Origin: a virus
Length of the DNA: 43,642 bases
Reading direction: 5' to 3' (one strand)
Virus record (IMG/VR): IMGVR_UViG_3300029267_001394
Location: 1 to 43,642 of that record
Shown here: in pieces, positions 1 to 43,642 of the stretch
How the letters are laid out: each line of letters opens with the position of its first letter
How positions within the stretch are numbered: position 1 is the stretch's first letter
The notes under the pieces: generated by a model
Seen by the model: only the letters and a program-made list of their open reading frames with translations
What the model was told of the DNA's origin: nothing
Database searches by the model: none
Program-made: the position numbers and the translations under genes

Positions 1-290
1 CGGATCAGATTCACGGCTCCAGCTCTGGCCGCCAGGACCCGGAGAAGCCGAGCGGTGGGCGCTGGTCCCGCCCGAAGCTCAACCCTCGATTCGTCGAGTG
101 GCTGATGGGGCTTCCGCCCGAGTGGACAACCGCGACCGGCTGCGGCTCCTTGGCAACGGCGTTGTGCCGCTCCAAGCAGCCCTCGCCTTCCGAGGGCTCG
201 CCCGCCGACTTGCGCCGCGCGTCATTCCAGGCTTGGGAGGCAGCGATGCAGTCTGAACTCGACCGGCTGGATGCGGGGGGTGCGTCTTGA
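1..290 (+). CDS. C5-cytosine DNA methyltransferase, C-terminal fragment with frameshift
   Basis: The N-terminus lies left of the window. The visible end reads LNPRFVEWLMGLPPEWT, which is typical of the C-terminal part of phage C5-cytosine methyltransferases. The next expected block, RLRLLGNGVVPLQAALAFRGL, is present but in another frame (codons from about 125, stop at 254-256). In the first frame translation runs on through different residues to a TGA at 288-290. Reading from the first frame into the second needs a -1 shift near 123-126. This could be a sequencing error, a real lesion, or recoding. The TGA at 288-290 overlaps the TTG start of the next gene, the same coupling seen elsewhere here. 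The product would methylate phage DNA against host restriction. The family call is fairly firm; the true C-terminus is not. Confidence 0.6.
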   Translation, partial: DQIHGSSSGRQDPEKPSGGRWSRPKLNPRFVEWLMGLPPEWTTATGCGSLATALCRSKQPSPSEGSPADLRRASFQAWEAAMQSELDRLDAGGAS

Positions 291-637
291 CCCTCCCCCG
301 AAGGAAGCCTCTTGCCCGCGGCTCCAACCTCAAGCGGACGGCCGGACCGAAGCGCCGGACTCGGCTCTCCCGACTCGGCCGCCGAGCGCGAGTCGCCCTA
401 GCTGGAGCCCAGCAGTTCCGGCGCGACGTCCTGGCCCGAGCCCGGGGGCGCTGCGAGCGTTGCGGGCGCCCGACGCCGGACCGGGACCTCGACGCGCACC
501 ATTTGATCCCGCGCTCGAGAGGGGGGGAGGACGACGCGAAGACGAACGGCGCGGCCCTCTGCCGCCCGTGTCACTCGGCCATTCACGACCACCGAGCCGC
601 AGACTGGCGGCGCTGGGTCCGGGGGGCGAAGTCATGA
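287..637 (+). CDS. HNH endonuclease
   Basis: A 116-residue basic protein with a CERC pair, then DAHHLIPRSRGG, TNGAALC and CRPCHSAIH. This is the HNH nuclease fold with two zinc-binding cysteine pairs. The N-terminal 45 residues are rich in Arg and Lys and probably bind DNA. The start is a TTG overlapping the upstream stop (TTGA); no better in-frame start follows the upstream stop in this frame. HNH proteins encoded near terminase genes often help terminase cut DNA during packaging, as shown for HK97 gp74. That role is inferred from position, since terminase lies about 2.5 kb downstream. A homing-type nuclease is the alternative. Confidence 0.85.
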   Translation: MTLPRRKPLARGSNLKRTAGPKRRTRLSRLGRRARVALAGAQQFRRDVLARARGRCERCGRPTPDRDLDAHHLIPRSRGGEDDAKTNGAALCRPCHSAIHDHRAADWRRWVRGAKS

Positions 638-852
638 GCGCCCATCGCTCCTCCCAGTTCCCGAACGGCTACCCTCCCCCGCGCCCTCCCGAGGAGCCCT
701 GCGAGTTGATCGAGAGGGTCAAGGCCCGCATTCGACGAGAGCGCTGGGCCCATCGCGTGAACCTCGCCGTCGCCTTGCTCGTCGCGCTCGCCTGGTCCTC
801 GCTCGTCTTCGTCGCGTTCTGGCGCCTGATCTTGTGGGAGGCTCAAAGATGA
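634..852 (+). CDS. Small single-pass membrane protein
   Basis: A 72-residue protein of unknown function. The first 45 residues are hydrophilic, with a proline-rich stretch followed by a basic helix. One membrane segment follows at about residues 44-68 (NLAVALLVALAWSSLVFVAF), then a short tail. Its ATG overlaps the HNH stop as ATGA, and its own stop overlaps the next ATG the same way, so three genes form a coupled string. The single helix with a cytosolic basic flank could suit a small inner-membrane or lysis-associated protein, but nothing specific is recognised. Confidence 0.6.
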   Translation: MSAHRSSQFPNGYPPPRPPEEPCELIERVKARIRRERWAHRVNLAVALLVALAWSSLVFVAFWRLILWEAQR

Positions 853-1163
853 GCCCCCGGCAGACCAAGGGCGGCGAGCGCCCCTTCGTTCGGGTCGCGG
901 TCCAGTGCCCCCAATGCCTGCGGGAGTCCCACCGGGCCGACCGTATCGGCGTCCTCTTCGAAGGGCGGACGGTCCCCCGAAACGGCGGGCCCCCGGCCTC
1001 GGTCCTCTCCTGCGGCGACTGCGGCCACCGCTGGCACGGGCCGCCGGTCGCCGAACTCAAGGACTATGCCTCTCGAGGGCCGGTCCAGGTCCGAGCCCCC
1101 GAGGAGCGTCCGCCGGTCCCGTTCGAGGACGACGAGCCCGACCCAGACGACCTTTTCGGCTAG
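849..1163 (+). CDS. Zinc-ribbon protein of unknown function
   Basis: A 104-residue protein with two cysteine pairs, CPQC (residues 20-23) and CGDCGHRW (55-61), spaced like a treble-clef zinc ribbon. The C-terminus is acidic and ends in DDEPDPDDLFG. The start is the ATG that overlaps the upstream TGA; a TTG 15 bases earlier is less likely. Proteins of this size with one zinc ribbon often contact nucleic acid or RNA polymerase, but no family is recognised. It is the last gene before the operator-bearing gap at 1164-1292. Confidence 0.65.
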   Translation: MSPRQTKGGERPFVRVAVQCPQCLRESHRADRIGVLFEGRTVPRNGGPPASVLSCGDCGHRWHGPPVAELKDYASRGPVQVRAPEERPPVPFEDDEPDPDDLFG

Positions 1164-1200
1164 GAAAGGCCCGCCGAGCGCGATCCGCCGAGCCCCTCAC

Positions 1201-1213
1201 GGGAAAATATCCC
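1201..1213. promoter_or_regulatory. Putative operator, copy 1
   Basis: GGGAAAATATCCC, one of six copies of a 13-bp GGGAA...TCCC motif in the window. It lies in a 129-base intergenic gap, 8 bases upstream of a -35-like TTGGCG. That position suits a repressor or activator acting on the unit that starts at 1293. The likely binding protein is the XRE regulator at 33356; this is inferred from the motif's placement there. Confidence 0.55.
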
Positions 1214-1221
1214 GGTGGGGC

Positions 1222-1250
1222 TTGGCGGGCGCGTCTCGTTCGCCGATAGT
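1222..1250 (+). promoter_or_regulatory. Candidate promoter for the 1293 unit
   Basis: TTGGCG at 1222-1227 and GATAGT at 1245-1250 with a 17-base spacer, 8 bases downstream of the operator-like motif. The hexamers are weak matches to the sigma-70 consensus, but the arrangement resembles that at 43293-43344. The distance to the ATG at 1293 allows a leader of about 35 bases with a GGAG ribosome site. Confidence 0.35.
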
Positions 1251-1280
1251 TGGGCCATCGCCTCCCCGAGAGGCCCACCC

Positions 1281-1284
1281 GGAG
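1281..1284 (+). promoter_or_regulatory. Shine-Dalgarno GGAG, conserved early leader
   Basis: GGAG followed by exactly 8 bases (ACCGACCC) and the ATG at 1293. The same GGAG-8-ATG leader with a consensus ACCYGACC spacer precedes the genes at 33700, 34767, 36088 and 43397, and fixes the start here. Confidence 0.75.
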
Positions 1285-1292
1285 ACCGACCC

Positions 1293-1649
1293 ATGATCCT
1301 CAAGCAGACCCTCTCCCTCGACCTCTTCGACGACCTCCGCGAGGTCCCCGACCGCGTCCTCGAGATCAGCTCCGACGAGCGCGTCTCGGGCGACGGCGTC
1401 CGGGCTCGCCTGGCCTTCGTCCTCGAGACGCTCCCCGGCGCGATCCGCTCGTCGAACGCTTTCCACGCCGCGACGGACCTCGGCGCCTGCGCTCGCTCCC
1501 TCTCGCGGATCGAGAGCCTCGTCCCGGCCGACCTCGTCCCCGCGCTCCTCGAGTCCGTCGGGACGCTCCGGTCCGCCGAGCAGGGCGTCGCGCGCCTCCT
1601 CGAGCGCAACCTCGACCGCGCGGTCGCCGCTTACCAACCCCGCCCCTGA
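1293..1649 (+). CDS. Hypothetical protein, alpha-helical
   Basis: A 118-residue protein that I do not recognise. It is largely helical with regularly spaced leucines and an acidic start (LFDDLREVPDRVLEISSDERV). No cysteine pairs, membrane segment or nucleotide-binding motif are visible. The ATG is chosen because it follows the conserved GGAG leader at 1281; the longer reading from 1215 would run through the candidate promoter. It is the first gene of the unit leading into the ParB-methylase fusion and terminase, so a role in packaging or early takeover is possible but unsupported. Confidence 0.65.
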   Translation: MILKQTLSLDLFDDLREVPDRVLEISSDERVSGDGVRARLAFVLETLPGAIRSSNAFHAATDLGACARSLSRIESLVPADLVPALLESVGTLRSAEQGVARLLERNLDRAVAAYQPRP

Positions 1650-1700
1650 TGCCTCGACCGGACGAGCCGGCGCGGGCAGGGGCGCCTCCCCCGCCCGCCC

Positions 1701-3101
1701 TTGCCCAAAGCCAAGCCGAAGGACGAGCCCAAGCTCGCCCCCTGGCCCGCCGACACCGTCGAGCGCCGGCCGATCGCTGACCTCGTCCCCTACGCCCGGA
1801 ACGCGAAGGTCCACCCGCCCGCGCAGATCGACCGGATCGCCGCGTCGATCCGCGAGTTCGGGTGGACGATCCCCGTTCTCGTCGACCCGGACGGGACCCT
1901 CATCGCCGGCCACGCGCGCCTCGAGGCGGCGCAGAAGCTCGGGCTCGAGGAAGTCCCGACGATGGTCGCCGAGGGGTGGAGCGCGGCGAAGCGCGCCGCC
2001 TACGTCCTCGCGGACAACCGCCTCGCGCAGGCCGAGTGGGACGACGACCTCCTCCGCGCCGAGATCGCGGAGATCGACCTCGACGGCTTCGACCTCGGCT
2101 TCACGGGGTTCGATCCGGACGAGATCGCGAAGCTCCTCGAGGACCCCCTCCCGCCGCTCTCGGGCTCGGACGGAGCCTCGAGCCTCGCGGAGACCTTCCT
2201 CGTCCCGCCGCTTTCGATCTTGGACAAGCGTCAGGGCTACTGGGTCGAGCGCGGACGGCGCTGGAAGGCGTCCCACGACTTCGACACGGACGCGAGCCGC
2301 GCGAACGTTGAGACCTGGGGCTCGTCGAAGTCGCGCTCGGACGCGACCCGCAAGCACGCGGAAATGACCGCCCAGAACGTCTCGATGTTCGACCCGGTCC
2401 TCGCCGAGGTTCTCCTCACCTGGTTCAGCGCCCCCGACGACCTCGTCGTCGACCCCTTCGCCGGGGGCTCCGTCCGGGGGATCGTCTCGGGGGAGCTAGG
2501 CCGGCGCTACCTCGGAGTGGATCTCCGGGAGGAGCAGGTCGAGCAGAACCGCGAGGCGCTCCGGGAGGAACTCGCCGAGCGCGTCCGCTGGATCGCCGGA
2601 GACGGCGCGGAGGAGATCGGGAAGCTCGAGGAGGAGTCCGCCGACTTCTCGCTCGCCTGCCCCCCGTATTTCAACCTGGAGAAGTACTCCGACGACCCGC
2701 GAGACCTCTCCGCGATGAAGTGGGACGGCTTCCTCGAGGTCTACCGCGCCGCGATCGCGGCGACGGTCCGAGCCCTCAAGCCGAACACTTTTGCCGCTTG
2801 GGTCGTCGGCGAGGTCCGGTCGACTCGAGGGTCGCGCGGTGAGTACGTCGGCTTCGTTCCCGAGACGATCCGCGCCTTCGTCGACGCCGGAGCGCCGCTC
2901 TACAACGAGCTGATCCTGGTCGAGCCCGGAGGGACAAAGGGGATGCGCGCGGCGCGGCCGATGCTCGCGAGCCGGAAGGTGGTCAAAAGTCACCAGAACG
3001 TCCTCGTCTTCGTGAAGGGCGACCCGAAGGCGGCGGCGCAGCGCCTCGGCCCGATCGAGCTGCCTCCCGAGGAGGAGGAGACCGAGGAGGAGACGGAGTA
3101 G
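1701..3101 (+). CDS. ParB-like domain fused to DNA methyltransferase
   Basis: A 466-residue two-domain protein. Residues about 20-130 form a ParB/sulfiredoxin-like N-domain (IADLVPYARNAKVHP, GWTIPVLVD, IAGHARLEAAQKLG, VLADNRLA). Residues about 230-450 form an N4/N6 amino-methyltransferase with motif I VVDPFAGGS (SAM binding) and a motif IV variant ACPPYF instead of the usual D/N/S-PP-Y/F. This combination is common beside phage terminase genes. It probably modifies phage DNA against host restriction, with the ParB part guiding DNA contact. The start is TTG at 1701, the first start codon after the in-frame stop at 1649. An acidic tail (EEEETEEETE) ends the protein 4 bases before the terminase small-subunit start. 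Confidence 0.9.
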   Translation: MPKAKPKDEPKLAPWPADTVERRPIADLVPYARNAKVHPPAQIDRIAASIREFGWTIPVLVDPDGTLIAGHARLEAAQKLGLEEVPTMVAEGWSAAKRAAYVLADNRLAQAEWDDDLLRAEIAEIDLDGFDLGFTGFDPDEIAKLLEDPLPPLSGSDGASSLAETFLVPPLSILDKRQGYWVERGRRWKASHDFDTDASRANVETWGSSKSRSDATRKHAEMTAQNVSMFDPVLAEVLLTWFSAPDDLVVDPFAGGSVRGIVSGELGRRYLGVDLREEQVEQNREALREELAERVRWIAGDGAEEIGKLEEESADFSLACPPYFNLEKYSDDPRDLSAMKWDGFLEVYRAAIAATVRALKPNTFAAWVVGEVRSTRGSRGEYVGFVPETIRAFVDAGAPLYNELILVEPGGTKGMRAARPMLASRKVVKSHQNVLVFVKGDPKAAAQRLGPIELPPEEEETEEETE

Positions 3102-3105
3102 CCCG

Positions 3106-3546
3106 ATGGCGCAAGGTCAGAAGCACGAACCGACGGACGAAACCCGAGCGAAGGTCCGCTCGCTCGTCGCCGTCGGAGTCCCCCAGGACGACGTCGCGAA
3201 GATCCTCGAGGTCTCCGCGCCGACGCTCCGGAAGCACTACCGCGAGCAGCTCGACGTCGCGAAGGCCGAGGCGAACGCCCAGGTCGCCGGCGCTCTTTTC
3301 CGGATTGCGACGACGCCCGGCCGGCAGCAGGTGACCGCCGCGATCTTCTGGCTCAAGTGCCAGGCGGGCTGGCGAGACCGCGACCCGGTCCAGACCCACG
3401 TCCACGCGAGCGCCGACTCCGCGACCGCGCAGACGCTCCTCGCGAGCCTCAAGGAAGCGAAGGACTACGTCCCCGACGACGAGGACCGCGCCTTCCTCGA
3501 GTCCCTCGACGCTCGAGCAGGCGACCTCGACCCGGAGAGGAACTAG
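3106..3546 (+). CDS. terS: Terminase small subunit
   Basis: A 146-residue protein with an N-terminal helix-turn-helix (VAVGVPQDDVAKILEVSAPTLRKHYREQL, given here as residues about 22-50) that would recognise the packaging site. It continues with a helical oligomerisation region including a FWLKCQAGWRD motif common in phage small terminases. The C-terminus is acidic and would contact the large subunit. Position directly before TerL supports the call. The ATG at 3106 lies 4 bases after the upstream stop without a clear Shine-Dalgarno. Confidence 0.85.
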   Translation: MAQGQKHEPTDETRAKVRSLVAVGVPQDDVAKILEVSAPTLRKHYREQLDVAKAEANAQVAGALFRIATTPGRQQVTAAIFWLKCQAGWRDRDPVQTHVHASADSATAQTLLASLKEAKDYVPDDEDRAFLESLDARAGDLDPERN

Positions 3547-3566
3547 GCCCCCTCGAGGCCGGTCCC

Positions 3567-5234
3567 GTGGTCCGAAAGACGAAGGCGAAGCCCAAGGCGC
3601 AGCCCGCCAAGAAGGCGAAGCGCCGGGCGACCCGCAAGGCGAAGCGAGCGAAGGCTCCCTCGCCGCCGCCGGTCTCGATCGAGAAGCTCGTCCGGGACTA
3701 CGAGGCCGGAGGCCGGCGCCGCCTCCGCGCGCTCTGGCGGCTCCAGCAGATCGTCCGTCGCGACCCGGTCTGGGCGGCCCGGGAGATCCTCGGCGTCGAG
3801 CCCTGGGAGCTGCAGCGCCGCGCGATGCGGCTCGTCTGGGAGCACCCCCGAGTCGCGATCCAGTCCGGAAACAACGTCGGGAAGTCCTTCCTCGCGGCGG
3901 TCCTGGTCCTGGTCTGGATGACCGCCTATCCCGACGGGAAGGTCGTCACGACCGCGAACACCTGGGCCCAGGTCGAGTCGGTCCTCTGGAGCGAGATCGC
4001 CGGGCTCCACTCTCGAGCGCGGATCCCTCTCGGGGGCCGGATGCTCAAGACCGAGTTCCAGGCCGATTCGGAAATGCCGGGCTGGGTCGCGATGGGCCTC
4101 TCGACGAACCGCTCCGACTCCTTCGTCGGCCGGCACGCCGAGCACCTGCTGGTGATCTTCGACGAGGCGCAGGGCATCGACGGCGCTTTCTGGGAGGCGG
4201 CCGAGACCCTCGCGTCGTCCGCCGGTTGTCGGATCTTGGCGATCGGGAACCCGGTCCGAACCTCCGGCCGCTTCTTCGAGGTCTGCTCGGGCAAGGTCCC
4301 GGGCTGGAAGTCGATGCGGATCTCCTGCCTCGACCACCCGAATCTCGTCCTCGGGCGAGACGAGGAGACCGGGCAGCTCCCGATCCCCGCCGCCGTCGCG
4401 CCGGAGTACGTCGAGGGGAAGCGCCTCGAGTGGGGGGAGGACTCCCCGGTCTGGGTCGCGCGCATCGAGGGCCGCTTCCCGCCCGAGGGCGACTGGACCC
4501 TCTTTCCCCTGGGGCTCCTCGAGGAGCGCAAGGACGACGTCCCCGGCGACGGATCCGGGACCCACGTCGGCGTCGACGTCGCACGCATGGGCGCGGACTC
4601 CTGCGTGATGACCCTCGTTCACGACGGGCTAGTCCGGGGCGTCGCCTCCTGGCGGAAGAAGGACCTAATGACGACCGCCGCGAAGATCTGGAACCAGGTC
4701 AACGCCTGGGAGGACGCCCTCGCGAAGGAGCTAGGCGACCCGGAGTTTGTAATCCCGGCGAAGAACGTCCACGTCGAAGAGGACGGGATGGGCGCCGGCG
4801 TGATCGACCGGCTCACCGAGGCCGGGCATCGGGTCGACGCCGTCACCGTCGGCGCGGCGCCCGGGGGGGAGTGGGCCGAACTCGTCGGGCGCGAGATGAA
4901 ATTCCGGAACCGGAGGTCGGAACTCCACTATGCCGCCCGCAGACTTTTCGAAGTCGGCAGGCTCGCTCTCCCGGAACGCTACGAGCGAACGTGGACCGAC
5001 CTCACCCGGATCTCCTACGCTCTCGACGATCGAGGGATCTTCTACGTCGAACCGAAGGAGAAGATCCGCGAGCGCGAGGGGAGGTCGCCCGACTTCTCCG
5101 ACTCGCTCATCCTCGCTTGTGCAAGGTCCCGGAAGGCGCGCATCCGGGCCGGTCGACTGAAACGCCCGACCCCCGAAGATGGCTCGACAACGAAAGCGCC
5201 CCGTAGCCGCCCCCGGGCCGGCCGCGCCCGCTAA
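3567..5234 (+). CDS. terL: Terminase large subunit
   Basis: The ATPase-nuclease motor that packages DNA into the prohead. From a GTG at 3567 it is 555 residues. After a Lys/Ala-rich N-terminal 35 residues come Walker A SGNNVGKS (100-107), Walker B LLVIFDEAQG (194-203) and the coupling motif AIGNP (225-229). An RNase H-like nuclease domain follows, with acidic residues in GVDVAR (Asp337), VEEDGMGAG (about 403-411) and DFSDSLILA near residue 530. The open frame extends upstream to 3357, but that part overlaps the small subunit and is a shadow. The start could also be slightly later because the Lys-rich leader has weak support. It overlaps the portal gene by 56 bases. Confidence 0.95.
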   Translation: MVRKTKAKPKAQPAKKAKRRATRKAKRAKAPSPPPVSIEKLVRDYEAGGRRRLRALWRLQQIVRRDPVWAAREILGVEPWELQRRAMRLVWEHPRVAIQSGNNVGKSFLAAVLVLVWMTAYPDGKVVTTANTWAQVESVLWSEIAGLHSRARIPLGGRMLKTEFQADSEMPGWVAMGLSTNRSDSFVGRHAEHLLVIFDEAQGIDGAFWEAAETLASSAGCRILAIGNPVRTSGRFFEVCSGKVPGWKSMRISCLDHPNLVLGRDEETGQLPIPAAVAPEYVEGKRLEWGEDSPVWVARIEGRFPPEGDWTLFPLGLLEERKDDVPGDGSGTHVGVDVARMGADSCVMTLVHDGLVRGVASWRKKDLMTTAAKIWNQVNAWEDALAKELGDPEFVIPAKNVHVEEDGMGAGVIDRLTEAGHRVDAVTVGAAPGGEWAELVGREMKFRNRRSELHYAARRLFEVGRLALPERYERTWTDLTRISYALDDRGIFYVEPKEKIREREGRSPDFSDSLILACARSRKARIRAGRLKRPTPEDGSTTKAPRSRPRAGRAR

Positions 5235-8178
5235 GGGCTCGCCGGCGTCCCGGCTCGCGGTCCGCCTGCCGAACGGGCGCGTGGGCGTCCTCCGAGGCTC
5301 GGGGGCCGGCGTCCTCAAGTCCCTCGGGAGCTTCACCTCGTTCCCCTCGTCGATCCTCGGCGTCGGCAACGAGAAGTTCGAGACCGACAAGCTCGCGCGG
5401 CCCTACGAGCAGAGCGATTGGGTCTTCGCCTGCGTCTCGCTGATCCAAGACGCCTTCGCCGAGCTACCGCTCCGGGTCTATCCCGAGGACCCCCTCCGGG
5501 CGAAGGAGGAAGTCGAGCCGCTCCCCGAGAGCGACCCCCTCGCGCGCCTCTTCCTCGACTGGAACCCCCTCCACAACGCGGCGCTCGCAAACACCGCGAT
5601 CGCCCAGGGGCTCTGCCTCGACGGAGAGATCGGGCTCGTCTTGACCGCCGCCGGCGGCGAGCGCCTCGAGGTCTTCGGGCAGGGTCCCGGCGCCCGGATC
5701 GCGATCCCCGAGGAGATCTGGCCCGTCGCCGGCCCGGCGCTCCGGGAGAAGGTCAACCGCTCAACCCAGCTCATCGACGCCTGGACCGTCGTCGTCTCGG
5801 GCCGGCCGAAGGACTACGACCCGGCGACGGTCCTCGTTCCCCGGATCCTCCACCCCCGAAACCCCTTCCGAGGGTTCGGGCCGATGGAAGCCGCTTGGGG
5901 CCCGGCCGCCCAGAACTACCTCGCCGAACGCTATCGGAACTCGGTCCTGCGAAACGGCGGCGACCCGGGCGGGATCGTGATGATCGGCGAGATCCTCGAC
6001 CCGGACGACCGCGACCGGCTCAAGGAGGAGATCGTCGAGGAGTTCGACGACGTCGAGAACTCCGGCGGGACCCGCCTCCTCGAGGGAGGCGCGACCTACG
6101 AATCGAAGGCCTTCAACCCGAAAGAGATGGCCTACACCGAGAGTCTCGCGGCGAACCAGGACCGGGTCTCGGCGGTCTTCCGGGTCTCGAAGGAGCTGCT
6201 CGGGATGGGCGACTCCAACTTCGCCGCCCGCCTCAACGCGGAGCTAGGAGCCCTCTACAAGCTCCGGATCATCCCCTGGGCCCGCCTCGTCGAGAACGAG
6301 ATCAACGCCGGGCTGTTCCCCCGGCTCGTCGACCGGCGAGCGCAGGGCTACCGCGTCCGCTTCGACTTCTCCAAGGTCGAGGCGCTCCAGGGGGAGCTGG
6401 CCGAGAAGGCGGACCTCGCGAAGAAGCTCCAGCACTCCGGCGTCCCCCTCAATCAGGCGCTCAAGATCGCCCGGGTCCCGATCGAGGGCCCGATCGAGGG
6501 CGGCGACGTCCCGCTGATCCTCGGCTCCTGGCGCCCCCTCTCCGAGGTCGCGGCGCCCCCGCTGCCCCCGGAGGAGCCGGCGCCCGAGCCCGCCCCCGAA
6601 GAGGGCGGCCCGCAAGATCCCCCGAGCGAGCCCGAGGCGCCGACGGGCCCCAACGTAGCGGACAGAGAGGCGGCGGCGGATCCTCGAGCGACCCTCAACG
6701 GAGCCCAGGTCTCGGCGCTGGTCGACCTCATCGCGGGCGTGCTCTCCGGCGAGCTGCCGAAGACGACCGCCGCCGAGGTGATCGTCGCGGCGTTCCCGTT
6801 CGACCGGGCTCGCGCGATGCAGATCCTCGCCGAGGTCGAGGAGGGCGACGCCCCCGAGCCGCCGTCGGCCCCCGCGAGCCCGCCCCCGGCGGCTCCCGAG
6901 CCTCCGGAGGAGTCCGCCGAGGAGCGCGCGATCCGCGCCCTCGAGCGCGCCGGCGTGGCCCTGAGCGGCGCCTCGGCTCCCGCCGAGCCCGAGCCCGAGC
7001 CGGCGTCAGCGGCCCTCGAGCGCGCCGCCGCGAAGGACCCCCTCGCCTCGGCGACCGCCCGGCGAGAGTTCACCAAGGCGCAGGAGAAGCGCCGCCGCCC
7101 GCGCGAGACCGCGCTCCGCTCCAAGGTCCGCCGCGTCTTCGACAAGATGCGTCGGGCCCAGCTCCGCGCGCTCGACGAGTTCCTCGACACGGGCTCGCCG
7201 CCGCCGCCGCTCCCCCGGATCGACGGCTGGACCCTCGACCCGCCGCGCCGATCCCATGCCGCCCAAGGTCGGGCGCTGCTCGAGCGCGCCGCCCGGGACG
7301 GAGAAGCGACCAAGGGCGCCGAGGACTGGCTCGACGGGCCCGAGGTCTCGAGCTTCGCCCGCCGCCGCGACTGGAGTCCGGAAGACGTCGAGCGCCACCT
7401 CGACGCCTACCTCGTCCAGAAGGCGGACTTTCCCGACGCGGAGGTCGAGGCGCTCGTCCTCGCCGCCGAGCGCCGCTGGTCCGACGAGATGGCCCGGCTC
7501 CTCGCGCCCGTCCTCGAGGAGATCCTCGTCGAAGAGCTGGAGACGGTCGCCTCCGACCTCGGGATCCAGCAGATCGCCGCGACCGACCCGGCGGTTGTCC
7601 GCTTCCTTGCGACGAAGCCGATCGAGGTCGCGGAAGGCGTGAACTCGACGATCGCCCGCCAGGTCCGACGCCGGCTCCTCGCAGCGGTCGACGGCGCCCC
7701 GAGCGCGGCGACCCTGCAGGCGGCGCTCCTTGAGATCCGGGGGCTGATCACCGACGAGGTCCGGACGGTCTACTCCCACGCCCGGCAGCGCGCCCTAGCT
7801 ATCGCTCGGACCGAGGCCGGCATCGCCGCTTCCCATGCTCGAGCGGCCCAGATTCAGGCGGGCGTCGACGAGGGAGTCGTGATCGGGAAGCGCTGGATCA
7901 CCGGCGGCGGCGCTCCCGAGCGCGCCGGCGGCGCTCGCCGCGACGTCCACTGGGACCTGGACGGGACCGTCGTCGGACCGAACGAGGACTTCCAGATCGG
8001 CGCCGAGCGCGCTCCTCACCCCCGGCACCAGTCATTGAGCGCCGGGAACATCGTCAACTGCGGCTGCGACTTTGCCGCGATCGTCGAGGACGTCCCCGAC
8101 GTCGTCCTTCCCGGCGACTCCGAACTCGACCCGCCCGACGCCGTCGGCTCCCCGAGCGCGGTCCCTCCTAGCACCTGA
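5179..8178 (+). CDS. Portal protein fused to Mu F-like head morphogenesis domain
   Basis: A 999-residue fusion. Residues about 60-430 match HK97-type portals: a segment near SDWVFACVSLIQDAFAELPL, then NPLHNAALANTAIAQGLCLD, then RNGGDPGGIVMIGE, and KELLGMGDSNFAARLNAELG. The portal forms the dodecameric vertex through which DNA enters. A Pro/Glu-rich low-complexity linker follows. The last 130 residues (RTEAGIAASHARAAQ, then IVNCGCDFAAIV) resemble the Mu gpF/SPP1 gp7 minor head domain, normally a separate gene immediately after the portal. The fusion is uninterrupted. The start ATG lies inside the end of terL. Processing into two proteins after assembly is possible but not shown. Confidence 0.9.
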   Translation: MARQRKRPVAAPGPAAPAKGSPASRLAVRLPNGRVGVLRGSGAGVLKSLGSFTSFPSSILGVGNEKFETDKLARPYEQSDWVFACVSLIQDAFAELPLRVYPEDPLRAKEEVEPLPESDPLARLFLDWNPLHNAALANTAIAQGLCLDGEIGLVLTAAGGERLEVFGQGPGARIAIPEEIWPVAGPALREKVNRSTQLIDAWTVVVSGRPKDYDPATVLVPRILHPRNPFRGFGPMEAAWGPAAQNYLAERYRNSVLRNGGDPGGIVMIGEILDPDDRDRLKEEIVEEFDDVENSGGTRLLEGGATYESKAFNPKEMAYTESLAANQDRVSAVFRVSKELLGMGDSNFAARLNAELGALYKLRIIPWARLVENEINAGLFPRLVDRRAQGYRVRFDFSKVEALQGELAEKADLAKKLQHSGVPLNQALKIARVPIEGPIEGGDVPLILGSWRPLSEVAAPPLPPEEPAPEPAPEEGGPQDPPSEPEAPTGPNVADREAAADPRATLNGAQVSALVDLIAGVLSGELPKTTAAEVIVAAFPFDRARAMQILAEVEEGDAPEPPSAPASPPPAAPEPPEESAEERAIRALERAGVALSGASAPAEPEPEPASAALERAAAKDPLASATARREFTKAQEKRRRPRETALRSKVRRVFDKMRRAQLRALDEFLDTGSPPPPLPRIDGWTLDPPRRSHAAQGRALLERAARDGEATKGAEDWLDGPEVSSFARRRDWSPEDVERHLDAYLVQKADFPDAEVEALVLAAERRWSDEMARLLAPVLEEILVEELETVASDLGIQQIAATDPAVVRFLATKPIEVAEGVNSTIARQVRRRLLAAVDGAPSAATLQAALLEIRGLITDEVRTVYSHARQRALAIARTEAGIAASHARAAQIQAGVDEGVVIGKRWITGGGAPERAGGARRDVHWDLDGTVVGPNEDFQIGAERAPHPRHQSLSAGNIVNCGCDFAAIVEDVPDVVLPGDSELDPPDAVGSPSAVPPST

Positions 8179-8190
8179 CCCCCTGAACCG

Positions 8191-9678
8191 ATGGTCTCCA
8201 AGACTCAGAAGCTCGACGCCCTTCGGCTCAAGTACGCCGGGGGCATTCTCACGCCCGAGGACGTCCAGGGCCTCGCGGCGGACGACGTCCTCGACGTCAA
8301 GCAGTCCGCCCGCTACCGCTCGACGATCGCCTCGATCGACAAGGCCGCCTCGAGCGCCGACACCGTCGTCTTCGACGGATCGACGGAGCACAAGGACCGG
8401 ATGGGCGACGTCGTCCGGGTCCACGGCCGGAAGGGCGGCAAGGGCTGGCAGACCAAGAACTACGAGCGCGCGGGCTCGCCCTTCCTCTGGGCCCACGACT
8501 CGAGCGCGCCGCCGGTCGGTCGCGCGGTCAAGATCTGGCGCGGCAAGTCCGCGATCGACGCGAGCGTCCCAGCTCTCAAGTTCCAGATCGAGTTCCACGA
8601 AGACCGGGACTTCCCGTTCGCGAACCTCGTCGGGCGCCTCTTCAAGTCGCGCCGCATGACCGGATCCTCCGTCGGCTTCGTCATCGCCAAGTCCGAGCGA
8701 TACGGGACCGCCGCCGAGCGCGAGGCAGCCGGCCTTGGCCCGATGGGCATCGAGATCACCGAGGCGGACCTCCTCGAGCTGTCGGGCACGCCGACGCCGG
8801 CGAACCCCTTCGCCCTCGCGACCTCCGGCAAGGCGGCGAGCGACGGGCTCGAGGCCGTGGTCGAGAAGGCGCTCGGCGACCTCGCGGCCGAGGGCGGCTT
8901 CTCCGAGGCTCAGATCCGCGAGTTCCGGCAGACGTACCCTCTCGGCCCGGACGACGCCGCAGAGCGCCTCCGCTCGCGTGTGCGCGGGTTCGTGGACTTC
9001 GGAAGCCTCGCGCTCCCGGAGCCCTTGCAGATCGAGCAGATCGCAACCCGGGCCGCTGCCGAGGTCGAGGAGACCGCCGCCGAGGAGAAGGGCTCCGGCC
9101 CCAAGCCGCCGAAGCCCGACGACGAGCCCCAGGAGAAGCCCGGGGGCGAGGGCTACGACGACGAGGACGACGAGGACAAGGGCAAGCCGAAGCGCCCCCG
9201 CAAGTCCGCCGAGGGCGACCTCATCGTCCCCAAGGCGATGGCGCAGCGCTTCGTCGAGGGCCTCGCCGCTCTGCAGGCGCTCGCGGCGGACGCGGACGAC
9301 CTCCTCGACCTCCTCGAGGGCCGCGCTATGGACGAGGAGGACGACGACGAGAAGGGCGACGACGAGGAAAAATCTGCTGGCGGATCCCAGCCCAGCGAGA
9401 CGCCGGCGGAAACCGCCGCCGAACGCTCGACGGAGAACCTGCCGGCCCTCATCCTCTCCCTCGTCGACGAACTCCGAGCAGATCGCGAGGAGCGTCGACA
9501 CGCCGAAGGCGGCGCGGCTGCGTCCGAAAGGGACGCCGGAGAGCCGACGCCCGAGCCCTCCGGCGAGGCGCACAAGGCGACGTCCACCTCAGAGGAAACG
9601 GTCCTCGAGGCCGAGGACGTCGATTCCTGCATTCGAAGCGTCCGCCAAGCTCGGACGTCGACCCCCTCCGACCAATGA
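8191..9678 (+). CDS. HK97-type prohead protease with acidic C-terminal extension
   Basis: A 495-residue protein. Residues about 45-210 form the S78 prohead protease: FLWAHDS with His102, MTGSSVGFV with the catalytic Ser at 159 or 160, and LLELSGTPTPANP with Glu196. These cleave the capsid delta domain and the protease itself during maturation. The remaining 280 residues are acidic and low in complexity, with Asp/Glu runs near 315-330 and 385-400. That extension may act as a scaffold, since no separate scaffold gene exists before the capsid. The ATG lacks a Shine-Dalgarno; the stop overlaps the capsid ATG as ATGA. Confidence 0.92.
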   Translation: MVSKTQKLDALRLKYAGGILTPEDVQGLAADDVLDVKQSARYRSTIASIDKAASSADTVVFDGSTEHKDRMGDVVRVHGRKGGKGWQTKNYERAGSPFLWAHDSSAPPVGRAVKIWRGKSAIDASVPALKFQIEFHEDRDFPFANLVGRLFKSRRMTGSSVGFVIAKSERYGTAAEREAAGLGPMGIEITEADLLELSGTPTPANPFALATSGKAASDGLEAVVEKALGDLAAEGGFSEAQIREFRQTYPLGPDDAAERLRSRVRGFVDFGSLALPEPLQIEQIATRAAAEVEETAAEEKGSGPKPPKPDDEPQEKPGGEGYDDEDDEDKGKPKRPRKSAEGDLIVPKAMAQRFVEGLAALQALAADADDLLDLLEGRAMDEEDDDEKGDDEEKSAGGSQPSETPAETAAERSTENLPALILSLVDELRADREERRHAEGGAAASERDAGEPTPEPSGEAHKATSTSEETVLEAEDVDSCIRSVRQARTSTPSDQ

Positions 9679-10955
9679 CCGGAACCGAAACCCCGACTGA
9701 GCCTCAGGCCTCCAACAAGTCCGAGCAGCTCTCTGTCGGCTTCCAAATCAAGAAGCTCGGCGACGACCTCGCCGCCGAGATCCAGAAGGGCTCGGACGCC
9801 TCGACCTCCGCGATCGAAGCGATCGAGAAGCGCCTCGAGGAGGCCGAGGAGAAGCTCAAGGGCCTCGCCACCGGCCAGCGGACCGGCGGCGTCGGCATTG
9901 GCGCGCACGCCGAGGACATCAAGAAGGCCTCGCTGATCAAGATGATCGCGGGCCACAAGTTCGGCTGGAAGGACGTCCCGAACTCCAAGCTCGAGCGCGA
10001 ACTCTGCGAAGAGACGCAGATCAAGGCGCAGGAGTCGGGCGTCGACACCGAGGGCGGCTTCCTCGTCCCGGGTCAGTTCATGCAGGACATGCTGATCCCG
10101 CTCCTCGAGCCTCGCGCGATCGCGATCCAGCTCGGCGCGAACGTCCTCGACGGTCTCGTCGGCTCCCCGGTCGAGATCCCGGCGGTTCGCGGTGACGCGA
10201 CCGCCTACTGGGTCGGCGAGGACGAGGAGATCACCGCCTCCCAGCTCTCGATCGGTCAGCTCAAGATGGAGCCGCGCGGTCTTGCGACCCTCGTCCCGAT
10301 CACCAACCGCCTGCTTCGGCAGACCTCCAACGGCGCGGAGCGCGTCGTCCGCGCGCAGATTGCCCGGACGATGGGCAAGGCGGCCGACCTCGCGTTCTTC
10401 TCGGGCACCGGCGGCAAGCAGCCGACCGGCATCCTGAACCGCTCCGGGATCTCGACCGTCGACTGGTCCGGGGTGACCGGCCTGGACGCCTCGACCACGA
10501 CCGCCGCGAACGCGAAGGCCGTGACCCACCGCCTTATGCAGCACGTCGGCGCCCTCGAGGAGGCCGACGCGCTCGACGGTCGCCCGGGCTTCTTCATGCA
10601 CCCGACCGTGAAGCGCGCCCTCATGTCCGTGACCGACGCGGACGGTCGCCCGATCCTGCTCTCCCACTCGGGCGGGCTCGTCGGGCAGATCCCGGACCGC
10701 CTCCTCGGCTACCAGTTCCAGACCTCGACCCAGCTCAACTCGGGCGCGACCGCCGACCTTGGCTTCGCGAACTTCGAGGACTGCTACTTCGGCATGTGGG
10801 GGACGATGGAGATCGCGATGAGCGACGTCGCCAAGGACGGCTTCGAGCGCCAGAAGACCTACGTCCGCGCCTCGATGGAGGTCGACATGAACCTGGGTAA
10901 CGCCGAGAGCGTGTCCGCCTCGAGCGGTCTCGACGTCTCCGGCCTCGACTCCTGA
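9675..10955 (+). CDS. Major capsid protein, HK97 fold
   Basis: A 426-residue capsid subunit. Residues about 20-110 are helical and charged (FQIKKLGDDLAAEI, IEKRLEEAEEKLKGL), which is the delta/scaffolding domain removed by the protease. The mature part begins near GVDTEGGFLVPGQF (123-135), with blocks typical of HK97 capsids: VGSPVEIPAVRGDATAYWVGE, LVPITNRLLRQT, ADLAFFSGTGGKQPTGI and FFMHPTVKRALMSV. Translation is coupled to the protease through ATGA. The leader is C-rich (CCCCCTC at 9662-9668) with no Shine-Dalgarno, although the product should be abundant. Confidence 0.96.
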   Translation: MTGTETPTEPQASNKSEQLSVGFQIKKLGDDLAAEIQKGSDASTSAIEAIEKRLEEAEEKLKGLATGQRTGGVGIGAHAEDIKKASLIKMIAGHKFGWKDVPNSKLERELCEETQIKAQESGVDTEGGFLVPGQFMQDMLIPLLEPRAIAIQLGANVLDGLVGSPVEIPAVRGDATAYWVGEDEEITASQLSIGQLKMEPRGLATLVPITNRLLRQTSNGAERVVRAQIARTMGKAADLAFFSGTGGKQPTGILNRSGISTVDWSGVTGLDASTTTAANAKAVTHRLMQHVGALEEADALDGRPGFFMHPTVKRALMSVTDADGRPILLSHSGGLVGQIPDRLLGYQFQTSTQLNSGATADLGFANFEDCYFGMWGTMEIAMSDVAKDGFERQKTYVRASMEVDMNLGNAESVSASSGLDVSGLDS

Positions 10956-11001
10956 TCCGGGTCTCCGGAACTCCACCCTCAACCTCAACCGGAACTCTCC
11001 A

Positions 11002-11433
11002 ATGCGATTCGGATCCGACTGCATTCTCTACTCCTCGTTCCCTGCGGACTCGCAGGGCGCGGGCTCTCCGACCGTCCTCTGGATCCCCGTCAAGGGGTTC
11101 AAGCGAGCGGCGGTCATCGTCTCGGTCGGCGACATGGGCACCAACGCCACGCTCGACGTCAAGCTCCAGAGCGCGACCGACGCCTCGGGAACCTCGGCGG
11201 CGGACGTCTCTGGCGCGGCCCTCTCTCAGATCACGCAGGCCGGCACCGACCAGAGCAACACCGACGCTCTGCTCGACGTCGACCTCGAGCACCTGAGCGA
11301 CCAAGCCGACAGCCACATCGGCGTCGTGATCACCGTCGCGACCGCCGCCGTCGAGCTGTCCGTGGTGACGGCGCTCTACGGCGCCGAGAACTCGAACGAC
11401 GCGACCGGCGGCGACGAGACCGTCATCGTCTGA
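11002..11433 (+). CDS. Putative head decoration protein
   Basis: A 143-residue beta-rich protein right after the capsid gene, the usual place for a decoration or stabilising protein. It has IPVKGFKRAAVIVSVGDMG, LDVKLQSATDASG and then ASDQADSHIGVVITVA-like strands. The gene at 11520 has a related plan (a strand-rich start followed by VKLQxxxDG and an ARYVRxxF-like segment), so the two may be distant paralogues. No Shine-Dalgarno is visible. It is followed by a strong intrinsic terminator, which would group capsid and decoration protein on one abundant transcript. The exact family is not recognised. Confidence 0.7.
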   Translation: MRFGSDCILYSSFPADSQGAGSPTVLWIPVKGFKRAAVIVSVGDMGTNATLDVKLQSATDASGTSAADVSGAALSQITQAGTDQSNTDALLDVDLEHLSDQADSHIGVVITVATAAVELSVVTALYGAENSNDATGGDETVIV

Positions 11434-11458
11434 CCGACCGACCTCGAGCAGCCTGACG

Positions 11459-11498
11459 CGGGCCGGGAGCCTCGACCGGCTTCCGGCCCGTTTCCTTT
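11459..11498 (+). terminator. Intrinsic terminator after capsid and decoration genes
   Basis: A 13-bp stem, CGGGCCGGGAGCC (11459-11471) paired with GGCTTCCGGCCCG (11478-11490) with one G-U pair. The loop is TCGACC and the 3' flank is TTTCCTTT. This is the clearest terminator in the structural region and lies in the middle of it, so read-through must supply the downstream head and tail genes. Confidence 0.8.
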
Positions 11499-11519
11499 CG
11501 CCCCCTACCGCCGCCGACC

Positions 11520-11927
11520 ATGCAAGCGAGCCGCGAACTCCGGACCCTCTTCCTCGTCCAGCCGTCGACGTATATCACGGACACGGTCTCCGGCGCGATC
11601 GACCTCGCGAACTGGACCGGCGTCAAGATCACCTGCCTCTTCGGGCTCAACGTCTCGATCGGCGCCTCGACCGTCAAACTCCAGAAGTCCGACGACGGGA
11701 CGACCTGGACCGACGTCGACGGTTCGGAGATCGGGATCCCTCAGTCCAGCGCCCGGGTCTACGTCGTCCGCGCGCAGGAACTCGGCGCCCGCTACGTCCG
11801 GACCTACTTCGACCGCGACTCCGGCGCGACGATCGTCGGCGGCGCCCTCGCCGAGTTGTACGCTCCCACCAACGACCAGCCGGCGGTCTCGGGAATCGAG
11901 GTCGCTCCGGTCCTCACCCTCGAGTAA
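11520..11927 (+). CDS. Hypothetical virion protein, decoration-like
   Basis: A 135-residue beta-rich protein of unknown function between the capsid and connector genes. It contains VKITCLFGLNVSIGASTVKLQKSDDGTTW split by short turns and ARYVRTYFDRDSG, a pattern found in small beta-sandwich head proteins. It shares a general layout with the protein at 11002. The ATG follows a C-rich leader without Shine-Dalgarno. It is the first gene after the terminator at 11459. Head surface or connector accessory is the likely role, by position only. Confidence 0.65.
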   Translation: MQASRELRTLFLVQPSTYITDTVSGAIDLANWTGVKITCLFGLNVSIGASTVKLQKSDDGTTWTDVDGSEIGIPQSSARVYVVRAQELGARYVRTYFDRDSGATIVGGALAELYAPTNDQPAVSGIEVAPVLTLE

Positions 11928-11940
11928 CCCCTCTCCGATC

Positions 11941-12378
11941 ATGGCGCGCAGCAAATCCAAGCCCCTGGCGATCACCGCCGAGACCTTCGACGAGATCCTC
12001 GGCAAGAACTACGGCCCGGACCTCGTCCAGGTCATTCCCGGCCGGGCCGTTCACTGGCCCGACTCCTCCGAAATCCGAGCGAATCCCGGCGACGTCCTCT
12101 TCGCGAAGGACCCGTGGCTCGGCGGGCAGGGTCACAAGGTGATCCCCTACGAGGGAGAGGCGAAGCCCTCGACGCCGAAGTCGATCCTCACCCGCCAACG
12201 TCTGCAGCTCCTCGAGGCGGTCCTCGCGGAGAAGGGCAAGGAGGCGCCTAAGGCAGCCCCCGCGCGCTCCGGCACGCGAGGGAAGAAAGCCTCGGCCAAC
12301 AAGGCCGCCGGCCGCGAGGCGCTCGAGAGCGCCGCGAAGACCGACGGCGACGACGGGCTCGTCGGGCTCGACGCCTGA
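11941..12378 (+). CDS. Hypothetical protein in head module
   Basis: A 145-residue protein that I do not recognise. Its first 75 residues look globular (TAETFDEILGKNYGPDLVQ, then WLGGQGHKVIPYEG). The second half is basic and Ala-rich (APARSGTRGKKASANKAAGR) and ends acidic. It sits between decoration-like genes and the head-tail connector, where small head-completion or accessory genes are often found. The ATG is preceded by CCCCTCTCC and has no Shine-Dalgarno. Confidence 0.65.
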   Translation: MARSKSKPLAITAETFDEILGKNYGPDLVQVIPGRAVHWPDSSEIRANPGDVLFAKDPWLGGQGHKVIPYEGEAKPSTPKSILTRQRLQLLEAVLAEKGKEAPKAAPARSGTRGKKASANKAAGREALESAAKTDGDDGLVGLDA

Positions 12379-12397
12379 CCTCCGGACCCTCTGAGCG

Positions 12398-13021
12398 ATG
12401 GCTCTGGACCTCACCAACCTGGCGACCGTCAAGGCGGCCCTCGGAATCTCCGGGTCCTCCTTCGACTCGCAGCTCTCGACCCTCATCCCCTACGTCTCGA
12501 GGCGGCTCGAGCGCCACTGCCGGCGCCCGGACGGCTTCGAGGAGAAGCAGCGGATCGAGGTGATCGAGCGCGTCCCGGAGATCCCCTCCGGGAAGGTCTG
12601 GGGCTACTCGCTCAAGGTCGCGCCGGTCTCTGCGATCGCCTCGATCATCGTCGACGAGGACCACGCCTTCTCGGGCTCGGGCGCGACGACGCTCACCGAC
12701 GGCGACGACTTCACCTGGAGCCCCAAGACCGGCCGCGTCTACTTCGACGGCTACCGCCCGCCGGAGGGCGTCCGGACGGTCCAGATCACTTACACGGCCG
12801 GGCTCGCGGCGGACACCGCCACGCTCCTGGCGGACCCGGACCTCGCGGACCTCGTCCACGCCGCGAACCTCCAGATCCAGTACGTCCACGAACGGCGGAA
12901 CTCCCTCGGGGCGACCTCGCAGACCGTCAACGACAACAAGACGACCGCGCAGCCCGAGCTGGCCCTCCTGAAAGAGGTCCGGGAGCTGCTCGCGCCGTTC
13001 GTCCGGAGGCGAATGCAGTGA
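12398..13021 (+). CDS. Head-tail connector protein, gp6-like
   Basis: A 207-residue adaptor. It begins with ALDLTNLATVKAALGISG and SQLSTLIPYVSRRLERHC, the helical signature of the HK97 gp6/SPP1 gp15 connector group, which docks below the portal. The middle has beta strands with VQITYTAGLA, another common element, and the end has a helical LADLVHAANLQIQYVHERR block. Position after the capsid genes and before the gp10-like gene agrees. Its stop overlaps the next start as GTGA. Confidence 0.82.
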   Translation: MALDLTNLATVKAALGISGSSFDSQLSTLIPYVSRRLERHCRRPDGFEEKQRIEVIERVPEIPSGKVWGYSLKVAPVSAIASIIVDEDHAFSGSGATTLTDGDDFTWSPKTGRVYFDGYRPPEGVRTVQITYTAGLAADTATLLADPDLADLVHAANLQIQYVHERRNSLGATSQTVNDNKTTAQPELALLKEVRELLAPFVRRRMQ

Positions 13022-13599
13022 GCCTCCGGATCAACGCCGACGACCTCCGCGACGCCCTCAACCGCCGAGGTCGCGTCTTCCGCGACGAGGTCGATCGAGC
13101 CTTCACCGCCGCCGGCCATCACGCCGTCAACCTCTCCAAGGAGCAGGCGAAGGGGCGCGGCGTGCAGGACCGGACGAACCGCCTTGCGGACTCGTTCGGC
13201 TTTCGGGTCGAGGGTCGCGGCTCGGACGCCTCGCGGTTCCGCCGCCGCCTCGAGGTCTTCTCGGCGGGCGTCCCCTACGCCCGGGTTCAGGAGTACGGCG
13301 CGACGATCCGGCCTCGCCGCAAGAAGTGGCTGACGATCCCTCTCCCCGACGCGAAGACCGCGAAGGGCGTCGCTCGAGGGTCGGCCCGGTCCTTCAAAGA
13401 CACCTTTTTCCGCCGCTCGAGGAAGGGGAACCTCCTCCTCTCGCAGCGCCTCGCCTCCGGCGAGCTGCGAAACCTCTTCGTCCTCAAGAAGCGCGTCCGC
13501 GTCCCCGGGCGCCTCGGGTTCCGGAAGGTCTGGCGCGACGAGGCCGAGCCCTTCCTCCTCAAGCGAGTTCGCTACGCGATCCACCGCGCTCTTAGCTGA
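13018..13599 (+). CDS. Neck/tail completion protein, HK97 gp10-like
   Basis: A 193-residue basic protein. FTAAGHHAVNLSKEQAKG followed by VPYARVQEYGATIRP and a C-terminal WRDEAEPFLLKRVRYAI match the HK97 gp10 family, where an YA..QE.G motif sits before the strands. These proteins join or complete the head-tail interface. The 130-180 segment is longer than usual. The GTG start overlaps the connector stop; no ATG is suitably placed. Confidence 0.78.
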   Translation: MSLRINADDLRDALNRRGRVFRDEVDRAFTAAGHHAVNLSKEQAKGRGVQDRTNRLADSFGFRVEGRGSDASRFRRRLEVFSAGVPYARVQEYGATIRPRRKKWLTIPLPDAKTAKGVARGSARSFKDTFFRRSRKGNLLLSQRLASGELRNLFVLKKRVRVPGRLGFRKVWRDEAEPFLLKRVRYAIHRALS

Positions 13600-13602
13600 C
13601 CA

Positions 13603-14487
13603 ATGGCCGACAACACCCAACTCGACCCCGGATCCGGCGGCGACGTCGTCGCCACCGACGATATCGGCGGCGTGAAGCACCAGCGCGTAAAGCTCGAGTT
13701 CGGCGGCGACGGCGTCGCGACGGAGGTCGACCACGGCGACCCGCTCCCCTCGATCGACCTCGCCGCGAGCGCGGCGCTCGCGCTCGACGCCGACCTCGGC
13801 GTCTTCAACGCGAACGGCTGGAATCCCGGCTTCTCGACCGGCGTCGAGGAGACCTTCTGGAGCATCGGCGCTTCGTCCTGGCAGGACACGCCGAACAACT
13901 CGGCCGAGCTAGTCAACGTCGCCTCGACCGACGCCGCCGACGCCGCCGCCGGCACCGGCGCCCAGACCGTCCGCGTCCACGGGCTCAACTCCTCGGGCGC
14001 CTACGCCACCGAGGACGTCTCAATGAACGGGACGAGCAACGTCTCGACCGTCGCGACCTTCCTCGTCGTCTTCCGCCTCGAGGTCTTGACCGTCGGCAGC
14101 GGCGCGACGAACGCCGGCGCGATCTCGGCGACCGGCGCGACCTCGTCGGGAATCTATGCCTACGCCCTCGCCGGAGAGGGGACCTCGGAGCAGGCGACCC
14201 ACGCCGTCCCGGCCTCGACCGTCGGGCTCCTGAAGAGTTGGCGGACCGGCGTCCTCGAGACCGGCACCGCCGGCGCGATCCAGGCCCAGCTCCAGATCTG
14301 GATCCCGACCACCCAGCCGACCTGGCGAACGATCCAGCGGACGAGCGCCGCCGACGGCGCCCCCTCCAACCTCGTATTCGATCCGCCGCTCGTCCTGCCG
14401 GCGACCTCCCGCGTCCGCGTCCAAGGTATCGCGAGCGCCTCGGTCGACGCCTACTCGAGCTTGGACGTCCTGCAGCGAGCCTCCTGA
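13603..14487 (+). CDS. Hypothetical structural protein
   Basis: A 294-residue protein between neck and tail-terminator genes. The N-terminal NTQLDPGSGGDVVATDDIGG and KHQRVKLEFGGDGVATEV segment recurs in many phage virion proteins of unknown role. The rest is Ala/Thr/Ser/Gly-rich and predicted beta (for example AQTVRVHGLNSSGAYATEDVS), suggesting a surface-exposed sandwich or fibre-like protein. It lacks a Shine-Dalgarno and starts 4 bases after the upstream stop. A minor virion decoration or neck-fibre role is an inference. Confidence 0.7.
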   Translation: MADNTQLDPGSGGDVVATDDIGGVKHQRVKLEFGGDGVATEVDHGDPLPSIDLAASAALALDADLGVFNANGWNPGFSTGVEETFWSIGASSWQDTPNNSAELVNVASTDAADAAAGTGAQTVRVHGLNSSGAYATEDVSMNGTSNVSTVATFLVVFRLEVLTVGSGATNAGAISATGATSSGIYAYALAGEGTSEQATHAVPASTVGLLKSWRTGVLETGTAGAIQAQLQIWIPTTQPTWRTIQRTSAADGAPSNLVFDPPLVLPATSRVRVQGIASASVDAYSSLDVLQRAS

Positions 14488-14491
14488 TCCC

Positions 14492-14941
14492 GTGACCCTC
14501 GCGCTCCTCTTCCCGCTCGGGCTCGCAATGACGAGCCCTCCGATCGCGGTCTCCGCGACGGTCCTCTCGTTCGGGACCTACTCGCTCCGGCCGAGGTTCC
14601 CGATCGACACCGCCTATAGGGCTCCGGCGGTCTCGACGAAGGTCGAGGACCCGCAGGTCGCCCACTACGCCGAGGCGCGCGACCCGCAGCGTCGCCGGCC
14701 TCGGGTCTTCACGCTTCGGCACGAAGAGGACCGCGCCGGGTGGGTCGAGGCGCTCTCGCTCTGGGAGGTCTCCGGCTACGGGACGCGCCCCCTGAACTGG
14801 ACGATCCCCGACTCCTCGCCCGCCGAGACGATCCAGGTTCTCATGCAGGCGAAGCCGACGCTCACGACCGACCAAGCCTCGAGCGAGGTCTACACCTTCT
14901 CGGTCGACCTCGAGGAGATCGTCCACGGGCTCCCCGCTTGA
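14492..14941 (+). CDS. Hypothetical minor tail protein
   Basis: A 149-residue protein. The FTLRHEEDRAGWVEALSLWE segment followed by TRPLNWTIPD resembles the C-terminal part of the M-like protein at 19947 (residues near 640-680: VRHLSMDEALAQDWIDFWEAH, IPFTW). The two may share a fold used in tail proteins. The start is GTG at 14492; an ATG at 14528 would remove 12 hydrophobic residues and is a credible alternative. It lies directly before the tail terminator gene. No firm family assignment. Confidence 0.65.
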   Translation: MTLALLFPLGLAMTSPPIAVSATVLSFGTYSLRPRFPIDTAYRAPAVSTKVEDPQVAHYAEARDPQRRRPRVFTLRHEEDRAGWVEALSLWEVSGYGTRPLNWTIPDSSPAETIQVLMQAKPTLTTDQASSEVYTFSVDLEEIVHGLPA

Positions 14942-14944
14942 CCG

Positions 14945-15427
14945 ATGCCCGACTCCCGCGAATACGCCGCCCTCCTGGCGATGCAGACCCGCCTCCAGGG
15001 GATCACCGTCGCGAACGGCTACGAGACCGACGTCCAGCTCGTCCAGATCTACGACGAGTTCCCGGACCACGTCGCCGAGTTCCCCGCGATCCTCTTCAAG
15101 CCGGTTCGCGTCGAGCGACCGGACGACGAGCGCCTGAACCGCGTCGACGCCCGGGTCTCCGTCCCGCTCGTCCTGCTCCTCGAGACCTACGAGGAGGGGA
15201 CTCGCAAGATCGCGAACTTCGTCGCCGACGTTGAGCGCCGGCTGACCTCCGACCCGTCGACCGGCGCGGTCGACACGACCCTCGGGGGCGCGACGAAGGA
15301 TCTCCACGTTCGCAACGACGAGCGGTTCCAGCTCGACGAAGACGGCGGCTCGCGGCGCGCGGCGGCCCTCGTCGAGGTCGAACTCGTCGTCCGTTACGCT
15401 CTCGGCAACCCCTACACCACCGCCTAG
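14945..15427 (+). CDS. Tail terminator/completion protein
   Basis: A 160-residue protein with an alternating helix and strand pattern: AALLAMQTRLQGITVANGY, EFPAILFKPV, then VSVPLVLLLETYEEGTRKIA and a helical FVADVERRLTSDP. This matches the size and layout of lambda gpU/DUF3168-like tail terminators, which cap the finished tail tube and bind the head. It lies just before the tail tube gene, as expected. The ATG has no Shine-Dalgarno and follows the upstream stop by 3 bases. Confidence 0.75.
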   Translation: MPDSREYAALLAMQTRLQGITVANGYETDVQLVQIYDEFPDHVAEFPAILFKPVRVERPDDERLNRVDARVSVPLVLLLETYEEGTRKIANFVADVERRLTSDPSTGAVDTTLGGATKDLHVRNDERFQLDEDGGSRRAAALVEVELVVRYALGNPYTTA

Positions 15428-15438
15428 GACCCCCTCTA

Positions 15439-16818
15439 ATGACTCTCACCCAACGCCGCGCGATCGCCTTCGGCAAGGAACTCTCCGAGGGGACCGCGAT
15501 CTCTCTCGGATCTCTGACCGCCTACGAGATCGCCTTCGAGCCGACGATCAACTTCGGCACGCCCAAGAAGCGCCGCCGCCAGGCGCAGGACAAGCTCTCC
15601 GAGAAGCAGCCGATCCGAGGTCTCAACTCGGCCGAGCTGTCCTTCGCGGTCGAGTTCGCCGGCCACAACAACGCGACGACCGCGCCGATCTGGGACGACC
15701 TCCTCGAGGCTTGCGGGATGCGCCTCGCCGAGGGAACGGTCTACGTCGTGCAGGTCGACGGCTCCGGCATCACCGGGACCGTGACCGACGGGCTCGAACT
15801 CACCTTCGACACCTCGCAGACCGCGAACGCCTTCGGCGCCTACGTCGACGGAGCGACCTACGTCGTGCTGGAGAACGCGAGCGCGGCTCCGACCTCGGGC
15901 GCGACCTTCACCGCCTCCGGCGTCTCCTTCACCGCCTCCGGCGCGGCCATCCGGAGCTACTTCGCCGCGAAGCCCTACTCGGAACGTACCTACCAAATCC
16001 CCTACGGATCCGGCTCCGGCTCCTTCAACGTCGACGACGTCATCACCGGCGGGACCTCCGGCGCTCGAGGGCTTGTCACCGAAGCCGCCTCCGGCTCGAC
16101 CGGCACCTTGAAGTTCGTCCCGATCGACGGGACCGGCGCCTTCCAAAGCGGCGAGACGATCACCGGCACCAGCGGCGGCTCCGGCTCCGCGACCTCCGGG
16201 CAGTCGAACCTCTACATCCCGAGCCTCTCGATGGCTCTCTGGGACTCGCGTCGCGCCAAGCTCATGAAGGGGGCGCGCGGGACGTTCTCGCTCGTCTGCC
16301 CCACCGGCGAAGAGGCCCGGCTCAACTTCACCTTCACCGGCGCTCGGGAGGCCGTGACCGACGAGCTTCTCCCCTCGATCACCAAGCAGGTGACCGCCGT
16401 CCCCCCGGTCTTCGTCGGGGGCTCGTCCTACTTCGACTCCCTGCAGAACCCGGGCCTCCGGGAGCTGTCGGTCGACGTCGGCGCGGCGGTCGCTCTGCGG
16501 CAGAGCCCGAGCGAAGCCTCGGGCTATATCTCGGCGCGGATCGGCGCTCGAGCGGTCGGCGTGACCTTCAACCCGGAGGTCGCGGCCGAAGCTGAGTTCG
16601 ACGTCTACGAGAAGGCGCGCGACGCCGAGAGCTTCCAGGCCGGATGCTCCTGGGGGACCGCGACCGGCAACCGCTGCCTCGTCCACTTCCCGCGTCTCTC
16701 GATCGACCAAGCGAACGACGAGGACCAGGACGGGATGGCCCACGACGCGATCTCCGCGATCGCCTTCTCGTTCTCGTCCGACTCGGCCGAGCACGAAGTC
16801 GTGCTCGCGATCTTCTGA
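15439..16818 (+). CDS. Major tail tube protein with inserted domain
   Basis: A 459-residue tube subunit. The N-terminal block (YEIAFEPTINFG, ELSFAVEFAGHNNATTAPIWDDLLEACG in parts) and a C-terminal block (ARLNFTFTGAREAV, DELLPSITK, then FNPEVAAEAEF) fit the beta-barrel tube fold. Residues about 95-255 are an insertion of Gly/Ser/Thr-rich strands. It carries two related units, FNVDDVITGGTSGARG (196-211) and FQSGETITGTSGGSGS (235-250), a repeat common in phage surface proteins. The insertion would project from the tail shaft. The leader is CCCCCTC with no Shine-Dalgarno. Confidence 0.85.
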   Translation: MTLTQRRAIAFGKELSEGTAISLGSLTAYEIAFEPTINFGTPKKRRRQAQDKLSEKQPIRGLNSAELSFAVEFAGHNNATTAPIWDDLLEACGMRLAEGTVYVVQVDGSGITGTVTDGLELTFDTSQTANAFGAYVDGATYVVLENASAAPTSGATFTASGVSFTASGAAIRSYFAAKPYSERTYQIPYGSGSGSFNVDDVITGGTSGARGLVTEAASGSTGTLKFVPIDGTGAFQSGETITGTSGGSGSATSGQSNLYIPSLSMALWDSRRAKLMKGARGTFSLVCPTGEEARLNFTFTGAREAVTDELLPSITKQVTAVPPVFVGGSSYFDSLQNPGLRELSVDVGAAVALRQSPSEASGYISARIGARAVGVTFNPEVAAEAEFDVYEKARDAESFQAGCSWGTATGNRCLVHFPRLSIDQANDEDQDGMAHDAISAIAFSFSSDSAEHEVVLAIF

Positions 16819-16864
16819 CCGCGAGCCCCCTCTCTACCGCAACCCCAAGACCAAGGCGCCCCGA

Positions 16865-17254
16865 ATGGTCACCGCAGTATCCCCGAACCGGAAGGTCCCC
16901 TACGTCCTCGAGAGCGAGCGAGTCGCGCTCCCCGGCGAGGAGCACCGTCCCACGACGTTCTACCTCCGAGACCTCACGCCCGCCGAGGACGCCGAGGTCT
17001 CGGACCAGGGCGGCGTTCTCCGCGACGGCGTCTTCGTCCCGACGACCTCCCTCCAGCAGCTCAAGGCGCTTCGCGCCGGGCTTGTTGGCTGGGAGGGCCT
17101 CCGGGACGAGAAAGGCGACCTCGTCCCGTGGGAAGACGGGCTCAAGGGGGAGGCGCTCGACGCGCAGCTCGCGCTCCTCCCTCGGCCCGTCCGCCGGGAA
17201 CTCGGGAAGCAGATCCTCGCGGGCCTGACCGTCTCGACGGCGGAAAAGTCCTAG
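16865..17254 (+). CDS. Tail assembly chaperone, G-like
   Basis: A 129-residue protein between tail tube and tape measure, the position of lambda gpG. It includes FYLRDLTPAEDAEVSD and the helical RAGLVGWEGLRDEKGD and LALLPRPVRRELGKQIL, with typical chaperone wording such as a short LxGWExLxDxxG segment. It would coat the tape measure during tail assembly. Near its 3' end lies a slippery sequence (17242-17248) from which a -1 shift yields the longer G-T product. The TAG at 17252-17254 ends the short form. Confidence 0.82.
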   Translation: MVTAVSPNRKVPYVLESERVALPGEEHRPTTFYLRDLTPAEDAEVSDQGGVLRDGVFVPTTSLQQLKALRAGLVGWEGLRDEKGDLVPWEDGLKGEALDAQLALLPRPVRRELGKQILAGLTVSTAEKS

Positions 17255-17706
17255 CGGCGGTTCATGACGCCCTCGGCGAGCGCGGGACCGGGCCGAGCTG
17301 CCAGGTCTGCCGAAGGCCGGAAGCCGCCGCGAAGCGCGCCCTCTGGGGCTGCGACGCCCCCGCCGACCTCCCGGTCTACGAGGTCTCCTGCGTCCTCTGC
17401 GGCGGCCAGGACGGCGAGTGTCCCCGCTGCGGCGGGACGGGCCTCGTCCCGCTCTACCGCTGCGCCTCGGCTCTCCGGGCGTCGGACCCGTTCGTCTCCG
17501 AGTTCATGGGCGCCTATAGCGCGTTCCGCTCCCGGGGGACGCTCCCGGCGGCCGGCGGGCTCTGGGATCAGACCCGGACCTGGGTCCGCCTCTCCTCGCT
17601 CGCGGACGCCGAGATCGCCACAATGCAGAGCCGAGCCGACCGATCGTTCCTCGAGGAGTCGGAAGCAAAGCGCCGCCGCAACCGCCTAGTTCCTGGGTCC
17701 TCCTGA
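16865..17706 (+). CDS. Tail assembly chaperone G-T, -1 frameshift product
   Basis: The second frame is open through 17706 but has no credible start of its own after the G stop, so expression by -1 frameshifting is inferred. The shift at 17246-17248 joins 128 G codons to VLAAVHDALGERG and gives about 280 residues. The T part carries three cysteine pairs: CQVC, CVLCGG and CPRCGGTG. The last two resemble the zinc-binding repeats of DnaJ. Lambda makes G and G-T by the same logic, with T contacting the tube protein. The DnaJ-like zinc motif in the T part is unusual. Confidence 0.75.
17242..17248 (+). promoter_or_regulatory. Candidate -1 ribosomal slippery site
   Basis: G GAA AAG in the G frame, four codons before and including the last Lys, followed by TCC TAG. 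The A-site Lys tRNA can re-pair on AAA after a -1 slip; the P-site re-pairing (GAA to GGA) is imperfect. The stop codon lies two codons downstream. Lambda uses the related GGGAAAG at the equivalent place. Confidence 0.65.
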
Positions 17707-17718
17707 CCGCCCCCTCCG

Positions 17719-19944
17719 ATGGCCGATGAATATCTGAAGGCAGTCGCCGAGCTAGAAGGCGACATGAGAGCGCAGATCGAGGAGATCGGCGACGAGGCGG
17801 TCCGGACCGGCAAGAAGGCCAAGAAGGCGTTCGATAAGATCGACCGCGAGGCGCGCGAGGCGTCTCGCAAGATCGAGGACGCGGTTCGGAAGGTCGGCGG
17901 GACCTCGGCGAAGGTCTTCGCCGTCGTCGGCGCGGCGACCACCGCCGCCGGCTTCGCGATGAGCAGCGCCGCCGCCGACGCGGAGGAACTCGAGTCGAAG
18001 TTCGACGCCCTCTTCGGGGAGTCGGCGACCCGGGCTCGAGCCTGGGGCGACGACTTCCGCGAGGCGGTCGGGCGCGGCGCGATCGAGACCCGGCAGGCGC
18101 TCGCGGACATGCGAGGCTTCACCGAGGGCCTCAAGCTCTCCGGAGACGAAGCGGACGAGCTGAGCTTCAAGCTCACGCAGATGGCCGTCGACCTCTCGAG
18201 CTTCTACAACGTCGAGCAGGAGGACGCCTCGCAGCGACTCCGCTCCGGCCTCATCGGCAACGCCGAGGCGCTCGACGCCTTCGCCGCGCGGATCTCGGAG
18301 TCGCAACTCAAGGAGTACGCCGAGGACGTCGGCGTTCTCTACAACGAGCTGGACGACACGGGGAAAGTCCTCCTCCGGCTCGAGCTACTCCAGCAGAAGG
18401 TCTCGAAGGCGATGGGCGACGCCGAACGGACCGCCGGCTCGTTCACAAACCAGATGCGCGCCTTGAAAGGCGGCGCGGCGGACGCGGCGGCCGAGTTCGG
18501 GACGCTGGTCAATCAGGGAATCTCCGAAGCTATCGAGGGCCTCGGAGGTCCGGACAAGCTGATCGACCTCTTCAAGGTCGGCGCGGCGGCGGCGGCCGAG
18601 ATGACCCTGACCCTGGTCGAGTTGGCTCGAGTTGGTCTCGCCGACGCGGTCGAGGGGATGGACGAACTCGGGGGCTCGCGCGCCGCGATCCTCCAGCTCC
18701 AGATCCAATTCGAGCGGCTCCGGCTCGGGATCCGGAACTTCGAAGCAGAGATGGACTCCCTCGTCGATCGCTTCGACTTCCTCCCGCAGGTCCGGATCTT
18801 CAAGCAGATGGAGGACGCGGTCGAGGGCCTCCTCGACCTCTCTTCGCAGTCGACGGACGAGTTGATCACGAAGCGCGAGGCGCTCGTCGCGACCCTCGAG
18901 AAGGAGGAGCGCGCTCTCGCCGCCACGATCGACTTCAACAAGGCGAACTTCGAGAGCCTTGGAGACCTCTCCGACGAGCAGATCGCCTCCTGGCAGGGCC
19001 AGAACGAAGCGGTCCGGTTGGCGCGGCAGGCGCTCGCGGACTACGACGCGCAGGTCGACCCGGCGGTCGCGAAGATCTCGAGGCTCCGGCAGGAGCTGGA
19101 AGCCCTCGGAGGCAAAGGCGGCGGAACCCCGAACCCCTTCGCGGACCTCGATACGGGCCCGGAGACGCTCCCGGTCGACGTCGAGGCGACGGGCGGGCTC
19201 GAGATCAACTCGACCGAGGCGACCGACGCGATCGCTACGAGCCTCGGCGTCTTGAAGAAGAACGCCGAAGTCGCGCTCGCCGCGCTCGGCGACGTCCGAG
19301 ACCAGATCTTCTCGGGGGGCTCCGGCGGCGAGGCCGAGCCGGAGGCCGGCGGCGGCTGGCTCTCGGGCGTGCAGGAGGCGGCCGATTCCTCCCGCGTCCT
19401 CTTCGACCGCTGGGCAGAGTCGATGGTCGACGGATCTTCCGATGCGGCCGACGCCTTCGACGAGTTCGGGAAGCGGTTCCTCAAGCAGGCCGCCGCGATC
19501 ATCCTCCGGCAGCAGATCCTCAACGCGCTCGGGATCTCCTTCGACGGAGGCTTCTCCTCGACCGGAAAGGGTCTCTCGGGCGCGCTCGGCTTTGGGGCCA
19601 AGCAGGCGAACGGAGGAATCCTCCAGGGCGCTGCGATGGCGAACGGGGGCGTCCTCCCGTTCAACGCCTATGCCTCGGGAGGGATCGCGACCGGGCCGCA
19701 GCTCGCGCTTATGGGCGAGAACCCCTTCTTCAAGGGCGAGGCGTTCGTCCCGCTCCCCGACGGCCGGAAGATCGAGGTCGAGGGCGGCGGCATGGGCGGC
19801 GGCGTGACTTTCCAGGTCCAGGCGATCGACGCGAAGAGCTTCCGCGACCGGATCCTCGAGGAGCGCGAGACCTACATCGGCCTGGTCCGCGAGGCGATGA
19901 TCCGCGACCGCGCGTTCCGTCAAACCGTCGGGCAGGCCCGCTAG
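17719..19944 (+). CDS. Tail tape measure protein
   Basis: A 741-residue protein, the largest gene between the chaperone pair and the tip genes. The start is helical and charged (FDKIDREAREASRKIEDAVRK), followed by a hydrophobic VFAVVGAATTAAGFAMSSAAA segment (about 65-87). A domain like those in other tape measures follows (RGAIETRQALADMRGFTEGL, MAVDLSSFYNVEQEDAS). The middle is coiled coil and the end is Gly-rich (ANGGILQGAAMANGG), which fits membrane or channel interaction. At about 1.5 angstrom per residue it predicts a tail shaft near 110 nm. The C-rich leader lacks a Shine-Dalgarno. Confidence 0.93.
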   Translation: MADEYLKAVAELEGDMRAQIEEIGDEAVRTGKKAKKAFDKIDREAREASRKIEDAVRKVGGTSAKVFAVVGAATTAAGFAMSSAAADAEELESKFDALFGESATRARAWGDDFREAVGRGAIETRQALADMRGFTEGLKLSGDEADELSFKLTQMAVDLSSFYNVEQEDASQRLRSGLIGNAEALDAFAARISESQLKEYAEDVGVLYNELDDTGKVLLRLELLQQKVSKAMGDAERTAGSFTNQMRALKGGAADAAAEFGTLVNQGISEAIEGLGGPDKLIDLFKVGAAAAAEMTLTLVELARVGLADAVEGMDELGGSRAAILQLQIQFERLRLGIRNFEAEMDSLVDRFDFLPQVRIFKQMEDAVEGLLDLSSQSTDELITKREALVATLEKEERALAATIDFNKANFESLGDLSDEQIASWQGQNEAVRLARQALADYDAQVDPAVAKISRLRQELEALGGKGGGTPNPFADLDTGPETLPVDVEATGGLEINSTEATDAIATSLGVLKKNAEVALAALGDVRDQIFSGGSGGEAEPEAGGGWLSGVQEAADSSRVLFDRWAESMVDGSSDAADAFDEFGKRFLKQAAAIILRQQILNALGISFDGGFSSTGKGLSGALGFGAKQANGGILQGAAMANGGVLPFNAYASGGIATGPQLALMGENPFFKGEAFVPLPDGRKIEVEGGGMGGGVTFQVQAIDAKSFRDRILEERETYIGLVREAMIRDRAFRQTVGQAR

Positions 19945-19946
19945 TC

Positions 19947-22067
19947 ATGCCGACGAACGTCTGGCCCCAAACGGACACCTTCTCGGACGGAGTCGCCGAG
20001 GGCCTCGTCTCGTTCGGCTCGGAGTTCAACTCGACGATCGGGCTCGCGCTCGCGTCGAACGTGATCCGGCGCGGGCACTACTGCGTCTTCGAGAAGGTCG
20101 GGACCGAGTCCGAGTTCACCTTCGACCGCGTCTTCGCAAACGTGCAGGACAGTCTCTTCGCGGGCGTCTCGGACTCCGTCGGCGTGCTCCACCGCCGGCC
20201 CTACTCCGGAGACGTCAAGGTCGAGGCGACCTTCTGCCTCCGCTCGCTGACCGGGACGACCGACTCCTCGCATTTCCGCCGCGCCGGAGTCTGCGCTCGC
20301 GTCCAGGGCGGGACGTTGGTCAACGACGCGACGACGAACGTCGCCCACCAGGACTCGAGCTTCTACTGGGCTCGCCTCGAGCAGACCGCCGACTGGCCCG
20401 CGACGACCTACCGCTTTCAGATCCTGCGCGTCGTCGCCGGCGTCGAGACCGTCGTCGTCGAGACGGAGGAGCTGACCTCGAGCGCGATCTCGGGCAACTT
20501 CACGAAGGACTTCTCGATCTCCCTCGAGGTCGCGGCGAACGGATCGGACGTCGACCTCACCGCGACGCTCGTCGGCGTGACCTTCGAGAGCGTCGCGTCC
20601 TCGGTCGTCTCCCCGGGCCCGGGCTCGTTGATCCCCGGCGGGCTCAAAATGCGGCGCCTCGGCAGCGGCGCCGGCGCGGTCGCCTCGATCGCCGGCGGGA
20701 CGTTCTCGCAGACTCAGACCCTCGACGCGAAGGCGACGAAGCTCGACCCGTCGACGCCGCTCTTCACGATCTCCGCGACGGACTCGAGCGGCTCGAAGCT
20801 CACCGGCGCCGGGCGCGTCGCGGTGACGTCCCAGCGCGATATCGGCTTCGGCGTCGTCGGCTATTCCGCTCTGCAGTCGAAAGAGGTCTCCGTCGTCGAG
20901 CCGCCGGCGACCGCTCCCTCCTTCCGGGAAGTCTGGAAACGCGAGTTCCTCCAGGCGGACTACGACGGCTTCATCGCCGTTCGCAACTATCAGGGCTTCC
21001 AGTTCTTCTACAAGGACGGAGCGGCCGAGCGACGCCCGGAGGGCCGGCTCACGGTCTCGGGCGTCTCCACGCCGCAGTTCGGCTCCGGCGGCGCGGGCTT
21101 CGCGATGTTCTCGGACGCCTTCTCGGCGGACCTCGAGGAGTTCGATCTCGGGCTCAGGCTACCGAACTCGAGGACGCATCGGGTCCGCTTCACGGTCTCC
21201 CCGACGCTCTCGGCAGTCGGAAGCTCCCTCGCAACGATCCTCTACAACCGAGGCGTTCCCGGGTCCTACACGCTCCGCGTCCCCTTCTCGGGCGCGGGCT
21301 CGCTGATCCTGCTCGAGCGGCAAAACCCGACGACGTCGGCGACGGAGATCATTGCCTCGTTCACGGCGACGATTCCGACCGCCTCCTCCTCGGTCCTCGA
21401 GTTCGAAGCGACGACGGACCCGGCGCCCGGCGCGGAGGCTCCGGTCCGCTTGCGCGCGTGGCTCAACTCGACCCAGATCGCCTTCACGACGGGCCTTGTA
21501 ACGGGCGGGATTACGATCCTCCCGGACGGGACGGTCGTCGACGCCTCGACCTCCAAGGCCGGATTTGGCGGGAGCTTCGCGCATCAGACGCTCTTCACCG
21601 CCTCCGAGCCGGCGACGTCGAACTTCGAGCTGACGACGGAGCAGATCGTCGAGAGCGAGGCGGTCGACCCAGACTCGATCGACCCGGACAACCTGACCGC
21701 CTACGCCTGGCCCGGCGAGTGCGACGGACAGACCGGGACGCTCGCGCTCGAGTACGAATTCCTTCTCGGCCGCGAGGCGGCGGTCCGCCGCGACGACGTC
21801 CGCTTCGAGAACGGCTCCCCCGGCCGGCACCTGGGCGGCATCGCTCCGCGTCGGACCTACCGCGTCCGCCACCTCTCGATGGACGAGGCGCTCGCGCAGG
21901 ATTGGATCGACTTCTGGGAGGCCCACCGGAACGAGATCCCCTTCACCTGGACGCCGCTCGAGGACGGCTTCGCCGGCTGCTTCCGCTTCGTCGGCGACGA
22001 GCTTCCGGTCGAGCGGACGGGCCCGGTCTACTCCCTCAACGTCACGATCGAGGAGCTTCGAGGATGA
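19947..22067 (+). CDS. Minor tail protein, M-like C-terminus with large beta-sandwich N-region
   Basis: A 706-residue protein. Residues about 590-706 (GTLALEYEFLLGREAAVRRDD, RRTYRVRHLSMDEA, WIDFWEAHRNEIPFTWTP) fit the distal tail/gpM-type module placed after the tape measure. The N-terminal 580 residues are beta-rich, apparently two lectin-like sandwiches (first about 5-230, with FRRAGVCARVQGG; second about 300-570). Lambda gpM is only about 110 residues, so the extra region probably decorates the tip and may bind host surface sugars. It starts 2 bases after the tape measure stop; its stop overlaps the next ATG. Confidence 0.78.
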   Translation: MPTNVWPQTDTFSDGVAEGLVSFGSEFNSTIGLALASNVIRRGHYCVFEKVGTESEFTFDRVFANVQDSLFAGVSDSVGVLHRRPYSGDVKVEATFCLRSLTGTTDSSHFRRAGVCARVQGGTLVNDATTNVAHQDSSFYWARLEQTADWPATTYRFQILRVVAGVETVVVETEELTSSAISGNFTKDFSISLEVAANGSDVDLTATLVGVTFESVASSVVSPGPGSLIPGGLKMRRLGSGAGAVASIAGGTFSQTQTLDAKATKLDPSTPLFTISATDSSGSKLTGAGRVAVTSQRDIGFGVVGYSALQSKEVSVVEPPATAPSFREVWKREFLQADYDGFIAVRNYQGFQFFYKDGAAERRPEGRLTVSGVSTPQFGSGGAGFAMFSDAFSADLEEFDLGLRLPNSRTHRVRFTVSPTLSAVGSSLATILYNRGVPGSYTLRVPFSGAGSLILLERQNPTTSATEIIASFTATIPTASSSVLEFEATTDPAPGAEAPVRLRAWLNSTQIAFTTGLVTGGITILPDGTVVDASTSKAGFGGSFAHQTLFTASEPATSNFELTTEQIVESEAVDPDSIDPDNLTAYAWPGECDGQTGTLALEYEFLLGREAAVRRDDVRFENGSPGRHLGGIAPRRTYRVRHLSMDEALAQDWIDFWEAHRNEIPFTWTPLEDGFAGCFRFVGDELPVERTGPVYSLNVTIEELRG

Positions 22068-22762
22068 CCCAAGGACTCGATCCGTCCCTCCTCCGCGAGG
22101 GAAACCGCGTTCTCCACGACCGGCCGTTCCTCTGGCTCTACGGGCTCACCGTCCCCGAGGGCGACGGCGCCGGGCAGGAGATCCGGCTCGCCAAGTCGAA
22201 CGTCGACGTCTACTTCCGGACCGACTCGAGCGGAGCGCCGCTCCGGTGGCAGGCGGCGGACGTCGCCTCGACCGGCTTCGAGTGGGACTCCGAAGGCAAC
22301 CTCCCGGAGTATTCGCTGACGATCGGAGACCCTCGTCGGACGATCGGGCAGAAGATCGAGGACTGGCGCTATTTGACCAAGCCTCCGGCTCCGGCTCGGG
22401 TCCTCGTCGTGAACGAGGATCTCCTAGACAACCCGGACCACGCGCTCGAGGTCCGCTTCCGCGTCTCGCAGACCACCGTCACGCGCGAGGCGGCGACGCT
22501 CCGGCTCTCGACCTACAACCTGAACCTGATCCAGTTCCCGCAAGACCGGATCGTCCGCCAAGACTGCCGGCACGTCTACGGCGACAACCGCTGTGGGTTC
22601 CTCGTCGACGATTGGGATCCGGGCAAGGCGGCGCTTGGGCAATGCGACCAAACGCTCTCGGCTTGCAAGGCGCGCGGCGTCTACGAAGCGACGAACGGCT
22701 TCCCCCAGATCCACCCCGGGCGCTTCGGCGGCTTCCGGGGCGTCCCGAGGACGTCGTCTTGA
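22064..22762 (+). CDS. Minor tail protein L-like, four-cysteine cluster
   Basis: A 232-residue tip protein. Cys168, Cys177, Cys194 and Cys201 occur as CRHVYGDNRCGF and CDQTLSACKARG, followed by RFGGFRGVP. This pattern is typical of lambda gpL, whose cysteines bind an iron-sulfur cluster. The N-terminal 150 residues form strands with a SLTIGDPRRTIG segment and a VRFRVSQTTV segment. The ATG overlaps the stop of the M-like gene, and the real start lies well after the longest open frame start at 21458. Its stop overlaps the TTG of the K-like gene. Confidence 0.88.
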   Translation: MTQGLDPSLLREGNRVLHDRPFLWLYGLTVPEGDGAGQEIRLAKSNVDVYFRTDSSGAPLRWQAADVASTGFEWDSEGNLPEYSLTIGDPRRTIGQKIEDWRYLTKPPAPARVLVVNEDLLDNPDHALEVRFRVSQTTVTREAATLRLSTYNLNLIQFPQDRIVRQDCRHVYGDNRCGFLVDDWDPGKAALGQCDQTLSACKARGVYEATNGFPQIHPGRFGGFRGVPRTSS

Positions 22763-23241
22763 TTCTCGACCGCGCCGCCCGCTGGGATCGGGCTCGGAGT
22801 CTCGCGGCCGACCTCGTCGCCCAAACGATCCCGTGGGCCGAGCCGGGGGACCCCAACCGGGACCCGGACGGCGTCGATTGCGCGGGGGCTGTCCTGCGCC
22901 TCCTCGAGGCCGCAGGAGCGCGGTTCCCGTCCTCGCGGCTCTGGACGGTCGAGAGCTGGGCCGAGCCCGAGAGCGCGGCCCTGGCGAACGTTGAGGAGAT
23001 CGCCGAGGGCCCGGGCTGGACGCTCGTTTCCGGTCCCTGCCGGATGCTCCCCGACGACCTCGAGCCGCTCGACGTCGTCCTCTCCCGCGAGCAGACTTCG
23101 CCGCTCCACGTCTCGAGCGTCGTCGAGCCTCGAGGAGCCCGGCTCCTCACCGCCGTAAAGCCGGTCGGGCTCTGCGTCGTCCGTCGTCGTATCCTCGGGC
23201 CCATCCTGGCCGTCTACCGCCTCGAGGGCCTCTTCGAATGA
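22759..23241 (+). CDS. NlpC/P60-like tail peptidase, K-like
   Basis: A 160-residue protein with a papain-like core: DGVDCAGAVLRLL with Cys41 as nucleophile, and LEPLDVVLSREQTSPLHVSSVV with His117. Lambda gpK has a JAB domain before the NlpC/P60 domain; only the latter is present here. It may cut peptidoglycan cross-links during DNA entry. The start is TTG, overlapping the upstream TGA (TTGA) and giving a sensible N-terminus. The downstream ATG of the J-like gene overlaps its stop. Confidence 0.82.
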   Translation: MILDRAARWDRARSLAADLVAQTIPWAEPGDPNRDPDGVDCAGAVLRLLEAAGARFPSSRLWTVESWAEPESAALANVEEIAEGPGWTLVSGPCRMLPDDLEPLDVVLSREQTSPLHVSSVVEPRGARLLTAVKPVGLCVVRRRILGPILAVYRLEGLFE

Positions 23242-26200
23242 CCCGCGCGCTGATCCCCGAGGGCCCGATCGCCCTCTCCTTGATCGACGACCCCTTCCAG
23301 CCCTTCTCGCGGCGGAAGCGGCTCGTCCCCTACCGCGTCGGCATGACGGCGCGCGAGCTTGCCGACGAGGCCTGGGGAGCCGGCGTCTCGGCGGTCGCGA
23401 TCTTCCCCGGCAAGGGCCACGCGCGCCTCGGCGAGGTCTGGGAGCCCGACGAGCTGGCCGACCGTCTCCTCGAGCCCGGCGAGGTCGTGACCCTCGCGCA
23501 GCTCCCCGAGGGCCTCGAGATCACGCTCGGCTCGGTAATCGCGAGCCTTCTCGTCTCGGCCGCCGTGACGCTGGTCACAAACTTGCTCTTCCCGCCGCCT
23601 GACGTCCCGACGCAGGTCGAGGAGGACTCCTCCAAGACCTACGGCTTCAACGGGATTCGGACCAACTACAAGGCGGTGGGCTCGACGATCCCGGTCGTCT
23701 ACGGCTACCACGGCGTCGGCGGTTTGGTGATCTCGCAGGAGATCGTCGAGGCGCTCGACGTCTCGATTGCCGGCCCCAACAAGGTGCAGCAGACGCTTCG
23801 CGTCCTCCTCGCGGTTTGCGAGGGACCGATCCGGTCGATCGGAGGGGTCACGGCCGACTCAGACGAACTCGTCGGCGAGAATCTGCCCCAAGGCCTCAAG
23901 ATCAACGGGAACACCGCCTCCAACCTCGAGGGCGTCAAGGCGTTCGTTCGCCTCGGGACGATCGAACAGGCGACGATCCCCGGCTTTTCGATCGCCTCGA
24001 CGATCTACAACGTCGGGACGCCGATCGAAAACTGGGACGAGAACGGCGACGCGATCACCGACTGGAGCGAGGCGGTCGCCTACGACATGCCGGAGGAGGG
24101 AGACTTCGCGACCGTCGCGATCCAGTTCCCGAAGGGGCTCTACAATGTCGACGGGAACGGAAACACCGGGACGCTGACCACGGAGATCGCGGTCCGCTTC
24201 CAAGAACTCGACGCCGGCGGCAGCCCGATCGGCTCGGCGGTCGACGTCCTCGGAGGTCAACCGATCGTCTTCTCGGAGGCGATCCCCTCGGCCTTCACTC
24301 GCCTCGTTCGCTTTCCGCTCTACGACCCAGCCACGGTCGCCTACGCCACGGCCGCGACCGGCATCACGCTGAACGGAGACGACGGCGACTTCTGCCGCGC
24401 GAACGCTCGCCTCCCCTACGCCGGCGCGAGCGGCAACCCGGAGGCGCCGAGCTTCTCGATCGAGACCTGGCACCGCCGGAACAACGTCCCGCCGAACAAC
24501 GAGTTCCTCTTCTCCCTCGCCGACGGATCGTTCCAGTCGACGACGGTCCCCTCGCAGATCCAGGGGATTACCGCTCGGATCGTCAACGGGACCCTTCGCG
24601 TGCATTGGGGCGACGGATCGAGCGTCGAGACGCTCACCGTCTCTGGCTTCACGCTCGAGACGGTCCAGTCAATCCCGGGCGGGACCGGGACCGGCCCCTG
24701 GTATCAGGTCGTCGTGACCTACGAGCTAGGCGCCGGCCCGGGCAACGAGGACCGGCTTCGCGTCTTCATCAACGGAGCGCAGCGCGCCGAGGCTCTTACC
24801 CTCCTCCGGTGGACCTACCCCACGACCCACGATCGGTTGATCCTCGGAAGCTGGGGGCCAAACCTCGGGACGCTTCACGGCTTCATTCAGTTTGACCGCT
24901 GCCGCGTCTGGGAGCGCGCTCTCACGCCGGCCGCGATCTCGGCCGCGTTTGTCTCGCAGAACCCCGAGACCTACTCGGCGGACGACCTCGTCCTTGACTG
25001 GACGATGGACTCGAACTCCCTCGTCTCGGGAACGAGCTACACGATCCCCGCGAACGGCTCGACGACGATCTCCGGACAGCTCGAGCTACCGTCCGCGTTC
25101 GGCGACCACCAATCGGAGGGCGTCCTCCCTCCCGCGCTCACGCAGGGCACGCCGAAACGGGCGCGTTATCGGATCTCGGTCCAGCGCCTCTCGAACCAGC
25201 AGGACACGACCAAAAACCAGGGTTCGACGACCTTCCAGAGCGTTACGGTCGGAGTCGACGAGGCGTTTGTGTATCCCGAGGTCGCCCTCCTCGGGCTCGA
25301 GATCCCCGCGCAGGCCGACGCCTCCGGAGGCACTCCAGAGTTCTTGATCCCGGTCGAGGGGAAGCTCGTCCGCGTCCGGACGGGAGGAACGACGACGGAG
25401 CCCGTCTTCTCGACGGTCTTCTCCCGCAACCCTTGGTGGATCGCTCTCGACCACTACCTGAACCCGAGGGCTCTCGGCGAGTTCCACGATCAAGCCGACT
25501 TCGACTTTGACAACGTCCAAGAGGTCGCGGATTACGCCGACGTCAACGTGACCGACGGGACGGCGGCGCTCGAGCCCCAGGGCTCCTTCGCCTACAACCT
25601 CGCCGACTCGACCTGGGAGGCAGTCTTCCTTGCCGAGGACTTCCCCGACTCTTGGTTTTCCGGCAAGACCGTCGAAGTCAACGGGCTGGGCTCCGCGCTC
25701 GAGGCGGCCGGTTGGCCCGGCGACGGATCCGAGGTCTCGATCGTCAAGATCTCCGACACGACCGTCTCGCAGACGACGCCGGCGAAGAACGTCGAGTTCT
25801 CCTGGCCCGAGGGTCTCGCGTTCCCCCCGAGCGGAACCGCGACGCCGAGCGCAACGCCTGGCTCGAGCTTCCAGACGAAGGCTCCCCGGCACCGCTGCGA
25901 TATCGTCTTTGACCGCGCCGACGGGAACGCTTGGGACGCGCTTCAGAAGATCGTCCGCGCCGGCCGAGGCGCCGCAATCTCGCTCGGCTCTAAGGTTCGG
26001 TTCCGAGCGCAGCGTCCGGAAGTCCCGGTCCACGTCTTCAGCGAGGCGAACATTCTCGAGGGCTCCCTGACGATCTCGGGGATCTCGCCCGAGGACGAGT
26101 TCAATACCGCCGTCGCCGAGATCCTCAACGAGACGGTCGACTGGGAGCGGGAGCCCGTCCAGCGGCAAAGCGACGAGCTACGGGACGCCTCCGACTTTGT

Positions 26201-28697
26201 CCGCGTCCGCCGGAAGACCTTTCGCCTCGAGGGCGTCACCTCCGCGTCCCAGGCCGCGCGAGAGCTGGACGTCCTCCTCGAGTCGAACGCAAAGCTCCGG
26301 GTCACGATCTCCTTCGACGCCTGGCTCGACGCGATCGACCTCGAGCCCGGCGACGTCTTCTATTTTGCGAATCGCCTCCCCGCGTGGGACTACGGCGGCC
26401 GGCTGCAGCAGGACTCCGCTTCCGAGAGCGAGGTCCGGATCGACCTCGACGTCACGCTCGAGTCGGGCAAGACCTACCGCGTCGCCGCGCGGAGCGCCGA
26501 GGGCCTCGTCTCCGAGGCGGTCGTCTCGAGCGGCGCGGGCAGCTACTCAGCCGGCGACCCGATCTCGCTCGCGACCTCCCTCGACTTCGAACCGAAGAAG
26601 GGCGACCTCTACGTCCTCGGCGAGGAGACCACGACGACCCGCCTCTTCCGAATCACTCGGATCGGGCTCGCGGACCAGTTCGTCCGCCGGATCTTCGCGG
26701 TCGCCTACGACGAGGACGTCTTCGAGATCAAGCCGAACGACGTCGCCGCGATTGGCGAGTTCGCGGCGCTTTCGGTCAAGCCGACCGACACCGGCGAGGC
26801 GGTCGCGCCCAACTCGATCACGGCGACAGAAGCGAGCGTGGCCGACGCCGTCACCGGCGCGGTCCAGACGTCGGTCTGGGTTTCCTGGGGGCTCGCGCCT
26901 GCGGACGAGGCTCGGGTCCATCGCTTCCGCGTCTTCGTCCGTCGGATCCGAGGTCTCCGGGAGCGCGAGGAGGCGATCGCCCCGTGGAGCCAGGTCGCGG
27001 AGCTGTCCGGGCAGGCGCGGGAGTACCGAATCACCGGCGCCCAGGTCACGCCCGGGCAGCGCGTCGACGTCGCGGTCCAGCCGATTACCAAGCGAGGCGC
27101 GAGCTTCGGGCTCGCGCAACTCCCCGCCTACCAAGTCTCGATTCGAGGGCGCGTCCAGCGATCCGACGTCTACACGGCTCCGACCGTGACCCGCTACGGG
27201 CCCGAGCTGCGGATCGAGGGGACGGTCGGGAACGGCCGCCACGGCGCGCTCGAGGCGCGGCAGGGAGGCTGGCTCCTCGGTCTCCCGATCGCCTCAGGCG
27301 AGGGCGGCGTCGACGTCCTGCAGACCAACGCCTACGCCGACGCGAGCGACAACGCTGCCGGCGACACCGCCCTTCCTCTCTACGTCCGCGAGCGCCTCGG
27401 CTCGGGCTCCTACGCTTCGGGGCAGGTCTACCGCTTCGCGACGGACGAGTTGAAAGAGGAGGACGCGCAAAGCGACGACGTCGCCGTCCGCCAGGAGGAC
27501 TCGGGCTTCACCTCGACGCCGCCCGGCGGCACGAACGCCCCGATCCTGACCGACGCGGTCATCGACGGCGGGAAGGTCGTGATCGACCCGGCCTCCTCGA
27601 GCCTCAATCCGTCGTGGACCTCGAGCTACTTCGACGTCGGCGAGGCCGCGCGCTACCGCGTAAACTTCTCCCTCGAGGCGTTCCAGGTCCACCCCGCGAC
27701 CTGGGAGGACTTCGCCGACGAAACCTTCGACTCGATCTGGGCCTCCGACTGGACCGCCGAGGGTCCGCTCGTCGAAGAGTGGGACTCGAGATTCTCGTCG
27801 AACATCCGGGCGGTCTACGAGATCCGATTCTCCGACACGGCCGACCCGACCGCCGAGGAGTGGGTCCCGTTCCGGCCGGGCGTGTACTACGGGCGCAGCT
27901 TCCAGTTCCGCGTGCGCTTCCGGCGGACCGACACCGAGTTCGACGTCACTTTCGGCAAGGCGGCTTTCCGGATCTACCGCGTCCCCTACGTCGACCCGGG
28001 CGACCTCGACGCCGGTTCGCTCCCCTCAAGTCAGCTCCGGACGTTGCAGATCCTCCGCTCGACCGAGGCGAACCGGACGGCGAAGACGCTCGCCGCCGGA
28101 GAGCCTCTCTTCACGACCGACGAGGAGAAGCTCTTCGTCGGAGACGGATCGACCGGAGGAGGGATCCAGGTCGGGGGGCAGCGCAACTTCTCGATGGGTC
28201 ACTCGGCCGGGCTCCGTTACTTCGCGAGCAACGTCCTGGCGGCCGGAGCCGCCGGCGCGGGCGCCGCCAACTTCGTGACCTTTGTCCCGATCTGCATCGG
28301 CGAGCCGGCGACCTTCACCGGGATCGGGATCAACGTCTCGACCGCCGGAGGCTCGACCGTCCGCCTCGGGATCTACTCGAACGTGGGGTCGAAGCCGGGC
28401 TCGCTGATCCTCGACGCCGGGACGGTCTCGGTGACGTCGACCGGGCAGAAGACCGCGACGATCTCGCAGCTCTTGACCGCCGGCTGGTACTGGCTCGCCG
28501 CGCACTTCGACGCCTCGCCGCCGGCGGTGACGTCGACGCCCGCCGGCGTCGGACACCCTGCGATCGGGGCGGCGACGTCCTCGACGACGCTCCACTCGGG
28601 CTTCGTCGCCATCCAGCTCTACGCTTCCGGCCTCCCCGCGTCGCCGACGCCGATCTCCTACACCCTCCCGCTGCCGATCGTCTGGCTCCAGTTATGA
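23238..28697 (+). CDS. Tail tip/central fibre protein, J-like, with I-like N-terminus
   Basis: The largest protein, 1819 residues. The first 120 residues carry a small domain and a hydrophobic stretch (TLGSVIASLLVSAAVTLV, about 96-113) resembling lambda gpI, which has no separate gene here. The J-type hub follows (YGFNGIRTNYKAVGSTIPVVYG in parts). A LamG/concanavalin-like domain is inserted at about 385-590 (FSIETWHRRNN, RLRVFINGAQR). Fibronectin-like strands occur near 1190-1300. Residues about 1600-1650 hold an Mtd-N-like module (LAAGEPLFTTDEEKLFVGDG), then a beta C-terminal domain that probably binds the receptor. Confidence 0.9.
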   Translation: MTRALIPEGPIALSLIDDPFQPFSRRKRLVPYRVGMTARELADEAWGAGVSAVAIFPGKGHARLGEVWEPDELADRLLEPGEVVTLAQLPEGLEITLGSVIASLLVSAAVTLVTNLLFPPPDVPTQVEEDSSKTYGFNGIRTNYKAVGSTIPVVYGYHGVGGLVISQEIVEALDVSIAGPNKVQQTLRVLLAVCEGPIRSIGGVTADSDELVGENLPQGLKINGNTASNLEGVKAFVRLGTIEQATIPGFSIASTIYNVGTPIENWDENGDAITDWSEAVAYDMPEEGDFATVAIQFPKGLYNVDGNGNTGTLTTEIAVRFQELDAGGSPIGSAVDVLGGQPIVFSEAIPSAFTRLVRFPLYDPATVAYATAATGITLNGDDGDFCRANARLPYAGASGNPEAPSFSIETWHRRNNVPPNNEFLFSLADGSFQSTTVPSQIQGITARIVNGTLRVHWGDGSSVETLTVSGFTLETVQSIPGGTGTGPWYQVVVTYELGAGPGNEDRLRVFINGAQRAEALTLLRWTYPTTHDRLILGSWGPNLGTLHGFIQFDRCRVWERALTPAAISAAFVSQNPETYSADDLVLDWTMDSNSLVSGTSYTIPANGSTTISGQLELPSAFGDHQSEGVLPPALTQGTPKRARYRISVQRLSNQQDTTKNQGSTTFQSVTVGVDEAFVYPEVALLGLEIPAQADASGGTPEFLIPVEGKLVRVRTGGTTTEPVFSTVFSRNPWWIALDHYLNPRALGEFHDQADFDFDNVQEVADYADVNVTDGTAALEPQGSFAYNLADSTWEAVFLAEDFPDSWFSGKTVEVNGLGSALEAAGWPGDGSEVSIVKISDTTVSQTTPAKNVEFSWPEGLAFPPSGTATPSATPGSSFQTKAPRHRCDIVFDRADGNAWDALQKIVRAGRGAAISLGSKVRFRAQRPEVPVHVFSEANILEGSLTISGISPEDEFNTAVAEILNETVDWEREPVQRQSDELRDASDFVRVRRKTFRLEGVTSASQAARELDVLLESNAKLRVTISFDAWLDAIDLEPGDVFYFANRLPAWDYGGRLQQDSASESEVRIDLDVTLESGKTYRVAARSAEGLVSEAVVSSGAGSYSAGDPISLATSLDFEPKKGDLYVLGEETTTTRLFRITRIGLADQFVRRIFAVAYDEDVFEIKPNDVAAIGEFAALSVKPTDTGEAVAPNSITATEASVADAVTGAVQTSVWVSWGLAPADEARVHRFRVFVRRIRGLREREEAIAPWSQVAELSGQAREYRITGAQVTPGQRVDVAVQPITKRGASFGLAQLPAYQVSIRGRVQRSDVYTAPTVTRYGPELRIEGTVGNGRHGALEARQGGWLLGLPIASGEGGVDVLQTNAYADASDNAAGDTALPLYVRERLGSGSYASGQVYRFATDELKEEDAQSDDVAVRQEDSGFTSTPPGGTNAPILTDAVIDGGKVVIDPASSSLNPSWTSSYFDVGEAARYRVNFSLEAFQVHPATWEDFADETFDSIWASDWTAEGPLVEEWDSRFSSNIRAVYEIRFSDTADPTAEEWVPFRPGVYYGRSFQFRVRFRRTDTEFDVTFGKAAFRIYRVPYVDPGDLDAGSLPSSQLRTLQILRSTEANRTAKTLAAGEPLFTTDEEKLFVGDGSTGGGIQVGGQRNFSMGHSAGLRYFASNVLAAGAAGAGAANFVTFVPICIGEPATFTGIGINVSTAGGSTVRLGIYSNVGSKPGSLILDAGTVSVTSTGQKTATISQLLTAGWYWLAAHFDASPPAVTSTPAGVGHPAIGAATSSTTLHSGFVAIQLYASGLPASPTPISYTLPLPIVWLQL

Positions 28698-29197
28698 CCC
28701 CCCGAGACGAACCCGGGCCGCTCGAGTTCCAGGCGGGACAGGCCCAACCGCCCGACGTCGCGCTCCCGAGCGGCAACGACGAGCCCCAGCCGCCGCCGCC
28801 CTTCGAGGGCTCGCCGGAGGTCTTCCGGAACGCCTCCGTCGCCGAGGAGGCGTCGCCGGTCGTCGAGGTCTACGAGGACGGCGTCCTGCTCTCCAAGGTC
28901 GACCTCCGGGACCTCGAGGAGGAGCGCGCCCGTCTCCGGAAGGTTGTAGACAACCGCTCCTGGGTCCTCCTCACGCCCACGGACTGGTACGTCGTCCGCG
29001 CGGCCGAGGCGATCCTCGAGCCCGGGCAGCCGACGAAGCCGGTCCCGCAGCCGGTCTGGGACTTCCGCCGGGCCGTCCGCTTCCTCGCGGCCGACCTCGA
29101 CACGCTCCTCGCGGCGGCGACCTCGCTCGAGCAGCTCGACGCGATCGACCTCGCGCCGCTCCTCAACTTCGACCCCTTCGCCCAGCCGGGCGCCTGA
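28694..29197 (+). CDS. Putative tail fibre accessory/assembly protein
   Basis: A 167-residue protein directly after the J-like gene. The N-terminus is Pro/Glu-rich; the middle (VVEVYEDGVLLSKVDL, LRKVVDNRSWVLLTPTDWYVVRAAEAI in part) and the later WDFRRAVRFLAADLDTLL block resemble the W..T..DW..R motif of tail fibre assembly chaperones of the DUF4376/XkdW type. Such proteins fold or cap the receptor-binding protein. The identification rests on that motif and on position, so it is moderate. The ATG overlaps the upstream stop. Confidence 0.6.
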   Translation: MTPRDEPGPLEFQAGQAQPPDVALPSGNDEPQPPPPFEGSPEVFRNASVAEEASPVVEVYEDGVLLSKVDLRDLEEERARLRKVVDNRSWVLLTPTDWYVVRAAEAILEPGQPTKPVPQPVWDFRRAVRFLAADLDTLLAAATSLEQLDAIDLAPLLNFDPFAQPGA

Positions 29198-29200
29198 CCG

Positions 29201-29572
29201 ATGGCCCAGACCTACACCGCGACGCCGATCGGCGAGACCGACAAGATCTCGACCTTCCCGAGCAGCGTGAACGACGAGATCGACGCGCTCTCAGCTCTCT
29301 TCTCCGAGACCGCGACCTTCTCGGTCGCGCATCCCGGGACCTACCTCGTCGACGCGACCTCGGGCGCGGTGACGGCGAACCTCCCGGCCGCGAGCGGCGC
29401 CGAGGGCTGGGTCGTCGTCCTCAAGAAGACCGACGCGAGCGGCAACGCGGTCACGGCGGACGGCGACGGTTCCGAGACGATCGACGGCGCGACGACGAAG
29501 GCTCTCGCGTCGCAGTACGATTTCGTTCGGCTGGTCTGCGACGGAACCGAGTGGTGGATCGTCGGCGAGTGA
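29201..29572 (+). CDS. Hypothetical beta-rich virion-associated protein
   Basis: A 123-residue protein with FSVAHPGTYLVDATSGAVTANLPAA in parts, then DGSETIDGATTKALASQYDFVRLVCDGTEWWIVGE. The last block is a common C-terminal beta-hairpin pattern of small phage tail or fibre-associated proteins, ending in a DG..W.I.. strand. It lies downstream of the receptor-binding region. It could be a fibre accessory protein. No Shine-Dalgarno; it starts 3 bases after the upstream stop. Its stop overlaps the next ATG. Confidence 0.65.
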   Translation: MAQTYTATPIGETDKISTFPSSVNDEIDALSALFSETATFSVAHPGTYLVDATSGAVTANLPAASGAEGWVVVLKKTDASGNAVTADGDGSETIDGATTKALASQYDFVRLVCDGTEWWIVGE

Positions 29573-30108
29573 TGCGCGCTCTCTTTCTCCTCTCGCTCGC
29601 GCTCCTCGGGTCCTGCGCGCTCCTCCCGGACCGGGTCTATTCCTCGGTGTCGAACAACCCCTGGGATCCGCGTCTGACCGACACCGACGAGGCGGTCGTG
29701 ACCTTCGGCGTCGAGTACGACCTCGCGCCGCAGCGCGTCGTGATCGCCGGGCAGCAGGAGCGGCACCCCTGGGACGCCGGCGCCGCGCTCGGGCTCTGGG
29801 GGGGAGAGGAGCCGACCGGCCCGGTCCCTCTCGTCGTCGAGGACGACCGGATCGCCGAGACCTTGCGGGCGGTCGCGGACGGGCTCGCCGAGCTTCACGA
29901 GGCGACGATCTCGAACGCCCGGACGAACGCCGGCCTCGCGAGCGACGTCCGCTCCATGCGAGAGGCGCTCGACGACGCCCGCGAATCCTGGGACGTCGCG
30001 AACCGGACCCTTCTCGGCGGCGGCGGGCTCGGGACCCTCATTCTCCTTCTCCTCGGCGGGCGGCGTTTGCTGCCCAAGCGAGAGGAGAAGGACCCCTCGG
30101 GCGGCTAG
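29572..30108 (+). CDS. Lipoprotein with C-terminal membrane segment, possible u-spanin
   Basis: A 178-residue protein with a lipoprotein signal: hydrophobic residues 3-12, then LGSC with Cys15. A soluble helical middle (about 90-150) is followed by a hydrophobic GLGTLILLLL segment near 158-168 and a basic end RRLLPKREEK. A lipidated N-terminus plus a C-terminal membrane helix is the layout of unimolecular spanins such as T1 gp11, which fuse inner and outer membranes at lysis. No holin or endolysin is recognised beside it, so the lysis role is an inference. A membrane-anchored exclusion protein is an alternative. The ATG overlaps the upstream stop; the TTG-extended reading from 29551 is less likely. 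Confidence 0.65.
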   Translation: MRALFLLSLALLGSCALLPDRVYSSVSNNPWDPRLTDTDEAVVTFGVEYDLAPQRVVIAGQQERHPWDAGAALGLWGGEEPTGPVPLVVEDDRIAETLRAVADGLAELHEATISNARTNAGLASDVRSMREALDDARESWDVANRTLLGGGGLGTLILLLLGGRRLLPKREEKDPSGG

Positions 30109-30147
30109 GGCCGCCCCCTCCAACCTGGCGCCCGGAGGCGCGAACCT

Positions 30148-30897
30148 ATGAAGCCCCACCCCTTCGCAAGGCTCGGCCTTGCCCTTGTTCTCGCCGCGAC
30201 CGTCGCGGCGTGTACCCTCTCGCCTGCGGCGACGGAGCGCGTCGCCGAACTCGAGGCCGAGCGCGCGGCTCTCGTCGAGGAGCGCGACGCGCTCGCCGCC
30301 GAGGCCCAGGCCGCCCAAGAGCTCTTCGAGACCGCCGAGGCGAACCTCGAGGCGGCCCGAGCCGAGGGCGCGGCCGAGGCGATCGCAGCGGCCGAGGCCG
30401 AGCGCGACGCCGCGCTCGAGACGGCGACCTCGAGGCTCGAAGAGCTGCTCGAGCCCTACGCCGCCGCCGATGCGGCGGTCGACGCGAAGACAAAGGAGAT
30501 CGCCGAGGTCGAGTCGGCAGACCTCGGGGCGCAGGCTCAGGGCCTCCTCGGGCCCGTCGCGCCGTTCATCCCGGCGCCGCTGCAACCGGTCGCGGTCGGC
30601 GTCGCCGCCCTCGTTCCGTGGCTCGCGTCGAAGCGCTCGAGGCAGCACCTGGCGAAGTCCGTCCGGGAGCTGAACCCGCTATCAGGGGGAGGAACCGCTC
30701 CGGGCGAGGCTCTCTTCTCGATCGCTCGGGCCTTCGGGCTCAACCACTCGAGCGACGACCCGGCCGAGCTGCTCGAGGTCGTCCGCCGCAAGGCGCAAGC
30801 GAAAGGCCTCGGCGTCGCGCAGACCCCCGAGGGGTTGAAGCTCGTCCCGATCGCCTCGGTCCCGGACCCGGCGGTCTCGCCTCACTCGGGCGCCTAG
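30148..30897 (+). CDS. Coiled-coil lipoprotein with central hydrophobic segment
   Basis: A 249-residue protein with a signal peptide ending VAAC (Cys22), then a long Ala/Glu coiled coil (about 28-115), a hydrophobic proline-rich segment around 130-155 (FIPAPLQPVAVGVAALVPWL), a basic patch, and a soluble C-terminal part (AFGLNHSSDDPAELLEVVRRKA). The coiled coil could span the periplasm. It may act with the 29572 lipoprotein, for example in envelope disruption or exclusion. The function is not recognised. It has a good Shine-Dalgarno (GGAGG) 10 bases before the ATG. It is the last plus-strand gene before the bidirectional terminator. Confidence 0.65.
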   Translation: MKPHPFARLGLALVLAATVAACTLSPAATERVAELEAERAALVEERDALAAEAQAAQELFETAEANLEAARAEGAAEAIAAAEAERDAALETATSRLEELLEPYAAADAAVDAKTKEIAEVESADLGAQAQGLLGPVAPFIPAPLQPVAVGVAALVPWLASKRSRQHLAKSVRELNPLSGGGTAPGEALFSIARAFGLNHSSDDPAELLEVVRRKAQAKGLGVAQTPEGLKLVPIASVPDPAVSPHSGA

Positions 30898-31005
30898 CGC
30901 GCCCCCTCCACCGTCTGGAGCGTCGCTCTGGCCCTGTCCCTCGCCGCGCCCGGGGGGCGATCAGGGGCTCGGAGCGGCGCTCCTTTCGTCTCCCAAAATA
31001 GAAGC

Positions 31006-31033
31006 GGGCTCGCGGCGACCAAACCGCGAGCCC
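31006..31033. terminator. Bidirectional intrinsic terminator between convergent units
   Basis: A perfect 10-bp stem GGGCTCGCGG / CCGCGAGCCC with loop CGACCAAA. TTGATT follows on the plus strand; the plus-strand bases AAAATAGAA before the stem become a U-rich tail on the minus strand. It sits between the end of the structural transcript (30897) and the end of the minus-strand operon (31097). Confidence 0.8.
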
Positions 31034-31052
31034 TTGATTGGAGACCTGACGC

Positions 31053-31190
31053 ATGAGCGCAAGGTCCCCCCAGGGTAACGGCCGCTCGGGGAAGGTCTAC
31101 CCCCTGCCGGGAGGACGGAGGAGCGCGTCGAGCCCTCGGACCTGGACGGTCTTCGCGACCCGGAAGGCGCCGCGCATCGTCTCGAGCTGA
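31053..31190 (+). CDS. Possible small ORF with early-type leader
   Basis: A 45-residue reading frame that starts with ATG 9 bases after GGAG at 31040-31043; the leader GGAGACCTGACGC nearly equals that of the early genes. The basic product shows no motif. Its last 94 bases overlap the 3' end of the minus-strand gene at 31097, which is well supported. It may be a real small gene, or the stump of an early gene cut by a past rearrangement. Confidence 0.3.
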   Translation: MSARSPQGNGRSGKVYPLPGGRRSASSPRTWTVFATRKAPRIVSS

Positions 31191-31897
31191 GCCTTCGGCG
31201 TCCGCCGCTGGGCTCCGAGCCCGAAAGCGTAGAGCCAGGAGAGGAGCGAGCGGTCGGCGAAGCCGGGGGGGATCGGCCCTCGCCCGGAGTCCGGGTCCCA
31301 GATCTCGGCCGCATAGCCGACTTGCCGCCAGGTCCAATGCCCCCGGCGGGCGCCCCAGACGAGGAGCGCGTCGCCGTCGGCGGTCTCGAGGTCGACCGCG
31401 TCGAAGAGGCCCGCCGCCTCGATCAGGTCCGCCGCGCGGCGCTCCCAGAGGTCCGCGAGGGCCTCGGCGACGTAGGTCGCCGTGTAGCGTTCGCCGGGCT
31501 CCGGTCGCGGCGCGGTCCAGGGGCCGAGGGAGGCGACGGAGCCGTTCTCGGCGACGAGCCCGGCCCAGACCGAGGGCGCGGAGGTCTGGTCGTTCGAGAA
31601 GCGGATCGTCGCGGCGAGCTGGGGCCGCCCTAGGACGTCTGCCGCCGATCCCCGAGGCCGGTCGACCGAATAGACCTGGCGGCCGGCGAGGATCACGTCG
31701 CGGCTCTGAGAGCGGCCCTCGATCGCCTCGAGGCGCGAGCCCCACCCTCGAGCCTCGAGGGCCGCGTCGAAGGCCTCGAGAACCTCGAGGTAGGCAATCG
31801 GGCGCCAGTAGCGGCCGGGCCCGGAGGGCTCGACGTCGTCGACCGGGGGCAGCTCCGCGAGGGAGGGTCGAGTGACGGGAGAGGAGGGCGTGATCAT
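31097..31897 (-). CDS. Hypothetical protein, minus-strand operon gene 4
   Basis: A 266-residue protein I do not recognise. It contains VLEAFDAALEARGWG, SRDVILAGRQVYSVDRP, LAATIRFSNDQTSAPSVWAG and YTATYVAEALADLWERRA, so a mixed alpha/beta fold is likely. The IRFSNDQT...SVWAGLV... plan is loosely like DUF932 phage/plasmid proteins, but the family is not certain. The ATG overlaps the stop of the 31894 gene (ATGA), the same coupling as elsewhere. The open frame extends upstream to 32797, but that part is a shadow. It is the last gene of the leftward unit. Confidence 0.7.
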   Translation of the reverse strand: MITPSSPVTRPSLAELPPVDDVEPSGPGRYWRPIAYLEVLEAFDAALEARGWGSRLEAIEGRSQSRDVILAGRQVYSVDRPRGSAADVLGRPQLAATIRFSNDQTSAPSVWAGLVAENGSVASLGPWTAPRPEPGERYTATYVAEALADLWERRAADLIEAAGLFDAVDLETADGDALLVWGARRGHWTWRQVGYAAEIWDPDSGRGPIPPGFADRSLLSWLYAFGLGAQRRTPKAQLETMRGAFRVAKTVQVRGLDALLRPPGRG

Positions 31898-32526
31898 TCG
31901 GAGCGGACCTCCTCGCCGGAGAGGGTCCGGACGCCGACCACCGGGTGGCCTGCGTGGTATCGGCCGAGCGTGTCGAGCTGCGACTCGCCGGCGAAGAGGG
32001 GAGTCCCGTACAGCTTGCGGCCGGTCGTCGCGAGGTGGGGGCGCGGAGCCTTCGTCCAGTACTTCTCGCCGGTGAAGGACGAGTATTCGGTCCAAAAGCC
32101 TGTGGCGGGAGCGATCTGCAGGTCGCCGGGGGCGGGCTGCGGACCCGGATCGAGAGCCTCGAGGACGGCGGCCCAGCGGCGCGCGAGCGTCGCGGCCATC
32201 AGTCCGCGCTCGTCGAGGACGGGGCTGGTCTTCGCCGGCGAGAGGTCGAGCGGCTCGAGGACGACCGCCCGAGGGCGCGGCCGGATCGACTCGACGCGAT
32301 GGGCCAGGTCGAAGGCTAGGGCTCGGACCGTCGCCGTCCGGAGCCTCTCGGCTTCGGGCAGGAAGAGGACGCCGGCGCCCTCCGTCCGCGAGCCGCGCTC
32401 CTCGCCGGAGGCGATCGCGATCTCGGAGAGCATGGACGAGGGCGAGACCGTGTAGTGAGGGATTCGGAGGGGGGCGCCCGGGAGCAGGTCCCTGGCGTCT
32501 TCGAGCGAGAGGATGAGAGTTTGCAT
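31894..32526 (-). CDS. Hypothetical protein, minus-strand operon gene 3
   Basis: A 210-residue protein of unknown function. It has MLSEIAIASGEERG, AERLRTATVRALAFDLAHRV, an RAVVLEPLDLSPAKTSPVLDE segment, and a Trp/Tyr-rich stretch TGFWTEYSSFTGEKYWTKA. No membrane segment, cysteine pair or known catalytic motif is visible. The start is the ATG at 32526, 5 bases after the upstream stop. The larger open frame upstream to 33357 is a shadow. It is probably co-transcribed with its three minus-strand neighbours. Confidence 0.7.
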   Translation of the reverse strand: MQTLILSLEDARDLLPGAPLRIPHYTVSPSSMLSEIAIASGEERGSRTEGAGVLFLPEAERLRTATVRALAFDLAHRVESIRPRPRAVVLEPLDLSPAKTSPVLDERGLMAATLARRWAAVLEALDPGPQPAPGDLQIAPATGFWTEYSSFTGEKYWTKAPRPHLATTGRKLYGTPLFAGESQLDTLGRYHAGHPVVGVRTLSGEEVRSE

Positions 32527-32531
32527 TTGGC

Positions 32532-32912
32532 TTACCAGTCGCAGACTTCGTGGATCGGGACCGGGCAGTCGAAGGGCCAGCGGGAATCGCTCGAGGCGAG
32601 CCAGTCGCCGGCAAAGCAGGCGCCGCTCGTCGGGCCGTCGACAGGGCGACCTTCCTCGTCGAGGAAGTGGACGACGACCCGGGCGACCTCGCCGAGCGCG
32701 ACGCTGGTCTCGTTGGAGATGAAGCGGCGGACCTTCGGGCGGACGTAGGCGAGGGCGCCGACGCGCCCCTTTTCGGCCTTGGAGAAGATCCGGACAAGGA
32801 GGCTCGAGCGAGCGACGTCGCCGATCCGGACGCCGTCGACTTCGTAGGCGACGGAGATCGGGCGGGAGCGGTCGCGGTCGCTCGCGCGCCAGGCGAGTTC
32901 GGGGAGTTTCAT
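32532..32912 (-). CDS. Hypothetical protein, minus-strand operon gene 2
   Basis: A 126-residue protein of unknown function. It is beta-rich (ISVAYEVDGVRIGDVARSS, then VGALAYVRPKVRRF) and ends in a Trp/Cys-containing tail (FDCPVPIHEVCDW). The ATG at 32912 is preceded by GAGACCTGACC, the early-gene leader in a slightly weaker form, which decides the start. A hairpin at 32946-32967 lies between it and the upstream gene and may lower its expression. Confidence 0.68.
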   Translation of the reverse strand: MKLPELAWRASDRDRSRPISVAYEVDGVRIGDVARSSLLVRIFSKAEKGRVGALAYVRPKVRRFISNETSVALGEVARVVVHFLDEEGRPVDGPTSGACFAGDWLASSDSRWPFDCPVPIHEVCDW

Positions 32913-32945
32913 GGTCAGGTCTCGGTTTCGAAGGAGGGAAGGGAA

Positions 32946-32967
32946 GGGGAGGGCTTGCGCCCTCCCC
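32946..32967 (-). terminator. Hairpin with tetraloop between minus-strand genes
   Basis: A perfect 9-bp stem. On the minus strand it reads GGGGAGGGC-GCAA-GCCCTCCCC, with a GNRA tetraloop, followed by a pyrimidine-rich TTCCCTTCCCTCC stretch. It may be a weak terminator or a processing or attenuation site between the 80- and 126-residue genes. Confidence 0.55.
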
Positions 32968-32974
32968 GGGAGAC

Positions 32975-33217
32975 TCAGGCGTCGAAGGCGACGAGGCCCG
33001 AGCGATGAGCGAGAAGCTCGACCTTGTCGCTCGGTTCCGGCTGGACCTCGTCGGCGAAGACGAGAACTTCGACGCCCGCCGAGCGGAGGTCGGCCGTCCG
33101 GACCAGGACGCAGGAGCCGACCAGCTCGACGACGCGAGCCCGAAGAAGCTGCACCTCGCCGGCGAGCGAGATCGGAGCGAGGACCGCCTGGCCCTGCTGG
33201 AGAGAAGAGAGATCCAT
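32975..33217 (-). CDS. Hypothetical protein, minus-strand operon gene 1
   Basis: An 80-residue protein with a compact beta pattern: QQGQAVLAPISLAGEVQLLRARVVEL in pieces, SCVLVRTADLRSAGVEVLVF, then LLAHRSGLVAFDA. This looks like a small SH3-like or OB-like barrel, but no family is recognised. It is the first gene of the leftward operon, about 55 bases after the candidate start site from the promoter at 33280. A plus-strand frame covering the same bases has weaker sequence character and no leader. Confidence 0.65.
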   Translation of the reverse strand: MDLSSLQQGQAVLAPISLAGEVQLLRARVVELVGSCVLVRTADLRSAGVEVLVFADEVQPEPSDKVELLAHRSGLVAFDA

Positions 33218-33251
33218 CGAAGCGCCTTGGCTTGAGGAGGACGGGAAGTGG

Positions 33252-33270
33252 GGGAGCGCCTCTCGCTCCC
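33252..33270 (-). promoter_or_regulatory. Leader hairpin of the minus-strand operon
   Basis: A 7-bp stem GGGAGCG / CGCTCCC with a 5-base loop, followed on the minus strand by CCCACTTCCC. It lies in the transcribed leader between the candidate promoter and the first gene and resembles the hairpin at 32946. Attenuation or mRNA stabilisation is possible. Confidence 0.4.
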
Positions 33271-33279
33271 GCCGACACT

Positions 33280-33308
33280 CTTATCTGAGCAAGCGCGGCC
33301 CGGGCCGG
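33280..33308 (-). promoter_or_regulatory. Candidate leftward promoter
   Basis: On the minus strand GATAAG (33285-33280) is a reasonable -10 hexamer. With a 17-base spacer its -35 would fall at 33308-33303, at the edge of the operator-like palindrome 33307-33319; no good -35 sequence is visible there. It would drive the four minus-strand genes. Confidence 0.4.
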
Positions 33309-33319
33309 GAAGCCTTCCC
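33307..33319. promoter_or_regulatory. Putative operator, copy 2 (leftward half of tandem pair)
   Basis: GGGAAGCCTTCCC, a perfect palindrome around its centre. It directly abuts copy 3 and by geometry covers the -35 region of the leftward promoter. Confidence 0.6.
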
Positions 33320-33332
33320 GGGAAATCTTCCC
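33320..33332. promoter_or_regulatory. Putative operator, copy 3 (rightward half of tandem pair)
   Basis: GGGAAATCTTCCC, directly adjacent to copy 2. Its GGGAAA lies 17 bases from TAGAGT (33343-33348), so a bound protein would block the -35 region of the regulator's own promoter. Confidence 0.65.
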
Positions 33333-33348
33333 GCGAATCGGCTAGAGT
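33320..33348 (+). promoter_or_regulatory. Candidate promoter of the XRE regulator, leaderless
   Basis: TAGAGT at 33343-33348 ends 7 bases before the ATG at 33356, so the transcript probably begins at or beside the start codon. The -35 position is occupied by GGGAAA of the operator. The same geometry recurs at 41064-41092. Confidence 0.5.
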
Positions 33349-33355
33349 CTCCCGC

Positions 33356-33676
33356 ATGGAAACTCACGACCTCCGAGCGACCCGCGTCTCCGGCTTCCGG
33401 TTCGAAGCAGCCTGGAGCCCGGACGCCTTCCTCATCCTCCGGACCCAGCGCCGCCTCTCTCTCGAGCGCGTCCGAGAGGGCATCGCGGAGCGCCTCGGCG
33501 CCGACCGCGCGCCTTCGATCTCCGCGCTAGGCCGTTGGAACAAGGAAGGCAGCGGCGGACCGCGAGACCTCGAGACCCTCGGCGCTTTGGCTTCCGTCCT
33601 CGGGGCGGACCCGGGCGCCTTCTACCGTCCCGAGCCGGCGACGCTCTCCGAGCTTGCCGCGCTCGAGATCCGATAA
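33356..33676 (+). CDS. XRE-family transcriptional regulator
   Basis: A 106-residue protein. Residues about 25-92 form a helix-turn-helix: LILRTQRRLSLERVREGIAE, then APSISALGRWNKEGSGGPR and LETLGALASVLGADPGAFYRPE, the usual XRE/Cro-CI layout. The first 20 residues are an extra strand-forming lead. It lies downstream of a tandem operator pair that overlaps its own promoter, so autoregulation is likely. It is the best candidate to bind the other GGGAA...TCCC sites. Divergent from it lies the minus-strand operon; downstream lie exonuclease and recT. The ATG is chosen over the longer frame from 33248, which would cross the operators. Confidence 0.82.
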   Translation: METHDLRATRVSGFRFEAAWSPDAFLILRTQRRLSLERVREGIAERLGADRAPSISALGRWNKEGSGGPRDLETLGALASVLGADPGAFYRPEPATLSELAALEIR

Positions 33677-33687
33677 CCCCCTCCCCT

Positions 33688-33691
33688 GGAG
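33688..33691 (+). promoter_or_regulatory. Shine-Dalgarno GGAG, conserved early leader
   Basis: GGAG, 8 bases (ATCTGACC), ATG at 33700. It belongs to the same leader family as 1281 and fixes the exonuclease start, well inside the longer open frame. Confidence 0.75.
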
Positions 33692-33699
33692 ATCTGACC

Positions 33700-34755
33700 A
33701 TGACCAGAATCAAGACCACCCCCCCGGACCTCGTCGACGAGGAGACCCTCGCGCTTTGGAATGAGACGCGAGCCGCAGGGATCGGAGCGAGCGAAGCAGC
33801 CGCCGCGCTCGGCTTCCCCGAGGCTTGGGGCGACCCCCTCAAGCTCTGGGCCGAGAAGACCGGCGAACTCGACCGGAACCGGCCGCTCGACGACCTCTCG
33901 CGAGAGCGGCTCTATTGGGGCCACCGGATGGAGCCCGTCCTCATGGCCGAGCTGGAGAGCCGGCTCCCGTTCGAGACTCTCGACCCGGCGGCGGCTCCCT
34001 CGCTCGCCTCGGCCGACTGCGTCGCCAACTGCGGCAAGCTCGGGCGGATCTTCGCTTCGGCCGACCTTCCCTGGCTCCGCTCAACCCCCGACGGCTTCGC
34101 GAGGGCTCTCCGCGACTGCGACTTCGTCGACGCGAGCGACGAGACTTTCCGCGTCGCCGAGGGAGAGATGGGGCTCGTCGAGATCAAGACCTCGAGCGCC
34201 TACGTCGCGGACAAATGGGAGGGCGGGCCGCCGGAGCACTACCTCGTCCAGGTCTGGCAGTCGCTCGCGGTCTTCGAACTCCCCTGGGCTCTCGTCGTCG
34301 TCCTCGTCGGCGGAAACGACTTCCGGGTCTACGGCGTCCGCCGGCTCGACGAGGAGGCCGAGACGGGCCTCATGGATCGCCTCGGAGAGTTCTGGGGCTA
34401 CGTCGAGAGCGGCAAACGTCCGCCGCAGCCCGAGAAGGGCGACCCGGGATGGGCGAAGCGCCTCGAGGCGCTCAAGCTCCTTCACCCCTCAGACAACGCC
34501 GAGCCGGTCAAGATCTCGGCCGACACGGGAAAGCTCCTCAAGCGACGCGAGACCCTCAAGAAGCAGATCAAGGACCGCGAGGCCGAGATCGACGAGATCG
34601 AGGGCCGCGTCCGGGAGGAGCTTGGAGACCACGCCGTCGGGGTTACTCTCGACGGGAAGTTCACGGCGACGCTGTCGACCGTGAGCGTCAAGGCGAGGAC
34701 CCAAGAGGTCGCCGCCTACACCTTCCGAAACCTGCGGCTCGTCCAGAGCAAATAG
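33700..34755 (+). CDS. YqaJ-type phage exonuclease
   Basis: A 351-residue lambda-exonuclease-like nuclease that resects double-stranded ends for RecT. GIGASEAAAALG (27-38) is the YqaJ opening motif; GHRMEP supplies Glu79 or nearby, STPDG gives Asp131, and LVEIKTSS gives Glu161 and Lys163. YLVQVWQSLAVF (181-192) carries the conserved Gln. The C-terminal third is a helical extension (KLLKRRETLKKQIKDREAEI) seen in other YqaJ recombinases. It precedes recT, forming an exonuclease-annealase pair. The start is the ATG after the GGAG leader. Confidence 0.92.
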   Translation: MTRIKTTPPDLVDEETLALWNETRAAGIGASEAAAALGFPEAWGDPLKLWAEKTGELDRNRPLDDLSRERLYWGHRMEPVLMAELESRLPFETLDPAAAPSLASADCVANCGKLGRIFASADLPWLRSTPDGFARALRDCDFVDASDETFRVAEGEMGLVEIKTSSAYVADKWEGGPPEHYLVQVWQSLAVFELPWALVVVLVGGNDFRVYGVRRLDEEAETGLMDRLGEFWGYVESGKRPPQPEKGDPGWAKRLEALKLLHPSDNAEPVKISADTGKLLKRRETLKKQIKDREAEIDEIEGRVREELGDHAVGVTLDGKFTATLSTVSVKARTQEVAAYTFRNLRLVQSK

Positions 34756-34758
34756 GAG
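34755..34758 (+). promoter_or_regulatory. Shine-Dalgarno GGAG, conserved early leader
   Basis: GGAG, 8 bases (ACCCGACC), ATG at 34767. The first G is also the last base of the exonuclease TAG stop. Confidence 0.75.
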
Positions 34759-34766
34759 ACCCGACC

Positions 34767-35906
34767 ATGACCAACAATCAGACCAAAGCCGTCGCGGCAG
34801 TCCGCGACTCCCTCGAGGGCCTCGGCCCGAAGATCGCCGCGATCGCTCCCAACGCGCTCAACCTCGACCGCTTCGTCGGCGTCGTCGTCCATGCGGTCCA
34901 GAAGACGCCGAAGCTCCTCGAGTGCAACCCGACCTCGCTCCTCTCGGCGGTCATGGAGTCCGCCGCTCTCGGGCTGACTCCGTCGGGCGTCCTCGGCGAA
35001 AGCTACCTCGTCCCGCGCGGCGGGACCGTCAACCTCCAGGTCGGCTACAAGGGACTGGTCAAGCTCGCGCTCGAGAGCGGGCAAGTCCGGCAGATCGTCG
35101 CGCGCCCGGTCTACAAGAAGGACCGCTTCCGCTATTCCTTCGGGCTCGAGGAGGACACCTTCGAGCACATCCCGACCGAGGATCCGGAGCGCGGGCAGGT
35201 CGTCCGCGCCTACGCCATCGCCCGCATGGTCGACGGACCCGCGCAGCTCGAGGTCACGGCGCTCGCCGACATTCTCCAAGCGAAGGCCGTCGCGCAGACG
35301 TCGAACGTCTGGGACCAATGGTTCGGAGCGATGGCGGCGAAGACGTCGGTCCGCCGGCTCTGCCGGCTGCTGACCCTCTCGCCGGAGTACCACCGCGCGC
35401 TCGCGATCGACGACGGAGAGATCGCTCCCGGCGAGGACCGCGACTTCGGGCTCGGGAAGACGGTCGACGTCCCGGCGAAGTCGAAGGCGGCGGCGGCGGC
35501 GGATCGGCTGCGGCCGAAGGGCGCTGATCCCCGAAAGGCCCCCGAGCCGGAGAAGGAGCCCGAGCCCGAGGAGACCGCGCCGCCGACCGGCGACGTCGAC
35601 CCGATCCTCTCCGACGAGGAAAGCCCCTGGGCGGACTCCGATCGGGATCGAGAGGAGGCGCCGAGCGAGCCCGACGTCTCCGGCGAGGACGACGCGCCCG
35701 AGGAGCCCGAGCCGGCTTCCCGCAAGGCAGGCAAGGCCACGATCGGCAAGCTCCAGGGCGCCGCGAACCGCGCCGGCGCGACGCCGGAGCAGCTCGAGAA
35801 GCTCGCGGTCGCGGCCGGCGCGGAGTCGCTCGAGAGCCTCACGATGGCGCAGGCGCGCGAGGTCAAGACCTGGCTCGAGTCGAAGGCCTGGGTCGACTTC
35901 GTCTAG
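34767..35906 (+). CDS. recT: RecT-like single-strand annealing protein with long C-terminal extension
   Basis: A 379-residue annealase. Residues about 1-230 match RecT: LVSAVMESAALGL-type segment (here LLSAVMESAALGLTPSG), YLVPRGGTVNLQVGYKGLVKLA, QWFGAMAAKTSVRRLCRLL. It anneals single strands produced by the upstream exonuclease. The remaining 150 residues are an acidic Pro/Glu linker and a helical ending (GKLQGAANRAGATPEQLEKLA, LTMAQAREVKTWLESKAW) that looks like a small SAP- or UBA-like domain, longer than typical RecT tails. It may bind SSB or helicase. The stop precedes an operator-like site. Confidence 0.9.
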   Translation: MTNNQTKAVAAVRDSLEGLGPKIAAIAPNALNLDRFVGVVVHAVQKTPKLLECNPTSLLSAVMESAALGLTPSGVLGESYLVPRGGTVNLQVGYKGLVKLALESGQVRQIVARPVYKKDRFRYSFGLEEDTFEHIPTEDPERGQVVRAYAIARMVDGPAQLEVTALADILQAKAVAQTSNVWDQWFGAMAAKTSVRRLCRLLTLSPEYHRALAIDDGEIAPGEDRDFGLGKTVDVPAKSKAAAAADRLRPKGADPRKAPEPEKEPEPEETAPPTGDVDPILSDEESPWADSDRDREEAPSEPDVSGEDDAPEEPEPASRKAGKATIGKLQGAANRAGATPEQLEKLAVAAGAESLESLTMAQAREVKTWLESKAWVDFV

Positions 35907-35918
35907 CCTCTCCCGATC

Positions 35919-35931
35919 GGGAAAAAATCCC
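35919..35931. promoter_or_regulatory. Putative operator, copy 4
   Basis: GGGAAAAAATCCC, 12 bases after the recT stop, in a 181-base gap. It sits 9 bases upstream of a possible -35 (TCGACC, 35941), similar to the sites at 1201 and 43293. Confidence 0.55.
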
Positions 35932-35939
35932 GGGAACAA

Positions 35940-35974
35940 GTCGACCCTGCTCGCCTCTCGCGAGTAGGGTCGAC
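35940..35974 (+). terminator. 15-bp hairpin after recT, terminator-like
   Basis: GTCGACCCTGCTCGC (35940-35954) pairs with GCGAGTAGGGTCGAC (35960-35974) with one G-U pair and a 5-base loop. There is no U-tract. Its right arm ends in TAGGGTCGAC, also found in the hairpin at 39774-39821. It may terminate the exonuclease-recT transcript or regulate the downstream promoter. Confidence 0.6.
35941..35970 (+). promoter_or_regulatory. Candidate promoter for the lipoprotein unit
   Basis: TCGACC (35941-35946) and TAGGGT (35965-35970) with an 18-base spacer, downstream of operator copy 4. It lies inside the hairpin, so promoter and terminator functions overlap or only one is real. It would start a unit at 36088. 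Confidence 0.3.
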
Positions 35975-36075
35975 GTCGTTCGGGGGAGACCGTCTCCTCC
36001 GGCATTCCACCCTTGGCGGGATGGACGCGAGCCCGGGCGGCTCTCGAGTCGCTCGGGCCCCTTCCCGCCCCCCCC

Positions 36076-36079
36076 GGAG
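36076..36079 (+). promoter_or_regulatory. Shine-Dalgarno GGAG, conserved early leader
   Basis: GGAG, 8 bases (ACCCATCC), ATG at 36088. It decides the start of the lipoprotein gene. Confidence 0.75.
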
Positions 36080-36087
36080 ACCCATCC

Positions 36088-36483
36088 ATGAAGTACGCAA
36101 TCGCCGCCGGCCTCGCGCTGGCGACCCTCCCCTCCTGCGCGACGATCGTCGCCGCGCCGCAGGGTCCGATCCCGATCACCTCCAACGTCGACGGAGCGAC
36201 CTACGTCACCTCCGAAGGCATGAAGGGGACGACGCCGTCGACCTACCAGCCGCTGGAGCCCCATCGGCCGCTGACCGTTACGGTCTCGGCGCCGGGCTAC
36301 GAGAGCCAGGCGAAGACCGTCAAGCCGACGATCTCGGGCTGGATCGGCGGTAACCTCCTCTTCGGAGGCATCCCCGGCCTGATTATCGACGCGATCAACA
36401 CGGAGACCCGGCGCCTCTCGACCGACGCGCTCTTCTTTGACCTCGAGCCGATCGCCGCGACCGTTGAGACCACGGAGGGCTGA
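36088..36483 (+). CDS. PEGA-like lipoprotein, possible superinfection-exclusion factor
   Basis: A 131-residue envelope protein. A signal peptide (residues 1-16) ends in LPSC with Cys17 as the lipidation site. The mature part has ITSNVDGATYVTSEGMKGTTPSTYQPL in pieces and VTVSAPGYESQAKTV, a PEGA-type beta domain, then a hydrophobic WIGGNLLFGGIPGLIIDAI (about 91-109) typical of small bacterial lipoproteins. It has its own promoter-operator region. Phage lipoproteins of this kind can alter the host surface or block superinfecting phages; that role is inferred. Placement between recombination genes suggests a moron. Confidence 0.78.
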   Translation: MKYAIAAGLALATLPSCATIVAAPQGPIPITSNVDGATYVTSEGMKGTTPSTYQPLEPHRPLTVTVSAPGYESQAKTVKPTISGWIGGNLLFGGIPGLIIDAINTETRRLSTDALFFDLEPIAATVETTEG

Positions 36484-36486
36484 CTG

Positions 36487-37170
36487 ATGCCGCGCTCTCC
36501 TTTCTCGCCGATCCCGGCGTCCGAGGTCATTCCGCCGACGCGGACGATCCCCGAGGTCGCGAAGGACACCGTCCTAGCCTTCCTGCGGACCCGGCAACGC
36601 CCGGCGCTCGCCGGCGCGATCAAGCACGGGACCCGGCTAAACTCCGCGAGCTACGTCCACCAGGTCTGTCGGCAGCTCGCGGTCGAAGGTCGCGTCGAGG
36701 TCTTTCGCAAGGTCGGCGGCGGACAGCTTCGCTATTACAAGCTCGCCTACGAGTCCGAGATCGGCCCTCTCTTCGGGTCGGAGCCCTCAGGCATGACGGC
36801 GGCGGACGTCGAGGAGCGCCTCGTCGAGGTCGCGACCGCCGGCGACGCTCCGGCTCGGCAAGTCCTCACGCAAATGGCCGAGATTCGCGCCGGCGAGGTC
36901 GAGGCCGCCGAGCGCGAGGTCGCAGCTCGCGCGGCGGATCCGGAGGTCCAGCGCTTCGGCTTCTGCCGCGACGACGTCGACAAGCTCCGGACCGGCGTCG
37001 AGCTACTTGCCCGGTCCGCGTCGGCGCGTCTTGCGCAGACCGAGACCGACCGCGCTCTCGGCTCCGAGGTCGACGGCGTCGATGAGTCTATGCTGACGGA
37101 CGCCCGCAACCGCCTGCTCGAGATCCACCGCGCGCTCTCGTCGCTGCGCCACGACCTCGAGGTCGCATGA
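36487..37170 (+). CDS. Winged-helix-like DNA-binding protein
   Basis: A 227-residue protein. The N-terminal 80 residues look like a winged helix: PEVAKDTVLAFLRTRQRPALA, NSASYVHQVCRQLAVEGRVEVFRK and GGGQLRYYKLAY, a recognition helix followed by a beta wing. The rest is helical with acidic and basic patches (AEIRAGEVEAAEREVAARAA), suited to dimerisation. It may regulate the replication-recombination operon or support replication. No specific family is recognised. It lies 3 bases after the lipoprotein stop and overlaps the next ATG. Confidence 0.68.
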   Translation: MPRSPFSPIPASEVIPPTRTIPEVAKDTVLAFLRTRQRPALAGAIKHGTRLNSASYVHQVCRQLAVEGRVEVFRKVGGGQLRYYKLAYESEIGPLFGSEPSGMTAADVEERLVEVATAGDAPARQVLTQMAEIRAGEVEAAEREVAARAADPEVQRFGFCRDDVDKLRTGVELLARSASARLAQTETDRALGSEVDGVDESMLTDARNRLLEIHRALSSLRHDLEVA

Positions 37171-37361
37171 ACGAGCGCCTCGACTTCGCCGGCCGCGCTC
37201 TCGTCGCGATCGCCCTCCTTTTCATCGTCGGATCCTTCGCGGTCCTACTGACGACCCGCGACTCCGTCGCTCGCCCGATGGCGCAGGTCGGCGTCCTCGC
37301 GGTCGGCGCTGGGATCGCTCTGCAGCTCGCCGCCGAGCGCGGCTCCGACTCGACCCCATGA
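37167..37361 (+). CDS. Small membrane protein, two predicted helices
   Basis: A 64-residue protein with two hydrophobic stretches (about residues 10-29, ALVAIALLFIVGSFAVLL, and 38-54, AQVGVLAVGAGIALQLAA) separated by a short polar turn. The N-terminus begins NERLDFAGR. ATG overlaps the upstream stop, and its stop overlaps the RusA start. Two-helix small proteins may be holin-like or exclusion-related, but in this position in the early region function is not known. Confidence 0.6.
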   Translation: MNERLDFAGRALVAIALLFIVGSFAVLLTTRDSVARPMAQVGVLAVGAGIALQLAAERGSDSTP

Positions 37362-37759
37362 CCGACGCCTTCGAGATCCTCGTTTCGGGCCCCCTCCCGC
37401 CGTCCCTCAACGGCGCGAGGGGGCTCCAGCGTTTGCATTGGCGCGCTCGGCAGAGCGTTAAGAAGTCCTGGCGCGACCGCGTCGCCGCCGCTTGGCTCCT
37501 CGCCGGGCGTCCTCGAGTCGCCGGCCCGATCGGGATCGAGATCGTCTTCTGGCTCCCCCCCGGAGCGAAGTACCTCGACCCGGTCGACAACCTCCCCGCC
37601 CGTTGCAAGCTCCCGCTCGACGCGCTCGTCCTCACGGGCGCGATCGAGGACGATTCCCCGCGCATCATCCGACGGAGCGCGGTCTACCAAGACCGGGTCG
37701 ACCGTCTCGAGCAGCAGGGCGTCTCCTTCTCCGTCGCCTCCTACCGCCCCAAATCATGA
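37358..37759 (+). CDS. rusA: RusA-family Holliday junction resolvase
   Basis: A 133-residue nuclease. SGPLPPSLNGARG is the usual opening of phage RusA. DPVDNLPARCKLPLDAL carries Asp74, Asp77, Lys84 and Asp88, and GAIEDDSPRII adds another acidic cluster. These are the metal-binding and catalytic positions. It resolves branched DNA from recombination or replication before packaging. It is coupled to neighbours by ATGA overlaps. Confidence 0.88.
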   Translation: MTDAFEILVSGPLPPSLNGARGLQRLHWRARQSVKKSWRDRVAAAWLLAGRPRVAGPIGIEIVFWLPPGAKYLDPVDNLPARCKLPLDALVLTGAIEDDSPRIIRRSAVYQDRVDRLEQQGVSFSVASYRPKS

Positions 37760-39102
37760 GCGAGACCCAGATCACCCTCTCCGACGCCGAACTCGCGCAG
37801 GCGATCGGCTACCTCCTCCGCATCGGACAAACGCCCAAACTCCTCCGAGACGCCTCCGAGACGCTCTCCGGCTTTGCCGACGCGCTCGAGGTCGACGCCG
37901 CTGGGCTGACCCAGCTCTTCGGCGACGAGATCGCCGAGGACAACCCGCCGCCGGAGCCGACGACGCCGCCGGAGCAGCAGCCCGACGAGCCGATCCCCGA
38001 CGAGCCGGCCGACACGCCCTTCTTCAGACCCTTCGATTCGGGCGGCTCCTACGCTTGGCTTCCCGACGCCTACCTCTTCGACGAGGTCGACGTCCCGCTC
38101 TGGGCCTGGGAACTCTTCGAGGGGCAAGACCCGACCTCAGGCGCGCTCGAGATCCTCCTCGGCCACGGGCAAGACGAAATGCCCAACGTCACGCCGCGCT
38201 ACACGGCCGGCTGGGGATCCGACCTCCGCGTCAACCTTGCGACGCTCGGCGCCGCAGGCTCCGACGAGATCAACCCGGGCGTCTCTGCCGCCGGCGAGCA
38301 TCGAGGGCCGCTTCACTACGTCCGCGCCTTCAACGCGACCGGGACTCTCGAGGGCTTCCACGCCTACCGCGTCGGCGACTTCTTCGCCGGCCGCGAGGGT
38401 CACGTCGTCTACCTCAACGCGACCGCGCTCCCTGGGATCCCGACCCGCGTCTCGCGGATCGTCGGCGTCCAGCACGGCGGGCAGCTTGTCCAGATCGTCT
38501 GGCGCGAGACGGAGGACGGGAAGCCGACCGGCCTCCCGGTCGAGGAGTGGCCCGAGAACGTCCCGGGCTCGACGCTGCAGCTTGACCGCCTCGTCTCGAT
38601 CGACGGCGGGACGATCACCGAGGGGAACTCGGTCCGCGCGAGCTGGCCGATCTCGATCTTCACCCCCGGGCATGAGCGGATCGAGATCGAGAAGGTCTGG
38701 GTCGCGACGAGCCTCCCGAAGCCCTTCAAGAAGCCGGGCAAGGGCGACTGCCGCAGCCAAGGCGCGCTGATTGTCGAGAACGACGGGAAGCGCCCGATCC
38801 GCTCCGGGGTGGTCTCCCTTGAGGACTTCCTCTTCGACGTCACGGATCCGGACTCGGCGGTCTGCCGCTTTGGCGACGTCGACGAGGTCTCGATCGACGG
38901 AGGCAAGATCCGCGAGCGCGGCAAGCAGCGTGGCATGGGCTTCGTCTCCAACGTCGAGCGCGTCCGGATCGGAGCCGACGTCGACTGGAGCGGCCCGATC
39001 CGGATCTTCGACCCGTCGAACCGGTGGGGCTCGCCGCGCTTTGTCTTCGAGCACCAAGCCGGGACCGTTTCCGAGTTCCGCCCGACGGAGTACGCATCGT
39101 GA
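37756..39102 (+). CDS. Predicted beta-helix protein of unknown function
   Basis: A 448-residue protein. The N-terminal 65 residues are helical (LSDAELAQAIGYLLRIGQTPK), followed by a Pro/Glu-rich linker (about 60-80). The rest is beta-rich with repeating turns such as LQLDRLVSIDGGTITEG, HERIEIEKVWVATSLPK and DVDEVSIDGGKIRERG. This resembles right-handed parallel beta-helix proteins such as tailspikes and pectate lyases. No catalytic motif is identified. Its place between rusA and replication genes is odd for a virion protein; it may be a moron or a cell-surface-acting factor. The short Ala-rich tail lacks a membrane anchor. Confidence 0.65.
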   Translation: MSETQITLSDAELAQAIGYLLRIGQTPKLLRDASETLSGFADALEVDAAGLTQLFGDEIAEDNPPPEPTTPPEQQPDEPIPDEPADTPFFRPFDSGGSYAWLPDAYLFDEVDVPLWAWELFEGQDPTSGALEILLGHGQDEMPNVTPRYTAGWGSDLRVNLATLGAAGSDEINPGVSAAGEHRGPLHYVRAFNATGTLEGFHAYRVGDFFAGREGHVVYLNATALPGIPTRVSRIVGVQHGGQLVQIVWRETEDGKPTGLPVEEWPENVPGSTLQLDRLVSIDGGTITEGNSVRASWPISIFTPGHERIEIEKVWVATSLPKPFKKPGKGDCRSQGALIVENDGKRPIRSGVVSLEDFLFDVTDPDSAVCRFGDVDEVSIDGGKIRERGKQRGMGFVSNVERVRIGADVDWSGPIRIFDPSNRWGSPRFVFEHQAGTVSEFRPTEYAS

Positions 39103-39287
39103 GCGCCGGCGACGACTGCAGCCGGCGGTGGAGCGACCGCTCCGACCGCGAGGGCAAGGACCGTGAGAAGGCTCTGCGCGACCGCGAGGTCCGCGAGAAG
39201 CAGGCGCCCAAGGAGAAGCCGAAGCGGAAAGACCGGCCGCTATTCGAAGGCGCCGACGACCCTCTGCCGGGCTATGAGCGAGATTAG
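39099..39287 (+). CDS. Small basic protein
   Basis: A 62-residue highly charged protein, with RSDREGKDREKALRDREVRE and KEKPKRKDRP segments. It is probably disordered or helical and may bind nucleic acid. The start is a GTG overlapping the stop of the beta-helix gene (GTGA). The length and composition fit a small accessory gene, with no known family. Confidence 0.5.
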   Translation: MSAGDDCSRRWSDRSDREGKDREKALRDREVREKQAPKEKPKRKDRPLFEGADDPLPGYERD

Positions 39288-39756
39288 GATCCTTTCCCCG
39301 CAGCGGATCGCCTCGATCCGGGAGCGCAGCGGTATCGGCCGAGCGGTCGAGTTTCTCCGGAGCTTCAAGTCCCGGATCGACGTCGAGGCCGCGACGCGGT
39401 TCGCCTTCAATGGGCGGATTCGGTGGCGGTCAGGACGCGACGGGACTCGACGCGCCGAGGTTCGCTTCCCCTTTCGGTCGAAACGCGGACGTCAGATGAT
39501 CATCGGAGTCTGGGTCCCCTGGATCCCCGGGCTCCCGGTTTTGCAGACCTGTCGCGAGGCGGCGCGAGTGGCCTGCCGCAAGGCGGCGCGGCATGGCTTC
39601 CGTTTCGCCGAGGACGCCGCGACCGTCTTCGAGCAGACCGATTGGACCACCGAGGAGGATCCTCGGATCGTCGCGGAGCGCCAGGCCGAACTTGATCGCT
39701 GGCTCCTCGAGGGCGACGACGAGGCCGGCTTCTACGACGAAGGCGACGGGGCTTGA
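39274..39756 (+). CDS. Hypothetical protein, basic
   Basis: A 160-residue protein, rich in Arg at the N-terminus (RIASIRERSG, AATRFAFNGRIRWRSG) with a hydrophobic strand region (GRQMIIGVWVPWIPGLP) and acidic end (LLEGDDEAGFYDEGDGA). It may bind nucleic acids; no catalytic or domain motif is recognised. ATG overlaps the previous gene by 14 bases. It is the last gene before the hairpin-rich gap. A near-consensus TTGACA overlaps its stop. Confidence 0.62.
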   Translation: MSEIRILSPQRIASIRERSGIGRAVEFLRSFKSRIDVEAATRFAFNGRIRWRSGRDGTRRAEVRFPFRSKRGRQMIIGVWVPWIPGLPVLQTCREAARVACRKAARHGFRFAEDAATVFEQTDWTTEEDPRIVAERQAELDRWLLEGDDEAGFYDEGDGA

Positions 39757-39773
39757 CAGTAGCCCAAGAGCGA

Positions 39774-39821
39774 GACCCTAGCGGGCGTCCCTTCCTGCGG
39801 GAGCGTCCGCTCGCTAGGGTC
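39774..39821 (+). terminator. Hairpin, terminator-like
   Basis: GACCCTAGCG (39774-39783) pairs perfectly with CGCTAGGGTC (39812-39821); further partial pairing is possible inside. The arms resemble those of the hairpin after recT (GACCCT / AGGGTC, right arm followed by GAC). Placed just after an operon end. Confidence 0.55.
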
Positions 39822-39871
39822 GACTCCCCGGTCGAAGGCGAGCCCGTCGCCGACCTCCCCTAGAACGAATC

Positions 39872-39901
39872 CGGCCTCGAGGTCCGAGAACCTCGAGGCC
39901 G
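39872..39901. terminator. 12-bp hairpin, terminator-like
   Basis: CGGCCTCGAGGT / ACCTCGAGGCCG with loop CCGAGA. Downstream bases CAATCCTTGCCTT are only mildly T-rich. It could stop transcription into the initiator gene or serve as a protein-binding inverted repeat. Confidence 0.55.
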
Positions 39902-40061
39902 CAATCCTTGCCTTGGCGAGTCCCCACTCCCAGGCACGGAAAGGACCCCATCGGATGCTTGAAATCCCGGCCCCTTCGCGGGCAAACCTACCCCAACCCC
40001 TAGGGCCCGTCGAGCCCTCGCGCCCCAAGATCTGGGGCTGTCCCGCCTCGGGGGCCCTCCG

Positions 40062-41372
40062 GTGAGGGTCGAAGGCAAAGGACGCGCCCGGAAGCCCTCG
40101 AGGCTCGGAGGCGCCGGCGGGCTGGAGCGCCTGCAGCGCTTCCTCGTCGACCGAGGAGCGCCGATCCGGGGGCTCCCCGGAGCCGCCGCGCTTGACCTCG
40201 GGAACGGGATTCTCGCGACGGAGCTAGGAGTCTCGACGCGGACGATCCGTGTCTGGCTCGCGGCGCTTCGCGACCTCGGGCGTCTCTCGACCTGGACCCA
40301 CGCGCGCAAGGTCGCCGGCGCCTGGGCCGGGCAGGTCCGCGTTCTCGTTGTCCACGAGCCCGGGATGGGCGCGCAGGCGAAGCTCTGGGGACAGACCGCC
40401 CGGGTCCGCGCTCGAGGTCACTGGCGCGACCTCTCGGCCTTCCGCCTCACCGAGGCGGCCGACGTCCCGGTCGAGCTACCGCCGGCGCCCTCGCGCGGCA
40501 TGGAGGGCGCGACGAAGCGCCGCCGCTTCCGCACAGCATCCCCCGAGAGCCCCTCTGGGGCTCCGGGGGAGATCAAGGCCCCCTCGGGCTCCGTTCCGGA
40601 AGCTCCGACCCGGGCTCCGCGTCTCCGGCCGCCGGCGGTCCGCGCGGCTCGACGGCGGCTCTGGGCTCTCGGCTTGCGGGGGGACGGGCTCGACGCGGTC
40701 TCGGGCTACCTCGAGCAGGCGCTCGAGGCCTTCCCGGAGAGCCGAGGGAGGATCCTCGAGGCGCTCGAGGCGCTCGAGGGCCGCGCTCGGCGCGCACGCT
40801 GCGGGCCGGCCCCGTTCGTCCTCGGCGCCCTTCGGCGCGGCTGGGCGCCCTGGGACGAGCCGAGCGAGGCCCCCTCGCCGCCGCCACAACTCCCGGCCGA
40901 CGCCGCCGCGATGGCGCGAGCCCGGATCCCGAGCCCTCTCCGCGCTCGGACGCCGCTCGCCGAGGCGCGCGAGGTTTACCGCTGGGCTCGAGCGGAACTC
41001 GCCGGCCTCGGTCTCGGAAGGGCGACGATCGGCCGCGCTCTCGCGGAAGTCCGCCGCGCGGCTGGGAAATCCTCCCGGGGCGTGGGTAGCCTCCGGCCCA
41101 TGATTGGAGACCTACTCGCGACCGCCCGAGAGGCGGCGCGCGACCCGGGCGCCTACGTCGTCGCCGCCTTGCGGCACGGCTGGGGCCCCTGGGCGCAAGC
41201 TCACCGCCCGCCGGCGGCTCGCCCCCTCCCCCCGACCCGATCGGAGGCGCTCGCCGCCCTCGAGCGCGCGAAGGCGCAGGCGCTCGAGGCGCTCGCGCCG
41301 CGACCCTCGAGGACGACCGGCGGCTCGCCGGCGACCTTCCTCGCCTGGATCCAGCCGGGGGCCGAGCAATGA
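40062..41372 (+). CDS. Replication initiator-like protein with winged helix and repeated C-terminal domain
   Basis: A 436-residue protein directly before DnaB, the usual place for a phage initiator or helicase loader. Residues about 48-80 form a helix-turn-helix (LATELGVSTRTIRVWLAALRD) after a basic N-terminus. A Pro/Ser-rich linker (about 155-200) follows. The C-half holds two helical units, each ending in a similar motif: FVLGALRRGWAPW (252-264) and YVVAALRHGWGPW (364-376). An operator-like motif and TAG-type -10 lie inside the gene, before an in-frame ATG at 41100 that would yield a separate 90-residue C-terminal product. The GTG start at 40062 is the first in frame. The initiator role is inferred. 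Confidence 0.75.
   Translation: MRVEGKGRARKPSRLGGAGGLERLQRFLVDRGAPIRGLPGAAALDLGNGILATELGVSTRTIRVWLAALRDLGRLSTWTHARKVAGAWAGQVRVLVVHEPGMGAQAKLWGQTARVRARGHWRDLSAFRLTEAADVPVELPPAPSRGMEGATKRRRFRTASPESPSGAPGEIKAPSGSVPEAPTRAPRLRPPAVRAARRRLWALGLRGDGLDAVSGYLEQALEAFPESRGRILEALEALEGRARRARCGPAPFVLGALRRGWAPWDEPSEAPSPPPQLPADAAAMARARIPSPLRARTPLAEAREVYRWARAELAGLGLGRATIGRALAEVRRAAGKSSRGVGSLRPMIGDLLATAREAARDPGAYVVAALRHGWGPWAQAHRPPAARPLPPTRSEALAALERAKAQALEALAPRPSRTTGGSPATFLAWIQPGAEQ
41064..41076. promoter_or_regulatory. Operator-like motif inside the initiator gene, copy 5
   Basis: GGGAAATCCTCCC, a weaker copy of the motif, within coding sequence. With TAGCCT (41087-41092) and ATG (41100) it repeats the spacing of the regulator's promoter. 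Confidence 0.4.
41064..41092 (+). promoter_or_regulatory. Possible internal leaderless promoter
   Basis: GGGAAA, 17 bases, TAGCCT, then 7 bases to an in-frame ATG at 41100. Identical spacing to 33320-33356. It could express the last 90 codons of the initiator gene on their own. Confidence 0.35.
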
Positions 41373-42745
41373 CCGCCCCCTCCGACCTCAACGCCCAGGC
41401 CGAGCGCGAGGTCGTCTCGATGCTCCTCGCTCACCCGGGGCACTTCGCCGACGTTTCCGACCTCTTGGAGCCCCAGGACTTCGGGACCCCGTTCCTCCGG
41501 CGGATCTTCGGCGCGATGCTCGACCTCTACGAGCAGAGCGACCCGATCACGACGACGGGCATCGCCGAGCTGATCGAGCTGGAGACCGGCCGATCCCTGA
41601 CCCGGCCCCAGGCCGAGGAGATCGTGAGGCTCGCGACCGAGGCGACGTCGGCCGTCCTCCTGGAGACCCACGCCCGGACGGTCCTGGAGCACGGCGCCCG
41701 CCGCCGGGCGAGCGTCCTCGCGGAAGAGGCGACCGGCAAGCTGCGGGCCCTCCCCCTCGGGATGCGGGCGCGTCACCTCGAGCAGGGTCTCGCGGACTTC
41801 GCGGACGAGATCCTCGGGCTCCGGCGCCGGCTCGCCCCGAAGGGGCGCGTCGAGACCTCGGCCAAGGGGCTCATCGAGAGCCTCAAGGCGAACCTCGACG
41901 CGGAGGTCTCGAGCGAGGGGATTCCGACCGGGCTCGTCGAGCTAGACAAGATCCTGGGCGGCTACCGCAAGACCGAGTTGACCGTCCTCGGCGCCCGGCC
42001 CTCCGTCGGCAAATCCGCGATGCTCCTGCAGCTCTCGCTCTACCTCGCCACGCGTCGCTGGACCCGGACTAACGTCCAGGATGAGCCTCGCCGCGTCCTG
42101 TACGTCTCCGTGGAGATGGGCGCCGAGCAGGTGGGGATTCGGGTCCTTTCGAACCTCGCCGACGTCAACTCGCGCCGGATCCTCGAGGGGAAGCTCTCGG
42201 CAGACGAGCGCGAGCGCGTTGAAGTCTGCTACTCCGGGAACCCGGCCGAGACCGTCACCTTCATGGAGCAGATTCGCGCGAGGCCCCAAGACGTCCGCTC
42301 GGCCGCTCTCCGCGTCCAGGAGGAGCACGGGCTCGACGTCGTCGCCGTGGACTACCTCCAGAGGATGCGCGTCCCCCGGGTCAAAGACCGGAAGCGCTAC
42401 GAGATCGTGGGCGAGGTCGCCGCCGAGCTGAAAGAGCTGGCCCGCGAGCTGGACGTCCACGTGCTGACGGCGGCCCAACTCTCGCGCGACTCGCAGGACC
42501 GCCGGCCGACGCTCGCGGACCTCCGGGAGTCGGGCGACATCGAGCAGGAGGCCGATAACGTCGGCCTCCTCTGGAAGCCGGTCGACGGCGACGGGCGCAA
42601 GCTCGACGGTCGGCTCGACGTCCTCTGGGAGAAGCAGCGGCAGGGCCCGACCGGCGTCTCCGAGCTGCGCTTCGACCCTTCTCGCTCGCGGATTACCGAC
42701 GCGAGCCCGATCGAGACCCACGCGGTCTCCTACCACGGAACCTGA
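41369..42745 (+). CDS. DnaB-like replicative helicase
   Basis: A 458-residue hexameric helicase that unwinds the phage replication fork. Residues 1-150 are the DnaB N-domain (AEREVVSMLLAHPG). Residues about 185-440 hold the RecA-like core: LGARPSVGKSAM with Walker A at 208-216, VLYVSVEMG with Glu249, LDVVAVDYLQRM with Walker B around 323-332, and a LTAAQLSRDSQDRRPTLADL and DIEQEADNVGLL finish. The ATG overlaps the initiator stop as ATGA. The length matches bacterial DnaB. Confidence 0.95.
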   Translation: MTAPSDLNAQAEREVVSMLLAHPGHFADVSDLLEPQDFGTPFLRRIFGAMLDLYEQSDPITTTGIAELIELETGRSLTRPQAEEIVRLATEATSAVLLETHARTVLEHGARRRASVLAEEATGKLRALPLGMRARHLEQGLADFADEILGLRRRLAPKGRVETSAKGLIESLKANLDAEVSSEGIPTGLVELDKILGGYRKTELTVLGARPSVGKSAMLLQLSLYLATRRWTRTNVQDEPRRVLYVSVEMGAEQVGIRVLSNLADVNSRRILEGKLSADERERVEVCYSGNPAETVTFMEQIRARPQDVRSAALRVQEEHGLDVVAVDYLQRMRVPRVKDRKRYEIVGEVAAELKELARELDVHVLTAAQLSRDSQDRRPTLADLRESGDIEQEADNVGLLWKPVDGDGRKLDGRLDVLWEKQRQGPTGVSELRFDPSRSRITDASPIETHAVSYHGT

Positions 42746-42747
42746 CC

Positions 42748-43101
42748 ATGACCCACGCAAACGACGCCGCTCGAGAGGCTCTCGCGAAGATCGCGGGCCT
42801 CGAGGCACAAGAGGCCGGCGCGAGCCCGGACGAGATCCGAGCCGCCGAGAAGGCCGCGACCGAGACGATCCCCGACGCAGGCCAGACCATGAGCCCGAAG
42901 GACGCGAGAGACCTCCTCCGCGAGCTGCGGCGGATCCGGCTCCTCCTCGCGCGACCCCATCCGGTCCTGCTCGCCGCGATCTTCGCAGCGAACGACGAGG
43001 AGGGCTTCTTCGACGACGCGATCGACCAGGCCGAAGGACTGCTCGCGCGCTACGAGACCCAACTCCGCGAGCGCCGCGAGGCGCAGGAGGCGCAGGCATG
43101 A
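42748..43101 (+). CDS. Hypothetical helical protein
   Basis: A 117-residue protein, nearly all helical: REALAKIAGLEAQEAG, AKDARDLLRELRRIRLLLAR-like (here KDARDLLRELRRIRLLL), FDDAIDQAEGLLARYE, then an Arg/Glu/Ala-rich end. No signature is recognised. The start follows DnaB by 2 bases with the leader GGAACCTGACC, close to the early-type leader. A DNA replication accessory role is possible by location only. Confidence 0.65.
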   Translation: MTHANDAAREALAKIAGLEAQEAGASPDEIRAAEKAATETIPDAGQTMSPKDARDLLRELRRIRLLLARPHPVLLAAIFAANDEEGFFDDAIDQAEGLLARYETQLRERREAQEAQA

Positions 43102-43277
43102 GGCCCCCGGCTCCGACTCCGATCGACCTCGAGCTTGCCGACCTCGACGACCTCGAGGCGCTCATCGCGGAGTGCGAAGCGAAGGCCGAGTACCACGGGC
43201 GCCGCGCTCGACGCTGGCTCTCGCTCGCGTTCCTCTTCGTCTTCGCCGCCGGCTTCGTCCTCGGGACCGCCTTCTAG
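43098..43277 (+). CDS. Small single-pass membrane protein
   Basis: A 59-residue protein. The first 38 residues are acidic then basic (IDLELADLDDLEALIAECEAK, followed by Arg-rich HGRRARR). A single membrane segment follows near 41-58 (LSLAFLFVFAAGFVLGT). ATG overlaps the upstream stop as ATGA. The stop TAG is followed after 15 bases by an operator-like motif. No function recognised. Confidence 0.6.
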   Translation: MRPPAPTPIDLELADLDDLEALIAECEAKAEYHGRRARRWLSLAFLFVFAAGFVLGTAF

Positions 43278-43292
43278 TCCGCGTCTCGCCTT

Positions 43293-43305
43293 GGGAAATA
43301 TTCCC
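43293..43305. promoter_or_regulatory. Putative operator, copy 6
   Basis: GGGAAATATTCCC, one of the most symmetrical copies, in a 119-base gap. It lies 9 bases upstream of TTGACC. Confidence 0.6.
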
Positions 43306-43314
43306 GAGGCGCGC

Positions 43315-43344
43315 TTGACCGGGGGCGGGAGTTCGGGCGAAGTG
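43315..43344 (+). promoter_or_regulatory. Candidate promoter for the 43397 unit
   Basis: TTGACC (43315-43320), close to the -35 consensus, with GAAGTG (43339-43344) 18 bases later. The -10 is poor, so activation may be needed. Same arrangement as 1222-1250. Confidence 0.38.
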
Positions 43345-43384
43345 ATCTCCATCGCCGAGGCGCTCTCGCCCGGCCCCCTCCCCC

Positions 43385-43388
43385 GGAG
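43385..43388 (+). promoter_or_regulatory. Shine-Dalgarno GGAG, conserved early leader
   Basis: GGAG, 8 bases (ACTCGACC), ATG at 43397. Confidence 0.7.
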
Positions 43389-43396
43389 ACTCGACC

Positions 43397-43561
43397 ATGA
43401 AGCAAGCTCAAGACGCCCTCGCCGCCGCCGCCTCCCTCCTCCTCGCAAGCTACTACGCTGCCAAGGACGCCCGGGGCGGGAGCCTCTACAAGATGAGCCT
43501 GGAAGGACGCGACCCTCTCGGCGATCCGGGAGGTCTGCGAACTCCACGGGCTCGACCCTGA
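43397..43561 (+). CDS. Small hypothetical protein, probably frameshifted
   Basis: A 54-residue frame that starts with a good GGAG leader: KQAQDALAAAASLLLASYY, then KDARGGSLYKM. After about residue 33 the codon pattern worsens (many A/T third bases). A second frame ending at 43574 then reads SAIREVCELHGLDPDPSN with the expected GC-rich third positions. A +1 shift near 43490-43500 would join them into about 58 residues. It may be a real lesion or a base error. Confidence 0.45.
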   Translation: MKQAQDALAAAASLLLASYYAAKDARGGSLYKMSLEGRDPLGDPGGLRTPRARP

Positions 43562-43583
43562 CCCGAGCAACTGAGGCCCGACC

Positions 43584-43642
43584 ATGGCAACGCTTCGAAA
43601 GTTCCTGAGCCTCCGCGACTTCGACTTCGCGAATGGGCGCTT
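43584..43642 (+). CDS. Partial gene at right edge
   Basis: ATG at 43584 preceded by GAGGCCCGACC, a form of the early leader. The visible 19 residues (ATLRKFLSLRDFDFANGR after Met) show a start with a basic helix and an aromatic, acidic turn. Function not recognisable. Confidence 0.5.
   Translation, partial: MATLRKFLSLRDFDFANGR

Follow-up and report, generated by a model that had tools for sequence, protein, structure and literature searches.

A leftward gene unit of a tailed phage, probably an exchangeable cassette, with a divergent DUF932-like gene

Gene content and borders of the leftward unit

The only block of genes read leftward in the virus record studied here raises the question of what its genes encode and whether they are kept together as one system. 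The window, that is, the whole stretch of DNA analysed, is a linear virus record of 43.6 kb and encodes a ParB/methyltransferase protein, a small terminase, head and tail proteins, a RecE/YqaJ exonuclease, RecT, and RusA-like and DnaB-like proteins. In the first-pass annotation, four tightly coupled minus-strand ORFs of unrecognised family (80, 126, 210 and 266 aa, from 33217 to 31097), accompanied by two hairpins and ended by a terminator, had been proposed to form an undescribed system. The features of the region are listed in Table 1.

Table 1. Features of the leftward unit and its neighbourhood in the window
Feature	Position	Strand	Remarks
53-nt non-coding element	31004..31056	.	same in L002:1442-1494; its minus strand is the terminator-like hairpin of the unit
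orf4	31097..31897	-	266 aa; divergent DUF932-like; only gene of the unit with a relative found
orf3	31894..32526	-	210 aa; orphan; stop overlaps the orf4 start
orf2	32532..32912	-	126 aa; orphan; hairpin and GAGACCTGACCATG leader precede the gene
9-bp hairpin, orf1-orf2 gap	32946..32967	-	fold z -3.1, stronger than chance
orf1	32975..33217	-	80 aa; small orphan protein; ORF with phage-like codon usage
7-bp hairpin upstream of orf1	33252..33270	-	fold of the segment no stronger than chance (z -0.6)
Putative regulator, divergent from the unit	33356..33676	+	106 aa; helix-turn-helix-like by eye only
RecE/YqaJ-type exonuclease	33700..34755	+	Pfam YqaJ E 6e-18, phrog_434 E 6e-54
RecT-type annealing protein	34767..35906	+	Pfam RecT E 5e-37, phrog_148 E 5e-65

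All four ORFs were present and showed phage-like codon usage. Their in-frame codon log-odds were 0.41-0.54 bits per codon, compared with 0.50-0.78 for the known genes of the phage, whereas both remaining frames on this strand gave negative values; GC3 was 0.83-0.91, against 0.88-0.94 in the known genes. The resemblance of both measures to those of the recognised phage genes shows that orf1-4 are real genes. A codon-based gene call over the whole window (about 45 genes) returned them as the sole minus-strand genes, in agreement with the earlier description of a single leftward unit. Tight coupling was found for orf3 and orf4, which overlap by 4 nt, and for orf2 and orf3, which are separated by 5 nt, but not for orf1 and orf2, which lie 62 nt apart. 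Only the hairpin located in this last gap was stronger than expected by chance, whereas the segment containing the one upstream of orf1 was not. The terminator at the end of the unit was recovered as a terminator-like hairpin on the minus strand (31033-31006, fold z -3.1), with 11 pairs and a weak T tail.

A start-site leader, GAGACCYGACCATG, recurs at 32910-32923 on the minus strand and at 33689-33702, 34756-34769, 43386-43399 and 43573-43586 on the plus strand. It stands before several genes, among them orf2 and the recE-like and recT-like genes, and before a gene for a 93-aa protein in L002, the related phage described below; its total count, with up to three mismatches allowed, was not above chance.

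The position of the unit opposite a putative regulator was also supported, the helix-turn-helix-like character of the latter having been recognised by eye only, and its product had no significant match in Pfam, PHROG or NCBIfam. A sole leftward unit that diverges from a putative regulator and has a terminator-like hairpin of its own would fit a moron-like operon, expressed from the prophage in the direction opposite to the early genes and of benefit to the lysogen. However, neither the tyrosine (PF00589) nor the serine (PF00239) integrase HMM had a match in the 43.6 kb record, which is possibly a fragment, and the regulator was not assigned to a family by any of the three databases; we consider such a lysogenic operon unlikely.

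Two observations were made elsewhere in the window. At 1701-3101, a ParB-like domain is fused to a DNA methyltransferase in a 466-aa protein, whose gene adjoins that of the small terminase. The related contig L013 (6388-8842) is 81% identical to the window as far as position 27981, in the gene of the large tail protein, and then diverges completely, which suggests an exchange of the tail-fibre end.

Searches with the products of the first three genes found no relatives: orf1 had no match in Pfam, PHROG or NCBIfam and none by tblastn against phages, orf2 had no meaningful relative in these three databases, in the IMG/VR scan or by phage tblastn, and orf3 had none in Pfam, PHROG, NCBIfam or the IMG/VR scans. 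The sole match of orf1, to E1-E2 in PADLOC, was weak (E 0.008, 13 bits) and was judged to be due to chance. The three proteins are orphans, and they may have a phage-specific role in the interaction with the host.

Relationship of orf4 to DUF932 proteins

Single-protein searches with orf4 (Pfam, PHROGs, NCBIfam and PDB sequences) recognised nothing, so that the earlier statement that no protein of the unit belongs to a known family holds for single-sequence HMM searches of all four; for orf4 it ceased to hold once relatives were used. Phage/plasmid tblastn likewise produced no convincing match. The Pfam HMM of DUF932 (PF06067) matched neither orf4 nor its homologue in L002. A Salinibacter relative also remained below the cut-off of this model (12.4 vs 23 bits), and the intermediates from a Microcoleus phage and a Kovacikia plasmid passed it (2 of the 17 sequences in the alignment described below).

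When orf4 was first compared with the YfjQ branch of DUF932, the result was no more than suggestive (hhalign P-value 0.03-0.04; score 21.5 vs a shuffle maximum of 20.1). The other branch was reached with a consensus that served exclusively as a query, all tests being carried out on real sequences. This query found real members in Salinibacter phages, a Planctomyces plasmid, a Microcoleus phage and a Kovacikia plasmid, and further members of the branch were found in two Myxococcota genomes and at 19 IMG/VR loci. Comparison of the pair formed by orf4 and its L002 homologue with a 17-sequence DUF932-like alignment gave E 7.3e-6, Prob 84 and a score of 44.5 in hhalign, whereas 300 column-shuffled versions reached a mean score of 13.7 and a maximum of 21.6. 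With orf4 alone the E value was 1.3e-5, and the other window proteins tested against this alignment scored at most 14. In hmmsearch, the two orf4 proteins ranked first, above 5,000 shuffled decoys, with non-significant E values (0.2 and 1). Three matches in Pseudomonadota genomes (E 0.005-0.008) were judged to be chance.

The alignment of orf4 with the family (PF06067; E. coli YfjQ; the TIGR03299 phage/plasmid-like proteins) was colinear across nearly its full length, and both share a layout of helix, beta-sheet, long helix and helical C-terminus. Residues R99, S101, D103, G113 and N118 of orf4 are kept throughout the DUF932-like alignment; the NSHD motif of DUF932 reads FSND in orf4, with S and D retained. 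About three residues of a conserved stretch ahead of the FVC-x-N motif are missing from orf4. Its identity to the family is 13-21%, and it stays below any HMM threshold. The subfamily profile of orf4 is found in protein AUO79125 of Salinibacter phage M8CRM-1 and its IMG/VR relatives.

Structure prediction pointed in the same direction. The AlphaFold model of orf4 built from two sequences had a pLDDT of 51, and a fold search with it was empty. When 15 viral family members were added, the pLDDT rose to 67.5 and the model matched viral DUF932, DUF945 and TIGR03299 models (E down to 5.7e-8, prob 1.00, TM about 0.5), the top match being a protein of Salinibacter phage M8CC-19. Since the alignment itself contained proteins of the family, this result is partly circular, but many of the matched proteins did not belong to it. 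Against the PDB the model had no significant match: for the annealase fold of Rad52/RecT single-strand annealing proteins (beta-sheet plus beta-hairpin), the Rad52 matches were insignificant (E 1.7 and worse), as were those to CapZ-like structures and to Hsp70 (TM 0.13).

Of the profile-profile and structure searches that had been recommended for the four proteins, those with orf4 related it to DUF932; orf1-3 are still orphans. On its sequence and predicted fold, orf4 is a highly divergent relative of DUF932, without being a member by Pfam's own rule.

Comparison with a related phage and the terminal element

The only relative of orf4 in the collections searched was found in L002 (IMGVR_UViG_3300007960_007968), at L002:606-1388, with 74% identity. 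It occupies the same convergent place beside homologous structural genes. L002 belongs to the same phage group as the window phage, and both carry the 53-nt terminal element. Unlike the window, L002 has two small genes (93 and 83 aa) where orf1-3 would stand, and direct comparison revealed no relationship between their products and orf1-3. The 83-aa gene overlaps the start of the orf4 homologue, as orf3 overlaps that of orf4. This comparison involves one relative, and upstream of the first replacing gene its contig has only 71 more bases.

The absence of orf1-3 from L002 indicates that the four-gene block is not conserved, and that its position and orf4 are. The proposal of an undescribed four-gene system is therefore weakened: the set is not kept as a unit in the sole relative found, its genes being dissociated there in the way that the first-pass annotation had itself named as contrary to its proposal, and orf4 falls in the DUF932 sphere. 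The tight spacing of orf2-4 and the single terminator-like hairpin would suit a new functional module of four parts acting together; such a module is nevertheless very improbable, with orf4 found apart from orf1-3 in L002 and with orf1-3 lacking relatives in IMG/VR (orf2 and orf3) or in the phage searches.

The 53-nt element was identical at all of its 53 positions and was the longest exact match between the window and L002, the next longest (39 nt) lying inside a gene; the DNA common to both phages is only about 75% identical (about 68-77%). On the plus strand, the element consists of a hairpin followed by GGAGACCTGACGCATGA, which resembles the GAGACCYGACCATG leader. A plus-strand ORF at this site is not conserved, since beyond its ATG one of the two phage sequences is a single base longer than the other. 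The element had no match in Rfam. An attachment site or a tRNA was rejected, because the window contains no tRNA and neither the 398 genomes nor the phage records searched held a copy of the element.

Possible functions and the preferred reading

The arrangement is best explained if this tailed phage carries, in the unit, a variable and exchangeable accessory cassette whose retained gene is the divergent DUF932-type orf4, and we consider this reading probable. Leftward reading of the cassette would start in the control region that separates the putative repressor-like gene from the structural genes, at a promoter presumably located within 33218-33355, and would end at the conserved hairpin. 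The promoter-proximal orf1-3 would be lineage-specific and replaceable, and the distal, translationally coupled orf4 would be the gene that is retained.

What such a cassette would do can be approached in several ways. Orphan, quickly replaced small genes at a control region are typical of cassettes for counter-defence or host takeover, in which, applied to this locus, four small early proteins would block host defences or redirect metabolism, with orf1-3 as fast-exchanged specificity factors. The replacement of orf1-3 in L002 fits this type. In addition, YfjQ, a member of DUF932, is encoded in a prophage region of E. coli that also contains defence genes and a putative antirestriction gene. 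However, the PADLOC-DB defence-system HMMs had no convincing match among the proteins of the unit, and neutral accessory genes would be equally expected to be exchangeable, which leaves counter-defence a minor possibility.

No function of DUF932 is given in the papers searched. The RecE and RecT genes are found at a distance of about 2 kb from the unit, and in a Salinibacter phage the DUF932-like gene immediately precedes a module of exonuclease, SSB and ERF genes. On these grounds, the leading candidate for the function of orf4 is an auxiliary one in the DNA metabolism of the phage, whether in recombination or in replication, as a tentative assignment that may well prove wrong. The gene of AUO79125 differs from orf4 in standing directly beside the exonuclease gene, orf4 being on the opposite strand and at the distance mentioned, and no relatives of orf1-3 precede it. 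Moreover, inspection by eye showed that the neighbourhoods of the family vary, and among the family loci the Salinibacter phage was the only one in which tblastn with RecE, RecT, ERF and SSB queries detected recombination genes, which makes the argument for DNA metabolism a weak one.

At two DUF932-like loci from different phages (L055 583-1251 and L061 7206-7931), a nearby gene encodes an N-terminus with a similar pattern that includes cysteines (KMP..G..IPA..C, C..CYA..GFY). Its product is a possible recurrent partner.

It is also conceivable, and quite unlikely in our judgement, that orf1-3 represent three families without detectable relatives that act with the DUF932-type protein in an early phage function, and that 31004-31056 is a regulatory RNA or a bidirectional control site and not only a terminator.

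Proteins of the DUF932 sphere occur widely, on phages and plasmids as well as on integrated elements, and orf4 extends this sphere to sequences that HMM searches with a single protein fail to recognise. Two related phages keep the DUF932-like gene while its operon partners are swapped, and the invariant 53-nt element offers a cheap and testable lead on the regulation of these phages.

Follow-up and report, generated by a model that had tools for sequence, protein, structure and literature searches.

Abutting palindromes in a divergent gap of a metagenomic tailed phage: a candidate two-site operator for a Cro-like regulator

The divergent gap and its predicted promoters

Does one protein, bound between two diverging transcription units, control both of them in the phage of IMG/VR record IMGVR_UViG_3300029267_001394? 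The stretch analyzed here (hereafter, the window; 43,642 bases, 70% G+C) has the gene content of a tailed phage, with profile matches to terminase, portal, head, tape-measure, recombination, and DnaB proteins; no tyrosine or serine integrase was found in the window, and the record is a fragment. Its genes run rightward from 849 to 30897 on the plus strand, followed by a leftward four-gene unit (33217 to 31097, minus strand) and by a rightward early block that starts at 33356. This block comprises, in order, the regulator gene; a YqaJ/RecE-like recombination exonuclease gene (33700-34755; Pfam YqaJ, 6e-18; phrog_434, 6e-54); a gene for a RecT-like annealing protein (34767-35906; Pfam RecT, 4.5e-37; phrog_148, 5e-65); and then RusA and DnaB genes, all on the plus strand. 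A ParB-like domain fused to a DNA methyltransferase (phrog_498) is encoded at 1701-3101.

The leftward genes, all called by codon score on the minus strand, encode proteins of 80 aa (32975-33217), 126 aa (32532-32912), 210 aa (31894-32526), and 266 aa (31097-31897), the first three of which have no family match in Pfam, PHROGs, or NCBIfam and the last of which is unassigned in function. No leftward gene has a regulator match in Pfam, PHROG, or NCBIfam, profiles that also miss the XRE-like gene described below. A terminator-like hairpin lies at the end of the unit (31006-31033, minus strand). A homolog of the 266-aa protein, 74% identical, occupies the same position adjoining the late genes of the related contig L010, where the genes directly upstream of it (L010:1-605) differ from the window's third leftward gene; because gene 4 is kept and other genes stand upstream of it, the leftward operon is mosaic. 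A structure model of the 266-aa protein was discarded (pLDDT 51).

Between these units lies a 138-bp gap (33218-33355), which extends from the ATG at 33217 (minus strand) to the ATG at 33356 (plus strand). The initial annotation had placed two abutting 13-bp motifs in this gap, between the leftward unit and the regulator gene, and both the coordinates and the placement were verified. Putative operator 1 (GGGAAGCCTTCCC; 33307-33319) is an exact dyad with 6-bp arms and a 1-bp center, and it is abutted by putative operator 2 (GGGAAATCTTCCC; 33320-33332). Both are exact GGGAAnnnTTCCC palindromes with zero bases between them, and the pair taken together forms a 14-bp inverted repeat. An exact abutting pair arose in none of 100 second-order Markov simulations.

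On the right side, operator 2 overlies the -35 slot of the probable promoter of the regulator gene, as its first bases (33320-33325) are exactly 17 bp from a probable -10 element, TAGAGT (33343-33348, plus strand), with a predicted start site at about 33355. TAGAGT is separated from the regulator ATG by only seven bases, and no Shine-Dalgarno sequence precedes this ATG; for these two reasons, the regulator mRNA is probably leaderless. An alternative, in-frame GTG start at 33248 has a good Shine-Dalgarno sequence and would place the operators inside the gene; it was rejected because the extension scores as noncoding, containing TTA, TCT, and AGA codons that are nearly unused in the phage.

On the left side, a possible weak -10 element lies at 33280-33287 (minus strand; CAGATAAG on the reverse strand), in which CAGATA, AGATAA, or GATAAG could be chosen, and the corresponding -35 slot falls at about 33303-33310, depending on the choice. 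No consensus is evident in this slot, which shares only ∼2-4 bases with operator 1, and a promoter scan found no sigma70 consensus promoter. The proposal that each motif covers one of two divergent -35 positions is therefore borne out for operator 2, whereas for operator 1 it is reduced to this slight overlap.

Dispersed copies in the window and in a relative

Three exact GGGAAnnnTTCCC copies occur in the window, compared with 0.03 (second-order Markov) to 0.04 (base composition) expected, and six occur with at most one mismatch, compared with 1.35 in simulations; the total with up to two mismatches is not above chance. The third exact copy (GGGAAATATTCCC; 43293-43305) is intergenic and lies 9 bp before TTGACC. 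The one-mismatch copies are (i) GGGAAAATATCCC (1201-1213), which is intergenic and lies 8 bp before TTGGCG-17-GATAGT; (ii) GGGAAAAAATCCC (35919-35931), in the gap behind recT; and (iii) GGGAAATCCTCCC (41064-41076), within the open reading frame 40062-41372. Five of the six are intergenic (binomial p 3.7e-7, about 0.003 after correction), so that the same site stands at several intergenic places, the stoperator-type pattern. Moreover, when every dyad with 5-bp arms and a spacer of 0-8 was screened (9,216 in all), with no prior choice of motif, the GGGAAnnnTTCCC dyad showed the top intergenic enrichment; by number of exact copies between genes, the leading dyad was the same motif one base longer (CGGGAnnnnnTCCCG, four copies).

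Two of these copies have distinctive surroundings. The copy at 35919 adjoins a large, near-perfect inverted repeat that directly follows it behind recT (35940-35975; GTCGACCCT...AGGGTCGAC). The frame 40062-41372, which lies before DnaB, encodes a protein that is weakly HTH-like and may be a replication initiator. Inside this frame is a conserved ATG with TAGCCT and the one-mismatch copy ahead of it; 26 identical bases span this ATG in a relative, which suggests a nested gene start.

Related contigs were found by searches with the terminase and the 266-aa protein. L015 and L017 are one 15.4-kb contig, in which conserved genes share 80-91% protein identity with those of the window and which holds four copies with at most one mismatch, compared with 0.57 expected. 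The 43293 site is conserved at L015:2751, where GGGAAATATTCCC becomes GGGAAATTTTCCC, the palindrome center alone being altered and the flanks conserved. The copy at L015:9486 corresponds to that at 1201, as it lies behind the homolog of gene 849-1163, and the copy at L015:530 corresponds to that at 41064 with the same layout, a conservation confounded by coding, since the 41064 copy is in an open reading frame. The intergenic bias in this contig alone is not significant (p 0.067), for which poor gene calling there is a partial cause. The ParB-methyltransferase fusion has no homolog at the corresponding place in L015.

The contig does not include the regulator region, and searches of viral contigs that used the XRE protein, DnaB, and both the full RecT and its core as queries found no close relative spanning the switch (33.2-33.7 kb); a terminase search of bacterial and archaeal genomes also returned no relative. 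Two operators within 15 bp of each other occur at eight viral loci, none of which belongs to a close relative of the window phage.

The spacing of the sites hints at two working positions. At the regulator gene, at 41064, and at L015:530, the operator is followed by 10 nt, TAGnnT, 7 nt, and an ATG (TAGCCT and an in-frame ATG at 41064), whereas the sites at 1201, 35919, and 43293 lie 8-9 bp ahead of -35-like boxes; all of these distances were read by eye on a small number of sites and are only suggestive. A scan for the operator-10-TAGnnT-7-ATG layout gave two matches; both look like chance, and one is terminator-like.

Similar sequences were also seen in other phages. Three IMG/VR 3300028925 contigs of another phage (L004, L005, and L008) contain 8-9 scattered exact GGGAAnnnTTCCC copies, most of which have the longer form GGGGAAnnnTTCCCC; several apparently lie immediately 5' of genes. 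No HTH_3 protein was found on these contigs, and their sites look like an independent dispersed-operator or stoperator system. On L006, four GGGAACGGTTCCC copies form a 24-bp tandem array (6908-6992) with a fifth copy at 7064; this contig carries a distant DnaB, 27% identical to that of the window, and the array is possibly an origin.

Taken at the level of sequence, the recurrence of the copies between genes and their retention in the relative indicate that the operator pair belongs to a phage-wide set of sites. The initial annotation did not note this dispersal, which makes a regulon of more than two units probable.

The candidate regulator, its proposed circuit, and alternative readings

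The gene to the right of the pair (33356-33676, plus strand; supported by codon score) encodes a 106-aa protein with a predicted HTH fold at residues ∼22-90. It has no HTH match in Pfam, PHROG, or NCBIfam, Cro/C1-type sequence profiles included, and an HTH_3 search of the whole record was empty at E 10. AlphaFold, run on the single sequence, gave a well-predicted helical core (pLDDT about 80-93 over residues 21-90, and about 90 in the core of the HTH model) that Foldseek matched to P22 c2, 434 Cro, SinR, C.AhdI, and DdrO, as well as to phage XRE proteins. The probability was about 1.0 and the TM-score by target 0.65-0.82 for the first four, and all of the matches had modest E-values (0.005-0.1). 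The model thus has a lambda-repressor-like helical fold, to which we give moderate weight because it was built from a single sequence, and we take the protein to be a very divergent XRE (Cro/C1-type) regulator.

The palindromy of the motifs, the -35 position of operator 2, the intergenic recurrence, and the conservation in a relative together make it well supported, on sequence grounds, that the pair is a protein-binding operator governing the promoter of the regulator gene. Autoregulation by the XRE protein, which we infer to be the binder, is the best reading, and we consider it reasonably probable that the pair serves as an operator with two sites for an XRE (Cro/C1-type) regulator of the phage, most likely the adjoining 106-aa protein. 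As it accumulates, the regulator would fill operator 2 and so cover the -35 slot of the promoter from which its own, probably leaderless mRNA starts; its own gene and the exonuclease and RecT genes downstream would thereby be shut off. Operator 1 would let a second dimer bind beside the first, reaching the start of the leftward promoter, and the same protein probably acts at the single copies at 1201, 35919, and 43293, and perhaps at 41064. Both promoters, the repression on the right, and any effect on the left, be it repression or activation, are predictions. The initial annotation had one protein controlling both sides; this is supported for the regulator's own promoter, whereas control of the leftward operon is plausible, with either sign, and is suggested by proximity, the leftward promoter being poorly defined.

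By analogy with lambda CI, which activates on one side from OR2, and with the C proteins of restriction-modification systems, the window's regulator may activate one side, and activation of the leftward promoter with repression of its own is a possible variant, compatible with the best explanation, to which we give less than even weight. Consistent with this variant, the leftward promoter has no recognizable -35 element, and the center of operator 1 (33313) lies about 40 bp before the predicted leftward start at about 33273. The latter position is a guess, however, and the same center also lies at about -42 for the rightward promoter. C-protein genes are leaderless and have paired palindromes (OL/OR) upstream, from which the protein activates at a low level and represses at a high level (PMC4824078).

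The preferred reading, in which the XRE protein is the binder, also competes with one in which the sites are operators for another phage protein or for a host regulator, the XRE gene being merely regulated. The sites are scattered rather than restricted to the XRE gene, and two other proteins are candidates, namely 40062-41372, which matches HTH profiles weakly and has a conserved copy of the site inside its own reading frame, and 36487-37170, which has a weak match to phrog_2440 "transcriptional regulator" (E 0.005). Nevertheless, the only place with two exact sites together is the promoter of the XRE gene itself, where the sites of an autoregulator usually lie, and no exact abutting GGGAAnnnTTCCC pair occurs in 257 Gb of bacterial and archaeal genome sequence, which speaks against a common host regulator. 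We consider a different binder rather unlikely.

A function other than that of an operator, namely that of a repeat used in replication or partition, or of a hairpin or terminator in RNA, appears improbable. The palindromes can form hairpins, the pair is itself an inverted repeat, and one copy lies within the gene before DnaB. Against such functions, there is no T-run, folding of the strip is ordinary (z -0.78), and no Rfam family scored above threshold; the copies are mainly single and scattered, unlike clustered iterons, and several lie 8-10 bp ahead of promoter-like boxes. Chance palindromes are the least credible source, for although GGG/CCC arms are cheap at 70% GC and the count with up to two mismatches is unremarkable, copies that match exactly or with one mismatch are far more numerous than expected, lie between genes, and are seen again in the relative.

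An extension of the preferred autoregulatory reading to the whole infection is speculative, and we consider it rather unlikely. In this scheme, a phage with no recognizable integrase would time its whole infection with one very divergent Cro-like protein, which represses early genes and activates others through a genome-wide set of symmetric GGGAAnnnTTCCC sites. These would come in two fixed layouts: over the -35 where the gene is leaderless, and at other genes 8-9 bp ahead of the -35.

Comparison with known systems

The C proteins (C.Csp231I, C.AhdI, and C.Esp1396I) resemble the window's system in that a small XRE-fold autoregulator has two palindromes upstream of its own gene, and C.AhdI is among the Foldseek matches of the window's regulator; the leaderless gene is here a prediction. 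The systems differ in that the present one belongs to a phage and adjoins no restriction enzyme gene. No linked restriction-modification genes adjoin the switch, the neighbors being the exonuclease, RecT, and unassigned genes, and the ParB-methyltransferase fusion is distant (1701-3101). The palindromes also differ, as those in the window are of the GGGAAnnnTTCCC type, abut with a 13-bp period, and have additional single copies genome-wide.

The lambdoid CI/Cro switches (lambda, P22, and 434) and the CI/MOR switch of TP901-1 share with the window a Cro/C1-type regulator, divergent promoters, operators in the gap, and recombination genes downstream on the right side. They have three sites, whereas the window has two, which abut, and only one XRE-like gene was recognized in it. 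Further, no integrase was found here, and the left side consists of four unassigned genes.

Dispersed repressor sites over a phage genome are found with P1 c1 and in phiC31. In mycobacteriophages of the L5 type, one stoperator motif is repeated intergenically over the genome (PMC9283540). These stoperators are asymmetric and numerous, whereas the sites in the window are symmetric and number about five or six per 43.6 kb.

Both the motif, which was not found as a described phage operator in the open-access literature, and the phage group appear to be undescribed. The locus offers a concrete and cheaply testable control circuit for an uncharacterized phage group, known here from metagenome contigs alone, and it illustrates that operators can locate a regulator that profile searches miss. 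Abutting palindromes and a predicted leaderless gene make a compact switch whose principle is already familiar, as is the arrangement, in which a Cro-like autoregulator has dispersed sites in addition to its paired operators, as in stoperator phages.
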